From: Patiria pectinifera
Taxonomy: Eukaryota > Echinodermata > Asteroidea > Valvatida > Asterinidae
Direction: 5' to 3'
Assembly: GCA_029964075.1 (NCBI GenBank)
Contig: CM057141.1
Span: forward strand, 8,432,001-8,496,000
DNA length: 64,000 nucleotides
Shown: positions 1 through 64,000 of the stretch, piece by piece
How the letters are laid out: each line of letters starts with the position of its first letter
How positions within the stretch are numbered: position 1 is the stretch's first letter
Notes under the pieces: model-generated
What the model saw: only the letters and a program-made list of their open reading frames with translations
Databases searched by the model: none
What the model was told of the DNA's origin: nothing
Program-made: the position numbers and the translations under genes

Positions 1-1514
1 TAGCTTTTGTTTATAGCAATGATAATTTCTTTAAGTTTTTTAATTTCTTTTTCGTGTTTACTTTACAAAGATAATTGTTCGTCATAAAATAATTGTGTTT
101 TTGATAATTTTGTTATTGTTTATTATTATTTTTAGTATACTAATCTTTTATTTGTAATTGTTTTAGTTGCTTTGTATATAGTTTTTTGTTGGATTTGTTT
201 TCAATTGAAATAAAGTTTTCATTTGAAAAGTCAAAAAAAAAGTCTCTCTCTCTTTCTCTCTCTCTTTCTTTCTTTCTTTTTTTTTTTTTTTTTCCGGACA
301 GTAATTTTCCGCGGGTTTTCTCCTAAACGGTGTATGGTATGAACTTGTAACTTTCAACATATATCGACCCTTGTCCTAAGTGGTGCATATTACTCTGACG
401 TCATGATGACGTCATCGGGTGTCAAATTACAAGCGTGTAATCGGATCTAGACCATTAATTGATGAAGAATTTTTGTCGTGTACGTGAACTTGCTTGACCT
501 TTACTTCCGGTTCTACCGGAAGGTCAAAGTTGGTTGAATTCAAAATGAAGACATTAGCCTTAAATCAAAACAAAGCACAATTTCTTCCGAACGGTTTACA
601 GTATGATCACAAAACCTAGTGTGAACTTGTACCATGTTACGAAATTGTTATAACTTTTGTTATGTCATCATGACGTCATCAGATATCAAATTACAAGCGA
701 TTTGATGGCACGATTTGACAAAATAGTTCGACCTATATCTCTCGAACTAAATAGAGTATCGTGTTCATTTTTCCGTGAGGTTGTAGAAGGTGCCTTGAGC
801 AACATTTTTTACGCCCGGGACAAAACTGCTTGACCTTCACTTCCGGTGTTACTGGAAGTGTAATAGAAATTGAATCTACTCTAAAACGGAAGCATTTTAC
901 TACAGACAAATACAATATTGAAGTGTTTAGTGAGGAATGCCAAACACAAAAACATAATTTTGACGTCATCCCACGAAAGGGCGCCCTCTAGCGGCACATC
1001 AAAACAGTTTAATCTTTTGAAATGTTAAAAAACCTCAATTAAATTTTTATGAAATTACCCCCATAGACCAGAAGTTACTGTAGGGAGAATTCATCAATGA
1101 TCAGTTTATTTTTAATTTACATCCATCATATGATCCCTGTCTCATGACCTTGTTTTTTGCCCAAAAAATGACATCTGTTACACTTAATATTGATCTATTA
1201 CTTCCAAATACAGTGACGTCATCAAACCGGAAGTTGGGTGTTATTATTATATACACTTTTTTTCCATATTTCCATGCGTTATTTTTACCTAATGATAAAC
1301 AAGTGTACTCCCTTCCCTTTTTTGACTGATGACGTCATCAAACCGGAAATAACTTGTACGTGTACCTTAATATTTACTGAAATGTATCATACCCTAAAAG
1401 ACGCATTCTTTTTGTACAAAATAATTGGTACTGGAAATGTTAAAGTTCTTGATCCTTTTTTCTGACATAACCGGCCAGTTAAACGGCCAATTGAACCTGA
1501 ATCTTTGATGTTGT
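1..1514. other. Non-coding flank with dispersed TGACGTCATC-rich repeat
   Basis: No credible gene is seen. The stretch contains a dispersed repeat marked by many GACGTCATC words, CTTCCGG motifs and a CGCCCTCTAGCGGC block (near 970-1000). Related sequence recurs inverted at 19060-19270 (the ATATATGTTGAAAGTTACAA word near 19205 is the complement of a word near 340-365) and again at 60480-61240. The family is not identified. Confidence 0.55.
240..294. repeat. Polypyrimidine (CT/CTTT/T) microsatellite
   Basis: An uninterrupted C/T tract of CT and CTTT units followed by poly-T. It is low-complexity sequence. Confidence 0.9.
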
Positions 1515-3040
1515 GTTCTTATGTTTATTTCAAAGAATGTGGCCCCAGCAAGAGCATGGCTCATGCTGTCAGGATTGATGGCAAGCATGATCGATCTTGT
1601 ACCTTATTGCAGGCTCCGCATGCGCCTCCTCAAGCTCCACCTACTGGCCCATTACAGACCGAAACGGGATCTAGTCCATCTTCAGGTTCCGATCACCGTA
1701 CGTCTACTTCCTCATCTCCAATGATGGTCAGTTGCTCAGAACTTACAGCCAGGCCTCTAGTCCATCTTCAAGTTCCGATCACTGTAGGTCTCCTTCCTCA
1801 TCTCCGTTGGTGGTCAGTTGCTCAGAACTTACAGCCAAGCCTCTAGTCCATCTTCAAGTTCCGATCACCGTAGGTCTCCCTCCTCGTCTCCGTTGGTGGT
1901 CAATCGCTCAGAACTTACAGCCAGGCCTCTAGTCCATCTTCAAGTTCCGATCACCGTACATGTAGGTCTCCTCATCTCCGTTGCTGGTCAGTCGCTCAGA
2001 ACTTACAGCCAGGCCTCTAGTCCATCTTCAAGTTCCGATCACTGTAGGTCTCCTTCCTCATCTCCGTTGGTGGTCAGTTGCTCATAACTTACAGCCAGGC
2101 CTCTAGTCCATCTTCAAGTTCCGATCACCATAGGTCTCATTCTGATCCCCGTTGGTGGTCAGTTGCTCAGAACTTACAGCCAGGCCTCTAGTCCATCTTC
2201 AAGTTCCGATCACCGTAGGTCTCCTTCCTCATCTCTGTTGGTGGTCAGTTGCTCAGAACTTACAGCCAGGCCTCTAGTCCATCTTCAAGTTCCGATCACC
2301 GTAGGTCTCCTCATCTCCGTTGGTGGTCAGTTGCTCATAACTTACAGCCAGGCCTCTAGTCCATCTTCAAGTTCCGATCACCGTAGGTCTCCTTCTCATC
2401 TCCTTTGGTTGTCAATCATTCAGAACTTACAGCCAGGCCTCTAGTCCATCTTCAAGTTCCGATCACCGTAGGTCTCATTCTGATCTCCGTTGGTGGTCAG
2501 TTGCTCAGAACTTACAGCCAGGCTTCTAGTCAATCTTCAAGTTCCGATCACCGTAGGTCTCCTTCTCATCTCAGTTGGTGGTCAGTCACTCAGAACTTAC
2601 AGCCAGGCCTCTAGTCAATCTTCAAGTTCCGATCACCGTAGGTCTCCTTCCTCATCTCCGTTGGTGGTCAGTTGCTCAGAACTTACAGCCAGGATTCTAG
2701 TCCATCTTCAAGTTCCGATCACCGTAGGTCTCCTTCTCATCTCAGTTGGTGGTCAGTTGCTCAGAACTTACAGCCAAGCCTCTAGTCCATCTTCAAGTTC
2801 CGATCACCGTAGGTCTCCCTCCTCGTCTCCGTTGGTGGTCAGTTGCTCATAACTTACAGCCAGGCCTCTAGTCCATCTTCAAGTTCCGATCACTGTAGGT
2901 CTCCTTCCTCATCTCCGTTGGCGGTCAGTTGCTCAGAACTTACAGCCAGGCCTCACCTTGCCCTGTTCTCAGGCCCTCTTAACCATTGCAACCAATGCAT
3001 CAAATCTAGGATGGGGAGCAACCCTCTCCCCATGTTTGTT
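1515..3040 (+). mobile_element. DIRS-type retrotransposon fragment (RT end / RNase H start) with internal expansion
   Basis: The left part encodes APARAWLMLSGLMASMIDLV and HLLAHYRPKRD, closely matching APARAWLKLLGFMASLVDLV in the DIRS element at 46425-46560. After the 86-bp repeat array the reading resumes with ALLTIATNASNLGWGATLSP, the start of a DIRS RNase H-like domain. The piece is thus one DIRS fragment broken by tandem amplification of an internal 86-bp segment. Neither end has terminal repeats, so it is a truncated relic. Confidence 0.85.
1665..2955 (+). repeat. 86-bp minisatellite, about 15 copies, derived from DIRS coding sequence
   Basis: The unit begins around CTAGTCCATCTTCAAG and ends ACAGCCAGGCCT. 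Successive AGGCCT or AAGCCT marks at 1756, 1842, 1928, 2016, 2102, 2187 and 2273 give a spacing of mostly 86 bp, with variants of 83-88 bp. One frame of a unit reads VHLQVPITVGLLPHLRWWSV, parallel to DDVIRPHLRWWLLEQNI of the DIRS element near 46580-46620. Because 86 is not a multiple of three, each copy shifts frame, so the array cannot encode a constant peptide repeat. Confidence 0.95.
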
Positions 3041-3969
3041 TGTTATTTTTTTTAAATTCTTTTTCCACTTCGTTTTTCATAGGATAACACATTTTCGTTC
3101 TCAACCCCACTTTGGGACTTTTTTCACATCCGATCTACTTCAAACTAATCATGACATCATGATGATGTCATCAGATCTCATATGCATTTTTCAAGTGCCT
3201 ATATCTAGAGTACTACAAGGCCGATTCAGCTAGAACTTTGTAGATATAGCGGGATGTGTTGTGCAACGATGGGCACGTTGTGGCGGTGATCACTCTGTGT
3301 ACGTGAACTTCATACACATTAGCTTGCCACACGGTACAGGAGAAAACGGCATGCCATCCACGTGTGCTGGGCGACCTCGTAGTTAACATGTTGCTTTGCC
3401 AAAACACAAGATGCTAATTTTTATGGAGCTTTACACTCATTTAATAGGACTCTTTTGTTGAGAAACCTGTTACTGAGTTTTTAACAAACTAAAAATACTT
3501 CTTTTAATTTAAATAAAGTAAAAATAAGCCAATTTGGTATTCCATTTCCAACAGTGCTTGCACAAAATGAAGCATGTGGTTGATCATTGGGGTTAATAAG
3601 GGTTTATAATCAATCAATAAGGGGTTTGTACATCGTTTTTCTTCTGACCAGTATTTTGTGTTAAAATGGATGTTCAGGAACCAACTGTAGTGGAACAACA
3701 ACAGCCTGAATGCTACGAATAATACTATAGTCATCACATTCGTTTCATTTATTATTTCTCGGGTCAAGTTTACAATGGGTAAAAAAAAAAAAAAAAGACA
3801 GACAGTTTAGACCTCAAAAAAGACATGATAAGTTAAAAAATACACATCAAACCAAAAATGAAAAATAAATAAGACCCTTACACCAAGATAATTATACGCC
3901 CCTGCAGGATTGCTAAAAAGTGAACTTAATCACTGTCAAGTAGCTCTCCCCTAGCATGACTAAAAACCC
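3041..3969. other. Non-coding, part of dispersed GACGTCAT-type repeat
   Basis: 3130-3260 has the words ATGACATCATGATGATGTCATC and CCTATATCTAGAGTACTACA, related to the repeat family at 60480-60620. A poly-A run lies at 3780-3796. No gene is seen. Confidence 0.5.
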
Positions 3970-4269
3970 TATTTTGCAAAAACACAAACGTTATAACAGA
4001 CTCACACTATAACACAAACACATAATCCCATGGGCAAAAAGAAAAACCCTTTAACATTGCACAAATTCCTGGAATTAAATATTTTTTTATTTTTGTTGTA
4101 TTGCACCATATTAACAAGAAAAAGCAAGGAAAACAGCCCCTAGATAACTTAAGATCTAAAAAAGAAAAGAAAAACGAGACCTTGGGAGACAGACAAAAAA
4201 AAAAAGCGACCGACAAACGTAGGACGTGCAACTTGACAAACAAATTTAAGATATTGGAGGCACACTGGA

Positions 4270-4590
4270 GCCGATCTCTTAACCCAGCTGTACGGATTTC
4301 AGAAGGGCTAAAATTGATATTAAAGTCACCAACCACAAAAATGGCAGAGTACTTTTGACACCAATTAAAAACTGAATCGAGGACATTTTGATAATCAGCA
4401 AAGAACTGAACTTGAGAGTTGGGAGGTCTATACATATACAACCAAGGAGAATTTTGCCATGATTAGTGGTTATTTCTAACCACAAGAGTTCAAGGTCTTC
4501 ATGTTCAAGATCCACAACATGGACTGGATGGAGATGCTTGGCAGCAGCTATAAGAACACTGCCACCATGTCTGTTAACAAGTCATTGTAT
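4270..4590 (-). pseudogene. Non-LTR retrotransposon (LINE) APE endonuclease fragment
   Basis: On the - strand, reading from 4590 down, the sequence encodes GGSVLIAAAKHLHPVHVVDL, a run ending ELLWLEI, then after a frame change RPPNSQVQFFADYQNVLDSV and IFVVGDFNINFS. These are the YRPP and GDFN blocks of the apurinic-endonuclease domain of LINEs. Stops and frame changes show it is dead. No RT domain follows; below 4270 similarity fades into AT-rich sequence. Confidence 0.8.
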
Positions 4591-5559
4591 TGTGTGACAC
4601 CAAATTAAATTCTATACACAGCCCAATATTTTTGGAACCATACACATCCATGTACATAAAACTCCTACATGACAGTTGTCACTCAAACTATTGTCAAACA
4701 GCTATGTGTTTGTCCACAAACACAAGTCTAGTATTCTAATACTATTGTTATTATTATTAAACTGTTTTTACGCTTCAGAAAATGTGTAGTTCTAAAATGT
4801 ATGTGACATATTGAGATTAACATCACATCTGTCACCAAATAAATGGTTCCATCCGTCACAAAAAATAAAGTGTCTGCATCCTTTATGATTTTTGATGATT
4901 TTTTGTATTCCTTTATTTTCTAAACACATTTATCCCTCATTATTGTGCACTAAAACCATTACTTTTTTTATTCACATGAAAAAGAATACCTTTTTAAAGT
5001 TTTGTGAAATTTGATAAAAGTTGACATGATTGATGTACAAACATATCCCGTCTGTCATACTGTGTTATTCTTGTGGAAATATCAGTCACATTTTTTTTGT
5101 GAACTTGTTTTATTTCTGAAGTTGATTTGTCCCATCTAACATGCTGGATTTAGCCTAAAGTTTTCCCAATTTGATTACAAATTTGTTTATCCTTTAAACA
5201 GAAAATAGTTCAACTTTGAATAGTTGTAACAAGTTCGATTTGAAACAAATCCCCCTGGTGTTTATCTTTAAACAGTTGCACTACGTGTCATGATGTGTAC
5301 ATTTACACACATGCACATGTACTGTTTTTATAGTATCTGCTAAATGAACTTTGGCTCTTGGTATAAAATCCACAGAATACAACTGATAACATTATGTACA
5401 CATCTACTTGTATATAACTTTGAATTGTTTTATAACTTAACTTGATTTAATTTTTTTTTTTAAATGTATAGCGCCAAAGACCGCCTAAGAGATGCGCAAT
5501 GTGCCTTGCAATGATACAACTTAAAAGCTAAGGCCAAGATTCCTTCACATATTTTCCTT
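4591..5559. other. AT-rich non-coding stretch
   Basis: No gene is seen. A Helitron-like 3' end candidate lies at 4690-4731 (listed separately). The rest is low-complexity AT-rich intronic or intergenic sequence. Confidence 0.5.
4690..4731 (+). repeat. Candidate Helitron-type 3' terminus (hairpin + CTAG)
   Basis: A perfect palindrome TGTTTGTCCACAAACA (4707-4722) is followed after 5 nt by CTAG and then T. The same hairpin, the same spacing and CTAG-T recur at 61235-61259, and a related palindrome without CTAG lies at 60349-60366. Helitrons end with a short hairpin followed by CTRR and insert before T. The 5' ends are not resolved. Confidence 0.45.
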
Positions 5560-5905
5560 TACCAGAACTGGTCCTCCCCAGTAATGACTTGGACATGCGC
5601 TGTTATCTACAAGATTCAATGTCCTGATTGCCCACAAACATATGTGGGCTAGACGAGCAGATCGCTGGGCACCAGGTTCAAATAACATTCCAACCTGAAG
5701 CTAGCCCCTTTAACAGCGGTTGGTGAACAAATCAAAGATCACCAACACTCCATCAGCTTGGAAAATGTCCAAGTCATTACCAGGGAGGACCAGTTCTTGA
5801 AGAGGAAAATACTTGAAGCAATCGAAATCAGGACACAAAAGCCATCCCTTAACAGAGACACCGGATACGACCTGCCAGCCATCTACGACGACCTGCTGGT
5901 TTCTG
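5560..5905 (+). pseudogene. Penelope-like element GIY-YIG endonuclease relic
   Basis: The + strand reads SSPVMTWTCAVIYKIQCPDC then PQTYVG, a stop, TSRSLGTRFK, a stop, and later QIKDHQHSISLENVQVITRE and EAIEIRTQKPSLNRDTGYDL. This is the (V)YxIxCxxC, YVGxTxRSLxxRxxEH and carboxy-terminal EAI-NRDxG pattern of the GIY-YIG endonuclease at the C-terminus of Penelope-like retroelements. Two in-frame stops and a missing RT make it a pseudogene. Confidence 0.8.
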
Positions 5906-6380
5906 ATTGCCCAAAAGGTGGTCACATGACTTGAGTGATTTAACTCACTACGCTGAATGAAGATGTCGCAGTGACAAGAATTTCAAAAATGAGGAGTTAA
6001 CACTCTAGTATTGTATTATAGCTCTATGGTCCAGCTATCTTTGGTGCAAATCGTGCTTAGGCTCAGTCCATGCCATACTTACATAATTAATACATAAAGT
6101 TCAAATAAATTGCTGTGTGTGCATGGGTCATAAAGTGTGTAAAAGGAAGTTTTGAACTATTCTGTGCTAGGAAATAATCAGAATTTTTTTAGGACTTTAG
6201 GGGAGGGGGAGCTGGACACCGTCTAACTATTGGAGGAACTGTTCAAAGCTGACAATTGTGAACAGTCTCAGACAATAGGCGAAACTCTTCATTGTGGCAT
6301 ATTTGCCAACAGCCACGTGATTTTACCGACTGGATGACGATTTGACCGAGTAATCGGGGTGTGACCCAACACATCCCTCC
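5906..6380. other. Non-coding
   Basis: Nothing recognisable is seen. Confidence 0.4.
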
Positions 6381-6388
6381 TCTAGTGA

Positions 6389-7694
6389 CAGAGGTGGCAG
6401 CAAGTCATTTTTTGCAAGTCCAAGTCAAGTCACAAGTCATTGTTTGCAAGTCCAAGTCAAGTCACAAGTCATTAGGTCCAGTCACAAGTCAAGTCACAAG
6501 TCATTTGGTCTAAACACAAGTCAAGTCACAAGTATCGTTGTCCAAGAACACGTCAAATTGCACATTATTTTGTCCAGCTGAAATAAGCTAAAAGAACCTG
6601 GCGTCAACTTACGAGTTATTTTGAATTTTAATTCCCCTTTTTCAATGTGTTCCAATTACTATTCTTGTAGTTTATCACATATCTGTCGGATATTAGCCCT
6701 TTGTATACTTTAGTAAATTTACTTTACATTGTAGAAATAAATGTTGAGATGACATGAAAAAAGACTTCACTCACTCGATTACATGTAGTATACTAACACT
6801 TTATTGTTCAATTTTCATGTACACTAATCGCCTACCAATGGGTTAGGCTATCCGGTATTTTACATGCAATTGACAAAGGCCTGCTTTCTTTTCATGAAAG
6901 GTTCCTTTCAGTATCAAAGTTTGTTCAACCATTACATTAAGCAAGAGACTTGGTCATTAAAAACTGTAGTTTGTTGTGACAGTCTTATTAAAAACTTTGA
7001 AACTAGTGGGAACTATTCATTTTACTGGATTCAGTCACTGAGGTCTATTTCTGGAATGAAACTTTCTCGCTGCATCTATAAACTGCATTTATAAAGACCT
7101 TGAGTGGCCTTTTGGGGCCTTGTGTTGGGCGACTTCAATAAAAAAAAAATTGTGCAAACTGTTACACTTCAAATTAACAAGATTTGATAGCATAGTATCA
7201 CTCAACTTTGCTCTGTGTGGCCTCATAATTATTCCTCCATGACTGAATACACGTTCGATGGGGGAGCTAGTAGCAGGAACAGACAGCACCCTCATAGCAA
7301 GAGGAAAGAGTCTGGGGAGGCTGTTCTTATTTACCAACCAGAAGTGCACGCAACGTAACAGCTCAGCTCACTGATATGATCTACAGCTGCAGCTGGGCGA
7401 AGTAGAAACCGCGCAAGCTAAAGTCCGTTTTTAATGCACGTAAGGCGTAAACCGAATAGCTCATTAAAAGTATAATAGCTTAATTAAAGTGTATTGGGTC
7501 GCTCGAGTAGCGTCTGACTTGGGTTGGTAACAAGTCATTTTTTGCAATCCCAAGTCAAGTCACAAGTCATTGTTTGCAAGTCCAAGTCAAGTCACAAGTC
7601 AAAGCTGGTATTTACAAGTCAAGTCACAAGTCACAAAAATAGCGACTCGAGTCCGACTCGAGTCCAAGTCACATGACTCGAGTCAGCAACTCTG
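6389..7694 (-). mobile_element. hAT-family DNA transposon, deleted copy with perfect 8-bp TSD
   Basis: The element is bounded by TCTAGTGA at 6381-6388 and again at 7695-7702, an exact 8-bp target duplication typical of hAT transposons. The ends begin CAGAGGTGGCAGCAAGTC and, on the opposite strand, CAGAGTTGCTGACTCGAGTC. Both subterminal regions are filled with short AAGTCAAGTCAC-type repeats. The - strand still encodes the C-terminal part of a hAT transposase (7095-7349). The 1306-bp length means most of the transposase has been lost. Confidence 0.92.
7095..7349 (-). pseudogene. hAT transposase C-terminal dimerisation domain
   Basis: The open frame reads LFPLAMRVLSVPATSSPIER then VFSHGGIIMRPHRAKLSD and LSNLVNLKCN. 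This is the C-terminal hATC block, with the PATS-x-ER-FS signature of BED-type hAT transposases. The catalytic core upstream is missing, so it is a remnant inside the hAT element at 6389-7694. Confidence 0.9.
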
Positions 7695-7845
7695 TCTAGT
7701 GATGCCTGTGGTGATTCAGTGACTGAGACTTAAAATGCTGACAGAGATCAAGTATTGAGGGAGTATTACACCCACCACAAACCTCTGTAGCTACGTCCCT
7801 AACGACCACACAATGAGTCTGTCACTGAAATACCATGTACGTGTA

Positions 7846-8032
7846 CAGTCGAGTCTCGTTAATACAAACTCATTCGGATCTAGCCAAATTGTTTGTTATA
7901 TCAGAATATTGTATTAAGAGGAACATCAGTCCCATTCATTGTGCACATGAATGCACAGTCAGGACTAAGGCTTTATGTTTGTTATAACCAGAATTTTGTA
8001 TTAACAGAGTTTGTACTAACGAGATTCGACTG
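7846..8032. mobile_element. Pogo/Tigger-like MITE, copy 1 (187 bp, TA target)
   Basis: Flanked by TA on both sides, the element starts CAGTCGAGTCTCGTTA and ends in the imperfect complement TAACGAGATTCGACTG. A second copy of identical length is at 59780-59966. The CAGTCGAxxCTCGTTA end resembles pogo/Tigger-type terminal repeats; family assignment is inferred. It lies 36 bp before a CLC exon. Confidence 0.85.
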
Positions 8033-8068
8033 TACATACATGTATGTTTGTATCGTTCTTTTTTTCAG

Positions 8069-8149
8069 CGGTCTGGTCTGGCTTTGGCATGGGTTTGGGC
8101 TACTAGTATCGGCTTATTGTTGGTCATGTTTGGAAGCGCTATGGTTGTG
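8069..8149 (+). CDS. CLC gene exon a: early membrane helix (27 codons)
   Basis: The exon follows a pyrimidine-rich tract ending in CAG and ends at a GTAAGT donor. It encodes 27 residues, mostly hydrophobic (SIGLLLVMFGSAMVV at the end), matching the helix just before the GSGIP motif in CLC proteins. It begins and ends in phase 0. Earlier exons are not visible in the first 8 kb and should lie upstream of the window. The short length makes this the least certain exon, but its phase and position fit. Confidence 0.8.
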
Positions 8150-11100
8150 GTAAGTTGGTTTTACTTAGCAGACCTTTTCCTTTCATTTACTTCATGTACA
8201 TGTAACTCAAGGTCACAGTTCTCTCCAAGTCATATCATTCGCAAGTCATTTTGCAATTTTACAATTTATCGGAATACATACAAATAAATGTTAAGCTACT
8301 TAATCCCTCCATGATGAGACCTTTTAAAACCATTTGAGTGGTTTTTATCTTCATTCAGTAACAAACAATTCACTAGATGTCTACTCATGCGAGCATTCCC
8401 GTGGACCTAAACCACGCACCTTAAAGGTAGCGTCCATCATTTGTAATTTGTGCATTATGTTCATTAAAACAACAAAAGTGCTCAAAATCTAAAGAAGGGT
8501 GCTTAACAACTAACCTGATGAAGTTTCAGCTCAGCTTCAATTCAGCTGTATATTACGAGAAAAACAGGATCTAGGATCTCAGTTTCACCTGATTTTGGCC
8601 TGAATTCAGTGTTCGAGACACGTTCTCGCTGAGCCAATTGCAGCTATGTGATGTTGTGCACTTAACCGACGAATTATAGCAACCGTGCACACGGGTGCGT
8701 ATGTCAACGCTTGTGCACACTTCGCCGAATAAAAAACAAACTACTTACGGAAATTAGACGCATCAGTGAAAAGGCCTTCTTTGATTGATTTCTTCAAAAT
8801 GACAGCTTGCAGGAAAGAATAATTTCACAGGGAGTTTAATCCCCATACTATCTTTAAACCAAGTATGCTTTTCAGCAATAATTACATCAGTTACTTTTTA
8901 GATAGCTGCAAATGATGGACTGTACCTTTAAATTAGACTGTCATGCAAAAGACCTATTGGAATGACTAATGATGTACGTGGAAGTGACAGTAGGTACAAA
9001 TAAAATATTTACAGTATTTGATAATTCCAAGAAAAAATGTTGTGTTTCCTATACACTTATTTAAAAAATGGGGTGAGTGGGTTGGCTAAATTTAACATGC
9101 ATTTCATAATAGTTAAAATGTGAATCAATCGTTTGTTGTCCATAGAGTACCAAAGTGAATACATCACGTGCACAAAATGTGTGTAAAAGACATTAGCGCG
9201 TGATTTAGCGCGTGAACCAACACGCACGCGTTCTCCATTCGTTTGCCCTACACTTTCTTATTCTAAATGACGTCACACTTCGGTACTCTATTTGCTTGTT
9301 TCATGGCACTTGAGGCAACACAGCACTGACCAATACAAACAGTTAAAAAAAAATCTTTTTTAATGCAGTGTCTGCAAAACTAGGATGGGGCTGCACCATA
9401 CATTTTTATTGGGAGGGGTACATGTAACTGGAAAGAAAGGATTTTTTCCCGTGCCCTAAACTATCTTTTGTGATGGAGACATGCTGACAGTGTTAAAGCC
9501 AATAATAACTTTAAATTATTATTTCTTGAATCTTGATCTTTTTTGTCTGCTCTGAAGAGAACACTATATTCCTGTGAAGGAATGCACTTGATTGTTTCTC
9601 ATGCAAAACCTAAGATAGTGATGCCCAAGCTTATTTTAACAGAATGAATGTGAACTGAGACACATGATTTCTCAATGGATGGTCATGGTTAAGGGTGATT
9701 AAGGTTTTCTCCATCTGTCTTTGCAGATCCTCAGGCCTTCAGCTGCAGGATCAGGTTTACCTGAATTGATTGGCTTTTTGAATGGGACATTAGTGAGACA
9801 CATATTTAATGTGAAGACTCTTGCTGTCAAGTTTGTATCTTGCATCTGTGCTGTATCAAGTGGGCTGCCAGTGGGTCCTGAAGGACCAATGATTCACATG
9901 GGGTAAGAGTATTGTCTTTACTATCATTACTCATGAAAAAGTGCCAAATTTACAACACATCTGAAAGATAATTTCATGAGGCTGCGGCATTTGAATTAAA
10001 ATATGCTATTGCAAAGAGAGGTCAATTGGACAGTTTCCCCCAAGCACTATTTCTACTTTGACAAGGATGCAAAGCACAAACAAGAGGGTGGGCTCTTGGT
10101 TACTGCATATATACATGAATACAGCAACTTGTTTGTCCGGATATTTCTTTGCTGGAGTAGTGTTTAAAACAGTGATGACACTGTTCACTGAGGCCAGCTT
10201 TGTTACACTTTGGACTGACATTATGGCTTAGTTACAGTACGCTTTAAGTTAACAAATTTTCAAGAAATCCTGATATATTTAGGTTCCACAATTCCAAATG
10301 AAGCTCTGTGAGGTAGGACAATGAGGATTGGCTTTATATTGTGACCCCTGCTTTTGGCTGGTTTTTGTCCTGCAGCTCAACCTAGTTTTGGTACAAGACT
10401 GGACTTTCATTCCCCCATTTTTCAGCCAGTCCATTGACAAACACACTTAAGTTTCCACGGCGGTAGTCTCTGTCAACAAGATGAATCAAATCCAGTCTTG
10501 GCAGTATTGGCAGCGCTACCCAATTTCCTGGGTAATATTGCTAAGACTGAATTCAATTCATCTTTTTATATCCTGCGCTTGGATACTGTATTTTCATTGG
10601 CTTGGATGATAAAAATGCACGTCACACAGGGTGATATCGCTAGCTAGCGATTTTGAGTTATTTGGAACGATGTAACTTTCGCCTTAAGTGCTATGCACCC
10701 CTCAGGTGTTAAAAATGTCATATCCCACATCACAGCAGTCAACAATTGCCTGTTGCTGATTTAAATATGATAACGACCTTGCTTGTCATGGACAGGCTGT
10801 AAGAAGGGAAATAAAATCCAAATCCAGTCTTGGATCAAGACTACCCCAAACTTGGCTTCATGACTTCCTGTAAGATCTTGCAACCAGGGCCCAATTTCAT
10901 AGCGCTGCTTAACAGCCGACTTCGTGCTTACCGAGCCTCCATCTATTTCATAGGGACCGTTAAGCAGTAAGCACAGCAAAGGCACGCTTAACCCCAGAAG
11001 AAAACTTTGCTTAAATCAGTGACGTAACAATAGAAATCTCCATGCGCGCGCAACCGTTAGCATGAAATAGTGCTTAAGCAACAGCATGATTTTCTGCTAT

Positions 11101-14100
11101 AGTAAGCACAACTTTCCTGCTTACTGTTAAGCAGTGCTATGAAATTGGGCCCAGGCAGATAAGAGAGGTGAGAAAACTCTCAGTTGAAACTTATTTTTCA
11201 GGGCTGGTGCAGTTGGGCCAACAAATAAACAAACACACCAACAATCGATCCAACAAACAAACAAAAACAAAATCAATAAATCTGCTCACACCCCCGCCCC
11301 CCAAAAAGTACATTACAAAAACCAACAGTTCACATTTGACCATAGAGCTATATTAAATTACTAGAGCGCTAACTTCTTATTCTTGCGAGCGGACACACCA
11401 AGCCATCATTGGTGCAGACATGTTGAATTCATGTGCATGTTTGTAGCTGGCATAATGAAATTTGATGGACTGAATTTTTAAAGTGTACTCTAAATGCAAC
11501 GGGCAAGTAGAATGTACGCAAACAACTTAAGCGCGTCATTATGGTTTTAAAAAAAAAAGTCATGGTTAATCGTCTGCAGCGCATACACACGCGTTGCACT
11601 GTTTGTGTAAAGCAACATGACATGCACATTTGTTCATCGTGCATTTCTGTTTTGGGCGTATCAACTTCGGTAATGCACCCGTATAGAATACAAACGCAGA
11701 TATGCAATTAGCCATACAAAAGACGTACTAAATTTCGAATTTTTTATATGTTTGTGCACAAACATGGATGCGCCCAGCAGGCATCACTTTGTACATGAGT
11801 CAGCACTCTGGTACTTATATAGCTCTATGCATTTGACACACTTTATACAGACATGTGATGATGTACCAATAAAAAAAGGACACTTTTTTTTTTAAATGTC
11901 AGGATGGGTTAGTTGACATGGTCTGTGAATTCCTGTGAGTGTTGTTTTGCAGTTTTATGAATTGTCATCCACATATCTGTACCACCACACTGGGAGTTGG
12001 AGTGCTGTGGCTATAACCTCCATTCTAACTGTTCAATGAACAGATTACAAATGATGGATGAAACTGGCCAGCCCATCGCTGCACTGATTATTGTTCATAA
12101 AAGTCACATCGTAAACAAGTGTGTACATTTGTACATCACAGGCATACTTTGAAAAGCTGGGCAACCTGAGGTGGCGAAAGGCATGTCCTTTCATTTGCAT
12201 GTCCTTTCATTTGCATGTAGTCCTGTGTCCTGTTCTAATCTTGCTTGTATAAAGGGTAGTGCTTTGTCAACCAGAAAGCAGTTAAAGAGAGCTGTGATTT
12301 CATACAATCTCAATTCTCCATCCTCCTCCAACCTGCCATCCTTGATAACATTTGCAAATTTTGGAGTTCTGAGTTGCCCACTAGTGGCCGAAGACTTCTT
12401 GCTAGGAACTTGCCACAATTGTATGTGACAGAGTTGTAACGAGTCACTGATTTTTGTGACTCGAGTCGAGTCGAGTCATTTTAAAGAAGTGACTCAAGTC
12501 GAGTCGAGTCGAGTCACAGAGTGTGGTCGAGTCGAGTCGAGTCGAGTCAACTATTTAGCTCGAGTCAATTCGAGTCACAAATATTTGAACACTATACAAT
12601 AAATACAGTAACAAGCAACAAACACAAGAGAGAAAGTCATTTTCTTTTGTTTTTTTTTAATTTTAAATTCGGGCTACTACATGGTGACACCACATTTGAC
12701 ATTACGGGAATACGGGGCTCCCTGACCATCATGACCAGATCCTATGCAGTTCTACTTTCTGAGAAAAAATTAGGCCTATATCAGGTATTCAAGTTACAAC
12801 ATTTTTTATGCTAAAGTATGAAACGTTTGGACCAAGCCCTTAATTCATGTTCTTGGACAATGCACAAGTTGACTTATTACTTACTGTCTTGCAGGATTTG
12901 CTTTTAAATGTCTGGAAAAGTTCGACGATGTCCCCCAGCCCAGCGCTCGCTGATGTTTGATTTGCAAAATGTGCACGACGCCGAATGCTTATTTTTCTGT
13001 TTGTCTACTTTGTAGTTAGCGAACCCAAACGATACTATAGCTGGTTTCATTGTGAACAGCTGTACGCGATTTATTTCTCCGGGTCAGTTACTCACAAAAG
13101 ATAATGATTGTGAAAACAAGTTGCTGACATGAACGTGTATAAAAAACGTACGTGAAAAGCGAACTCGGCTGCTATGCGCATTAATGGACGAAGGAATACA
13201 AGGCACCAGTCTATTACGAAAATCCACAGACATAAAGTATGCTGTATGGTACCCAACCAACAGTTTCCATTGCATCCCAGATAAGAAGATGTGAAACTTC
13301 GGTCTTATAACTGGTTTGGCTTCGGGTCTAGATTTTGTTGTTCGCTGATCACTGACAACGTCAAAACCTAATTGCATTATACAAAACTGTTTCTGATTAT
13401 TTAAAGGTGGGCCGGTCCGTATCCATTTTTTGTGTGAAATCGGGACATAAATTTAGCCAGCGTTCCACCAAGAGCTTAATAAGAAATCGCCCGAACTGCC
13501 AATGATGAAACCACGAATTGAGAAATGCGTTTTAAGTCTCGTGACGTGAACAAAAACTGGCAAAGCGAACGGCGCGGCGTAAGTCATTGCAAATAAGTTT
13601 TGCTTTTATTTTTGGGACTCGAGTCTTATTAGCCTTCCTCGAGTCGAGTCGAGTCATTCTGATGAGGGACTCGAGTCGAGTCGAGTCATTTGCTCGCAGT
13701 GACTCAAGTCGAGTCGAGTCATTTACCCGCCGGGACTCGAGTCGAGTCGAGTCGTCAAAAAATGTGACTTGAGTCGGACTCAAGTCAAGTCATTGACTCG
13801 AGTCATTACAACTCTGGTATGTGATGCTCCCTATGCTGCTTATACTATCAGTCTCAAATAGAACACACCGTATTTATAATGCTCAAAAAGACAAACTATG
13901 CAATCTACATGTATTTTATGATGATGATAGTCCGTTTAAAACAACTGAAAGCCACCATTAAATTGAAAGCAAATAAGATACTGAAATTAACCTTGGTATT
14001 GTAACACTGAGCTTAACACAGTAAAAAAAAATTAGCTAAAATACCGTCACTGCAACATTCAGAATTAAATCAAAAATTATAGTATTCTTCAAGCTTTTGT

Positions 14101-17100
14101 TGCAAACTCAGCGGAAGATTCTTCTGCACAGGAAATTAAATGGACTTTCAATTGCAAGACGCCAGGCAAAGCCTTATACATGTAATATTAAAGCATAGTA
14201 AATGGAACTGAAAACAAATTATGTGGCAGTACTTAAAATCAACAAAAAACTTGGATGAAAGTTTACTTTTTAGGATAACATTATAGGGATGTATATAATT
14301 TATTGACATAACAGAGAAGTTAAGATTGCTTAAACAAGAAAACCAGATGTTTATGGTGCTGAACCTGGTGGATTTTCTGTCCTAGTAATACTTTTTTGTA
14401 TTACTATGTAGTGACTGACTTCTATTTTTTTGTTTCAAACTTGAACAAAACAATTGACGAGCTGGGTTTGAACCTGCAACCCCCGGACTATTGTTCCGGG
14501 GCTCTACCAACTGAGCTAACCAGCCCTATTTTGACAGATCCTCAATTTGTCAACGTCTTTGTAAAAGGGGCGCAATTCAGAAGCCAAATAAATTTAGGTG
14601 TTAGTTTTGGATTGAGTTTATTTATTTGCTTGAAGCCAAGACATAAAGGTACCGATAGAAAGACCATTGTACCGGTAAGTTTGAATTCAATAGGAGGGGT
14701 ATGAGTGAATGGGAGGTTTGTGGTAGCACCATGTGAATTAAATCTCTTAGTGAGTTGTGGTTCTGAGAAGAACCAGTATGCTATTGCTCGGCATCAGGCA
14801 TATTCTGATGATGACATAATTGCTGTACATTTACTTCATTTTACCCAGACTGATGAATATGCTGGGTGAATATTTTGTTGCACTCAGTGTTGCTAGGTGT
14901 ACCATAACATTAACAACAGAGCAGAAAGTTACAATTCATATCAAAAAACAAAACAAAAACAAAAACTAGAAAATATATTAAACTGTTTGTACAAAGTTAT
15001 TCTGTTTTGAATATATTATGTCAGCCTTTCAGCGTCTGACCAAACATGTATTGTCAGTCTCTGGGTATTTGAATGTTTTGTGAGACAAAGAGCTTCTTGA
15101 CTTTGTAAAAAAAAAGAAACAATTGGCAGATTGGTGGCAAGACACATACATGTAATAGTAACACAATCATCGTACATGGTACATGTGTGTATTGGACAGG
15201 TCTCTGACTGGAAATATTCATTGGCAATTGCAAATTCCACATGGTACAACAAAATTTGAAGGAGGAATCGTCATTTTTTACGTTAAAAAAATATACCGTA
15301 AATAATATCAGATGATAACATTGAGAAATAAATATCGAAAATTGATACCTTTCTGGCCGGGCCAGCCTAGCCCGTGCTGCACCGGTGGACTAAGATCAAA
15401 TTTATTGAAAAAGCTACAGACCAGGTTCCATTTTATCTGAGCATGACTGAAGCACTAAAACCGCACTTTGTGGCAAAAATTGATGATTGTTGTTTCCGGA
15501 ACAAACAGAATACCAAAGTCATCAGGTTTTTTTATTTTCAGCAACTAATTGTAACGTCAAATACCCAACTTTTTGATCGCAACTTTCTTTAACAAAAATT
15601 AGCAAGTTGCCGACATTTTATCTGTTTTAGGAGTTTTACATCATTTCTGTAATAAATTCGTTATGAAAATTATATGGTGACGTTGAAGAACTTATTTTCA
15701 AAAAAGGAAACAGTGGAAACGCTGGTAAATTGTTCTGACCAAAGAATACCCGTAGACCGCAAATGGTGTGGTCCACACTGTGCGTGACACTTTGGTGACA
15801 TGTCTGGTGTACGTGTTCATCTTTTCAAACCATGGACGAAAAATACCAGAGAACAAAAGAGAACAATATCGTCCACGATTCCAAGCATACCGGTACGTCC
15901 GCGATTGGGGTCATGTACAAAATCTATGGGAGTCCTCCTATGGGAGTACAAACAAAAGAGGGACAATGGGACGTCCACGATCGACGGTGAACACACGTTT
16001 GGGTGGATCGCATTGGCAAGTGCTTTTCATAGTGAATGCATATGTGCGTACGTACGTTTGTATGAAGGGCATCATGCAGTACCTACCAAGGAGAACCGTT
16101 TATTTCAAAAGAGTCACTGATCGCTGCAGTAGTACAGTGGTGCAATTTAAGCGTAACGTTTATTTCCGAAAGCGTAGTGGGTGCTGGTGCTAGTGCCTGG
16201 CTAGAACACTGGACTCACTTCGAGTGTGGAAAATGGTTAAGTTTGTTGCAAATAATTGCAAATAGTACTTATTTAAGATTATCAACTAGCGAAATGGCAA
16301 TAAAATGTTTCGCCTAAGGTGTTGAAGCCAAGTATGTGCAAGGGTCACTGTGCTTAAATCCAGACTGACAAGTTGATAAATAATTTGAAATCATTTTTAA
16401 GAAAACTATCTGGAATGAACTGAATGAATTGAATTTTCAATAATTTTCAAAACATTAGGCAAATAGAAATGGGTCAGTAATTGTTTAAGATAGGGATAAT
16501 CTTAGCCATGTTTGAAGTGTGTGGTAGGCTACAGGTGGATAAAGACAAATTAAAAATGTTCCTCAAATGACCTGAGATAACCAGATTTGGTCTTGGCACT
16601 GTCACAATCAAGCATTAGTTAAAGATGTGCATACATGTATATTTTCCCGGCCATTTTGGAAGATTGGCTTAAAAACATGAAAAATGGTGGAAAGTGGGTC
16701 CAAGCAAGCCCCACATAATACGTGTATTATTCAAACAATCATGATAATATGTCAGTGTAATACATTTTGTTTCAGATCCCTGATTGGTGCTGGAATGAGT
16801 CAATTCAAGTCTGACACTTTGAAGTTTGATATTCCTTTCTTTCAGAGGTTTCGCAATCCTGAAGACAGGTGAGATACAGGTATAATAGAATAATGAATAC
16901 TCAAAAGCAATCAACCTTCATTCCAAGATATGCAGAAAACATTTACATATGTTAACAAAATAAAAATAATACAGGTCTGATTTATTCTCCCAACTAAGCT
17001 AATAAGAAAGTTTAAAACTTATGTACACAGTAAAAGTAGTCATTGGGTCACCATCATGTATGCAGATTCTCCAATGGTCTTTAAATGTTTGGGAAAAAAT

Positions 17101-20100
17101 CCTTTACATATGATTCTGCGTGTATACATGTATGAACCAAAGAGTGTTTTTTGGTTGTTTTGTTTGTTTTAATAAATATTTATAAATGCCTGAGACAGTT
17201 TACCTATTCTTATTGGTTGAGAGCTCCTGACATGGGTAGTTTTAAACCGCCATTCATAAATACTTAAGATAGTTTACCCATTCCTATTGATTGAGAGCCC
17301 GTCACATGGTCGGTTTTAAATAAGGGAATAAATGTGTGCTCGACCGAGCACATATTTATTCCCATTCATAAATACCTTTTCGGTCAAAAAAATATAATAT
17401 TTCGGTCAAAAAATCCCGATTTTGTTCAACAAGTTCACTTCATGCTTTTTGAAACATCCCTTTAGCTAAATAATGGAGGGTTCAGCTGGCGATTAAGATG
17501 TAAACAACCCTTTTATGGAGATTGACGCGTGAGTGGCACGTTCTGTGCGATGTCGCGCAGAACGCACCTGGGGCATTGCGTTTTGAATTTAGAACCATAA
17601 AATTCTGACTCACTGGTAGTGTTGCGTATGCCTACGTGAGGACTGTGAACGTTCAACCAATAAAACGGTAAGAGGCACTGGATTTTTAGGAGTCCACATT
17701 TTATGTGACACTGGAAAAGTGTTTAAGACCAGCTAGCCATGTCTTTATCATCCATTTAAGACCGGCCATGTGACGGGCTCTCGACCAATAGGAATGGCTA
17801 AACTGTCTGAGGTATTTCTGAATGGTTGATAAAGACTGGTTGACTGATGTTAAACACCTTTCCAATGTCACATGAACTTTTGACTCCTATGAAATCCAGT
17901 GCCAGTACCGTTGTATTGGTTGAACATTCACAATCTTCATGTAGGCATGGGCAATACTATCAGTGAGTCAGTATTTCATACTCTTAAATTCACACTACAC
18001 CGGCACAGCTGCGGTTTGCACCACATCACACAGTACGTGCAACAGCATGCCATTTCCATAAGGAGTTGTTTATGACTACTCACAGGAGGGTCATACCATA
18101 GCATAGTGAATGGTTATACGTCAGATAAATGTTTAAACAAATCGTTGGAAATTTATAATTTGTGACTTGGTTGATTTTGGATTGAAAAGTTTTCATTATT
18201 TTTGGACCAAAAAGGTATTTATGAATGGGAATAAATATGTGCTTGGACGGTATTAAACGCTATGGGCGTTTACGAAATGGGGCTATATTTTTGTGGCTGC
18301 CATTTTGAAGCCTCGTACGAAATGACAGGCTTGGCTATGCAATTATGCCTGAGGCTGAGTTTTTGGCCAAAATCTGAAGCCTTATCTAGCCTACCAAAGT
18401 AGTGGCTGCGCATAGGCTTGATGACATCAGTGTGTACAATCTTTCAGCGAATCCTCTATCTTGAAAAAACACCATAACACTGTATCGCGGTAGTGCCAGC
18501 CAGTGGTACGGTACGGCAGTATTTTTTATAGAGTGAAGCTACTTTTGCCAATGATGAACAAGAAGCAATGGTACTGTACCTGTGAAAGCCAACAAGAACT
18601 AGAGGTTCGCGTTTGTTTAGTTACAAACGCAGAGTGGTCGGGCAGGCCTTTTTTTTCATTAAATACTGCCAAGTTAAGTTATGAATATGTTTATGTAAGA
18701 ACAAAGGATCACCAAATTAAATCCTTTTCATCACAATCAATTATTTTGTTTAAAAATGCATCATTAATGGTGTGCTAAATTTCTGTAAACATTCTATGTA
18801 CACATACGAGTTATTTCTGGCTTGATGACGTCATTATTAAAAAACGCAAAGTGAATACTGATTAAGTTCGGATAAAATGTTTATTGTGAAGTTATATAAC
18901 GTATGAAAATATGTTTTGATGACGTCACTAGTATTTGGAAGCGAAAGGTGAACATTGTAACGGATGTCGTTATTTGGGCTACGAAGATATACGACATGGA
19001 TCAAATGATAGAATTCAATCTAAAATATGATAGTTATTTAAATTCTCATAGATGTAACTTCCGGTCTGATGACGTCATGAATTTGAAACCTTGCCAAGTT
19101 ATCTGTGGTTAATTAAAGAATATCAAGGGGCGATTTAGTAAAATTTGAACGGACGGTTTTCAAATTAAAGAAAGCAAACTCTATTTTATGTGCTGCTAGG
19201 TCGATATATGTTGAAAGTTACAAGTTCATATATAAATCGTTTAGGAGAAACTGTGTGCTGTACGGAAAAAAAAGAAAGAAAGAAAGATTAATCGTAACAA
19301 CTCTAAACAGTGATCGGGTTGTGCCCAACCACTTAATAAACAGCATACACATGTAGGTCTGGAAACTCTGGAAAAGGTGATGAATGTTGATGTCTATACC
19401 GCTTGACCATCCAGCTTGAGGATTTGGTAATTTGAACCTAAAGTACATACAGGGTGAGTCAAAAAAAGCGGAACCCAAACCCCAAAAATTATATTCTATA
19501 TTTTAAAAAATATGTAGCACCAAAAATAATAATAATGACCAGAAAGCCAATTTCATAAGCTACTTTAGATGAAAAAAAATACTGAAATTGATCAATCCGT
19601 TGAGAAAATATCACTATTTAAACACAATGACCCTAAAACCTGTCTTGTCCAAAAAAATGCGATTTCAAGAATCATCGTCGCAATGGTTTTCAAACATCAC
19701 CAGCTATAAAATCTCAGTGTAAACATTAAAAATATTCAACAGAATCCCTTTGAAGGCCCATCCTTTTAAAAAAGTAGATTTTATAAATCATATTGTTTGC
19801 CTAACCAGGGTTGTTAATAAAGATATTGTGTACTACAGTTGGTGACAGTTGTTGAAACAAGTATTCTGTGTCATTTTCTTTGTTGTTCCAAACAGTCAAA
19901 ACACACAATGAATTGCTTTTTTTGGACGAGACAGGTTTTAGGGTCATTGTGTTTAAATGGTGATATTTTTTTAACGGATTGAGCAATTTCAGTAATTTTT
20001 TCATCTAAAAGTAGCTTATGAAATTGGCCTTCCAGTCATTGTTATTTTTGGTGCTACATATGTTTTTAAATATGCAATATATTTTATGGGGTTTGGGTTC

Positions 20101-23100
20101 CGCTTTTTTTGACTCACCCTGTAGCTTCAATGCTTTAGCACTCATTTTCTTAGGAAACCTATCACAAAAGAATGAAATACAATTTGTTTGAGTTAATAAA
20201 AATTGAAATCCAGCTACTTACAGCTATTCATATTTTTTTTCAGGAGAAACTTCATTTCAGCAGGTGCTGCAGCCGGTGTAGCTTCTGCTTTTGGTGCTCC
20301 TGTTGGAGGTCTCCTATTTGCCATGGAAGAGGTGTCATCTTTCTGGAGTATGAAACTATCGTGGCAGGTCTTCTTCTGTTGTATGGTTTCTACTTTTACC
20401 ACTGACCTGTTCAACTCTGCGTTTCACAATTTCAAGTATCAAGGCCAATTCGGTCTTTTCAAAACACAAAGTTACATTATATTTAAGGTGAGTGAAAGAG
20501 TACTTTAAAGGCAATTTTATCCCAATTTACAGTGTATGAACAAAATGCAAGTAGAGCTGTCCCTTTCCATACCATCTCCGGTTTGTGCATGTATGTCTTC
20601 CTACTTTATTCCTGTCTACATTCTAAATGCAATTTGCCATCATTTAAGTAATATTTTAATTGAAATAAGATAACACCATGATTTGGACCTGTCAATGACA
20701 CTGGGTCGTTTATTTTTAAATTTATTGCTTTAACTAATTATGTCATATTCATTACCACTATTTTTCCTTCTGCCTACAATAGACATTGTGAGGGAACTGT
20801 TGTTGATACTGTGCATGCAAACACTGGTTTGTATGCACACACAGTTTTCTAAGTATGAACAACTCATTGTCGACCAAGTGTGCACAAAATCAAAAGTAGT
20901 TTTCAAATAAGAGAAGCAAATGGTGAAAATGATACTCAAGTACCCTTCAATAAAACTTGAATTTTACTGCTGAGCTCATGGGTACACATGGAGTATGTAT
21001 TTCTCTTGTCATCTTAGAGTGCTGCTGATTGCAACATGTTTGGGTGTCAGCCATTGTACTGACGTCATCTTCAAGTGCTGCTGATTGCAATGGGTTTCGG
21101 TGACAGTCACTGCACTGATGTCATCTTCAAGTGCTGCTGATTGCAATATAATAGGTTTGGGTGTCAGCCATTATACTGATGTCATCTTCAAGTGCTGCCG
21201 ATTGCAATGGGTTTGGGTGTCAGCCATTGTTACTGATGTCATCTTCAAGTGCTGCTGATTGCAATGGGTTTCGGTGCCAGTCACTACACTGATGTCATCT
21301 TCAAGTGCTGCTGATTGCAATATAGGTTTGGGTGTCAGCCATTGTACTGATGTCATCTTGAAGTGCTGCCGATTGCAATGGGTTTGGGTATCAGTCACTG
21401 CACTGATGTCATTGCTGATTGCAATATAAAAGGTTTGGGTGTCAGCCATTGTACTGATGTCATCTTCAAGTGCTGCTGATTGCAATATGTTTGGGTGTCA
21501 GCCATTGCACTGATGTCATCTTCAAGTGCTGCTGATTGCAGTATAGATTTGGGTGTCAGTCATTGCACTGATGTCATCTTCAACTGCTGCCGATTGCAAT
21601 GGGTTTGGGTGTCAGTCACTGCACTGATGTCATCTTCAAGTGCTGCTGATTGCAATGGGTTTGGGTGTCAGTCACTGCACTGATGTCATCTTCAAGTGCT
21701 GCTGATTGCAATATAATAGGTTTTGGTTCCAGTCATTGTACTGATGTCATCTTCAACTGCTGCTGATTTCAATGGGTTTAGGTGTCAGTCATGGCACTGA
21801 TGTCATCTTCAAGTGCTGCTGATTGCAATGGGTTTGGGTATCAGTCACTGCACGGATGTCATTGCTGATTGCAATATAATAGGTTTGGGTGTCAGCCATT
21901 GTTCTGACGTCATCTTCAAGTGCTGCCGATTGCAATATGTTTGGGTGTCAGCCATTGTACTGATGTCATCTTCAAGTGCTGCTGATTGCAATGGGTTTCG
22001 GTGCCAGTCACTACACTGATGTCATCTTCAAGTTCTGCTGATTGCAGTATAGGTTTGGGTGTCAGTCATTGCACTGATGTCATCTTCAACTGCTGCCGAT
22101 TGCAATGGGTTTGGGTGTCAGTCACTGCACTGATGTCATCTTCAAGTGTTGCTGATTGCAATATAATAGGTTTGGGTGTCAGCCATTGCACTGATGTCAT
22201 CTTCAAGTGGTGCCGATTGCAATATGTTTGGGTGTCAGCCATTGTACTGATGTCATCTTCAAGTGCTGCTGATTGCAATGGGTTTCGGTGCCAGTCACTA
22301 CACTGATGTCATCTTCAAGTTCTGCTGATTGCAGTATAGGTTTGGGTGTCAGCCATTGTACTGATGTCATCTTCAAGTGCTGCCGATTGCAATGGGTTTC
22401 GGTGCCAGTCACTACACTGAAGTCATCTTCAAGTGCTGCCGATTGCAATGGGTTTGGGTGTCAGTCACTGCACTGATGTCATCTTCAAGTGCTGCCGATT
22501 GCAATGGGTTTGGGTGTCAGTCACTGCACTGATGTCATCTTCAAGTGCTGCTGATTGCAATATAATAGGTTTTGGTGCCAGTCATTGCACTGACGTCATC
22601 TTCAAGTGCTGCTGATTGCAATGGGTTTGGGTGTCAGTCACTGCACTGATGTCATCTTCAAGTGCTGCTGATTGCAATGGGTTTTGGTGACAGTCACTGC
22701 ACTGATGTCATTGCTGATTGCAATATAATAGGTTTGGGTGTCAGTCATTGCACTGATGTCATCTTCAACTGCTGCTGATTTCAATGGATTTGGGTGTCAT
22801 TCATTGTACTGATGTCATCTTCAAGTGCTGCCGATTGCAATTGGTTTCGGTGCCAGTCACTACACTGATGTCATCTTCAAGTGCTGCTGATTGCAATATA
22901 ATAGGTTTTGGTGCCAGTCATTGCACTGACGTCATCTTCAAGTGCTGCCGATTGCAATGGGTTTGGGTGTCAGTCACTGCACTGATGTCATCTTCAAGTG
23001 CTGCTGATTGCAATGTGTTTGGGTATCAGTCACTGCACTGATGTCATTGCTGATTGCAATATATTAGGTTTGGGTGTCAGTCATTGCACTGATGTCATCT

Positions 23101-26100
23101 TCAACTGCTGCTGATTTCAATGGATTTGGGTGTCATTCATTGTACTGATGTCATCTTCAAGTGCTGCCGATTGCAATGGGTTTGGGTGTCAGTCACTGCA
23201 CTGATGTCATCTTCAAGTGCTGCTGATTGCAATATAATAGGTTTGGGTGTCAGCCATTGTACTGATGTCATCTTCAACTGCTGCTGATTTCAATGGATTT
23301 GGGTGTCAGTCACTGCACTGATGTCATCTTCAAGTGCTGCTGATTGCAATGGGTTTGGGTGTCAGTCACTGCACTGATGTCATCTTCAAGTGCTGCTGAT
23401 TGCAATATAATAGGTTTTGGTTCCAGTCATTGTACTGATGTCATCTTCAACTGCTGCTGATTTCAATGGGTTTGGGTGTCAGTCATGGCACTGATGTCAT
23501 CTTCAAGTGCTGCTGATTGCAATGGGTTTGGGTATCAGTCACTGCACGGATGTCATTGCTGATTGCAATATAATAGGTTTGGGTGTCAGCCATTGCACTA
23601 ATGTCATCTTCAAGTGCTGCTGATTGCAATGGGTTTCGGTGCCAGTCACTACACTAATGTCATCTTCAAGTGCTGCTGATTGCAATATAATAGGCTTGGG
23701 TGTCAGTCATTGCACTGATGTCATCTTCAAGTGCTGCTGATTGCAATATAATAGGCTTGGGTATCAGTCACTGCACTGATGTCATTGTTGATTGCAATAT
23801 AATAGGTTTGGGTGTCAGCCATTGCACTAATGTCATCTTCAAGTGCTGCTGATTTCAATGGATTTGGGTGTCAGTCATTGTACTGATGTCATCTTCAACT
23901 GCTGCTGATTTTGATGGATTTGAGTGTCAGTCATGGCACTGATGTCATCTTCAACTGCTGCTGATTGCAATGGGTTTGGGTATCAGTCACTGCACTGATG
24001 TCATTGCTGATTGCAATATAATAGGTTTGGGTGTCAGCCATTTTACTAATGTCATCTTCAAGTGCTGCTGATTGCAATGGGTTTTGGTGCCAGTCACTAC
24101 ACTAATGTCATCTTCAAGTGCTGTTGATTGCAATATAATAGGCTTGGGTGTCAGTCATTGCACTGATGTCATCTTCAAGTGCTTCTGATTTTAATGGATT
24201 TGGGTGTCAGTCACTGTATTGATGTCATCTTCAACTGCTGCTGATTTCAATGGATTTGAGTGTCAGTCACTGCACTGATGTCATCTTCAAGTGCTGCTGA
24301 TTTCAATGGATTTGGGTGTCAGTCACTGCACTGATGTCGTCTTCAAGTGTTGCTGATTTCAATGGATTTGGGTGTCAGTCACTGTATTGATGTCATCTTC
24401 AACTGCTGCTGATTTCAATGGATTTGAGTGTCAGTCATGGCACTGATGTCATCTTCAGGTGCTGCTGATTGCAATGGGTTTTGGTGTCAGTCATTGTACT
24501 GATGTCATCTTCAAGTGCTGCTGATTGCAATAAGTTAAGGTGTCAGTCACTGTACTGATGTAATCTTCAAGTGCTGCTGTTTGCAATGGATTTGGGTGTC
24601 AGTCATGGCACTGATGTCATTTTCAAGTGCTACTGAGGCAAAAAAAAAAAATGGTGTGACCGACCGACCTGGAATTTTTTCGGCCAAATTGCCGACCTCA
24701 AACTTTTTATTGCCATTTTGAAGGTTGATATTGATCATTTTTAATGAACAAATTTCAAAAATTTCAAGTACTTTTAATTATTTGCCATGAACATAGACCA
24801 TTTTCCACACTAAAACTGACCATGATTTGACACAAACATACCTGTGTTAAATGTGCGAAAATCGCGACGATCTCAAAACTTGAATTCTCAAACTACATGA
24901 AGTACGATTATTTTTGCACAAATGCATCGGGGTGAACTGGTGCGCCTGGCCGACGGACGGCAGGGTTCTCCCCACGTACAAATGTGCGTACTGCGAATCC
25001 GCCCGACAAAAGTGCGGATCACATTTTTCAGCCCCTGATACGCACAATATAATTATTATTCACGCCATTAAAATGCACAATATAATCGATACATAACGCC
25101 ATTATTTCATCTTGACATGCAAAATCTTGACAAAAATCCTGTTTTTCTGATGCATGTGGGATGTGTGATCAAAATGCACACGATGACTGGTTCTGTCGAC
25201 TGCCAGCTGACAGGCATGCAGCGCATACAGCATGGTGCACTGGTTCCCTTTGCGTGCTAATGGAATCAATACTATAATGAAGGACCGGAACCAGTGACTA
25301 CTGCCTATACAAACGTCGTAACACGATGATGTTGTGCCGTCGGCCGAAGTTGGATCGTAAACATACCAAACAAACATCGATGGAGAAAGAGAATTTCTGC
25401 GAATTAATTCACAGAACGTGATCTTTATTTTCTGTGTATGTGTTTTCCATTAAAATGACGAGATTGCCAAGCTCGAACTCGTGGCATAACATCGGAGCAT
25501 GTTTCTGCAGTAGTGTAAGATTTTCGGCCACGTGGGATGGGCCGTTCACCATGTACAAAGTGCAGTAATGCACACTGATACTGGGCCGTGAGCCCCCTTC
25601 GCGAAGTACGGCCGGCCAAACTGAATGTCGGCGGCGCCAGCGGCCGTGATGTATGTTAAGCATATAGTGGAATCACCCACCTCAAAAATATTTTTTATTA
25701 GTTGAGGCAAGTTTTAATCACTTTTGGTGGCCAGTCTTGATAATTTTCGTGGCGCAAATGAAAATAATCCAGGCACAAAATAAACATGATTCCTTGCTCT
25801 ATGATGCTCCATTAATCAGCACCCCCAAAAAATTGGCGAAATAATTTTTCTGACCTATTGACGCTATTTTGAAAGGCATGTAATTGGAAGCAAAAGGATT
25901 TTTTTCTTCACCTTAATTTCTTAATTTGAAACTTACTTGTAAATGTAATTTTGATTTTTTTCTTATAATTACAAAAATAGGGGCCTACAAGATCTCTCAA
26001 AAATTTTCGGGGCCCTTAAAAAGCGGGCCCCCGAACCCCACGCCATGGCTTCGCAGGTTGTTGAATCACAGCTAAACTTCCCCCACAGGTTTGAAACAAA

Positions 26101-29100
26101 TCCCGGGGAGAACCCTGGGACGGTACGAATTAATTTGGATTGAAATGTATCGATTGAGTATCTTGAATGCTCGAATAATGTTTTTATACAAATATTTTGC
26201 GAAAGAACACGCATGAGCCTGCAGAACTGAAATTAAAAAAAAAAAATACAAAATAAAATTATTTCCCTACCTACCTTACTGGATTTTTTTCAGACCGTTA
26301 ACGTAAACACACCATTTTTTGGGGGGGGGGGCCTGATTGCAATAGGTTTGGGTGTCAGTCATTGTACTGATGCTATCTTTTTGAAGTGTTGCATTTGTGA
26401 TAAGTAGTTACTTGCTGTTTATGGCTTTTCAGTTTATCTTTGACATCTTTTTTAGCAGTCATGTAAATAGGTATCAATTTGAGCACATCCTTATCTGTCA
26501 ATAGTGTTATATATATTTTTTACTTTATAGGTTCTTGAAAGTCTTGATGTGAATATACTCATGTTTATTCCGACGGTTGTGCTGGGAGTACTTGGCGGTT
26601 TGCTTGGAGGATTGTTTGTGTTCATGAACTTGAAACTAGCAAGGCTTAGACGGGCTATCATATCCAAGGTCAAACAACATTGGAAAAAGAAAGCCCTTAA
26701 GATCGTTGAACCCTGCCTTATCATAGTAAGTATCTTTTATCAACATTAACCATCTCCTTGTTTCTTTTCACATCTTTGTGTAATTTTTGTTGTATGTGAT
26801 TCCATTGATATCATCATTTTCGATTATTGATTATTAGATCATCTAACATCAATAGAAATCAATATACATCAACTTTCCTTTCATTGTATTAACATTCAAA
26901 TCGTGGACCTTGACACTTGCAAACGTCGCGTACTGACGGTGTAGCATATTGAGATTGCTTTGTGAGCATGCACAATAGCAAGGTCAACTGTTTTGGTCAA
27001 GTGGTGAATTATTAATGAGCTTTGTCCTCGTACGTGTGCGTGTGCACTCATTCACTTGCAAATTATATTGCAATATTCTTGCATATCGGTTGTGCCTATG
27101 TGTAAACAGAAATGCAACATGTCAAATTATGCACCAAATCGTAGAAAAGACTTAAAACTTCATCCACAAAATGTATTTCATGAATAAATTCCTAAAAAGT
27201 ACACCAAGCTAAAAAAGACGAACATAATACTTACCTAAAAATGGCAATTTGGACCAAAAATGCACAATAAAATTCAAGTATGCACCGAGAAAAATGCTGA
27301 TGACGCAGTACAAAAGTATCAAATTTTGATGCTGTTAAAAAGGAATCTGTAGTATTGATTGTAGACAATGGGAAAATGATGTTGCAATACATCATGTGAC
27401 CGTAATGAGAAGCTTGGAAACTAGGCGAATCTATGCATTGGTTTCTCCATAACAGTGTGACATCACTGTTGGCTTATTTGCATAATGTAGGCCTTTGTGA
27501 GTGAATTCTGATAGCGATATTTGATAGTGCATGAACAATGGAGGACAATAGGGCCAACGATTGACCTAAGGTCCTTTTTTGAGGTGTGGTACAAAACCTA
27601 CGGGAGGTCTTCCGAAAAAGAGGTCTTCTGAGTATAAACAAAAGAGTGACAAGAGGGGGTCCGTGATAGTCTGAGTATCACCCGTTATCCACGTAGCCAA
27701 TCTCCTGTATAACGGCTGATATGTCTAGAGATGCAGATATATGCAAGCCATACGCCAGCCAATCGGAGTCGCTTTTACTAAATCATGACGTCATTTCATT
27801 CCTAAATCAGGACTACATGGTTTAATTGGTCAATTCAAATGCAGTGTCTTGTAATACAGCAACAGCCGGCCGGGTGTGATGTCGCATAACATGATACAGA
27901 GCATGTGACACATTTTTTTATGTCCATTGTCTATGACGCGCAATGGGTGAATGCCCGAAGACCCGATATAGACAGCTGATTGGTCAAAATCTAGGAGGTC
28001 AAGAGGCGGGGTCTTGCCTAATAAATCAGCGAATACCAAATAGTTCTTCACATTGACTCTGAGTTTTCTAGGTTTTGACTGATGGCATTCTCCAGGGTAC
28101 TTCATCTTCAATCAGACAACATTAGGGGATCATTAAATGTCATGCTTACTTTGTGACTTTATATAAACTGCCTGTCCTTCGTTATTTACGTAACACTTTA
28201 AAAAGCAATATCCACGACATTTTTTAAAATACAAAACCAGTTATATTCTTTGTAGGTGAGGATATTTGTTCAAAGTTGAGAGACCAATATCCTAGTTTTA
28301 TTACATGTATTAAAACTCAAAGGACTTTTCAAATGTCACACTTTTGGGCCCATTATTGTGGAATTGCCCCAATACACATCAAAATTGGTCAAGTGAATGT
28401 TAGAATCTTGGGAAAAATATTTGAATATGATTGAAGGATCTAAACAAAATGATATGCTATATACATATAAAAGTGGAGATGCTGTGTAGCACTGTGGAGC
28501 ATATATGACAAGAAGTACAAGTTTTAACTGTGCTCACAGGAAAAATATTCCCGACCTTTCGGTGCAGTGCACCTTCTTCAGGGGACTATGGCTTGTTGTC
28601 TGGTAGAACAAATGCGGTGAAGTCCTCTTTCATCCCGTCAGGTTGGAGTGTACCAAGTTGGAACATCACACGCTGTTCCAAGGATTGGCGCTGCGTGTCT
28701 GACGATGCCGTGGTAACGATGCACACGCCCATGTCCTTGGTAGAGTGTGTTGGCGCTCTGAAGTGTTGCGCGACAGCCCGGCCAGGTTGTTTAAGCCAAT
28801 CTACGGAGATGCTCCATCAAGCGATCGGCCAGACGACGCTTGGTTTCGCCAATGTAAAGCTTACCAAAGCATTTACATGTGATGCAATAGACAAGATTCG
28901 TTGTCGTGCACTTGAAGTGGCCACTGATGCTGAAATGGCCATAGGGTCCAGTGTTGGACGATGTCTTATCAACATGGACACATGTCTTGCATCTATGACG
29001 ATGGCAGGGAACAGTTCTGTAGGGGCCATTGTCTATAGTACTTGTGATGTTAGGAAGAGTAGAATGCACCAGATGGTTGTTGATGGATCAATTCCGTCTG

Positions 29101-30612
29101 AAGGAACATAGGGGGGTTGTGGATTGGTCAAAGATGGCGCTTGTTGAATTGATGAATGCCTGAACATCTTCCTTGGTGACAGGTGTCACACCAATGATGT
29201 CGTCAATGTACCGTTTGTACAACAATGGTTGAACTGGACATCATCTTCTCCTCGAGAAAGCCAACAAATAGACATGCATAGCTCGGGCCCATACGTGTGC
29301 CCATAGCAACGTCAGTGGTCTGCGGGTACTGCTTCCCAATAAAGATGAAGTTGTTCAGGGTGAGGACAAGTTCAGCAAGCCTGAGAAGGGTACTGGTTGG
29401 GGGGTCACAGTCTTGACGGCGGTCAAGAAAATGACGTAGCGCTGCTAAGTCGTCTGAGTGGGGGATGCATGTGTACAAAGACTTGACGTCCATACTGTAC
29501 AGGTACAATGTAGTTAGATGGGCACGTGAATTCAAAGTTAGTGAAGGTATGGAGAGCCTCATTAGTGTCCTTCACATACGAGGGCAGCTGGTTGACAATA
29601 GGAAACAACACGGAGTCCAAGTACTTGGAAATCAACTCAGTGGGGCAATTGCAAGCTGAAACAATGGCCGGCCAGGATTATCTTACATGTGAATTTTGGG
29701 CAGCATATACAAAACGGCGGTTCTGGGATACGGGGTGATGAGTTTAGTCGCATTACCGGGTTGCTCACGATGCTCTGGTGCATAGGGGTGAGGTCATGGT
29801 CGATCACGTAGTAGCTCAAGGAATCTAAAAGTCGGCGTTCAGCCTCTAGCTGATACAAATCTTTATGCCAAACCACAGTAGCACCCCCTTTATCAGCTCT
29901 TTTGACAACATAGTTCTTTCTTCCTTGAGCGATCGCAAGGCCTGCCGTTCCACAGAGGAGATATTGGATTTGGTGCAGCGGGTTTAAAGTTGATACGATT
30001 GACACGATTGACATCAGAGCCACAATTGTCAATGACTCAGTCGAGGACTTGTTGAGGCCGGTAAGTGGACACCAGCTAGATGATTTGGGGACTAGTCTGT
30101 CAATGGTACTGGCAGTAGGGGTATCATCATGATGAGAAACAGATGAAGAACTCACCTCTTTGTCATGGAAGTAGGCTTTAAGGCCGGGACGTCGATAGAA
30201 CATATCAATATCTCGTCGAGTAGAAAAGTAATTTTTTTGAGGTTGGGAGGGACAAAATTCAACCCCCACTAAAGGACAGATAGTTGTGTCAGTTAAGGGT
30301 AGATCAGAGGGGATGGTAACAATGTTCCTTGCCAGAAAATGGATGCGAAGATCATTGGTGGGTTGGATGGAATCTGGGCCCATGGACTGCAGTTTTCTGT
30401 TCTTGACGGCACTTAACTCTTCGTGCAGCTCAGAATTGAGGTTGTGAATAATTCCACGAATCAAATTGGCCTGTTGGCCCGTAGTAATGGAATACAGTTG
30501 TTGACGAGCACTACTAAACTTATACCAGTGCTCACCGGAAAATGACTCCCACCGGTATAATTTTTACTTCTTGTTATTTATGCTCCACAGTGATACGCAG
30601 CATCTCCACTTC

Positions 30613-30657
<45 letters not shown>

Positions 30658-33600
30658 CCAATGAAATCGTCTTCTATCACAATTCACAGTGCTCGATACA
30701 TCTCTGTAGAGCTATAACATGCAATAAATTCAGAATATGAGTTAAACAAACTTTGGCATATCTCTCTTCTGGACAGACTGTTTCGTACCATAAGGCACTC
30801 ATCAGCAGAATGACGAAAAATAGAATACAAGTAGCATCTTACCTTATTTCGAATCAAGCGCGCGCACGCGTTACGCGCGTTACGTCATTGAAGTTAGTAC
30901 GCGTTTACATCACTGAAGTAAGAACACATCTGTCTCGATGCCTGCACTTGGAGACGATTTCGCTTCTCTTATTCAGTGTACCTAGATCTGGCCTACATAT
31001 GATTATGTACTTCTCTGCTATACACAAATTGCATCTCTTGTTTACGTTAGAGTATGGCAGTGCTTTCAGAACAATGTCCCATTTGATTTCATAGTCTTTC
31101 CCCTCGTCCTTTAAGTCCCATATATGTTTACGTAGCTCTTTTCCACAGGTTGAATCCCGTCGCGCTTATGACTTTACCGACGATTCTGTCGAGGATCACT
31201 TTACTTATATGTCCTATCTCTGATTTAGTTGGGCTGATTAGTCGACATGATGGTTTGTTATCGAAGTTGTCCTTGTGGTCCTTCAAAGTAACGAAGACTT
31301 CCCTCTCGGCCAATTTATCTATGCGGTCGCCCAGTCCAAGACTTTTAGCAATTCTTTTCGCTTCGCGATTGATTTCCGCTACTTCCTTTTGCTCGGTTTT
31401 CTTGTATGTTTTGGTGACATTTGCCCTGACAAGATTTACATAGTCATCTTTTTCCATCTTGTAATAATTTGTAGTCTTATCAGCCTTGACGGTAAGCTTA
31501 TCATCGTTCCTAATCGTATTTATGTCTTCGTTCAATTTGCGTTGGAACTGGCTAGTGGTCTTCTCAAATACGTTGCCTTCATGTTCGGATCGTTGCCTTC
31601 ATGTTCGGCATGCAGCTGTACGATAACTTTACTGTGTACGATAACTTTACTGATAGAAGACGATTTCATTGGATATATATATATATATATATATATATAC
31701 ATGCAATAAATTCAGAATATGAGTTAAACAAACTTTGGCATATCTCTCTTCTGGACAGACTGTTTATATACATATTTATGCAACAAATTCAGAATATGAG
31801 CTAATCATTGTGATAGAAGACGATTTCATTAGATATACATGTTTAAATGGATTTTGTAAGGTCTTTAAATTAAGCAAGGAATTTTTACCCAGTTATAATT
31901 AATGACGAGGTCAAAAATCTTGGCTCGAGACATAGTTCACATCAAGATTGCCTAATGTCAAATGATTTCAATTTCTTCATAGATTTTATTTTCTACTGCA
32001 AGTGTTCTGCTGCCTGCTGCATTCAATTGTAGCCCTTACTCGTGCTACCTAAGTGGAGAAAAACGATCGTAAGTTGTACCTGATTACACTGCCTTGGCCA
32101 GCATTTCTTAAATTATTGGATTTTAAAGAGGTTGTTGAATGCTCGAAGACATTTCCGTCATTTTTCGGGTATATGTAGCCTAAGGTGTGATGAAATAAAA
32201 ACGACTATTGTGTCTGTCATGAAATGAGTACAAAGGTACTTTTGAGAGCTGTTTTCAGGTCCTGTTTCGACCCGAACGTGCAATTTGTGTAAAAGTCGTC
32301 GTTGGGGGCAGCAAACACAGCATAGTAAATTGTGACGTAATAAACAGGACTCCTGATGCAGCGTAGTATAAACGAGTCCTGTTTATTACGTCACGATTTA
32401 CTATGTTTTGTTTGCTGCCACCAACGACGACTTTTACACAAATTGCACGTTCGGGTCGAAACAGGACCTAAAAAAACAGCTCTCAAAAGTACCTTAGGCT
32501 ACATATTCCCGAAAAATGACGGAAATGTCTTCAAGCATTCCACAACCTCTTTAACCCACCAACTCTGAATGTGACAATTTTACCCAAAAAAAATAAAATG
32601 AGAAAATTACCTTTGTTTTATTCTCAATGTGGTATTTTTAACATTTTGAACAAATATAAATGATTGTAATTATTATTTTTTTCCAAAAGCAGTATTTTGC
32701 GTAATGCCAAATAAAAGGACTTACTATTTTGTTTCCTGATTTTGATTTAATTCAAAAGCACAACCCGTATTCCGGACGTATCTCTGGTATTCGACCCAAT
32801 CACATGCACACAGGAGTGCTGAGCACTTACACATGATGGAGCCAGCTACTGTGGCTCATCTGGTCTGACATAATCACGGAATGGCCGCATTACGTTCTGG
32901 ATCCTGTGTTGTACAGAAGGCTTATACATGTATATGGATGTGGCATTCCCTAACGTGGCGCACTTCGCTATTTCCCCGACTTCCCTTATGCAGTGTTGCC
33001 AAACCTCTTAGTTGACAAGCTTCAAAGTAATTCAGACAGATACGGGTAATATAACCTCAACAATGCTTTCTGTTGAACCCTCATGAATAATTTTAGTGTC
33101 ATGAATAAAGTCTGAAATTAAAAAAAAGAAAAATTGGCGTCCGGAATTTGGGCACAAAATCGGCCGAGTATTCCCTAACGAGGTGCACAAGAAGAAATCT
33201 CAGAAACTCCCAAGTAAACATGTCATAACTTCTTGTTAGTTGACAAAGACTGATAAACCATTATTGTCTCAACTATCCAACTAAATACATGCTGGTCAGA
33301 AAATCATTTTCTTATTTTGATGCCTTTTAAAAGGGTTCACTGCGTACTTCAAAATAAAACCGGAAAAGCGTGCCAGAGTAATATTTATCTCTTGACTTTG
33401 TAGGGGAAAGGTAAACTCAAAACTTAGGAACGGGAATGTTTAGAGATTGGTAAAGTTTCATGTTTAATATGAAATTTGAGGTATTGTAACTTTTGCTATA
33501 GCAAAGCACTACAGGCAGAAAATCAATGTGCTTCACATTTGGGGCTGTGCCGCCATGCGTTTTATATACCATAGGGGACATTACATGCATACAAGTGTTG

Positions 33601-36600
33601 TGTTTTTACCAAAAAAAATTGTAACTTTCAAGTTGTATATTTAATTTTATTCCATCCTCCGACCCTGCAAAAATTAATATCATGTTCCTAATTCAATAAA
33701 TGAAAAAAATGCTGGCCTTAGTTATATACATTTTACTAATACACATCCCAGTTCCAAAGAAAGGGGACCTCACCATCCCAGACAACTACCGGGGAATCAG
33801 CCTCTCTCAAACTGCTGCCAAGGTATACAATCGACTACTTCTGAATCGCATTCGTCCGGAAGTTGAGAAGATACTCCATCCCAATCAAAGTGGCTTTCGG
33901 TCTCTACGTTCAACCTCTTCTCAAATCCTTGCCCTCAGGCGCCTTATTGAGGAAATTCGTAACCACCAGAAGGAAGCCGCCATCATGATTTCCGCAAAGC
34001 ATTTGACTCTGTTGACAGACCAACAATGTTTAAGATCCTGCATGCTTACGGTATCCCGTAGGATACCATTGCCATCAAAAGTATGTATGAAGATACAAGT
34101 GCTGTTGTTCTCACTCCCAAAGGTGAATCTGATCCGTTCTCCGTCAACACTGGAGTTCTTCAGGGTGATCCTCTTGCCCCCTACCTTTTCATCATAGTTC
34201 TGGATTATGCCTTGCGGACAGCATTAAATGTCACTGATGGTCTCACTCTCTCACGCCGTAGGAGTAGTAGACACCCTGCCCAATGCCTATCCGACCTACA
34301 TTATGCAGATGACTTTAGTCTGCTTGCTGACACCCTCCTTGATGCCGAATCTCTCCTCCATAAAGTAGAAGCTTGCTGCAAGTCCGTTGGTCTCTCTCTT
34401 AATGCAAGGAAGACCAAGTACACGGTCATCAACCCATCTACCTCTGACGATGTCACTGCACTGGATGGCAGTAAGCTTGATAAAGTTGATGACTTCAAGT
34501 ATCTGGGCTCCTACACCAACACAGCTCATGACGTCAAGTGTAGAAAAGCTCAAGCTTGGTCTGCTCTGTTCTCACTGACAAAAGTCTGGAGATCCTCGAC
34601 CACCAAACTTAAGATCTTCAAGACCTCAATAGAATTTATCCTCCTCTATGGTTGCGAGTCCTGGACCCTGACCAAACAGATCTCTGCATCCATTGATGTC
34701 ACCTATACACGGATGTTGCGGGCTGTTCAGAACGTTTCTTGGCAACAACATCTCCCTAACTCTATTCTGCATGGTGCCCTTCCCCCTATCTCCACCATCA
34801 TCAGACAGCGTCGCCTTCGGCTAGCCAGTCACGTTTATCGACATAATGAGCCAGTTAGTCAAGTTCTCCTCTGGAATCCTGAAGCCCCTCAATGAAAAGG
34901 TTGTCCCAACATGACCCTGAAAACATCCATCGAGCTAGAAACTGGTCTGAGTGGTCCATCTCTTTCCAACACTATGCTCGACAGGGACAGTTGGGCCCAA
35001 CTCATCAAGTCATCATGAAAATGAATGAATGAAGAAGAAGAAGAATACACATACATTTTCTTTCCTCGGTCTGCTATAACCCATAGAATGCTTTGCCCCT
35101 GCCAACAATACATGTATGTTATTGATATGGATTTTGATGGGGGAAAAAACACTGAATTCTCTCTGCACTACGTTATACAAACAAAATGTAGTTTGAGGGT
35201 GGATAGTCAATATTAGTTCCCCGAGGTACTGGAAGTTTGCCTAGGGAACTAGTTTGTCAACTTCCAATACTGAGGGGAGCTAATATCAAGTATCCACCCG
35301 AAATTAATCATATTTGTTTTAGTTTACCTCATACATATTTAGTTGCCAAATTTTTCCATTGCAGGAGCTTGTCCAGCTCACCAGAGGAATATTGCTCAAC
35401 CTCAGAAAAGTTCAGTTCTTGTGCAGTACAGTAACTCCTAATACAGTGTAGTTGATACCACATTGTGGACAACGTTTTTACCCCTCAGCCGAGAGGCTCG
35501 AGGGGTATTGTCATCGCCTACGGCGTCCGTCCGTATGTCCGTAGGTTCTGACCATACCACCCTTGTGGGGTGATGTTCCTTTCAGGACACATCACCCCAC
35601 TTTTTTCACAATAGAAAAACATCACCCCAGAAGAGAATCTTTAGAAAAAGGGATAATGGGAACACAATGCTATCACCCCACAATTCCGTCTGGCTGGAAT
35701 GTATGGCCGTCCGTCAGGGCGTCCATCTGTCCGGGCAGCTTAGATTCCGGATGATAACTTGAGTTAGAAATGTTGTTTGGGATTGTAACATCGGTAGGGG
35801 GTTGCCCTTGGGAGTAGGCAAGTTGGGATTGGTTTTGAGGTGAAAAGGTCAAAGGTCAAGGTCACCGTGGTGAGTTAAATGTAAATGGTTTCCAGATGAT
35901 AACTTGAGTTAGAAATGAGATTTTGGTGTCTAACTTTGGTAGGGGGTTGCCCTTGGGAGTAGGCAGGTTGGGATTGGTTTTGAGGTCAAAAGGGTAAAGG
36001 TCAAGATCACTGTGGTGAGTTAAAGGTAAATGGTTTCCGGATGATAACTTCAGTTAGAAATGAGATTTTGGTGTCTAACTTCGGTAGGGGGTTGCTTTTG
36101 GGAGTAGGCAAGTTGGGATTGGTCAAAAGGTCAAAGGTCAAGGTCACCGTGGTGAGTTAAAGGTAAATGGTTTCCGGATGATAACTTGAGTTAGAAATGA
36201 GATTTTGGTGTCTAACTTCGGTAGGGGGGTTGCCTTTGGGAGTAGGCAAGTTGGAATTGGTTTTGAGGTCAAAAGGTCAAAGGTCAAGGTCACCATGTTG
36301 AGTTGAAGGTTATTGGTTTCCGGATGATACCATGACTCTGGCTGAGGGGTTTCAACAGCAACGCTGTTATTTTTGCAGACTGCTACTGTCCACAATATTC
36401 TCCAGTTCGTAGAAAATGCTAATAACATTTACGTGTGCCCCCATCTTATCATCTGTAGCTACAGCGATGTTTGCACATGCGTAATACACTTGTGCAACAG
36501 TTCCATGATTGCTTCGTAAAGCTCATGCATAGTAGACTATTACACGGGTAAACTACACATGCACATTTACCCTGTGCATGAATTCTTGCCGGCGCATTTG

Positions 36601-39600
36601 GTTAATAGCAAAAATTTCATCTGGCACGTGATGGTGAATGGACCCATATGAATATGTACCGGTAGGAGGTATATGAGGTCTTCAACCTTAAACAATATTT
36701 TCATCAGAATAAGCTGTCAGTTGCCATTGGCAAACATTTTTAGAATTTGACTAGTATCCTGATATTTTGCGGGAAAAAAAAAATAGCCAGATATAAATCT
36801 ACAACAATTCCTTGGCCTTCAGATCCCACCAACCTGCATCTTAGAAACATTAATGGGCCTATATTTGTATCTGTCATTACAATGTGTTAAGCATTGTGAA
36901 ATACACCGTCACACAATAGGTTATCATCATCATCATCAATTTTGCATGCCTGGGAAGAGCGTAGCGTCTCGACAACCCAGTTTCCAGTCCAGCTGGTTCT
37001 GAGCAAGTCTCCAACCGGCTGACAGATTCAGCCCCAGTGCCCTGTGGTCTTTCTCCGAATATGAAAAGGTCATATGAATAAAAACTTGTAAATGCTGGGG
37101 AGTAAAAGCAAACAGCAAGAACATATACTTTGGAGTAAAAGCATCACAGAAAAGCAAATGCTTAACACACCAGCCACTCCACAGCAGCGGGGACTGCCCC
37201 TCAGAGGATCAATACTGGGGCCGACACCGATTTTCTCCTGATAACTCGTCTGAATTGAGAACTCGCAACTTCGTAAGCAAATTTTTTAATACTAAAACAA
37301 AAACACTTGACAAAAGAATCTCCTCCTTGGACAAACGCCTGCGTTAAGGGGCCAAGGTAGCCTCTTTCCCCATCCTGTTGTTGAATGCCCTTGCTCGATG
37401 TTATGGAGATCCTTCCTTGTGTGATCCAAGTAAATTGCCTGAAATTTTCCATTTCCTGGTTGACTGGTTGGGTTTTTGTGTCAATGAATTTCCATTGAGG
37501 ATTGCTACAGCTTCCTTGCTACAACGTTCCCTTGTCTTGGACAATTTGTTCTTCCCATAATTTGGTTCTGAGGATCACCTGCAAGATCTTCCATTGGGAG
37601 GTGGTGATCTTTTTGGCAACAGGTTTGACGAGACAATGATGAAAGAGGCCAGACGTCTAAAGGCCAAAGACAAGTTGGATCTTCGTCGACACACGGCCAA
37701 GCGCCCTTCTACTTCTGTCGCCTCCCAGTCCAGTAAGAAGAAACCACGGCCTGAGTCATCTGAGTCAGTCTTCTTCATCTTCCTCAAACTTCTTCAGGAT
37801 ACAGCCCCCATATCTGCACAGCTTTTCAAGTCCTAGGAGTCGCACATGGGGTAACAAGGGCTTCTAACTGCAGCAGAGTATTTTATCCCCCCTGCTTCAG
37901 ATCAAGTAGCTAGTCATCTTGCAGAGTTCAGCCAGAGGTGGTCTCACATAACCTCAGACATCTGGGTTCTTCAGACAATCTCTAGACTTCTCTATTACCT
38001 ACTCAGTGACCATCTCCTATTCCCACAGATCTGACATGCTGGGCTGTTTTAGAGGTCTGCTTCAGAGAAGGATATCAACTTCCCGAGGGACAAGAATGCC
38101 ATCATTCTACTCCCGGCCGGGTCCACTCTTGGCATTGCACGTTTAAGATGACTTCACTTGACCCATGATGAATCATGATGTCACTATTTGGGACACAACT
38201 TTGCTATATGGCCTATGCACTGATCTCTATATAAAGACTGCAGGCACAATGCCACCTTATTTTACTGTTATTTTTCATTTAAATATGGCTTTAAACATTA
38301 GGGAATGTTTAATTACAAATGTTAAAGTATTCATTGAACCAGACTGGAATTTATTATACATTAAGTTGCTTTCATTTCTCTTCGCAAGTTCCAAAAAATA
38401 ACATTTTTCCTTACTTTCAATTCAATATGGCTGACTCGTGAATAAGGCCCATAATACGTGTACAAGACCAAAATGCGCGTCAACTCTTGATACAGCGCGC
38501 GCTGTATAATACGCGAAGAACGTTCGTATTATACCTGGCCATCTTTGTGAGACTGGGGACAAATTGGTCAATATGCAAAGTCTACTGTGTGACTGGTGCA
38601 TGGGCAGCCGCTATCCAGTCTTTATATAGAGATCAGTGGGCCTATGCCTATGCTAACTTCCAGTGGTGTATGACAAAGATGAATGCCAAAAGTTACATCC
38701 ACAAAAGACGTGTGCAAGGTCTATGGGATATTGCATGGAACACAAAGAAGAAGAAAGAAGAAGGAACAAAAAGAAAAGCAAAAATCGCAAAAAAAAGCCA
38801 GTATTAACAGAAACGAAAGCTGTTCCCAATTGAAATTGGGACTACTAATTAATTTTTAAAAAGGAAAAAGTTTACAAATGTAAAGAACTGCTTAATGTCT
38901 TTAGCAGTTAGTAGAGAGAAGGAAAAAACAATATTGATCCAAAACAAATGCACTAAAAGCGTAATATAATTTCCTGAAAGGTGCATCAAAGATAAAATTT
39001 TGTCAAAAATGTCTATTGTAAAATATAGATTTTCATTCCTGTAATGTAGACATCAAATGTAACTACTAGGTATAAGAACTTTGTTAGAAATTACAACTAT
39101 CTGTACTAGAAATAGATGGTTCTGTGGTTCTATTTCTTATTTCAGCCCTGACTCCTACAGCCCTAGATGTTTAGTGGAAGAAAAAGGTAGTCAGACTGAG
39201 GTGGATGTCAGTTTGTACACATGTCCACCTGGAATTGTTATCAGGGATGAAAATGACAGCATTGCGTTCTCAAACAAATCTTTCAATGAAGGTAGGGAAC
39301 ATAATCATTTAACCTTTTTTTGAAGTAGCGCTTTAATTTTTACACTCAACATTCTCTGTTTTACAATGGGTTGTAGGATAGCTAAGGAGCTAATCTTTAT
39401 GTAATTCTTTTTTAGGATCACAACATGTTAATGCATAAAGTATCTGAGTATTGAATGGTGAAATTTATCCTAGTACGTGTATAACAAATTGTTCAAAGTT
39501 CTGTAAATATTACTTTAGCAGGCAGGAGAATCATCCTGTATAAACAGGAATTATGGGGCTTTCTTGCCTGCTTTCACGTCTTTTTTCCCTGTTTGCACAG

Positions 39601-42600
39601 GTTTCCTTTTTTCATTGAAATTCATTCTTATGCCTGCTTTAGTGACCTCTTAATACCTGCATTTCTATTATATACTAACAGTGGAAAGAAAAAGTAAGCT
39701 ATGGGCTTTGTGCGCCAACAAAACAGGGCACTTTTGAATACTTTTGAGAGCCCCGCGGACGGGATACACTGCGTGTGCATAATGTACTGGTTCGTACACA
39801 CGTCTGTTTAATTATCCTGAATGAGCCAAAGCTAAGCCAAAGCGTCTTCGCGTGATGGAGTGTCAGGTGTTGTTGGCGCACAAATGCATTTGAATTTCTC
39901 TTTCGTGGTCTCCCTGACTTATCCCCACCCCCATTACTCTGGATACAGTCTAAGACAAGTCTCCCTTAATTCTCCTTTTCTGGCCGTTGAAGTGGCACAC
40001 GGGTATCATTGAAACCACATTTCTTACAAGATGATATATATATAAACATTCAAACATCATTGCAGACATTAATGCCTTACTGGATTACTCTTTATCTGCA
40101 GTTGCTACTTTGCTTTTTCTAACTGGTGAAGAAGCCATTCAACATCTCTTCTCAAGGCAAACTCACTGGGAGTTCAACTATCTGCCGCTTATGACAGTTT
40201 TGATTTTGTATTTTACTATGGCTTGCTGGACATGTGGCTCAAACATCTCATCAGGTCTCGTTGTACCAATGCTGTAAGTATGCCCTCTAATGCAATTTAT
40301 TGTCAACAGCATACATAGACAAGCAGAAAATATTTTGAGTTTTTTTTTTGGGGGGGGATTGTTATTTCAGGAGAGAAAGTCCATAAAAAGCATGGCTGCA
40401 AGTCCCATCATTGCCTGCTCATCTTCAGAAGTATCATTTGAAAAAGTTCCTTTTTACAACCACCTTTGTTTTGTTGTACACTGTTTCCATTTGATCGGGG
40501 TGTCCTTTCTCACTTTTGCCTTTGTGGAAACACTTTATTCATTTATACTTACAAAATGATTTTCCCCAAATTGGACTGGAGATTTACTGCAAAAACATTT
40601 ATGTACTTCTTTTTTTTCCCGACAACATTCATTGGTGTCAGAATTGGATGGATGGAGCTTACTTCCAATGGGGTCTCTTGGTAGAAGAAGTAAAAAGTCA
40701 TTACAGTTTAGTGATGGGAGGAAAACCCCAGAGGGATATTCTAGGGAAACCCATGGAATCAAGCAGGGACTGAAAAGCCAACCCACATATTGGGCTTGGC
40801 AGGATTCGAACCCGGGTCACAGCGATGGAAGGCAAGGAAAGTACCCCTACACCTGATCTCTGTATCACATGCTGTGATACTGTGCTGTATTCAGAACAAA
40901 CAGATTCATAGAATAGATAGGGCTTCATTACTGTTGGTCTTATCTTCAAAGGATGTCAGTAGAAATGTTATGACATTTTTCATTTTTGTTTTTATCCCCC
41001 TGGCTTTTAAGCCAAGAAAGGGGGCTCTTGCTAAAGCGTATTCCTTCTGTGTGTCCATGTGTATGTGTGTTCCATTTTGGTTAGGTCAACTGTTTAGTGC
41101 TGTCATATGTAAAGTCAGACTTTAATATCAACCAAACTCAGTGACAATAATCTTTGGATAGGGGGACTTCGGATGACTTGAGACAATTTAGGTCAACGGT
41201 AAGTACTGCCAGCATGCCAGGAGATCACGCAAGTTTAAGTTGCAGTATTTTTGCATTTGTTGTCTCTTAATAGATTCATTGGAGCACTGTATGGACGGAT
41301 CATTGGTATGCTGCTAGTATCTATGTTTGGAGTGAAGTCCATTACAACTGATGAATATTGGGCTTGGATGGACCCTGGGGCTTTTGCCTTAATAGGTGCT
41401 GCATCTTTCTTTGGAGGTGTGTCCAGATTGACAATGTCTCTTACGGTTATAATGGTAAGTATATGTATGTTATAAATGGAAAGTGAGTACAGTGGAACGT
41501 CGCTATACCGAACACCGCTATACCGAACATTCGGCTATACCGAACATCGTCCTTGGCTCCCGATTTTTGTGTACAAAACCAACTGAACATTGTTGTTGAA
41601 AACCGTCAACAGAAGAGCGACAAGTGGCTATTATTTCCCCAAGGCATAGAAGGGGAAAGCCACCCATCGATGTAGGTAGTAAGCTCAAAACTGTGTAATT
41701 GCATAATTCAATTGTCGGCACGTGTTCGAAGTTGTCTTTCAGTAACTACCAGGGCGTGCAGGGTGAAGTTATGAAGGGCGCCATTTATTGAAAAGTGAGT
41801 ACCAGAACACCGGCAGCTTAAAATCGCTATACCGAACGATCACTATTACGTGGATTGTTATAGCGACGTTCCACTGTATTCTAATCAACATGTACATGTA
41901 CATTGGTCTCCCCATTTTTTTTTTATCTCGGAGCTTTCCCTAAAGATTGAGCTTACTTTCTTGAGATCATGAGACTGCATTTTGGTACAAGAGTAAAAAT
42001 GCATATCTCCTTAGGATGGGTTAAAACTTCATTTGTGAAAGTGGTTTTTGCAAAACCAATATTTCATCACAGAAAAAAATTAATACATAGAATCAGCTGT
42101 ATTTAGAGCTGCCATCTGGTACGGATTTTCTGTATTTCTTATGGAAATTCACGAAAAAATACAGAAGTACAGATTTTAGTGTGTAAATGCTGAATTTGTA
42201 AAATCCAGTCATAATCTTCTGGCATACAATTTTTTTTGTTTTTTTTCTTAAACTTTGGTCGTTAAAGAAAATGTGATATTACCGCACATCCGTCTTGTTT
42301 CCTGCCGTGGCACAGCAGAATCTTGCCAATTTTTTTGTATTGATTTAAAACTGTTAAAAAGTGTAGGACACTTACTCCGTTCACATTCTCCAGCATACAT
42401 ACAATCGGGCCAAATAAACATGTTGCTGTAGTGCCCTCTATCTAATCTGGGCTATTAGTCTGGTTTAGTGGGGTTTTTCTCCCATATGTACCTATATGAA
42501 TGCTTCACGATACAGACGCCACTGCACGTGGAGGGAACTCGGAGGAGGTTCATGGCATGCCATAGTGACAAGTGTACAATTTAATTGTTGAATTTGACAT

Positions 42601-45600
42601 TGTCAACATGCAAACTATATGTTAACCCTAACTCCCTACTGTCTTTTACTAAGTACTGGACCAAGTCCACCAAAATCCATCAATCACATTGCTTTCAATG
42701 CATGCTTTGCTTTAGGCCCAAGTCCATCGTACTCCATCAATATTTAGTCACACCAGGCCTGTAGGACCAAGTCCCCCAAAATCCACCAAAATGGAGGGAT
42801 GGATTTTGATGGAGTTGGGGTGGTTAGGGTTAAAGTAAACATCGATGGAGAAAGAAGATTTCTGCAAGTTAGTTCACAGAACTTGATCTCTCTTGTCTGT
42901 GTATGTATTTTCCGTGTTCATGAATTTATTTCGAAGTTGTATCGGCAGTTTTAGCTGTATAGGCTTCTTCTGGCAAGTTAGGCCTATTCATCAATTTGAA
43001 AATACTGAGTTTGGAATGAAAATACAGAGTCTACTTCATTCACTTACCCAAATAGCTACTACATATGCATATTTATTCAGCCGACAGGCTCAAACGCTAA
43101 AAGATTTAATCAACCACCGAGCGCCCTCTCGGGGCCTACCCATTATGCTACGTCATGAATCCGCCATTATACTTCCTCTTTTTTCTTAGCGACGGCATCG
43201 TGCAGAAGCAAATATTTTTGCTCTCGCCTTTTGACGAGTTTTTGTACGATTTTCGCTTTAAGAGTTTCTGTTTTATAGAATTTATCAACCAAGTGAGTTG
43301 TGTAGAATCTGTAGAGTTTGGTTTGAGTTAAGTAGTTCTCATTTGGAGTGATTTTGGAGTCATTTTGCTTTCGTTTTTCTTGCACGTAACGTAGCAGGTT
43401 TTTCAGCCTTTGTCTGACGCCACGTGCGGCGGGCCAGGTCGGCACCGCGGTGCCGGGTAGGCATCGTGGGTTCTTCTCCTGGGATCAAGTATCCATTTTA
43501 GCCGAGTCGGCTTTTCTGAGTTCTTTTTATTATTTCTTTTGTACAGTTATCTAATAATAATATTTCTTTGTAAAAAAAAAAAAAAAAAAGTGCATTTAGT
43601 TTATGACTCCATAGAAATACGTAAAGACCTTTAGGGGAGACAGTGCGTCGTATATCCCCGGAGAGAAGTGCGGTTATTCTCCACAAGGTCTGCTAGTCGC
43701 CCCACAAGTCAGACTTTCGGCCGTTCAGGGACTAGCGAAACGTTTCGAAGAATATAGCGGTTTCGGCCGTTTAGCGAGACGAGTACAGTGGGGGTATATC
43801 GACAGAGGTCGTTCCAGAAGAGGACGTTTCGTTGGGTATATCGACAGAGGTCGTTCCCTGCCCCTCGCCGTCCTAAGCTATCTCGGTAGTGCGGTGACAA
43901 ACGAGATAGCGGCGAGATATTCGTGGGTATATCGGCCGCTGGCCGTTCACTTCCAACGACCAGCGGTCGTTCCTTCCCCTCGGCCGTTCTCAACTGCATA
44001 CATCTCAGTAGTACGAAAAAGACGAGATAGCAGTGAGTCCCCACGCAGGGATATCGCCGTAGTCTGTAACGGTCATCCCGTGTTACGCGTTTTTGACCGG
44101 CATCAGACATACGTCCTACGGTATGGAACACCGTGAGGATACCGAACCACGGCCCCCAGGCGACCAGCCGTAAGGGTTCCGCGGTTAAAAAGGCCGCATC
44201 AAAGGCCACCGGCGTTCCCAAGGGTAAGACCGGGACCAATAGTCGTCGATCACGCCTCCGGTCTCCGGACCATCGGCGTCACTCTAGCAACCCGGCGTCG
44301 ATTTCCCGTGGTTTCACGAGGTCTGCTGGCTCCAGCAACCCTCGGGGACGACCAGTCACGGAGCGGTAAAGGATTCAATCCTCACCGGCCCCGTCTGCGC
44401 GTTCATCGCGCTCCGAGTTTCCTACTTCCACCCCTGCGGAATCTGCAGGACTCGCGGTGACTGACTTGCCTCCACACGCAGTCAACATCATTCTTTGATC
44501 AATGCTCCGGAATTCCCAGGATATTATCGGAGTTTTCATCCAGTGAATCAAGTCACCCAAGCAAGAAAAGTAAGTCGACGCATCGGAAAAAGAAAAACAA
44601 AGGTGTATCCACAGAAATCTTTCTAAAAGCTTTCCAGGACATCAACGTTTCGCTGGCAGCCCTCACTAAACAACAACAATGGAGATCGGCCCCAACGGCG
44701 GTGACTCAGAGGTCACCCCGGGATTTCGGGCGGGATGAGAGGGAACACACTGGGCCCCCAGATCCTGGGGTTACCATCAGTGTCTGCTCAGATAATCCAC
44801 CAATTTCCTTGCACCCATCTATGAATTTGGGAACTTCTATTCAAGATGCTCCTGACATAGATGTCGATGATACTCACTCCCCTTCCACTCACTCACAAGA
44901 TGAGCGCTCTGGGGATGATGAGGCCACTGACCCTGGCAATTTTTCACCATTCGAGACTCAGCTGAGGCTGGTTCAAAGAAACCTCGGGATCCAGCTCAGC
45001 CTATTTCAGAAAAGGACCGAAATGATTTCTTTACGGTTCCTTCTATTCGGATGACAAATTGACTGGAGATAGCGGCAAAGCCCCGACCAATTCAATATTT
45101 GTCGATAAGACTAGAGCAAAGATGGAGGATACAATGAAGAAGGTCGATGAGGCGGCTAGATTTGGCTCACAAACAAGCGCCTTTACTTCTGTTATCTGAA
45201 TATATCGTCTGCGCATGTGAGGAAGATTCACAAATTCCAGCCGATATGTTAGCAGCAGCCTTCCGATGTCTGGACGAAATACTCCGTTTCTCTCTAGACC
45301 AATTTACGAGAATCTCTCTCCTGTCTGCCAAGTCGCGTAGGACTAACGTGATGGATGCACTGTACATACCACACGAAGGCGCTAAGAAGAAGTTAGAAGA
45401 TCTTCCTCTTATGGGCAAAGACCTTTTCGGAGGCAAATTCCAGGAAGTTCTGGAAGTTGAGGCCAAACGAATGGAGACAGCAGACAAACTGAGCTTGAAG
45501 AAGCCCTCAGCCACTAACAAGCCCAAGTTCTCTGGGAAGAAGGCATGCCCTTAAGAAACCGTAACAGACGGCCAAGGCATCAGCTGGTGCAATGGTTTCA

Positions 45601-48600
45601 GCTCCACGCCCATACTCTGCCCCTGCACGCTGGGCAATCCGCCCCGCTCTGGGTGGCGGCAGCCCTGGAGAGAGATCACCTCCGACGCATGGGTGCTTTC
45701 TATAGTCAGCCACGGCTATCAACTAGAATTTACAAGCACCCCTCCGTCGGAAATATGTGTTCGCGAAACACCGGTTCCGGCAAACACAGACAAACGATTA
45801 GCTCTCGAGCAAGAGATCTCATCCCTCATCGAGAAGTGGTGCCACCAATGGAGCAGTTCACAGGCTTCCTGTCCTCCTTCTTTCTAACACCAAAGAAGGC
45901 GGCGGATAATCAATCTGAAACCGCTCAACAAGTTTGTCAGACCCAAACGTTTCCGAATGGAAAATCTCCATGTAGTTCTAGAGTCATTACCCACACCAGC
46001 GTGGGAGCGTCATTAGACCTAAAGCGTACCTACACATCCCCATCTTCCAAGAGCACTCCCGATTCCGTTTTTCGGTATCAGGAGCGCACTTACGAGTTCA
46101 CTGCCCTTCCCTTCGGGCTATCAACCTCGCCAAGAGTGTTCACCAGGGTTGTGCGGGCAGTTGCATCACGTCTCCGGAGAAAACATAATGATTTTTATGT
46201 ATCTCGACGACTGGCTGATAGTGGGAAAATCAGAAGGCCAGACTGCTCAGAATTTGAGGGATACTTATACGTTGACAACGAGGCTAGGCTTCATCATCAA
46301 CGAAAAGAAGTCCCTAATCCGTCCCAGGAAATCACTTTCCTGGGAGCAGAGATCGATTTACGCAGGGAACGTGTTACCAGCCTGCGGAAGTGCGTCAAAC
46401 TTTTCCTATCCGTTCAAGTCGCTCCAGCCCGAGCTTGGCTGAAACTTCTAGGGTTCATGGCCAGCTTAGTGGACCTGGTTCCATGGTGCAGACTGAGGAT
46501 GCGTCCTTTACAAATGCATCTTCTGGCACATTACAGACCAAAGACAGATCCGATCTCCTTTTGGTCTCGATCGACGATGTCATTCGGCCACACCTTCGGT
46601 GGTGGCTATTGGAACAGAACATTCGGTGCGGACGGAGCTTCCCCAGAGGGGATCCTCACGTCATAATTTCACCGGCGCCTCCAACGAGGTGCAGGCACTT
46701 GGGACGACAACACTCGGTCCCTACATATCAATGTTCTAGAACTCCAGGCTGTAGTCAATGCCCTACACCACTTTCAAGCAGGGTCTGTTCTAATCAAGAC
46801 CGACAACACGACAGTGGTAGCATATATCAACAAACAGGGCGGTACAAGATCACCCCAGTTGTGCAACTTGGGAAATGTTTCAGTGGCTAATCAGACACAA
46901 AGTCGATCTACATGCCATTCACATTCCTGGTGCGGAAAACGACATAGCGGACTCTCTCTCCAGGGGCAAAGTAGTTCCCACAGAGTGGTCATTGAACAGG
47001 AGGATCGCGTCAGATCTTCTCGATCCTAGGTCGTCCACACATAGACCTGTTCGCCTCAGCGGTCAACACTCAGCTCCCGGTGTTCTGCTCGAGAGCCCAT
47101 CATCCTCATGCATGGGCCTCGGACGCACTATCAATAGACTGGACAAACATGTTAAACACCGCCTTCCTCAATCTCAATCCTTACAAAGGTCATCGGGAAA
47201 CTGGAGAGAGACAGGTGCAAGATCCTGCTCAGCCCTGGTTTCCGCGACTGGTGAGGCTCCTGGCTCCCCTCTAATCCTCCCAGATCGTCACGACCTACTC
47301 GTTCAATCTCAGTCCCGGTTCCGACACCCATCTCCGGGAGATCTCCACTTAGCGTGCTGGCCACTGTCAAGTGTGCCTACCGAGCAGCAGGTCTTTCTGA
47401 AGACGCTGCAACTCTGGCCGCAAAGGGACGTCGTCTCTCAACACGACAAATCTATGACAGTCGACTACGACATTATAGTAGGTGGTGCACAGAACAGGCT
47501 GTGGATCCGCTCTGTGCTTCTTTAAGCCATTGTTCAGAATTCCTACTGTCAGAGCCAATTTGTCAGTAGGAACGATACGAAATTATCGATCAGCCATAGC
47601 AGCGGTTCACAAGGGCTTCGCTGATGGCTCATCTATCTCCTCTAATGTGGCAATCACTAACCTACATCCTGGGATCTAGGTCAGGTCCTGAACATGTTGG
47701 CCAAGGCTCCATACGAGCCCTTGGGCCAAGCACCCCTCATTAATGTATCTATAAAGTTGGCCTTCCTGCTCGCAGCGGCTACCGCTAGGCGGAGCAGCGA
47801 GATCCATGCGCTGACTTTAGATTCGGGACATATCCGCTGGGAACCAGGTGGGGTTCGCCTGATCCCAAAGGCGTCCTTCCTGACGAAAAATCAGACGGCA
47901 AGTTTCAGCCCTCCTGATATTTTCCTCCCAAAAATAGAGTCGACCTCCTCTATTCCCTCAGAAAATTATGGTGCCCGGCTCTAAAAAAATGTATCTGGCA
48001 CGCACCAAGTCACTCAGGGATAAATGCATGCAGCTCTTTATTACAACCATAAAGCCACATGGCCCCGCCTCAAGGGACACCATTGCGCGTTGTAGTAGCT
48101 AGCTATATCAGTCGCTAATGCGGACTGGCCATCAAAAAAAAGGGACGCTTCTGTCAGGCCTTGTCGAGCATGACGTGCGCGCTGTAGCGGCGTCCTGGGC
48201 ATTTTTAGGGGGTCCCTATCTCAGAGATCTCTCAAGCAGCATGCTGGAAGTCTGCCACGACATTCACATCCTGCTACCTACGTGACGTACTCCAGACTGG
48301 AGGGAACACGGGAAGACGGTACTGACACAACACCAGTCCTCGTCTACGAACCCTACCCTGCGCAGTAGTCCTTCCCGGCCTGACCAGGAGACTAACTAAG
48401 CAGGTAATACATTTACATGTATATTCAATCTAAATGGTCTAAATCATTATGTATATATATCTATATACTGTTGTTTAACCATTTGATTGCAGGGCGTCTC
48501 GCCTACCCAGCCACCGGTTGTCTGTGCCACTCTATGCATATGTAGTAGCTATTTGGGTAAGTGAATGAAGTAGACTCCCCCACAGAAGTGTGGGACGTCG

Positions 48601-51600
48601 GAGTCTGGTGACTACTGCAAATATCCTCCCTCCTCCCCACTCGGCTCGCGTTACGATGGTTTTCACCTTTAGTGCGCGAGAAAAAGAGGAAGTATAATGG
48701 CGGATGGCAGCAGCATAATGGGTAGGCCCCGAGAGGGCGCTCGGTGGTTGATTAAATCTTTTAGCGTTTGAGCCTGTCGGCTGAATAAATATGCATATGT
48801 AGTAGCTATTTGGGTAAGTATCACTCGTAGACTCGTCCCACACTTCTGTGGGGGGGGATTTCCGGTTTAGGAATACTGATTTTGGAATTTGGAGGTTGGC
48901 AGCTCTGTGTATTCATTCAGCCATGCAAACTTACAAATCATATACTCTTTGATACTAATTAACTCCTTAATCTACAGATGTCTTCTGCCTAAAACTTTTC
49001 ATTCATTTTTAATTACTCTGCAGTTTAAATTAGTTTTCTTTCATTATTCATCAAATCTGGCATATCTGTTATGCGTTTCAAAAGATTGAAGTGACCTTTG
49101 CACATTGAGCAAAACTCTACAGCCATGCTGATGCTTTGTTAATAAAATTTAAGTCATAAAAAGCTTGAAATGTCATTTCATCCTGTTCATTGGCTATTGT
49201 GGTATTTCACAGTGTGCATGATAAAATCCTCAAAAACTATTTTTTATTGCAAGTTCCATTTTGTCTTTTTGGCAGATGGAGATCACAAATGATATTCAGT
49301 TCTTACTTCCAATTATGGTGGCAATAATGATGGCCAAGTGGGTAGGTGATTTTGTCACTCATCCACTCTACCATGCCCTGCTTGAGGTCAAGTGTATTCC
49401 CTTTTTAGATGCCGAACCAGTCATTGTACACGAGGGCAAGAGGTAAGTTTGAAGCTACATATTGTACGTTAATACCTAAGGTCATTCAATCACCAACCTA
49501 TAATGAACAAGTGATCATGGGGTAGAAAGAGGATGGATGGCAGGATGCTAATGGTGATGGCCCCGGGTTTGTACAGTACAGGGTGAGTCAAAAAAAGCGA
49601 AACCCAAATGTCGGGACTATTGTTTTATTGAAATTTTGCATGTAGCACTTTCAAAATCTAGGATATGAAAGCCCAATTCATAAGCTTTCTTTTAGTACAA
49701 AAATCATTCAAATCACTCATGCACTTTTTAACTTACTGAATTTTAAACACAACCACCGTTTTAAAGTCCTGTACACGGATTACAAAAACGGTGTGAAAAC
49801 AATTCACACATATCCGTATGTGGATTGTTTTCGTTTTGCTGAAAGAACATTTACCTTTTTGTAATCCGTGGACAGAACTTCAAAAAAGTTGTTGTGTTTA
49901 AAATTTGGTAACTTTAAAAGTATATGAGTGATTTGAGTGATTCTTGTACTAAAAGAAAGTTTATGAATTTGGCTTTCATATCCTAGATTTTGAAAGTGCT
50001 ACACGCAGAACTTCACTAAAACAATAGTCCCGACATTTGGGTTTCACTTTTTTTTAACTCACCCTGTATTACAGAGTATTATTTTTGTCAGATACTGTTC
50101 CTCTATAACAATGGTAAACTGAGCAGGATTGAGATTATTCAGATTTAACTGGTGATATTTAAAGGCCTAATCATGTTTGGGCAGCGATTGCCATTTGGGC
50201 CTGGTTAATGGGTAATTGCAGAATATCAAGCCACTTGAAATACCTGGGCCTACCATATGTTAAACATGTATTCAGCAATTACAGATACATAAATTGATAA
50301 CACAATTCCATGCTCATTTGGTTACTCACATCCAAGGTCCTTTCTTTGGTTGGCTGCTATGTCTGTCTCTTCCCCCGGTCCTCAGTTCCATATCACAAAA
50401 TACTTATGGTCTTCAAGGGCATTGGCGCATGCCATCTTAGTCAAAATGTCTGGAACACAGAATGTCTGAAGCGCTTTCAGCCACTTTGTCCTTCATCTGG
50501 GGATATCAATCATATGTTTTTGGGTTTTTTTCAGTTTTAAAATATGGGAAGAGCATTCAGCCATGAAAATCATCTTTATAGAGGATGATAAAAGAGACTT
50601 TAAAAACTTCTGCTTGCACATACTGTTGTAGAGAAATGTTTCATTTTTCAAGCCGGGAATTTACGTATAATTTTACTTCATCCATTAGCCTATTTGAGAT
50701 AGGACGGACACAATAGGAGGGTAAATACAAAAGAGTTTACCCCAATCAAACAGCGCCCTCCGATTGTGTCTGCCATATCTCAAGTAGGCTAATGAACTCA
50801 TGTCAACCATCTCCCATAATTCAGTGGTTGTGCACTGTATTGGGAATCATTTGTGTTGGCCACTGTCCCTCCAAGCCTTCATATTTTTGTTTGTATGGAG
50901 TTTCTGACCATTCTTTTTACTAGCCTTGAGTCGCTTGTAATATTGACCATTGATAAAAGGAATTCTAACCATTCTGCTTTAATGCTTGTTTGACTGCAGT
51001 GTCAACTTAGAACTATTCAAGACCAGTGATGCCATGGCAAGCCCAGTCCATGTGTTGCACAGCAAAGAATCTGTCAGCACTATTGCCCAGCTACTTTTAG
51101 ACACTACTCATGGTGGCTTTCCTGTGGTGAAATCTGGCTCTGGTATGGAGAACCATCAGTTCATTGGACTTATAACGAGGTAAATGAAATTTTTAAAAAT
51201 GGGTACTTTCTTGGTAACTTGCGTTTCTTGTGCTGGTAGTCTTCTTTAAACCAGTTGATGTTATTCTAATAATGCACAGCATTTAGGTTGGAGTTTCCTC
51301 ACAGAAGATCTCTTGCTGTTAAGTGACTAAACTGCAACAAGAAAGTCATTAATGAAACTTTTAATTGGTTTGGCAATGCTTTTTTTATTGGTAACTCGCA
51401 TTCTAAAACCTTTGGAAGAACCTTTCAAATGCTTAAAAGGTATAGTCCATCATTTGTAATTTGTGCATTTTGTTCGTTTGAAGCAACAAACGTGCTCAAA
51501 ATCTAAAGAAGGACGCTGAACAACTAACCTGATGAAGTTTCAGCTCAGCTTCAGTTGTATATTCCGAGAAAAACGGCATACTAGGATCTTGATTTCAAAT

Positions 51601-54600
51601 CCAAAGTTGCTGAATCATGTTTTGATTTTTGGGTGGCTGGTGCGTAAAGCGCTCGCCTCTCACCAAGGTGACCACGGTTCGAATCCTGGCCGCGGATCGC
51701 ATGTGAGTAGAGTTGTGCGTTGGTTCTCTCCTGTGCCACAAGGTTTTTTTCCGGGCCCTCCGGTTTTCCTCGCTCCGGAAAAATCAAACACTTTCGATCT
51801 CAGGCTGTGCTCCGTGGTCATATGGGTCGATGTGGCCGGCAGCCATAGGCGCCTTTACGTGCCAGCAGCCCGACCACATTGTAGCCGCGTCCTTCGCAAT
51901 TCAGCATACCAGCTGCAAGTAAGGATGATTAGCCTCCCAAATTATTATTATTATTATTATTATTATTATTTGGGCCCGAATTCAGCATCCGAGACACGTT
52001 CTCACTGAGCATAGCTTACAACAAGCTTGAATTTCACTTATTAGAAGTATTTTCACCAGCCCGATGAAGAACTTTGTATTGTTTGTCTCATGGTTAAAGC
52101 GAGCATGCAAGATTTGCCCTCCCCACATGGCATGATCAAAGTGTCTTTGTCATTTCCTCAACCCTACATAAAGTTTATACCTGCAGGAATTCTGCGGTTT
52201 TCACTTACCCCAATCGAGCTGGTCGGCACACCACTTTATGTACATGTAGTTTCTACCATATAATCCAGGCATCACACACCTTTGTTATTTCTACCAGACG
52301 TGCAGCCAGCACATGCCTTTGTGGTTTCTTATAACAAGCTGGATGGCGCTTGCCTTTGTCATTTCCATCAGACAACCCAGACAGCACATGCCTTTGTAGT
52401 TTATACCAAACACCCAGCTTTCTGGGTGTTGACGCATTTTAAGGAACAGACATTGTGTACGTCACAATAGGGGCAAATTATTACATAGAGTAAATTGATT
52501 GACGTAGTCTTGAATCACGTGTCAGGGGTTTCTTATGTCTCATACACATTATTGTAATTCTGAATTCATGATATAAGGAAGATATTTTCTGAGGTACGTC
52601 ATACGATTATCGCATAATTTTTGAGTTACACTACCTTCAGTATGGCTTCATCTTCAATCAAGAACAAGCTCAAGTGTTTGTCTCTCAAGACAAAAATTTA
52701 GATCATCAAGGCCATGGATTCCGGGCGAAATAGGCTGACGTGGGGAGTGAATTTGGCAACCATCCTTATGAATCGGGCGGACATCACTGTCGAGTTCGTC
52801 TAAATTTTAATCTTCAAGAAAGCGACTTTGTGCCGGCACTTACGAGGATGTGGAAGGTTTATTTCGTTGGTTTCGTGGCATGCGGGCCAAAAACCTTCTG
52901 AAGAGGAAAAGCAAGAGGAAACATCAAGTAAAAATCTCCCTGCATCAACTAAAGACTGTATCAACATGAAGCAAAAGTTTCAGTAGTACCTCAGCAGACA
53001 CAGAGACATGGACGATGAAGTCTACCAAGCAGCACCGAATATCATGGAGTTTCTCTCCAACGTTTGGCGAAGCAACCAGTCGGGAGCAAGATCACATATT
53101 GTACCTTTAATGTGACGTCACATGTCACATGAAGACGTCACTTCAATCCCCGTTTAGGCACACACCAAGCTACAACCAAATTGGACCTATAGTTCTGTAG
53201 ATAAAGGCCTTCACAAAAATGCACCTTTAGTGTGACGTAACATGACATGTGATGACATTGTCATGACGTCAATGCTTGGCACGCATCTGCGGTGCTGTTT
53301 TATGTGTGTGCCAAGTATAGAGGCAATCGGATTGATGTAAGTGCCCAAAATGCAGAGAACAAACAAACATGCACAAATGCTATGGGCAAAATGACTGAAA
53401 AAGAAAAAAAAAGACCAGAGACAAATCTTAACGAAAACAAAGGCTGTTTGTTTTTGTTAACATTGTGTCATTAGGCAAAGTGCTGTGCCAGGGCATCTTC
53501 AATCTTCGTCAACTATAAACACACAAACCTTTATACACAGATGTTTCCCACTGTTAGTAGATTTGCTGAACTGATCGGGAGCTGTCGGCAATGCTTCACA
53601 TGGTCCAATCAGGTAGAGGCTGTGCTGGGCATTGCTGTGCACAATAAAGACATTTTCAAGACAACTGCATGGATTCCATCCATCAGTTCCTCCAGCTGTT
53701 GAGGCGTCAAGATGACGGATGACATTAGCCACCGTCTTAGGTGTGACAATAATTGTTGAGGGGGTCAAAGGGTTAGGATGGCCGGGATGGAGGGGGAGAA
53801 TTGAGCCTCTCCCTAACCATTAAATATCCCATATGGCCAGCGTCTCAAATAGCCTCTCCTAACCAAACTCCTACTGCTTGGCTTCTCGTGCTGACCCCTG
53901 TTTAAAACCGACGGCAGAGGTGTGAAAGGCGAGTTTCTGGCGCCTCAAAACTAGATTGCTCCGGGTAGGTGGAGCTTGTCAGACTTGGTCGTCAGTCCAC
54001 TTAGGAGAAGGACAACTCTGATCGCAAACCCGGGTAGGTAGTACTCGTTAGCCTAGGTCAGCAGTCTACCTAGTAGAATAGCTTTCGATCATAGTGCATT
54101 CCCCAGTCATGGGTTAAATGGCACAGTGAGCCGCCTTTTGGTCGCCTGCCTATAGCAGCTCGCTGAAGTCTGGTTTGGCCTCGTCTTTGTACTATGGGCT
54201 TGCCAGCAGCGCCTTGAGGGAGGCGTGTTTTCAGGGCGGATCTTCAGGCGCTGAGAAGACTCCGGCCACCCCCTGCAGCCCCTCCAGCCGCCGGTCATCT
54301 TGACTCTGTCATGCCATCGGTATCAGCTGTTGGTGGTCAAGTAGGTTGTGCTGATGACTGCGCACCCTCTCCATCACCCTAATCTCTTCATCGCGCAGGT
54401 TTCTCCCTCTTTCAACTACTTCTTATCCCATCCTTCATTACTCTTTCGCTTTTTATACAAAAGTCCTGTGGCGACGGTTGGGCCGGCGACGGGGGCAGGT
54501 CCTGGATGGGACTGGCCGCCCCTAGCCTGTCCGCCACACATATGGCGGCGCAGACGTGATGGTCGTTTGGGGCCGGGATGGAGCGGCGTCCCCATTCGGC

Positions 54601-57600
54601 AGCTGTCCGCGCGACCGAGCAGCCCTTTTTAGGGTCCGCGCTGCTCGCCTCTCTCCGAGGACGGGCCTAGAAAAGGTGGCCTCTTCCTGGGTGGGTAGCC
54701 GCGCCCACCAGGACATCCCTTTTTGCGGCCGAAACAGAAGACAGAAAACTAAACTTTGCCCGCATCAGTCGGCACATTGCTATAAGATCGCTACTTGGAA
54801 TGTTCGCACGCTGATGGACTCCAAGGTTCCCATAGCCATTGATCGTCCTCCGCGGCATACAGCCCTCATCGTGGCCGAGCTCAGACGTTACAACATCAAT
54901 ATCGCCGCGCTTAGTGAAACCCTCACTGAGGTTGGGGAAGGGTACACCTTCTTCTGGAAGGGGCTCCCAGAGGAGGCCGCCAGGATCCACGGTGTGGGGT
55001 TCGCCATCAAGTCATCCCTTCTCAGTTGCCTACCAGAGGCCCCTGTTAACCTGAGCGAGCGGCTCATGACTCTCCGTGTCCCTTTGGCGGCCCGGAGACA
55101 CGTTACCATTATCAGTGCCTATGCCCCCACCCTCACCTCCTCCGAGGACACTAAGGACAAGTTCTATGACCTTCTCGACCAGACACTCCAAGCGATCCCG
55201 CGGACCGACAAAATCATCTTGCTCGGCGATTTCAATGCGCAGGTCGGCTCTAATTATACTGTATGGGGCAGTGTCATCGGCAGGCATGGGGTCGGCTCTG
55301 TCAATTCCAACGGACTCCAGCTCCTCAACCTCTGTGCTGACCACGACCTTACCATCACCAACACAGTTTTCCAGCTCCCTCACAAGCTTAAGACCTCATG
55401 GATGCACCCCCGTTGCAAGCACTGGCACCTCATTGACTACGTAATCGTCCGGCGCTGTGATCTCAACGACGTCTCCATCACCAGAGCCCTTCGGGACCAA
55501 CCACCGTCTTGTTAGCTCCATTTTCCGGCTCAGGATCCGACCTCCTGTTCGCAAGAGAGCTGGCAGGAGACGGCTTAATTGCGGTGCCCTATGGGATCCC
55601 AGTAAGAAGCAGAATCTGCAGGAGAGTCTGGCCAGCGCTCTGACTGCCTCTCCCCCAACTCCCTCCACTGTGCCTCGCGCTGCCTCCACGTCCGTAAATG
55701 GAGCTGGCGACCCTACCGTTGTCATTGATGGGTCTTCCACAAATCATTGGATTACCCTGTCTTCCACTATCCTTGAGGCCGCTACAGCGGTCCTGGGTCA
55801 CATCCGCAGACGTCACCAGGACTGGTTTGATGACACCTCATCAGAGATCCACAACCTTCTGAAAAGGAAAAACGCCGCACATGACCTCACACCGGCCCTC
55901 TTCAACATATACCTAGTGGCTGTGACACTTCTTTCCCGACACTAACTCCATCTGGATGACGGCATAACCTTCCGGTATCGGCTCGATGGCAGCCTCTTCA
56001 ATCTGCGACGACTGCAAGCCAAGACTAAGTCCAGGACTAAGACTATCTTCGATCTGCAGTATGCTGATGACGCCGCCTTTGTCAGCCATTCGGCAGCGGG
56101 CCTCCGAAGGATCCTCGACACCATGGCCAACACCTACACCAGCGCCGGACTCGTCATCAATGCCAGGAAGACAGAAGTATTGGCGGTCTACATGCCATGA
56201 GTCAGTGGATCTCTTGGAGACTGCACGCACCCGCGAAAGAGAAGAGCGACGCCGCCAACGACATGTGCAACAGAACCAGGGGCCTCCTCGGGGTGACGGC
56301 ATCCCCTGCCTGACCTGCGGGAGGCGCTGCGCCTCCGAGTTTGGGCTCCGTAGCCACCAGAGGAGTCATCAGAGGTGCCCGTATCATCGCCATTAATTTT
56401 TTTTCTTTTTTTTTTTCTTTATTAATTTCCTTTCTGCATTGGGGGAGACGTCATCGTTTCGATGGACACCCATAACTTACTAACTAACTGCTGTCATGGC
56501 TATGGTCATCAAGTGTAGAGTTAGCAGCAAAGCATTAAGCAAAAAGATTAACTTTGTCTTTGGGACAGGCAGCAGTAAGTACTTCCCTACCATTGAATAG
56601 AACAGGAATTGTTGAATTGTTTCTGTTGAGGATGCTGTTTGCAATTCTCCAGAAATCCCTGCAGCCAAGACATTGGGTTGAGATGGAATCAGACTCTGAT
56701 TTGCATTCACCAACACTCTCTTCAGTTGTTGCTTGCAAGGCAAAATTGATGCAATGCCTCACCTGAACCATTTCAATGAAACTGATGGAAATAATTACTC
56801 ATATGGGCAAAAAGTAGCAATACATGCAGGAGTGAACCTTGGCTGAGAGAATAGGTTTGACTTGGTAGGTTCAGGGAGGGGATATAGAGATCCATTCAGA
56901 TCTGAATCCGTTCAGTGACCGCGTTGACGAGCTCAGATGGACTTGGGCAAAATATGGAGTTCCTAGGGACGTCGCAAAAGAGCGAGATTTAGTCAGTGGA
57001 GAGGTGCAGCTAACCTTAACTTTAATTTTGTTGTGATCTAAAGTTGCCAGAGGAGCCAGTCAGTAACATGATCCAGAATTTCGGCAGGAGCTGAGATGAT
57101 TTGAGTATGGTCAGAGACACAGCAAAGTTGAAAGCATGGACACCAAGAGCATCTGTGCTGTGAGAATGTACCAGCTATCTCTTATGGTGAATATTAAAAC
57201 CACCAGAGACAATCAATTCAGCAGAAGGATGTTGAGAGAATGCAGAGTTGATGCTGTTGGAAATTGCAACAAATATGACACAGTTTTGATCATAGGGAAT
57301 GGTACAAACAGTAGAGATATATGGTGGAATGGAGAAGAGCAAGGCGAAAACACATACATGTACCTTCACGTGTCACGTCCTCAAGGACAAGTAGAAACCT
57401 AAACTGTAGATGCAGAAGGCTTGCATTGCTGCCAACTCCAATCGTACCATTTCGCCCACCAGACTTTTCATAAAATTCCTTTGTCAGCCTTATCCTTTAG
57501 TTTAGGTTCCCAAAAGTCAAGCCGGCTGCTGAGGAGCTGTATTATTGGCAATGGGTTTATTTTCTTAAAAAGTTCAATTCCTACTCCTCCATAGTCCCTC

Positions 57601-60600
57601 AACCTGATTTACCAAATGTTTATCTGCCATTTTGGCCACTGGAAGCTGTGTTGGGAATGAGGTTGGCTCTGATAGTCATTTCTTTCTGTTTAGATTTAAA
57701 TTTCTTAGATTCAGATGCTGGCTGGCCCTTGCCTGTTGCTTGACTAAACAAAATGCTTTCAAGAAATTCTAAAAGCCAATGACTTGACTCGAGTCCGTCT
57801 CGAGTCACAATTTTTGGTGGGTCGACTCGACTGAACTCTCAACTGGTAATTGATTTGACTCAACTCGAGTCACTATGAGCTAATGACTCGACTCGACTTA
57901 AGTTCCTCATTAGAAGAAACATATTGGCTTGAGTCAAAGGCTAATGACAGGCGAGTCCCAAAACTGCAAAAATGCAGTACAAAGTTCTTAATGTTCGCAC
58001 TCGTATTTTCGCGTTACCATCAAGTTGTGGCTGTTTATTGCGTAAAAATATATGCCGCATCACAGACTCTTTAGCCCCACATTATGGTTTTATAATGTAG
58101 CACACAAACCACTTCCTGGAACAAGACTTTAAATGCATTTCCAAAATTGTTGGTTTCATCATTGGCTTCAGGCGATTTTTTTTAAGCCCTTGGTGGAACT
58201 CGAGCTAAATTTAAGTCTTGATTTGAAACAAAAATTAGATGTTTTCTTTACAGGTCAGACCAAAACAAACAAACGAAAGAGCATACTTCCCCAACCTTGA
58301 GACTCAAACCAGCTGTACTAATAGATGGAGAATCTTTTTAGAAGAAATATGATCCAAGATCTCCCGATTTGGTGCAGTGGTTTTTGCTGTAGAGCCTATT
58401 TTGTGAAGTACACGTCTTTCATGTGGGTTTTATTGCATAACAATTAGTCCCTCTATCAAATTAAGATTCGCAGGTGCGGTTTAGTAATTCATTGGGACGA
58501 AAGGACTACCGACTTTGTCTCACCAAATAGACTCTAGAATAAAAACAAATGGACCCAGTTGGGCAATCTTGGTATCATTTTTCTTTTAACACAGTTCCCC
58601 ATGAATTGGTTTAGGTTGTTTTAGTCTCAGGACAGCAGAAGTACACTTTTTGGGAATGGGGGCACCCTGTGTAATCTGAAACAGTTTTGTATGTGGCATT
58701 TTGGTTCTGACGTTATCTGCGTAAAAATTATTTCAGACCAGAAGCCAAACCAGAGACAACACCAAATTTTCATTTCTTGGTACATGTATTAAACTTTTAT
58801 GTAGATCTTCGGTAGAAATGTCCAGCAGAAACTTGTCTATCGGGTACCAGTCAGTTGCATTTTGGCAAATGTCTTCTTAAAGTACATTACCTGCACCCTC
58901 ATGTATTTAGTCATGGATGACTATTCACCACTTTGAAGGAAAAACAAACAAACAAACAATCCCACTAAAAAAATTCTTTTAAATAATTATGTTCCTGTGT
59001 GTTATGTATTGGAATAGGAGGTAGACATTGGAGTTGATGCAATAATGGTCATGCAAACAAACTTTTTTTTATTAATCATCGAAAACAAATTTTGGGTCAT
59101 GCTAAAAAAGCTTTTCAGTCGCCAAAATGCATTGAAAAAGAAAAGCATGTTAGGCCAATGTGGTGAAAAAATGTTAATATTTATGACTTGAAGTGTTTTA
59201 CTGCATTTTGGCATTGAATATGTGCAATATACATGTAACTCTGTAATTGGGAATGATTTACATATTTTTTTAACAGAAATTTCTACCTCTTTTAACACAC
59301 AGCGACAATAAGGTCAAAAAATAAAGTCTCCGGTTTCTAGTGGGAGCTTGCCCCTAAAGTGGTGCGGCGACACATTTGTTTTTTCTCCTACTTTTTTTTT
59401 TCTTCAAATGTCAGCTGATGTTGCAGATGATGCTTCAATCCCCTTAAAACTCTCAAAAAATATCCTTTAGGGTGGAGCATGTAAAGAGATGACCCCAGTG
59501 AGGATTAAGAATTCTGCACCCACTAAAACTTACAATCTCGACCGACACGAACATTCTTCGGGAAATTTGAATATTCAAGACAAAAATCAGAGAAAACGAT
59601 AACGTCAGACCATACAGCGACATCGTCATCGTGCCAGCCTCGACTCCATGGGCGCATGCGCGTTCCTTACACTAACCCCTGGCCGTGATGAACACTTAAA
59701 CGACGCTGATCAGCTATCAGAGCTTACTGCGTGCACATTTTGAAGACTGCACGCCCTATATTGCGCTCGCAATCATATACAGTCGAGTCTCGTTATAACA
59801 AACTTGTTCGGACCTAGCCAAATTGTTTGTTATATCAGAATTTTGTATTAAGAGGAACATCAGTCCCATTCATTGTGCACATAAATGCTCAGTCGGGACC
59901 AAGGCTTTATGTTTGTTATAACCAGAATTTTGTATGAACAGAGTTTGTACTAACGAGAGTCGACTGCATTGCGATTTGCACATCACGTCACGTACAAACT
60001 TTTTTTTCCCAAGCCTGAACGATATGGATTATTGGCAGCCTTGTTTTTTGCCCCCCAAAACATGTATCTCCAGTTGTAAAGGGACAAAAGAGGTACGTTC
60101 ATTTAATACAAATCCTTGCTAAATAATGCTACGTGAAAACCTTATGGTATGTACCTAAACTTAGATGTGTTCTAGATGAAAATTGATGATGTTGTCACAT
60201 GACATGTGACGTCACATTGAAGGTGCAGTTTGCTAAGGCCTATATGTCTACAGAACTATAAGAGTTCTGATCAATCTACTGCAGATGATTGTCCTATGAG
60301 TCTATTACATGACATAATAAGATACAATAATAGTTAACCGAAACAGCCATGTTTGTGCACAAACATACATTTTTTTCTTTCTTTCTTTTTCAGCCATTTC
60401 CCCATTGCATTTGTACACATTTTCATTGTGGAAGGCACTTTGCCATCAATCCGATTACCTTTATACTCAACACACACTTAGACCAGCATCTGAAGATGTG
60501 TGCCAAATTTTTACGTTATCATGACGTCATCATGAGTCACGTGCCGTCACATTTAATGTGCATATTTTAAAAGCCTATATCTCCAGATCTACAGGTCTGA

Positions 60601-61562
60601 TTGGGTTGAAAATTGGTAAGCACCTAGACCAGGATGTGTTATAGATGAATAGGAAGTGATGTTACAATGATGTCATCATGGGTCACGTGACGTCACGTTA
60701 ACGATTAATAGATTTAATCTTTGAAAATCAATATAAAATCAACCGTGAGACCTAAACAGGACTTGGAAAGAATTGCATACACGGACATGCCTTGTAGTTT
60801 AAAATTGGTAAAAGATGTGAACTTGCTTTTAATCATGTATGCTTTGGCTAAGTTGTTCTTTACAAAGAAATTAACGGTGATGCCATAAAATGTGAAAACG
60901 CCCTCTAGCGGCAGGTTGAAAAAAATTTTAATGAATAATCTGTTGATGAGTCTAGCGAAGTTTGCTGAAATAATTTTTTATAATTGATATATACAACCAA
61001 CTTCATGCTAACAACAAGTTGAGGAGGGGGGGGGGGAAGTTGGTGACATCACCAGACCGGAAGTTAAATGAAAATCTTTACATGAAATGTGATGTCACAT
61101 TAAAGGTGCATTTTTGTAAGCCTACATCTATGGAACTATGGGCACTGATCACTATGCGACTTTCTTCTGCACATCTATGTCCCATCAGTCTATAACATGA
61201 CATAAAAATACAACAAATTGCCGAAACAGCCCTGTGTTTGTCCACAAACATAAATCTAGTTTATCCTTAACATTTATATAAAAAGGGAGAAATATTCAAC
61301 TGACTAATTTTCATAATTTGTTATCATTTCGTTCACTGCAATACTTTCCGGCATTATTTTTGTGTGTTTTTTTTTCTATTTGGGGGCAGAGTTACGATAT
61401 TCTCCAAAGACATGTTTTGATTTATGACAAATTTTTTGTATTTTACATTTCGTTTACTAAAGGTTAGAGCTGAGTGTCATGTTGATGAATAGCTGTTTAT
61501 TTGAATCAGCTGACTCCACTAGTGAAGATCAACCAGACATATCTCAACTTGATTACCAAACA
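8069..61562 (+). CDS. CLC-6/7-like chloride channel / H+/Cl- exchanger, 12 internal exons (gene partial at both ends)
   Basis: Twelve exons with AG/GT borders join in one frame to 1857 bp (619 codons) without a stop. Visible in order: a hydrophobic helix, GSGLPE and GPEGP filter motifs, the SAGAAAGVASAFGAP helix, a MEEVSSFW segment carrying the glutamate pair that includes the internal proton glutamate in exchangers, a cysteine-containing luminal loop, ACWTCGSNISSGLVVPML, IGAASFFGGVSRLTMSLTVIM, the final membrane segment with PLYHALLEV (position of the conserved Tyr), and a first CBS domain. CLC-6 and CLC-7 proteins are roughly 800-870 residues, so the N-terminal part and CBS2 lie outside the window. 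Family members work as dimers in endosomal or lysosomal membranes exchanging chloride for protons; location and transport mode here are inferred. GPEGP and GLVVP differ from vertebrate CLC-6 and CLC-7, so I give no orthologue symbol. Introns are 0.8-10 kb and full of transposons. Confidence 0.95.
8421..8931. mobile_element. MITE with TTAA ends (copy 1)
   Basis: It starts TTAAAGGTAGCGTCCATCAT and ends with the inverted form ATGATGGACTGTACCTTTAA, so the terminal repeats are about 24 bp with TTAA at both edges, as in piggyBac-like MITEs. The left third matches 51433-51600 closely (for example TCAAAATCTAAAGAAGG and AACTAACCTGATGAAG), defining a repeat family. No coding capacity is seen. Confidence 0.8.
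8932..9726. other. Intron sequence, nothing recognised
   Basis: No gene or clear repeat is seen; the last 20 bases form the polypyrimidine tract of CLC exon b. Confidence 0.5.
9727..9902 (+). CDS. CLC gene exon b: GSGLPE and GPEGP filter motifs
   Basis: The acceptor is TTGCAG and the donor GTAAGA; the exon enters in phase 0 and leaves in phase 2. It carries SAAGSGLPELIGFLNG (anion-site serine of the GSGIP motif) and GLPVGPEGPMIHMG, where the glutamate (codon 9880-9882) is the external gating glutamate of CLC proteins. Retaining this glutamate fits an exchanger or a gated channel. CLC-6 and CLC-7 have lysine before it; here it is proline. Confidence 0.95.
9903..10886. other. Intron sequence, nothing recognised
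   Basis: No gene or clear mobile element is seen. AATCCAGTCTTGG words recur near 10490 and 10820, hinting at a degraded repeat. Confidence 0.4.
10887..11152. mobile_element. MITE with 29-bp GGGCCCAATTTCATAG terminal repeats
   Basis: The 266-bp element starts GGGCCCAATTTCATAGCGCT and ends with its complement AGTGCTATGAAATTGGGCCC; the 29-bp arms differ at one position. GCTTAAC/GTTAAGC words recur inside. No coding capacity. Confidence 0.88.
11153..11889. other. Intron sequence with an 18-bp palindrome
   Basis: No gene is seen. A perfect palindrome ATGTTTGTGCACAAACAT at 11748-11765 is identical to the one at 60349-60366. Confidence 0.45.
11890..12425 (-). pseudogene. Penelope-like reverse transcriptase relic
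   Basis: On the - strand, from 12420 down, the sequence reads NVIKDGRLEEDGELRLYEIT, then VDKALPFIQARLEQDTGL, then in other frames MGWPVSSIICNLFIEQLE and WYRYVDD. These correspond in order to the VP-x-KAL helix, the GSPxSPI-x-ANLFME block and the catalytic YVDD box of Penelope-like RTs. The SP of the GSP motif has changed to WP, and several frameshifts are present. A 17-bp direct duplication (CCTTTCATTTGCATGT) lies near 12187-12218. Confidence 0.7.
12429..13816. mobile_element. Non-autonomous hAT element with 8-bp TSD and GACTCGAGTC subterminal arrays
   Basis: GTATGTGA occurs directly before the element (12421-12428) and directly after it (13817-13824), an exact 8-bp duplication. The ends are CAGAGTTGTAACGAGTC and the complement GACTCGAGTCATTACAACTCTG. 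Both subterminal zones are arrays of GACTCGAGTCGAGTC, longer than in the hAT at 6389. No transposase is recognised; its internal frames have no visible motifs. A partial inverted copy lies at 57777-58290. Confidence 0.92.
13825..14455. other. Intron sequence, nothing recognised
   Basis: No gene is seen; AT-rich. Confidence 0.4.
14456..14527 (-). mobile_element. tRNA-derived SINE head (degenerate tRNA-like)
   Basis: The - strand reads GGGCTGGTTAGCTCAGTTGG (A box within), an anticodon-type stem with CCGGA/TCCGG, and GCAGGTTCAAACC (B box). T-arm and acceptor overlap and the 3' acceptor strand is missing, so it is not a functional tRNA but the head of a tRNA-derived SINE. The rest of the SINE body is unclear. 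Confidence 0.65.
14528..16775. other. Intron sequence, mostly unrecognised
   Basis: 15768-16193 contains a 141-codon open frame in two overlapping frames, without recognisable domain. Parts of it (TATGGGAGT...ACAAACAAAAGAG) resemble intronic sequence at 27600-27650, so it is more likely a dispersed repeat than a gene. Confidence 0.4.
16776..16868 (+). CDS. CLC gene exon c: cytosolic loop after GPEGP helix
   Basis: The exon runs from a TTTCAG acceptor to a GTGAGA donor and completes the split glycine codon of exon b. It encodes SLIGAGMSQFKSDTLKF followed by PFFQRFRNPEDR, matching the CLC-6/7 segment between the filter helix and the (K/R)RDFVSAGAAAG helix. Exit phase is 2 (AG of an arginine codon). 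Confidence 0.92.
17190..18250. mobile_element. Large foldback (palindromic) MITE
   Basis: The two halves are inverted complements. Examples: GAGCACATATTTATTCCCAT (17350) against ATGGGAATAAATATGTGC (18225); AGAGCCCGTCACATGGTCGG (17300) against GGCCATGTGACGGGCTCT (17764); and GTTCAACCAATAAAACGGTA (17650) against its complement near 17910. Arms are roughly 400-500 bp and diverged. No coding capacity. Confidence 0.75.
18251..19449. other. Intron sequence with dispersed GACGTCA repeat
   Basis: No gene. 18820-19270 belongs to the dispersed repeat family also seen (inverted) at 280-370. Confidence 0.5.
19450..20121. mobile_element. Mariner-like long-TIR element, TA target (672 bp)
   Basis: It starts CAGGGTGAGTCAAAAAAA and ends TTTTTTTGACTCACCCTG, with TA on each side. 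The inverted arms extend about 220 bp (19450-19675 against 19905-20121), for example AGCCAATTTCATAAGCTACT against its near-complement at 20010. Only about 230 bp lie between the arms, so the whole transcript could fold. A related element is at 49579-50066. No transposase is seen. Confidence 0.88.
20244..20487 (+). CDS. CLC gene exon d: SAGAAAG helix and MEEVSSFW
   Basis: The acceptor is TTTCAG and the donor GTGAGT. The first base completes the arginine codon from exon c; 81 codons follow and the exon ends in phase 0. It encodes NFISAGAAAGVASAFGAPVG and LLFAMEEVSSFW, the latter holding the two glutamates where the internal proton glutamate lies in CLC exchangers, then the CCMVSTFTTDLF helix. 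This is among the most conserved parts of the family. Confidence 0.96.
20488..21012. other. Intron sequence, nothing recognised
   Basis: No gene or repeat is seen before the satellite array starts. Confidence 0.4.
21013..24636. repeat. 56-bp satellite array (about 60 or more units)
   Basis: The core unit contains GCTGCTGATTGCAATGGGTT, TGGGTGTCAGTCACTGCACT and GATGTCATCTTCAAGT (56 bp). Variant units have ATATAATA in place of GGG, or lack the ATCTTCAAGTGCTG segment and are shorter. The array interrupts the intron between CLC exons d and e. Frames rotate between units, so the overlapping open frames (cysteine- and serine-rich) are not protein repeats. One extra unit is found after the insertion, at 26333-26385. 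Confidence 0.95.
24637..26332. mobile_element. 1.7-kb DNA transposon-like insertion in the satellite array
   Basis: The array stops at CTGA (24633-24636) and resumes at CTGA (26333-26336), mid-unit. The inserted segment begins GGC-(A)n-TGGTGTG and ends CACACCATTTTTT-(G)n-C, so it has short inverted ends containing AAAAAATGGTGTG. Internal sequence shares CATCGATGGAGAAAGA...TTTCTGC and CACAGAAC words with 42840-42905. No transposase motif was recognised in the internal frames. Confidence 0.75.
26333..26385. repeat. Stranded unit of the 56-bp satellite
   Basis: TGATTGCAATAGGTTTGGGT and CATTGTACTGATG continue the array unit directly after the inserted element, showing that the insertion happened inside the array. 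Confidence 0.9.
26531..26725 (+). CDS. CLC gene exon e: helix with GVLGGLLGGLF and basic loop
   Basis: The acceptor is TTATAG and the donor GTAAGT; 65 codons in phase 0 at both ends. It encodes a glycine-rich membrane helix (VVLGVLGGLLGGLFVFMN) like the VIGGLLGATFN helix of CLC-6, then a basic loop (KLARLRRAIISKVK) and the start of the next helix. The preceding intron holds the 56-bp satellite array. Confidence 0.93.
26726..28473. other. Intron sequence, no gene seen
   Basis: A 93-codon open frame on the - strand (27830-28111) has no recognisable domain. 27590-27680 resembles 15905-15990, so part of this is a dispersed repeat. Confidence 0.4.
28605..29069 (-). pseudogene. Penelope-like element 1: GIY-YIG endonuclease and C-terminus
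   Basis: The frame reads YRTVPCHRHRCKTC (cysteine/histidine cluster), NLVYCITCKCFGKLYIGETK and RRLADRLMEHL. This is the GIY-YIG nuclease of Penelope-like elements, with VYC-x-TC in place of GIY and an intact YIGETKR-x-x-x-x-R core. After a stop and frameshift the tail continues AQHFRAPTHSTKDMGVCIVT and EQRVMFQLGTLQPDGMKEDF, the usual C-terminal pattern. Confidence 0.85.
29110..29562 (-). pseudogene. Penelope-like element 1: reverse transcriptase palm
   Basis: The frame reads YSMDVKSLYTCIPHSDDLAA (catalytic Asp of RT motif A within SMDVKSLYT), AMGTRMGPSYACLFVGFLEE (motif B), and after a frameshift LYKRYIDDIIGVTP (motif C with YIDD). All three RT catalytic blocks are recognisable. The thumb region after FDQSTTP is lost, and the sequence passes directly to the endonuclease. 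Confidence 0.85.
29637..30464 (-). pseudogene. Penelope-like element 1: N-terminal part of polyprotein
   Basis: A 275-codon frame with YFSTRRDIDMFYRRPGLKAY, VVKRADKGGATVVWHKDLYQ and AERRLLDSLSYYVIDHDLTP. The (N)ADKGGxxVVW-x-x-x-Y pattern followed by a (L)-x-D-x-x-Y-Y block is the conserved region upstream of the RT in Penelope-like proteins. It is open over 828 bp but does not join in frame to the RT part (29100-29562). Confidence 0.8.
30621..30655. repeat. (AT)n microsatellite
   Basis: An alternating TA tract separates the two Penelope-like elements. A second tract lies at 31670-31699. Confidence 0.95.
30766..30811 (-). ncRNA. Hammerhead ribozyme (type I, minimal) in Penelope-like element
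   Basis: On the - strand from 30810: TTCTG (helix I), CTGATGA (30805-30799), GTGCC-TTAT-GGTAC (helix II, 5 bp with a tetraloop), GAAA (30784-30781), then CA-GTC-TG and TC, and CAGAA (helix I). Helix III is A15.1-C-A / T-G-T with a GTC loop. All hammerhead core residues are present, and the expected cut is after C at 30772 (the 3' side starts CAGAAGAG). Short helix III hammerheads are known from Penelope-like elements and retrozymes. The second terminal copy near 31750 keeps only the cut-site half. Confidence 0.85.
30905..31147 (-). pseudogene. Penelope-like element 2: GIY-YIG C-terminal tail
   Basis: In a different frame from the RT part the - strand reads CGKELRKHIWDLKDEGKDYE, IKWDIV, NVNKRCNLCIAEKYIIICRP and LNKRSEIVSKCRHRDRCVL before a stop. 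This S-x-HIWxLKD ... IKW ... CNLCxxEKxxI ... LNKRxExxSxCRH pattern follows the GIY-YIG core in this Penelope lineage. The core itself (YVGET region) has been deleted. Confidence 0.75.
31128..31600 (-). pseudogene. Penelope-like element 2: region before/at RT start
   Basis: The - strand reads LNEDINTIRNDDKLTVKADK, TTNYYKMEKDDYVNLV, and FVTLKDHKDNFDNKPSCRLI then SPTKSEIGHISKVILDRI. The ADKT-x-N-x-Y and LKDHK-x-NF-x-x-x-P-x-CRLI-x-P-x-KSEIG pattern is typical of a Penelope-like lineage found in many aquatic invertebrates. The RT catalytic motifs are absent because the sequence jumps to the endonuclease tail near 31150. Confidence 0.75.
31670..31699. repeat. (AT)n microsatellite
   Basis: Alternating TA tract inside the upstream terminal repeat of Penelope-like element 2. 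Confidence 0.95.
31983..32068 (+). CDS. CLC gene exon f: helix end and luminal loop start
   Basis: The exon has acceptor CATAG and donor GTAAGT, enters in phase 0 and leaves in phase 2. It encodes a short hydrophobic run (ILFSTASVLLPAAF) and then NCSPYSCYLSGEKR, the beginning of the cysteine-bearing luminal loop that follows this helix in CLC-6/7. It lies only a few hundred bases after the Penelope-like elements of the intron. Confidence 0.85.
32124..32555. mobile_element. Near-perfect palindromic element with TTAA ends
   Basis: The left arm starts TTAAAGAGGTTGTTGAATGC and the right arm ends in the complement GCATTCCACAACCTCTTTAA. The arms run about 200 bp, for example CAGGTCCTGTTTCGACCCGA (32260) against TCGGGTCGAAACAGGACCT (32453), and meet around 32355. 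It starts 56 bp downstream of CLC exon f. Edges at TTAA suggest a piggyBac-type MITE. The right-arm open frame (32356-32568) is antisense to the left arm and not a gene. Confidence 0.9.
32556..33734. other. Intron sequence, nothing recognised
   Basis: AT-rich, without gene. A segment near 32940-33190 repeats TTCCCTAACG-x-GGCGCAC words. Confidence 0.4.
33735..35045 (+). mobile_element. 5'-truncated RTE/L2-like LINE with microsatellite tail
   Basis: The + strand encodes VPKKGDLTIPDNYRGISLSQ, LHPNQSGFR, then after a frameshift near 33990 the blocks GVLQGDPLAPYLFIIVLDYA, LHYADDFSLLAD and NARKTKYTVINP, and the thumb with YGCESWTLTK. These are RT motifs of an APE-type LINE, with the catalytic YADD intact. 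The 3' end is an (AATG)n-(AAG)n tract at 35018-35045, typical of RTE-like elements. The endonuclease domain is missing, as in 5'-truncated insertions. Confidence 0.88.
34083..34895 (+). pseudogene. LINE reverse transcriptase (C-terminal two thirds)
   Basis: A 270-codon open frame from SMYEDTSAVVLTPKGESDPF through GVLQGDPLAPYLF (motif B), LSDLHYADDFSLLADT (motif C), GLSLNARKTK (motif D) to the FKYLGS thumb and a C-terminal RQRRLRLASHVYRH. It is preceded in another frame (33735-33990) by RT motifs 1-2. The frame break and the missing N-terminus make it a pseudogene. Confidence 0.85.
35046..35480. other. Intron sequence with a short inverted repeat
   Basis: GGATAGTCAATATTAGTTCCCCGAGG (35200) and its complement near 35275-35300 (GGGAGCTAATATCAAGTATCC) form a hairpin-like pair. 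No gene. Confidence 0.45.
35481..36376. repeat. Repeat element with four ~145-bp internal tandem units
   Basis: It starts with a CCCCTCAGCCGAGAGG-CTCGAGGGG palindrome followed by GTCCGTCCGT words, and ends with GCTGAGGGGTTTCAACAGCA-ACGCTGTT, a hairpin. Between are tandem units starting TCCGGATGATAACTTGAGTT at about 35745, 35893, 36036 and 36173, each with GGTCAAAGGTCAAGGTCACC. The layout (hairpin ends around a minisatellite) resembles pearl or Helitron-like non-autonomous elements; that is inference. Confidence 0.7.
36377..37199. other. Intron sequence, nothing recognised
   Basis: No gene. The stretch contains short simple repeats such as ATCATCATCATCA near 36920. Confidence 0.4.
37200..38160 (+). 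pseudogene. DIRS-type gag fragment and start of second ORF
   Basis: The frame at 37594 reads GGGDLFGNRFDETMMKEARR then LKAKDKLDLRRHTAKRP, parallel to MGKDLFGGKFQEVLEVEAKR in the DIRS element at 45410-45490. The preceding frame (37378-37560) fits the helical part of the same gag. Further on, DQVASHLAEFSQRWSHITSD resembles the start of the DIRS RT ORF. There are many stops and no terminal repeats, so it is a dead fragment of a related family. Confidence 0.7.
38161..39145. other. Intron sequence, nothing recognised
   Basis: No credible gene. A 106-codon frame at 38487-38807 ends in a lysine-rich low-complexity stretch. Confidence 0.4.
39146..39291 (+). CDS. CLC gene exon g: luminal loop
   Basis: Acceptor TTTCAG, donor GTAGGG. 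The first base completes the serine codon from exon f and the exon leaves in phase 1. It encodes a hydrophilic loop with two cysteines (PRCLVEEKG and LYTCPPG) and N-glycosylation sequons (NDS, NKS). In CLC-6/7 this loop faces the organelle lumen and is glycosylated in CLC-6; glycosylation here is inferred. Confidence 0.88.
40066..40273 (+). CDS. CLC gene exon h: ACWTCG helix and GLVVP motif
   Basis: Acceptor TTGCAG, donor GTAAGT; enters completing an aspartate codon and leaves in phase 2. It encodes NALLDYSLSAVATLLFL and ACWTCGSNISSGLVVPML, aligned with ACWTYG(I/L)(S/T)V and the GxFxP anion-binding motif of CLC-6/7. The codon at 40260-40262 is valine where the motif has the chloride-coordinating phenylalanine. 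Confidence 0.95.
40690..40860 (-). mobile_element. tRNA-derived SINE (5' part degraded)
   Basis: The - strand carries a B-box GGGTTCGAATCCTGCC (40797-40815 region) followed by a SINE body (CAGTCCCTGCTTGATTCC, GGGGTTTTCCTCCCATCAC). The A box is not clear. Pol III promoter remains plus a non-tRNA body define a SINE. It lies in the intron between CLC exons h and i. Confidence 0.65.
41274..41454 (+). CDS. CLC gene exon i: IGAASFFGG helix
   Basis: Acceptor AATAG, donor GTAAGT; the first base completes a leucine codon and 60 codons follow, ending in phase 0. It encodes GALYGRIIGMLL, then WMDPGAFALIGAASFFGGVS and RLTMSLTVIM, closely matching the ALIGAAAFLGGVVRMTISLTVI segment of the family. Confidence 0.96.
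41490..41876. mobile_element. Pogo/Tigger-like MITE (387 bp, TA target)
   Basis: TA borders; starts CAGTGGAACGTCGCTATACC and ends TATAGCGACGTTCCACTG. CTATACCGAAC words repeat in the left subterminal region. It begins only 36 bp after the donor site of CLC exon i. No transposase. Confidence 0.88.
43042..43190. repeat. DIRS left inverted terminal repeat
   Basis: Contains ACTTACCCAAATAGCTACTA, CATATTTATTCAGCCGACAG, CGAGCGCCCTCTCGGGGCC and CGCCATTATACTTCCTCTTT, all present as complements in the right repeat. The two copies differ at few positions. Confidence 0.93.
44130..45554 (+). pseudogene. DIRS gag-like ORF1, frameshifted
   Basis: Three open pieces follow each other. The first (44133-44369) is basic and serine/proline-rich. 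The second (44701-45054) is acidic. The third (45147-45554) is helical with LAAAFRCLDEILRFSLDQFT and LPLMGKDLFGGKFQEVLEVE, ending in a lysine-rich tail. Order and composition match the gag ORF of DIRS elements. Shifts between the frames break it. Confidence 0.75.
45545..46560 (+). pseudogene. DIRS reverse transcriptase, frameshifted
   Basis: The 373-codon frame carries SSFFLTPKKA, VFRYQERTYEFTALPFGLST and SPRVFTRVVRAVASRLRR. A parallel frame (46149-46442) gives IMIFMYLDDWLIVGKSEGQT with the catalytic YLDD and GFIINEKKSLI. After that the first frame resumes with VAPARAWLKLLGFMASLVDL. Motifs B-E of the DIRS RT are recognisable, but at least two frameshifts separate them. Confidence 0.88.
46561..47030 (+). 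pseudogene. DIRS RNase H-like domain, frameshifted
   Basis: Pieces in several frames read DDVIRPHLRWWLLEQNI, TDNTTVVAYINKQGGTRSPQ and IPGAENDIADSLSRGKV. The TDNTTVVAYINKQGG and HIPG-x-x-N-x-xAD-x-LSR motifs are the RNase H core of DIRS and related RTs. This region corresponds to the segment amplified as the 86-bp minisatellite at 1665-2955. Confidence 0.82.
47690..48300 (+). pseudogene. DIRS tyrosine recombinase
   Basis: The sequence keeps the catalytic pattern of tyrosine recombinases, spread over frames: arginine in LAAATARRSSEIHAL (near 47788), HxxR in EHDVRAVAASWA (48166-48201), and the candidate nucleophile tyrosine in TSCYLRD (codon 48275-48277). HTKSLRD/KCMQLFITTIKPHG lies between. 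DIRS elements use this enzyme for integration without target duplication. Frameshifts make it a pseudogene. Confidence 0.85.
48535..48597. repeat. DIRS internal complementary region
   Basis: 48535-48577 is the complement of the outermost left end (43027-43069): TGCATATGTAGTAGCTATTT ... GAATGAAGTAGACTC. It is followed directly by CCCCACAGAAGTGTGGGACG, the complement of the outermost right end (48834-48854). A junction of both ends in this order is what defines the internal complementary region of DIRS elements. Confidence 0.93.
48682..48819. repeat. DIRS right inverted terminal repeat
   Basis: The reverse complement of 43042-43190, from AAAGAGGAAGTATAATGGCG through GGCCCCGAGAGGGCGCTCGG to TAGTAGCTATTTGGGTAAGT. 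Confidence 0.93.
49276..49442 (+). CDS. CLC gene exon j: last membrane helices and linker
   Basis: Acceptor GGCAG, donor GTAAGT; phase 0 in, phase 2 out. It encodes MEITNDIQFLLPIMVAIMMA and KWVGDFVTHPLYHALLEV, the final helices with the conserved tyrosine position, then IPFLDAEP leading to the cytosolic CBS domains. The preceding intron holds the DIRS element. Confidence 0.95.
49579..50066. mobile_element. Mariner-like long-TIR MITE (488 bp, TA target)
   Basis: It begins CAGGGTGAGTCAAAAAAAGC and ends ACTTTTTTTTAACTCACCCTG, flanked by TA. The arms pair over more than 100 bp (AATCTAGGATATGAAAGCCC at 49657 against its complement at 49970). It shares its ends, not its interior, with the element at 19450-20121. 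Confidence 0.88.
50067..50999. other. Intron sequence, nothing recognised
   Basis: No gene. TAGCCTATTTGAGATAGGACGGACACA (50690) and its complement at 50760-50790 form an inverted pair of about 30 bp. Confidence 0.45.
51000..51179 (+). CDS. CLC gene exon k: first CBS domain
   Basis: Acceptor CTGCAG, donor GTAAAT. The first base completes a serine codon and the exon leaves in phase 2. It encodes SDAMASPVHVLHSKESVSTI, the GGFPVV strand and FIGLITR, a typical CBS domain pattern equivalent to CBS1 of CLC-7 (MSTPVTCL, NGFPVV, LQGLILR). Confidence 0.94.
51433..52010. mobile_element. TTAA-type MITE, copy 2, split by a SINE
   Basis: The left part (51433-51600) matches 8421-8590 almost base for base. 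After the SINE the match resumes with GAATTCAGCATCCGAGACAC / GTTCTCACTGAGC, equal to 8603-8635. The right terminal repeat of copy 1 is not found here, so the element is truncated on that side. Confidence 0.8.
51620..51971 (+). mobile_element. tRNA-derived SINE with (ATT)n tail
   Basis: A tRNA-like head has an A-box region GGCTGGTGCGTAAAGCGCTC and a B box GGTTCGAATCC, followed by a body with TTCTCTCCTGTGCCACAAGG and CCGACCACATTGTAGCCGCG, ending in nine ATT/TTA units (51942-51970). The intact Pol III boxes and tail make this a well-preserved SINE. It is inserted in the MITE at 51433-52010. Confidence 0.85.
52011..53498. other. Intron sequence with dispersed GACGTCAC repeat
   Basis: No gene. 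Around 53100-53290 GTGACGTCACATGTCACATG and related words mark the repeat family seen at 60180-60710. CATGCCTTTGT-x-x-TTTC words recur three times between 52300 and 52410. Confidence 0.45.
54556..55515 (+). pseudogene. LINE apurinic-like endonuclease domain
   Basis: A 319-codon open frame has the APE endonuclease motifs in order: YKIATWNVRTLMDSK, NINIAALSETLTEVGEGYTF, GVGFAIKSSLL, TIISAYAPTLTSSED, IILLGDFNAQVG and the tail TSWMHPRCKHWHLIDYVIVR. The N, E, Y, D/N and H positions of the exonuclease III-like fold are all visible. Vertebrate databases often label such frames craniofacial development protein 2-like, but this is LINE sequence. It stops before the RT. Confidence 0.88.
55516..56400 (+). 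pseudogene. LINE RT remnant and C-terminal C2H2-like tail
   Basis: After a frame change the region reads ASTSVNGAGDPTVVIDGSST and, further on, LFNIYLVAVTLLS (RT motif B end), then FDLQYADDAAFVSHSAAGLR with the YADD catalytic box and NTYTSAGLVINARKTEVL. The palm segment before it is missing. At 56290-56395 CLTCGRRCASEFGLRSHQRS then HQRCPYH gives a C-x2-C-x12-H-type zinc-finger tail. The deletion makes the protein non-functional. Confidence 0.8.
57777..58290 (-). mobile_element. Partial inverted copy of the 12429-13816 hAT element
   Basis: The right-end subterminal GACTCGAGTC arrays and interior words such as TTCCACCAAG(A/G)GCTTAA and CCAATGATGAAACCA are complementary to 13455-13800. The left terminal part is missing. 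Confidence 0.75.
58291..59779. other. Intron sequence, nothing recognised
   Basis: No credible gene or clear element is seen. Confidence 0.4.
59780..59966. mobile_element. Pogo/Tigger-like MITE, copy 2 (187 bp)
   Basis: Same length and about 90% the same sequence as 7846-8032, starting CAGTCGAGTCTCGTTA and ending TAACGAGAGTCGACTG. The left flank is TA, the right flank CA (mutated). Confidence 0.88.
60160..61260. repeat. Dispersed GTGACGTCAC-type repeat with Helitron-like end
   Basis: Contains repeated blocks such as CCTATATCTCCAGATCTACA, TGACATGTGACGTCACATT and CGCCCTCTAGCGGCAGG (60900), shared with 970-1000, 3130-3260 and 53100-53290. It ends at 61259 with the hairpin TGTTTGTCCACAAACA, 5 nt and CTAG before T, as at 4707-4731. 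A non-autonomous Helitron-like family is possible; no 5' TC end has been fixed. Confidence 0.5.
61463..61562 (+). CDS. CLC gene exon l: segment after CBS1
   Basis: The exon begins after ACTAAAG and ends at a GTGAGT donor. Its first base completes the arginine codon of exon k and 33 codons follow in phase 0. It encodes LELSVMLMNSCLFE, equivalent to SQLIVLLKHKVFVE of CLC-7, then an acidic stretch (DSTSEDQPDISQLDYQT). The acceptor lacks a strong pyrimidine tract, but the phase match and homology support it. CBS2 must be encoded beyond the window. Confidence 0.85.
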
Positions 61563-62544
61563 GTGAGTACTAAGTTTATTTAAAGGGCTCATGCAATGTC
61601 ATTCTTTTTATGCTATCCTTAAAAATGCATCCTTGGGTCTCGTAGGTTTGTGCATAGTACAGGAACCGGGTACCCGATGGAAAAAATATGGTTACCTGGG
61701 TCCGGTAAAAGAAACCTAACCCTAAAATTCACATCTCGGAAGTTGCTGTTTTGAGTGTTTACCGGTGCATCGACAGCAAGATACCAGTCCGTACCTAGAT
61801 GTGCAAAAGTATTACGCACCAGCTGTACGATTTTGAACTTCAAATTTCACTTTGAAATATCATGGATGGTCGATAAATTTCCAAACCTGTGTCGTGTCAT
61901 TATTTAGTCAGTAATTTTCGGCATTTGAAACCAATGTGGGAAAGGCGCCCTGTTTTTTCTGGCTTTTTCGAAAAACATTTTGCAACAAGTATGCAAACTT
62001 TGAGATGAGCTAGAAACCAAACAAAAAAATTATACCCCCACTTTTTGGATATTTTGTAGAAAACATATTGGGGTGTAATTCTCATCCAAATTAGTCTCAA
62101 GGTCACGTGATCCGCAAGGTCAAATTCAAGGTCAAATTCAAGGTCAAAAGGTCATCATACTTCAAATTACTCTGGCATGAAAAATGATACTCAAATTTGG
62201 AACTCTTACGATGTTACCTTTCCAAAGAAACCAAGATAAACAAATTTGGCCCACAGATTATGGAGATATGGTCATTTGATAATTGGCCGCCACGTCCATT
62301 TTGACCAAAATTGCCAAACAATGATGGGCGGTAGTGCAAAAAACATTTGTCCGACGGCGCTAAAACTTAAGATTTCAGCTTTATCAGCCAAAATTACCCC
62401 ATACACTTAATATGACCCAATTTGGAGGGGATGGGGTTTAAACTTTCCATTTTTTTGGGTGATTTGACAGGGAATGACCCCTAAGTGAAGTTTATGAGAA
62501 ATATGAGACCCATTATGTAGCACCTTAAAAGGGTATACAAAGTT
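61563..62544. other. Intron sequence, nothing recognised
   Basis: No gene. GGAACCGGGTACCCGA (61663) and CTCGGGTACCCGAGTCAGGA (63032) suggest a related pair of repeat ends, not resolved. A GGTCAAATTCAA tandem lies near 62115-62150. Confidence 0.4.
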
Positions 62545-62805
62545 CTGCGGCGCTTATTGCAGCCACTGCCAGAAACACCGGGGCAAACCCTTCTCTTAGT
62601 GATAAGTGTTACTGGGTTCTTTAGCGTGCAACACACGGGACCTCCGACCTACAGCTTTACGTCCCATCCAAAGGAGGAAGCAATAATGGTAAAGTGCCTT
62701 GCTCAAGAGCACAAGCACCATGTTCCCACGGTCAGGATTTGAACCCATGTACCACGGCACACGAGTCGAACACCATAACCATTGGACCACAGCACCCCAT
62801 AAATC
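62545..62805 (-). mobile_element. tRNA-derived SINE, second family
   Basis: The - strand starts with GGTGCTGTGGTCCAATGGTT (A box) and GGGTTCAAATCC (B box), then a body with CTTGAGCAAGGCACTTTACC and GATGGGACGTAAAGC. SINEs with this body are widespread in marine invertebrates as far as I recall. It is separate from the 51620 SINE family. Confidence 0.8.
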
Positions 62806-63369
62806 CATCTTAGATTTTACAAGGACAACCCTAGCGACTTCAAATTAATTGTCATTCTGGACTCATGAACGCTAATTGTTTGATAAAACATGAATTGTAT
62901 GAATAAAATAAAACCACCCGAGACACAGATATGAATTTTATTGAAATATTTTATTGGTTTACATGCCAAAAAAAGAGAAATCAATTTGTACCAGATTCTA
63001 TAATCTGGAGCCGGTTCCTGACATCCACACTCGGGTACCCGAGTCAGGAACCGGAACAGTTTGGATGACTATTGCACTTAGGCCTACATGAATACATGGA
63101 ATGGAATGTATGTGTACAGCCCAATAGGCTGCAGTTCACAGAGTTTATTAGAATCTTGGCATTTCTCAACATTATTTTGTATTTTTACTTTTGACCTAAT
63201 GCCGCTTTCCACAGGCATTCGAAATTAAAACACCATGAAAATAAGCATTATCTGAACAATGATAAGTCATGCCTGGCGTTTTTCATGTTTTGGTTAAGTT
63301 AATATCATATCAAAACGAAAGAATTTTTTAGTCCTAGTCCCACTCTGCCGTGTCCTAGTCCTACTCTGT

Positions 63370-63625
63370 TGTGCGGCAGGATGCGACATGTCAGTGGCCT
63401 AGCCGTAGTGACTCGGACTTACTTTGCCTAATGAACTCGGCTGAGGTGCCTCGTAAAAGCCGAACTTGTGCCAGCCCGCTCTGTGAGCTTACTCTTGCAA
63501 AATCTGCAGATCGCAGAGTGCTTCAAATTGTTTGCCTTCCGGTCATGGAATTCAGTGTGGTCTTTGAAACTAAACTTTATTACTGCAGAGTGTGCTGACA
63601 TGGTTGCACTCAATGCGGTGCGCAC
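63370..63625 (-). pseudogene. BED zinc finger of a hAT-like transposase (fragment)
   Basis: The - strand reads VIKFSFKDHTEFHDRKAN and SAICRFCKSKLTERAGTSSA then FTRHLSRVH. The C-x2-C ... H-x4-H layout after an aromatic and basic start is a BED zinc finger, which is the N-terminal DNA-binding domain of many hAT transposases. No catalytic domain follows in this frame within the window; the part below 63420 is degraded. Confidence 0.75.
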
Positions 63626-64000
63626 ACATAGCGCATTCGGTACAATGCATTGTACCCAGGTACCGCAAGGGAGTTTGCGTTACAGTAGGCCAGCCAAATG
63701 TGGTAAAGTTCTCTAGAAAATAATTTCACGGCATGTTTTGGTAATAGCTGGCATCCATGCTAGATCAATTCTTTGAACCACAACAAACAAGATGTGGTTG
63801 GATGCCATTGTTAATTTTGACCATAAATATACCTTATTTGCATAATTGTTAACACCTGCCATGTAATATATTTTCCCCCAGATTTGGGTATATTTGTTAT
63901 TTTTTATTTTTTGAAAATTTTATTTTACTTACACATCCATAACATTTTCTAAAGCATATAAGTGACTGTATAATTATGAGGACATAGTAACGATCAAAAA
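63626..64000. other. Non-coding window end
   Basis: AT-rich; nothing recognised. CLC CBS2 exons are expected further to the right. Confidence 0.4.

Follow-up and report, generated by a model that had tools for sequence, protein, structure and literature searches.

Does a 46-nt segment on the minus strand of a 64-kb stretch of Patiria pectinifera DNA (the window) encode a hammerhead ribozyme (HHR) of a Penelope-like element (PLE), and does its cut leave a mark on how copies of the element begin and end? The original prediction placed a complete hammerhead fold in the terminal repeat of such an element. Minimal PLE hammerheads were reportedly described by Cervera and de la Pena (2014) and by Lunse, Weinberg and Breaker (2017). 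Passages in three papers (PMC6155905, PMC7761336, PMC7229834) treat the pseudo-LTRs of PLEs as an established place of minimal type I HHRs. The segment concerned was as follows.

30766..30811, minus strand: predicted minimal type I HHR, called from the sequence, Rfam, a fold descriptor and sister copies, with the cut 3' of C30772

The minus strand from 30811 to 30766 reads ATTCTGCTGATGAGTGCCTTATGGTACGAAACAGTCTGTC, followed after the cut by CAGAAG, and is laid out as ATTCTG-CTGATGA-GTGCC-TTAT-GGTAC-GAA-ACA(GTC)TGT-C/CAGAAG (slash, predicted cut). Helix I is formed by TTCTG/CAGAA (5 bp), helix II has 5 bp including one G-U and a UUAU loop, and helix III consists of 3 bp with a GTC loop in the monomer or of 4+4 bp around a U.U mismatch in the dimer. 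The ends lie in stem I, helix II has several pairs and helix III is short. The cut-site triplet is GUC, and cleavage is predicted after its last base, C30772. The invariant core (CUGANGA ... GAA ... UH at the cut) was present by sequence and by descriptor.

Rfam was used to score the segment against known families. RF00163 (Hammerhead_1) aligned over model positions 1-45 of 45 with an E-value of 6.8e-5 in 2.5 kb and of 0.0017 in the whole window against 4227 families, the lowest E among the seven Rfam matches listed for the window, yet with 30.4 bits it fell short of the gathering score of 34. Nowhere in the window did any Rfam family reach its own gathering score. The HHR is therefore not filed under RF00163. 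The original prediction had named the lack of a covariance-model hit above threshold as evidence against itself, and read strictly this is what was found, because 30.4 is below 34; we retained the hammerhead call because of the E-value, the shuffles and the sister copies. The core pattern CTGANGA..GAAA..TC had 10 matches in the window versus 3.95 expected by chance and is by itself not diagnostic, but the whole fold is. The strict descriptor (core, helices I and II of at least 5 bp, helix III of at least 3 bp, UH) and the relaxed descriptor (helix minima of 4, 4 and 1 bp) both found the HHR as the sole site in the window, with 0 and 1 matches respectively in 1000 dinucleotide shuffles. That hammerhead pieces happen to coincide in a repeat, as the sub-threshold score and the common core pattern might suggest, is thus most improbable and already disfavoured, given the E-value over all families, the absence of the whole fold from the shuffles and a position in a PLE repeat, where minimal HHRs have been reported in passages of PMC6155905 and PMC7761336.

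Computed energies were compared for the monomer and the dimer. Helices I and II alone gave -8.0 kcal/mol, while the most stable fold of the 46-mer reached -11.9 kcal/mol, and the HHR as a monomer is predicted to prefer another fold and to compete poorly. The double-hammerhead dimer reached -27.3 kcal/mol. It is 3.5 kcal/mol more stable than two separate monomers, each in its best fold (-23.8 in total), and 1.0 kcal/mol less stable than the best dimer (-28.3). These values fit the dimer action stated for PLE hammerheads in part of a review (PMC7761336). The HHR resembles the known minimal PLE hammerheads, as partly described in PMC6155905 and PMC7761336, in its pseudo-LTR place, very short helix III, expected dimer action and many copies per genome. 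Unlike in those descriptions, helix III is here a 4-nt palindrome around one U instead of being absent, the sequence is family-specific, and the copies are split between C17 and U17.

The element around the HHR was delineated from repeats within the window and from sister copies, among them L023.

30717..30783, minus strand: pseudo-LTR part, the downstream 67-bp direct repeat, starting inside the ribozyme and 100% identical to 31699-31765
31699..31765, minus strand: upstream 67-bp repeat, a 5'-truncated copy starting 12 nt 5' of the cut, with the short 3' end and then (TA)n
30655..30716, minus strand: long 3' extension ("tail") of 62 nt, ending at CATTGGATA before (TA)n; the extension is found in 24 of 48 copies
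30619..30657, no strand: (TA)n target or boundary array (repeat annotation)
30905..31142, minus strand: C-terminal part of the element ORF after a deletion junction, matching F759 onward in sister copies (ORF 30905-31165)
31138..31572, minus strand: N-terminal part of the element ORF, presumably reverse transcriptase (RT), 98% identical to L023 3551-3985 inside that longer sister copy (ORF 31128-31598)
31587..31637, minus strand: displaced ORF piece, 98% identical to L023 4867-4917; sister copies have this piece before the C-terminal part
31651..31702, plus strand: inverted long-tail fragment plus (TA)n, facing the ORF-bearing copy head-to-head
31778..31848, no strand: older head-to-head mini-insertion, inverted tail 31807-31848 (86%) and forward pseudo-LTR 31778-31807 (90%)

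The direct repeats 30717-30783 and 31699-31765 flank both ORF parts, which are now joined with the middle of the ORF missing between them, and an 18-bp duplication (31571-31588/31591-31608) adjoins the displaced piece. The stretch from 31848 to 30620 is best read as three nested insertions: one made up of 31778-31848 (tail inverted, fragment forward), one of the forward fragment 31699-31765, and one in which the ORF-bearing copy and the inverted tail at 31651-31702 face each other head-to-head. With direct pseudo-LTRs, an optional tail, head-to-head inverted copies and an AT-rich target, the host appears to be a rearranged, internally deleted PLE, and the window copy, lacking the ORF middle, cannot move alone. 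The N-terminal part is putatively RT, and its tentative assignment to PLE reverse transcriptases is by the motifs LKDHK in the window copy and YRDDG in L023. Pfam returned no confident match for the proteins of the ribozyme element in the window and sister copies: the window ORF parts had no relevant match and none to RT; L023:1772-2542(-) had a weak RVT_1 match (E=0.066), with YRDD seen by eye; and L023:1392-2450(+) had a GIY-YIG-like motif by eye only, without a Pfam GIY-YIG match. A PDB search gave weak unrelated matches only (E of 0.049 and above) for 31128-31598 and no match for L023:1772-2542. No relative was found for the protein piece 31128-31598 in IMG/VR, GTDB contigs or phage records or for 30905-31165 in IMG/VR, and the ribozyme DNA pattern had no match in IMG/VR. 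The placement of a minimal hammerhead within the terminal repeat of a PLE is supported by Rfam, the descriptor, the identical 67-bp repeats and the sister copies.

The element had been predicted to lie in a chloride transporter intron. Two ClC exons were located upstream on the plus strand, one at about 20242-20475 with ClC-6 and ClC-7 as the best PDB matches, the other of ClC type by eye at 26531-26725. A motif scan located no downstream ClC exon, leaving the intron not closed on the far side; the element probably lies in an intron of a gene for a ClC-6/7-type chloride/proton exchanger. The two exons are separated by a large tandem array at 21007-24636 (56-bp unit, 64.4 copies, TRF). A second PLE adjoins the (TA)n edge of the ribozyme element.

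28458..30624, minus strand: second, different PLE directly downstream, with 75-nt inverted repeats (84%), separate from the ribozyme element

This second PLE has an ORF at 29637-30563 and a GIY-YIG part, with stops; Pfam scored GIY-YIG at 20.0 bits (E=8.4e-4), below the cut-off of 22.6. Its end, at about 28538-28585 on the minus strand, has a hammerhead-like motif, CTGAAGA-A-GGTGC-ACT-GCACC-GAAA-GGTC, with TCCC/GGGA around it. The motif (28540-28581) has an extra A before helix II, was missed by Rfam and by the descriptor, and is kept as a lead only. Elsewhere in the window, a long hairpin at 32305-32421 is probably an inverted-repeat transposon fragment, its Rfam miRNA matches being far below threshold; a reverse transcriptase in two frames, LINE-like by eye, lies at 33700-34895 (+; RVT_1, E=1.1e-10 and 9.3e-14); ORFs at 44461-47984 (+) look by eye like a DIRS-type retroelement; and a histone 3' stem-loop match at 14737-14779 (-) fell short of its gathering score of 34 with 26.9 bits (E=0.0021).

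The copy had been thought specific to this locus, which it is not. The genome assembly (613.5 Mb, 1020 contigs) was searched with 30700-30900, which gave at least 45 matches including the window's (40 of 212 candidates scored), and 34 fetched loci cover the 44 other matches listed. The 3' half of the repeat occurred in 45 copies in these loci and the window, and 42 of them were preceded by the ribozyme 5' half (L010, where this half is damaged, included), in a set of copies that share ancestry and were chosen by similarity to a ribozyme-containing query. By a pattern allowing up to 6 substitutions, 44 HHRs were found. Over 56 nt, 14 (the window's included) were identical to the window's, another 14 differed by C17 to T alone, so that 28 of 44 were identical or C17-only, and 16 were singletons. 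The copies were too alike to show covariation in the helices (44 HHRs; 11 rows aligned).

The NUH rule tolerates C, U and A at position 17, and GUU is probably cleaved more slowly. The base at position 17, directly 5' of the cut, was C in 24, T in 19, A in 1 and G in 0 of the 44 HHRs, a spectrum that fits the rule. Substitutions were counted over 47 aligned pieces from the 34 loci, with P values that treat related copies as independent and are indicative only. Without C17, the HHR had 16 substitutions in 1851 sites versus 232 in 12164 in the flanks (P=8.6e-4), or versus 196 in 12128 once one window-private site was left out of the flanks (P=0.014). Helix III with its loop had 0 in 387 (P=0.005), and the core positions alone had 4 in 387, which was not significant (P=0.26). 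The five lowest-rate 44-nt windows listed start at E1081-1085 (E, the reverse complement of 30600-31900, with the cut after E1129) and correspond to the HHR up to but without C17. A 44-nt HHR window including C17 was ordinary, with 245 of 346 windows lower; the low substitution rate of the HHR depends on leaving C17 out.

The copies end at two positions. In 24 copies the 3' end is short, after TTGCATGT, and in 24 others it is long, after the 62-nt extension. The 12 nt beyond the 3' end were 90% AT (24 short and 23 long ends; L021, a row without the long-end motif, was left out) versus 60% AT over the 34 loci. Head-to-head pairs with 3' ends outward were found in at least 8 of the 34 loci (L015, L018, L019, L022, L025, L027, L035 and L042), the window has two such pairs, and L009 and L010 have copies tail-to-tail. 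L023 and L028, both with the long end, continue into sequence leading to the ORF, so that an ORF end is followed by the ribozyme, the repeat and then the next ORF.

Animal type I HHRs often occur in retrozymes, small elements of short tandem repeats with circular RNA, as passages of PMC7229834 describe, and we considered whether the HHR belongs to one of these and not to the PLE. Direct tandem HHRs 166 and 167 nt apart were seen in L013 and L026; direct pairs less than 600 nt apart occurred in these 2 of the 34 loci only. However, in both the two copies are joined across (TA)n, the second beginning at E1092 or E1084, which fits one copy having inserted into another's (TA)n end. Moreover, the HHR lacks a stable helix III and is contiguous with the element ORF parts in sister copies. 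A retrozyme origin is therefore very unlikely.

The ends and pairs of a PLE have precedents. Inverted copies of Adineta vaga Penelope elements are, according to a passage of PMC3846280, most often seen head-to-head. The present element is like the endonuclease-containing Penelope elements described there in its direct and inverted pseudo-LTRs, optional tail and head-to-head junctions; the word hammerhead occurs 0 times in the main text of that paper. PAc, a Poseidon element of Anolis, has an HHR, internal RT initiation at two sites and both-strand extension, according to parts of Frangieh 2024 (PMC11167929). From the same parts, PAc is like the present element in having its HHR where two units meet, a pair of 3' initiation sites (the tail) and an AT-rich target; its two sites match the two 3' ends found here, and its both-strand extension would explain the inverted pairs. 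In contrast, the PAc HHR overlaps the ORF start (PMC11167929, in part), whereas here the nearest L023-matched ORF piece begins about 420 nt downstream of the cut. Parts of that paper also state that the PAc HHR is inactive without protein, that its cleavage was shown in vitro with protein, that HHR mutants did not affect insertion in vitro, and that no RNA-seq reads start or end at the HHR cut; cleavage of the present HHR is predicted from sequence.

If cleavage made the RNA 5' ends of transposed copies, copies should begin at the cut, and the upstream repeat near 31750 had been cited in that sense. It does begin in the cut-site half, but at A31765, the second base of GAAA, which lies 12 nt 5' of the cut, and a start at the cut was rejected; the shared 67-bp repeat begins at A30783/A31765. 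The window locus thus shows no RNA 5' end made by self-cleavage. In the sister copies, 26 starts from E777 to E1184 were scored from BLAST edges, which place the 16 earlier ones. Tail starts (window E1218 and E1222), internal gaps (L032 E993 and L042 E976), copies past E759 and copies without a BLAST-length piece were dropped. We found that two copies begin at the cut, directly against AT-rich sequence, one in L042 at E1130 (+1) and one in L009 at E1131 (+2). The former, L042:4319-4373, is a short insertion that runs to the short 3' end, and the latter, L009:2535-2651, one that runs to the long 3' end. Three other AT-rich-joined starts, near E1084, E1092 and E1118, fall inside or beside the ribozyme, and a further five of the ten late starts join other sequence, mostly another copy. 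Starts within one base of the cut numbered 2 of 26 versus 0.19 expected (nominal P 0.016, for a one-base window chosen after seeing the data). The corresponding figures were 2 of 26 within two bases (P=0.040), 1 of 26 exactly at +1 (P=0.062) and 2 of the 10 late starts at the cut (P=0.034), in a set where copies without the ribozyme 5' half were found only as neighbours of matches. These counts are suggestive of a cut that sometimes sets where new copies begin.

The HHR might instead be an inactive relic, carried along in a young element, with cleavage having no part in transposition. Copies mostly 95-99% alike need no selection for its retention, GUC and GUU are about equally common, in vitro PLE insertion was independent of HHR cleavage in the PAc work (PMC11167929, in part), and 24 of the 26 scored starts lie away from the cut. 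Against this, substitutions outside C17 are about half as frequent in the HHR as in the flanks, the sole common polymorphism of the HHR is at a position that tolerates C, U and A, and two copies do start at the cut. On balance we regard a relic as rather unlikely.

We think instead that the HHR is a PLE hammerhead that still works or did so until recently and can cut tandem RNA into units, and we are confident, short of certainty, that a minimal type I HHR in a PLE pseudo-LTR, cutting tandem RNA, together with an internal RT start at two sites, gives the whole explanation. In tandem copies one ORF ends before the HHR and the next begins after it, as the order in L023 and L028 shows. In read-through or tandem RNA, two HHRs would pair their palindromic helix III strands (ACAG-U-CUGU) into a double hammerhead. 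We infer that this dimer would act by cutting 3' of C17, which would separate the units and leave CAGAAG as the 5' end of the downstream RNA; any role of that cleavage in transposition is likewise inferred. The short and long 3' ends would arise from the element RT beginning to copy inside the RNA at either of two sites separated by about 62 nt. Priming would take place at AT-rich, often (TA)n, targets, and priming from both strands would give the head-to-head copies. The optional tail and the inverted pairs are established from earlier descriptions, as far as passages of PMC3846280 and PMC11167929 go, as is the minimal PLE hammerhead from the papers named at the outset, and what is particular here is the PLE family itself, its C17/U17 split and its short insertions keeping both ends.

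It is possible, though rather unlikely, that HHR cleavage is active in the host germ line and determines the 5' terminus of a fraction of the transposed RNA. A share of new insertions would then extend from the cut to an internal RT start, as the short ones in L042 and L009 may do. Titles and abstracts in the open-licence literature gave no account of insertions beginning at a PLE hammerhead cut, though one may be in print. The family in Patiria pectinifera has many near-alike copies, including short fragments with both ends kept, so that the role of the cut can be addressed by counting copy starts relative to it among CAGAAGAGAGATATGCCAAAG copies. If true, germ-line cleavage would give the PLE hammerhead an in vivo role, which a passage of a review calls a mystery (PMC7761336).
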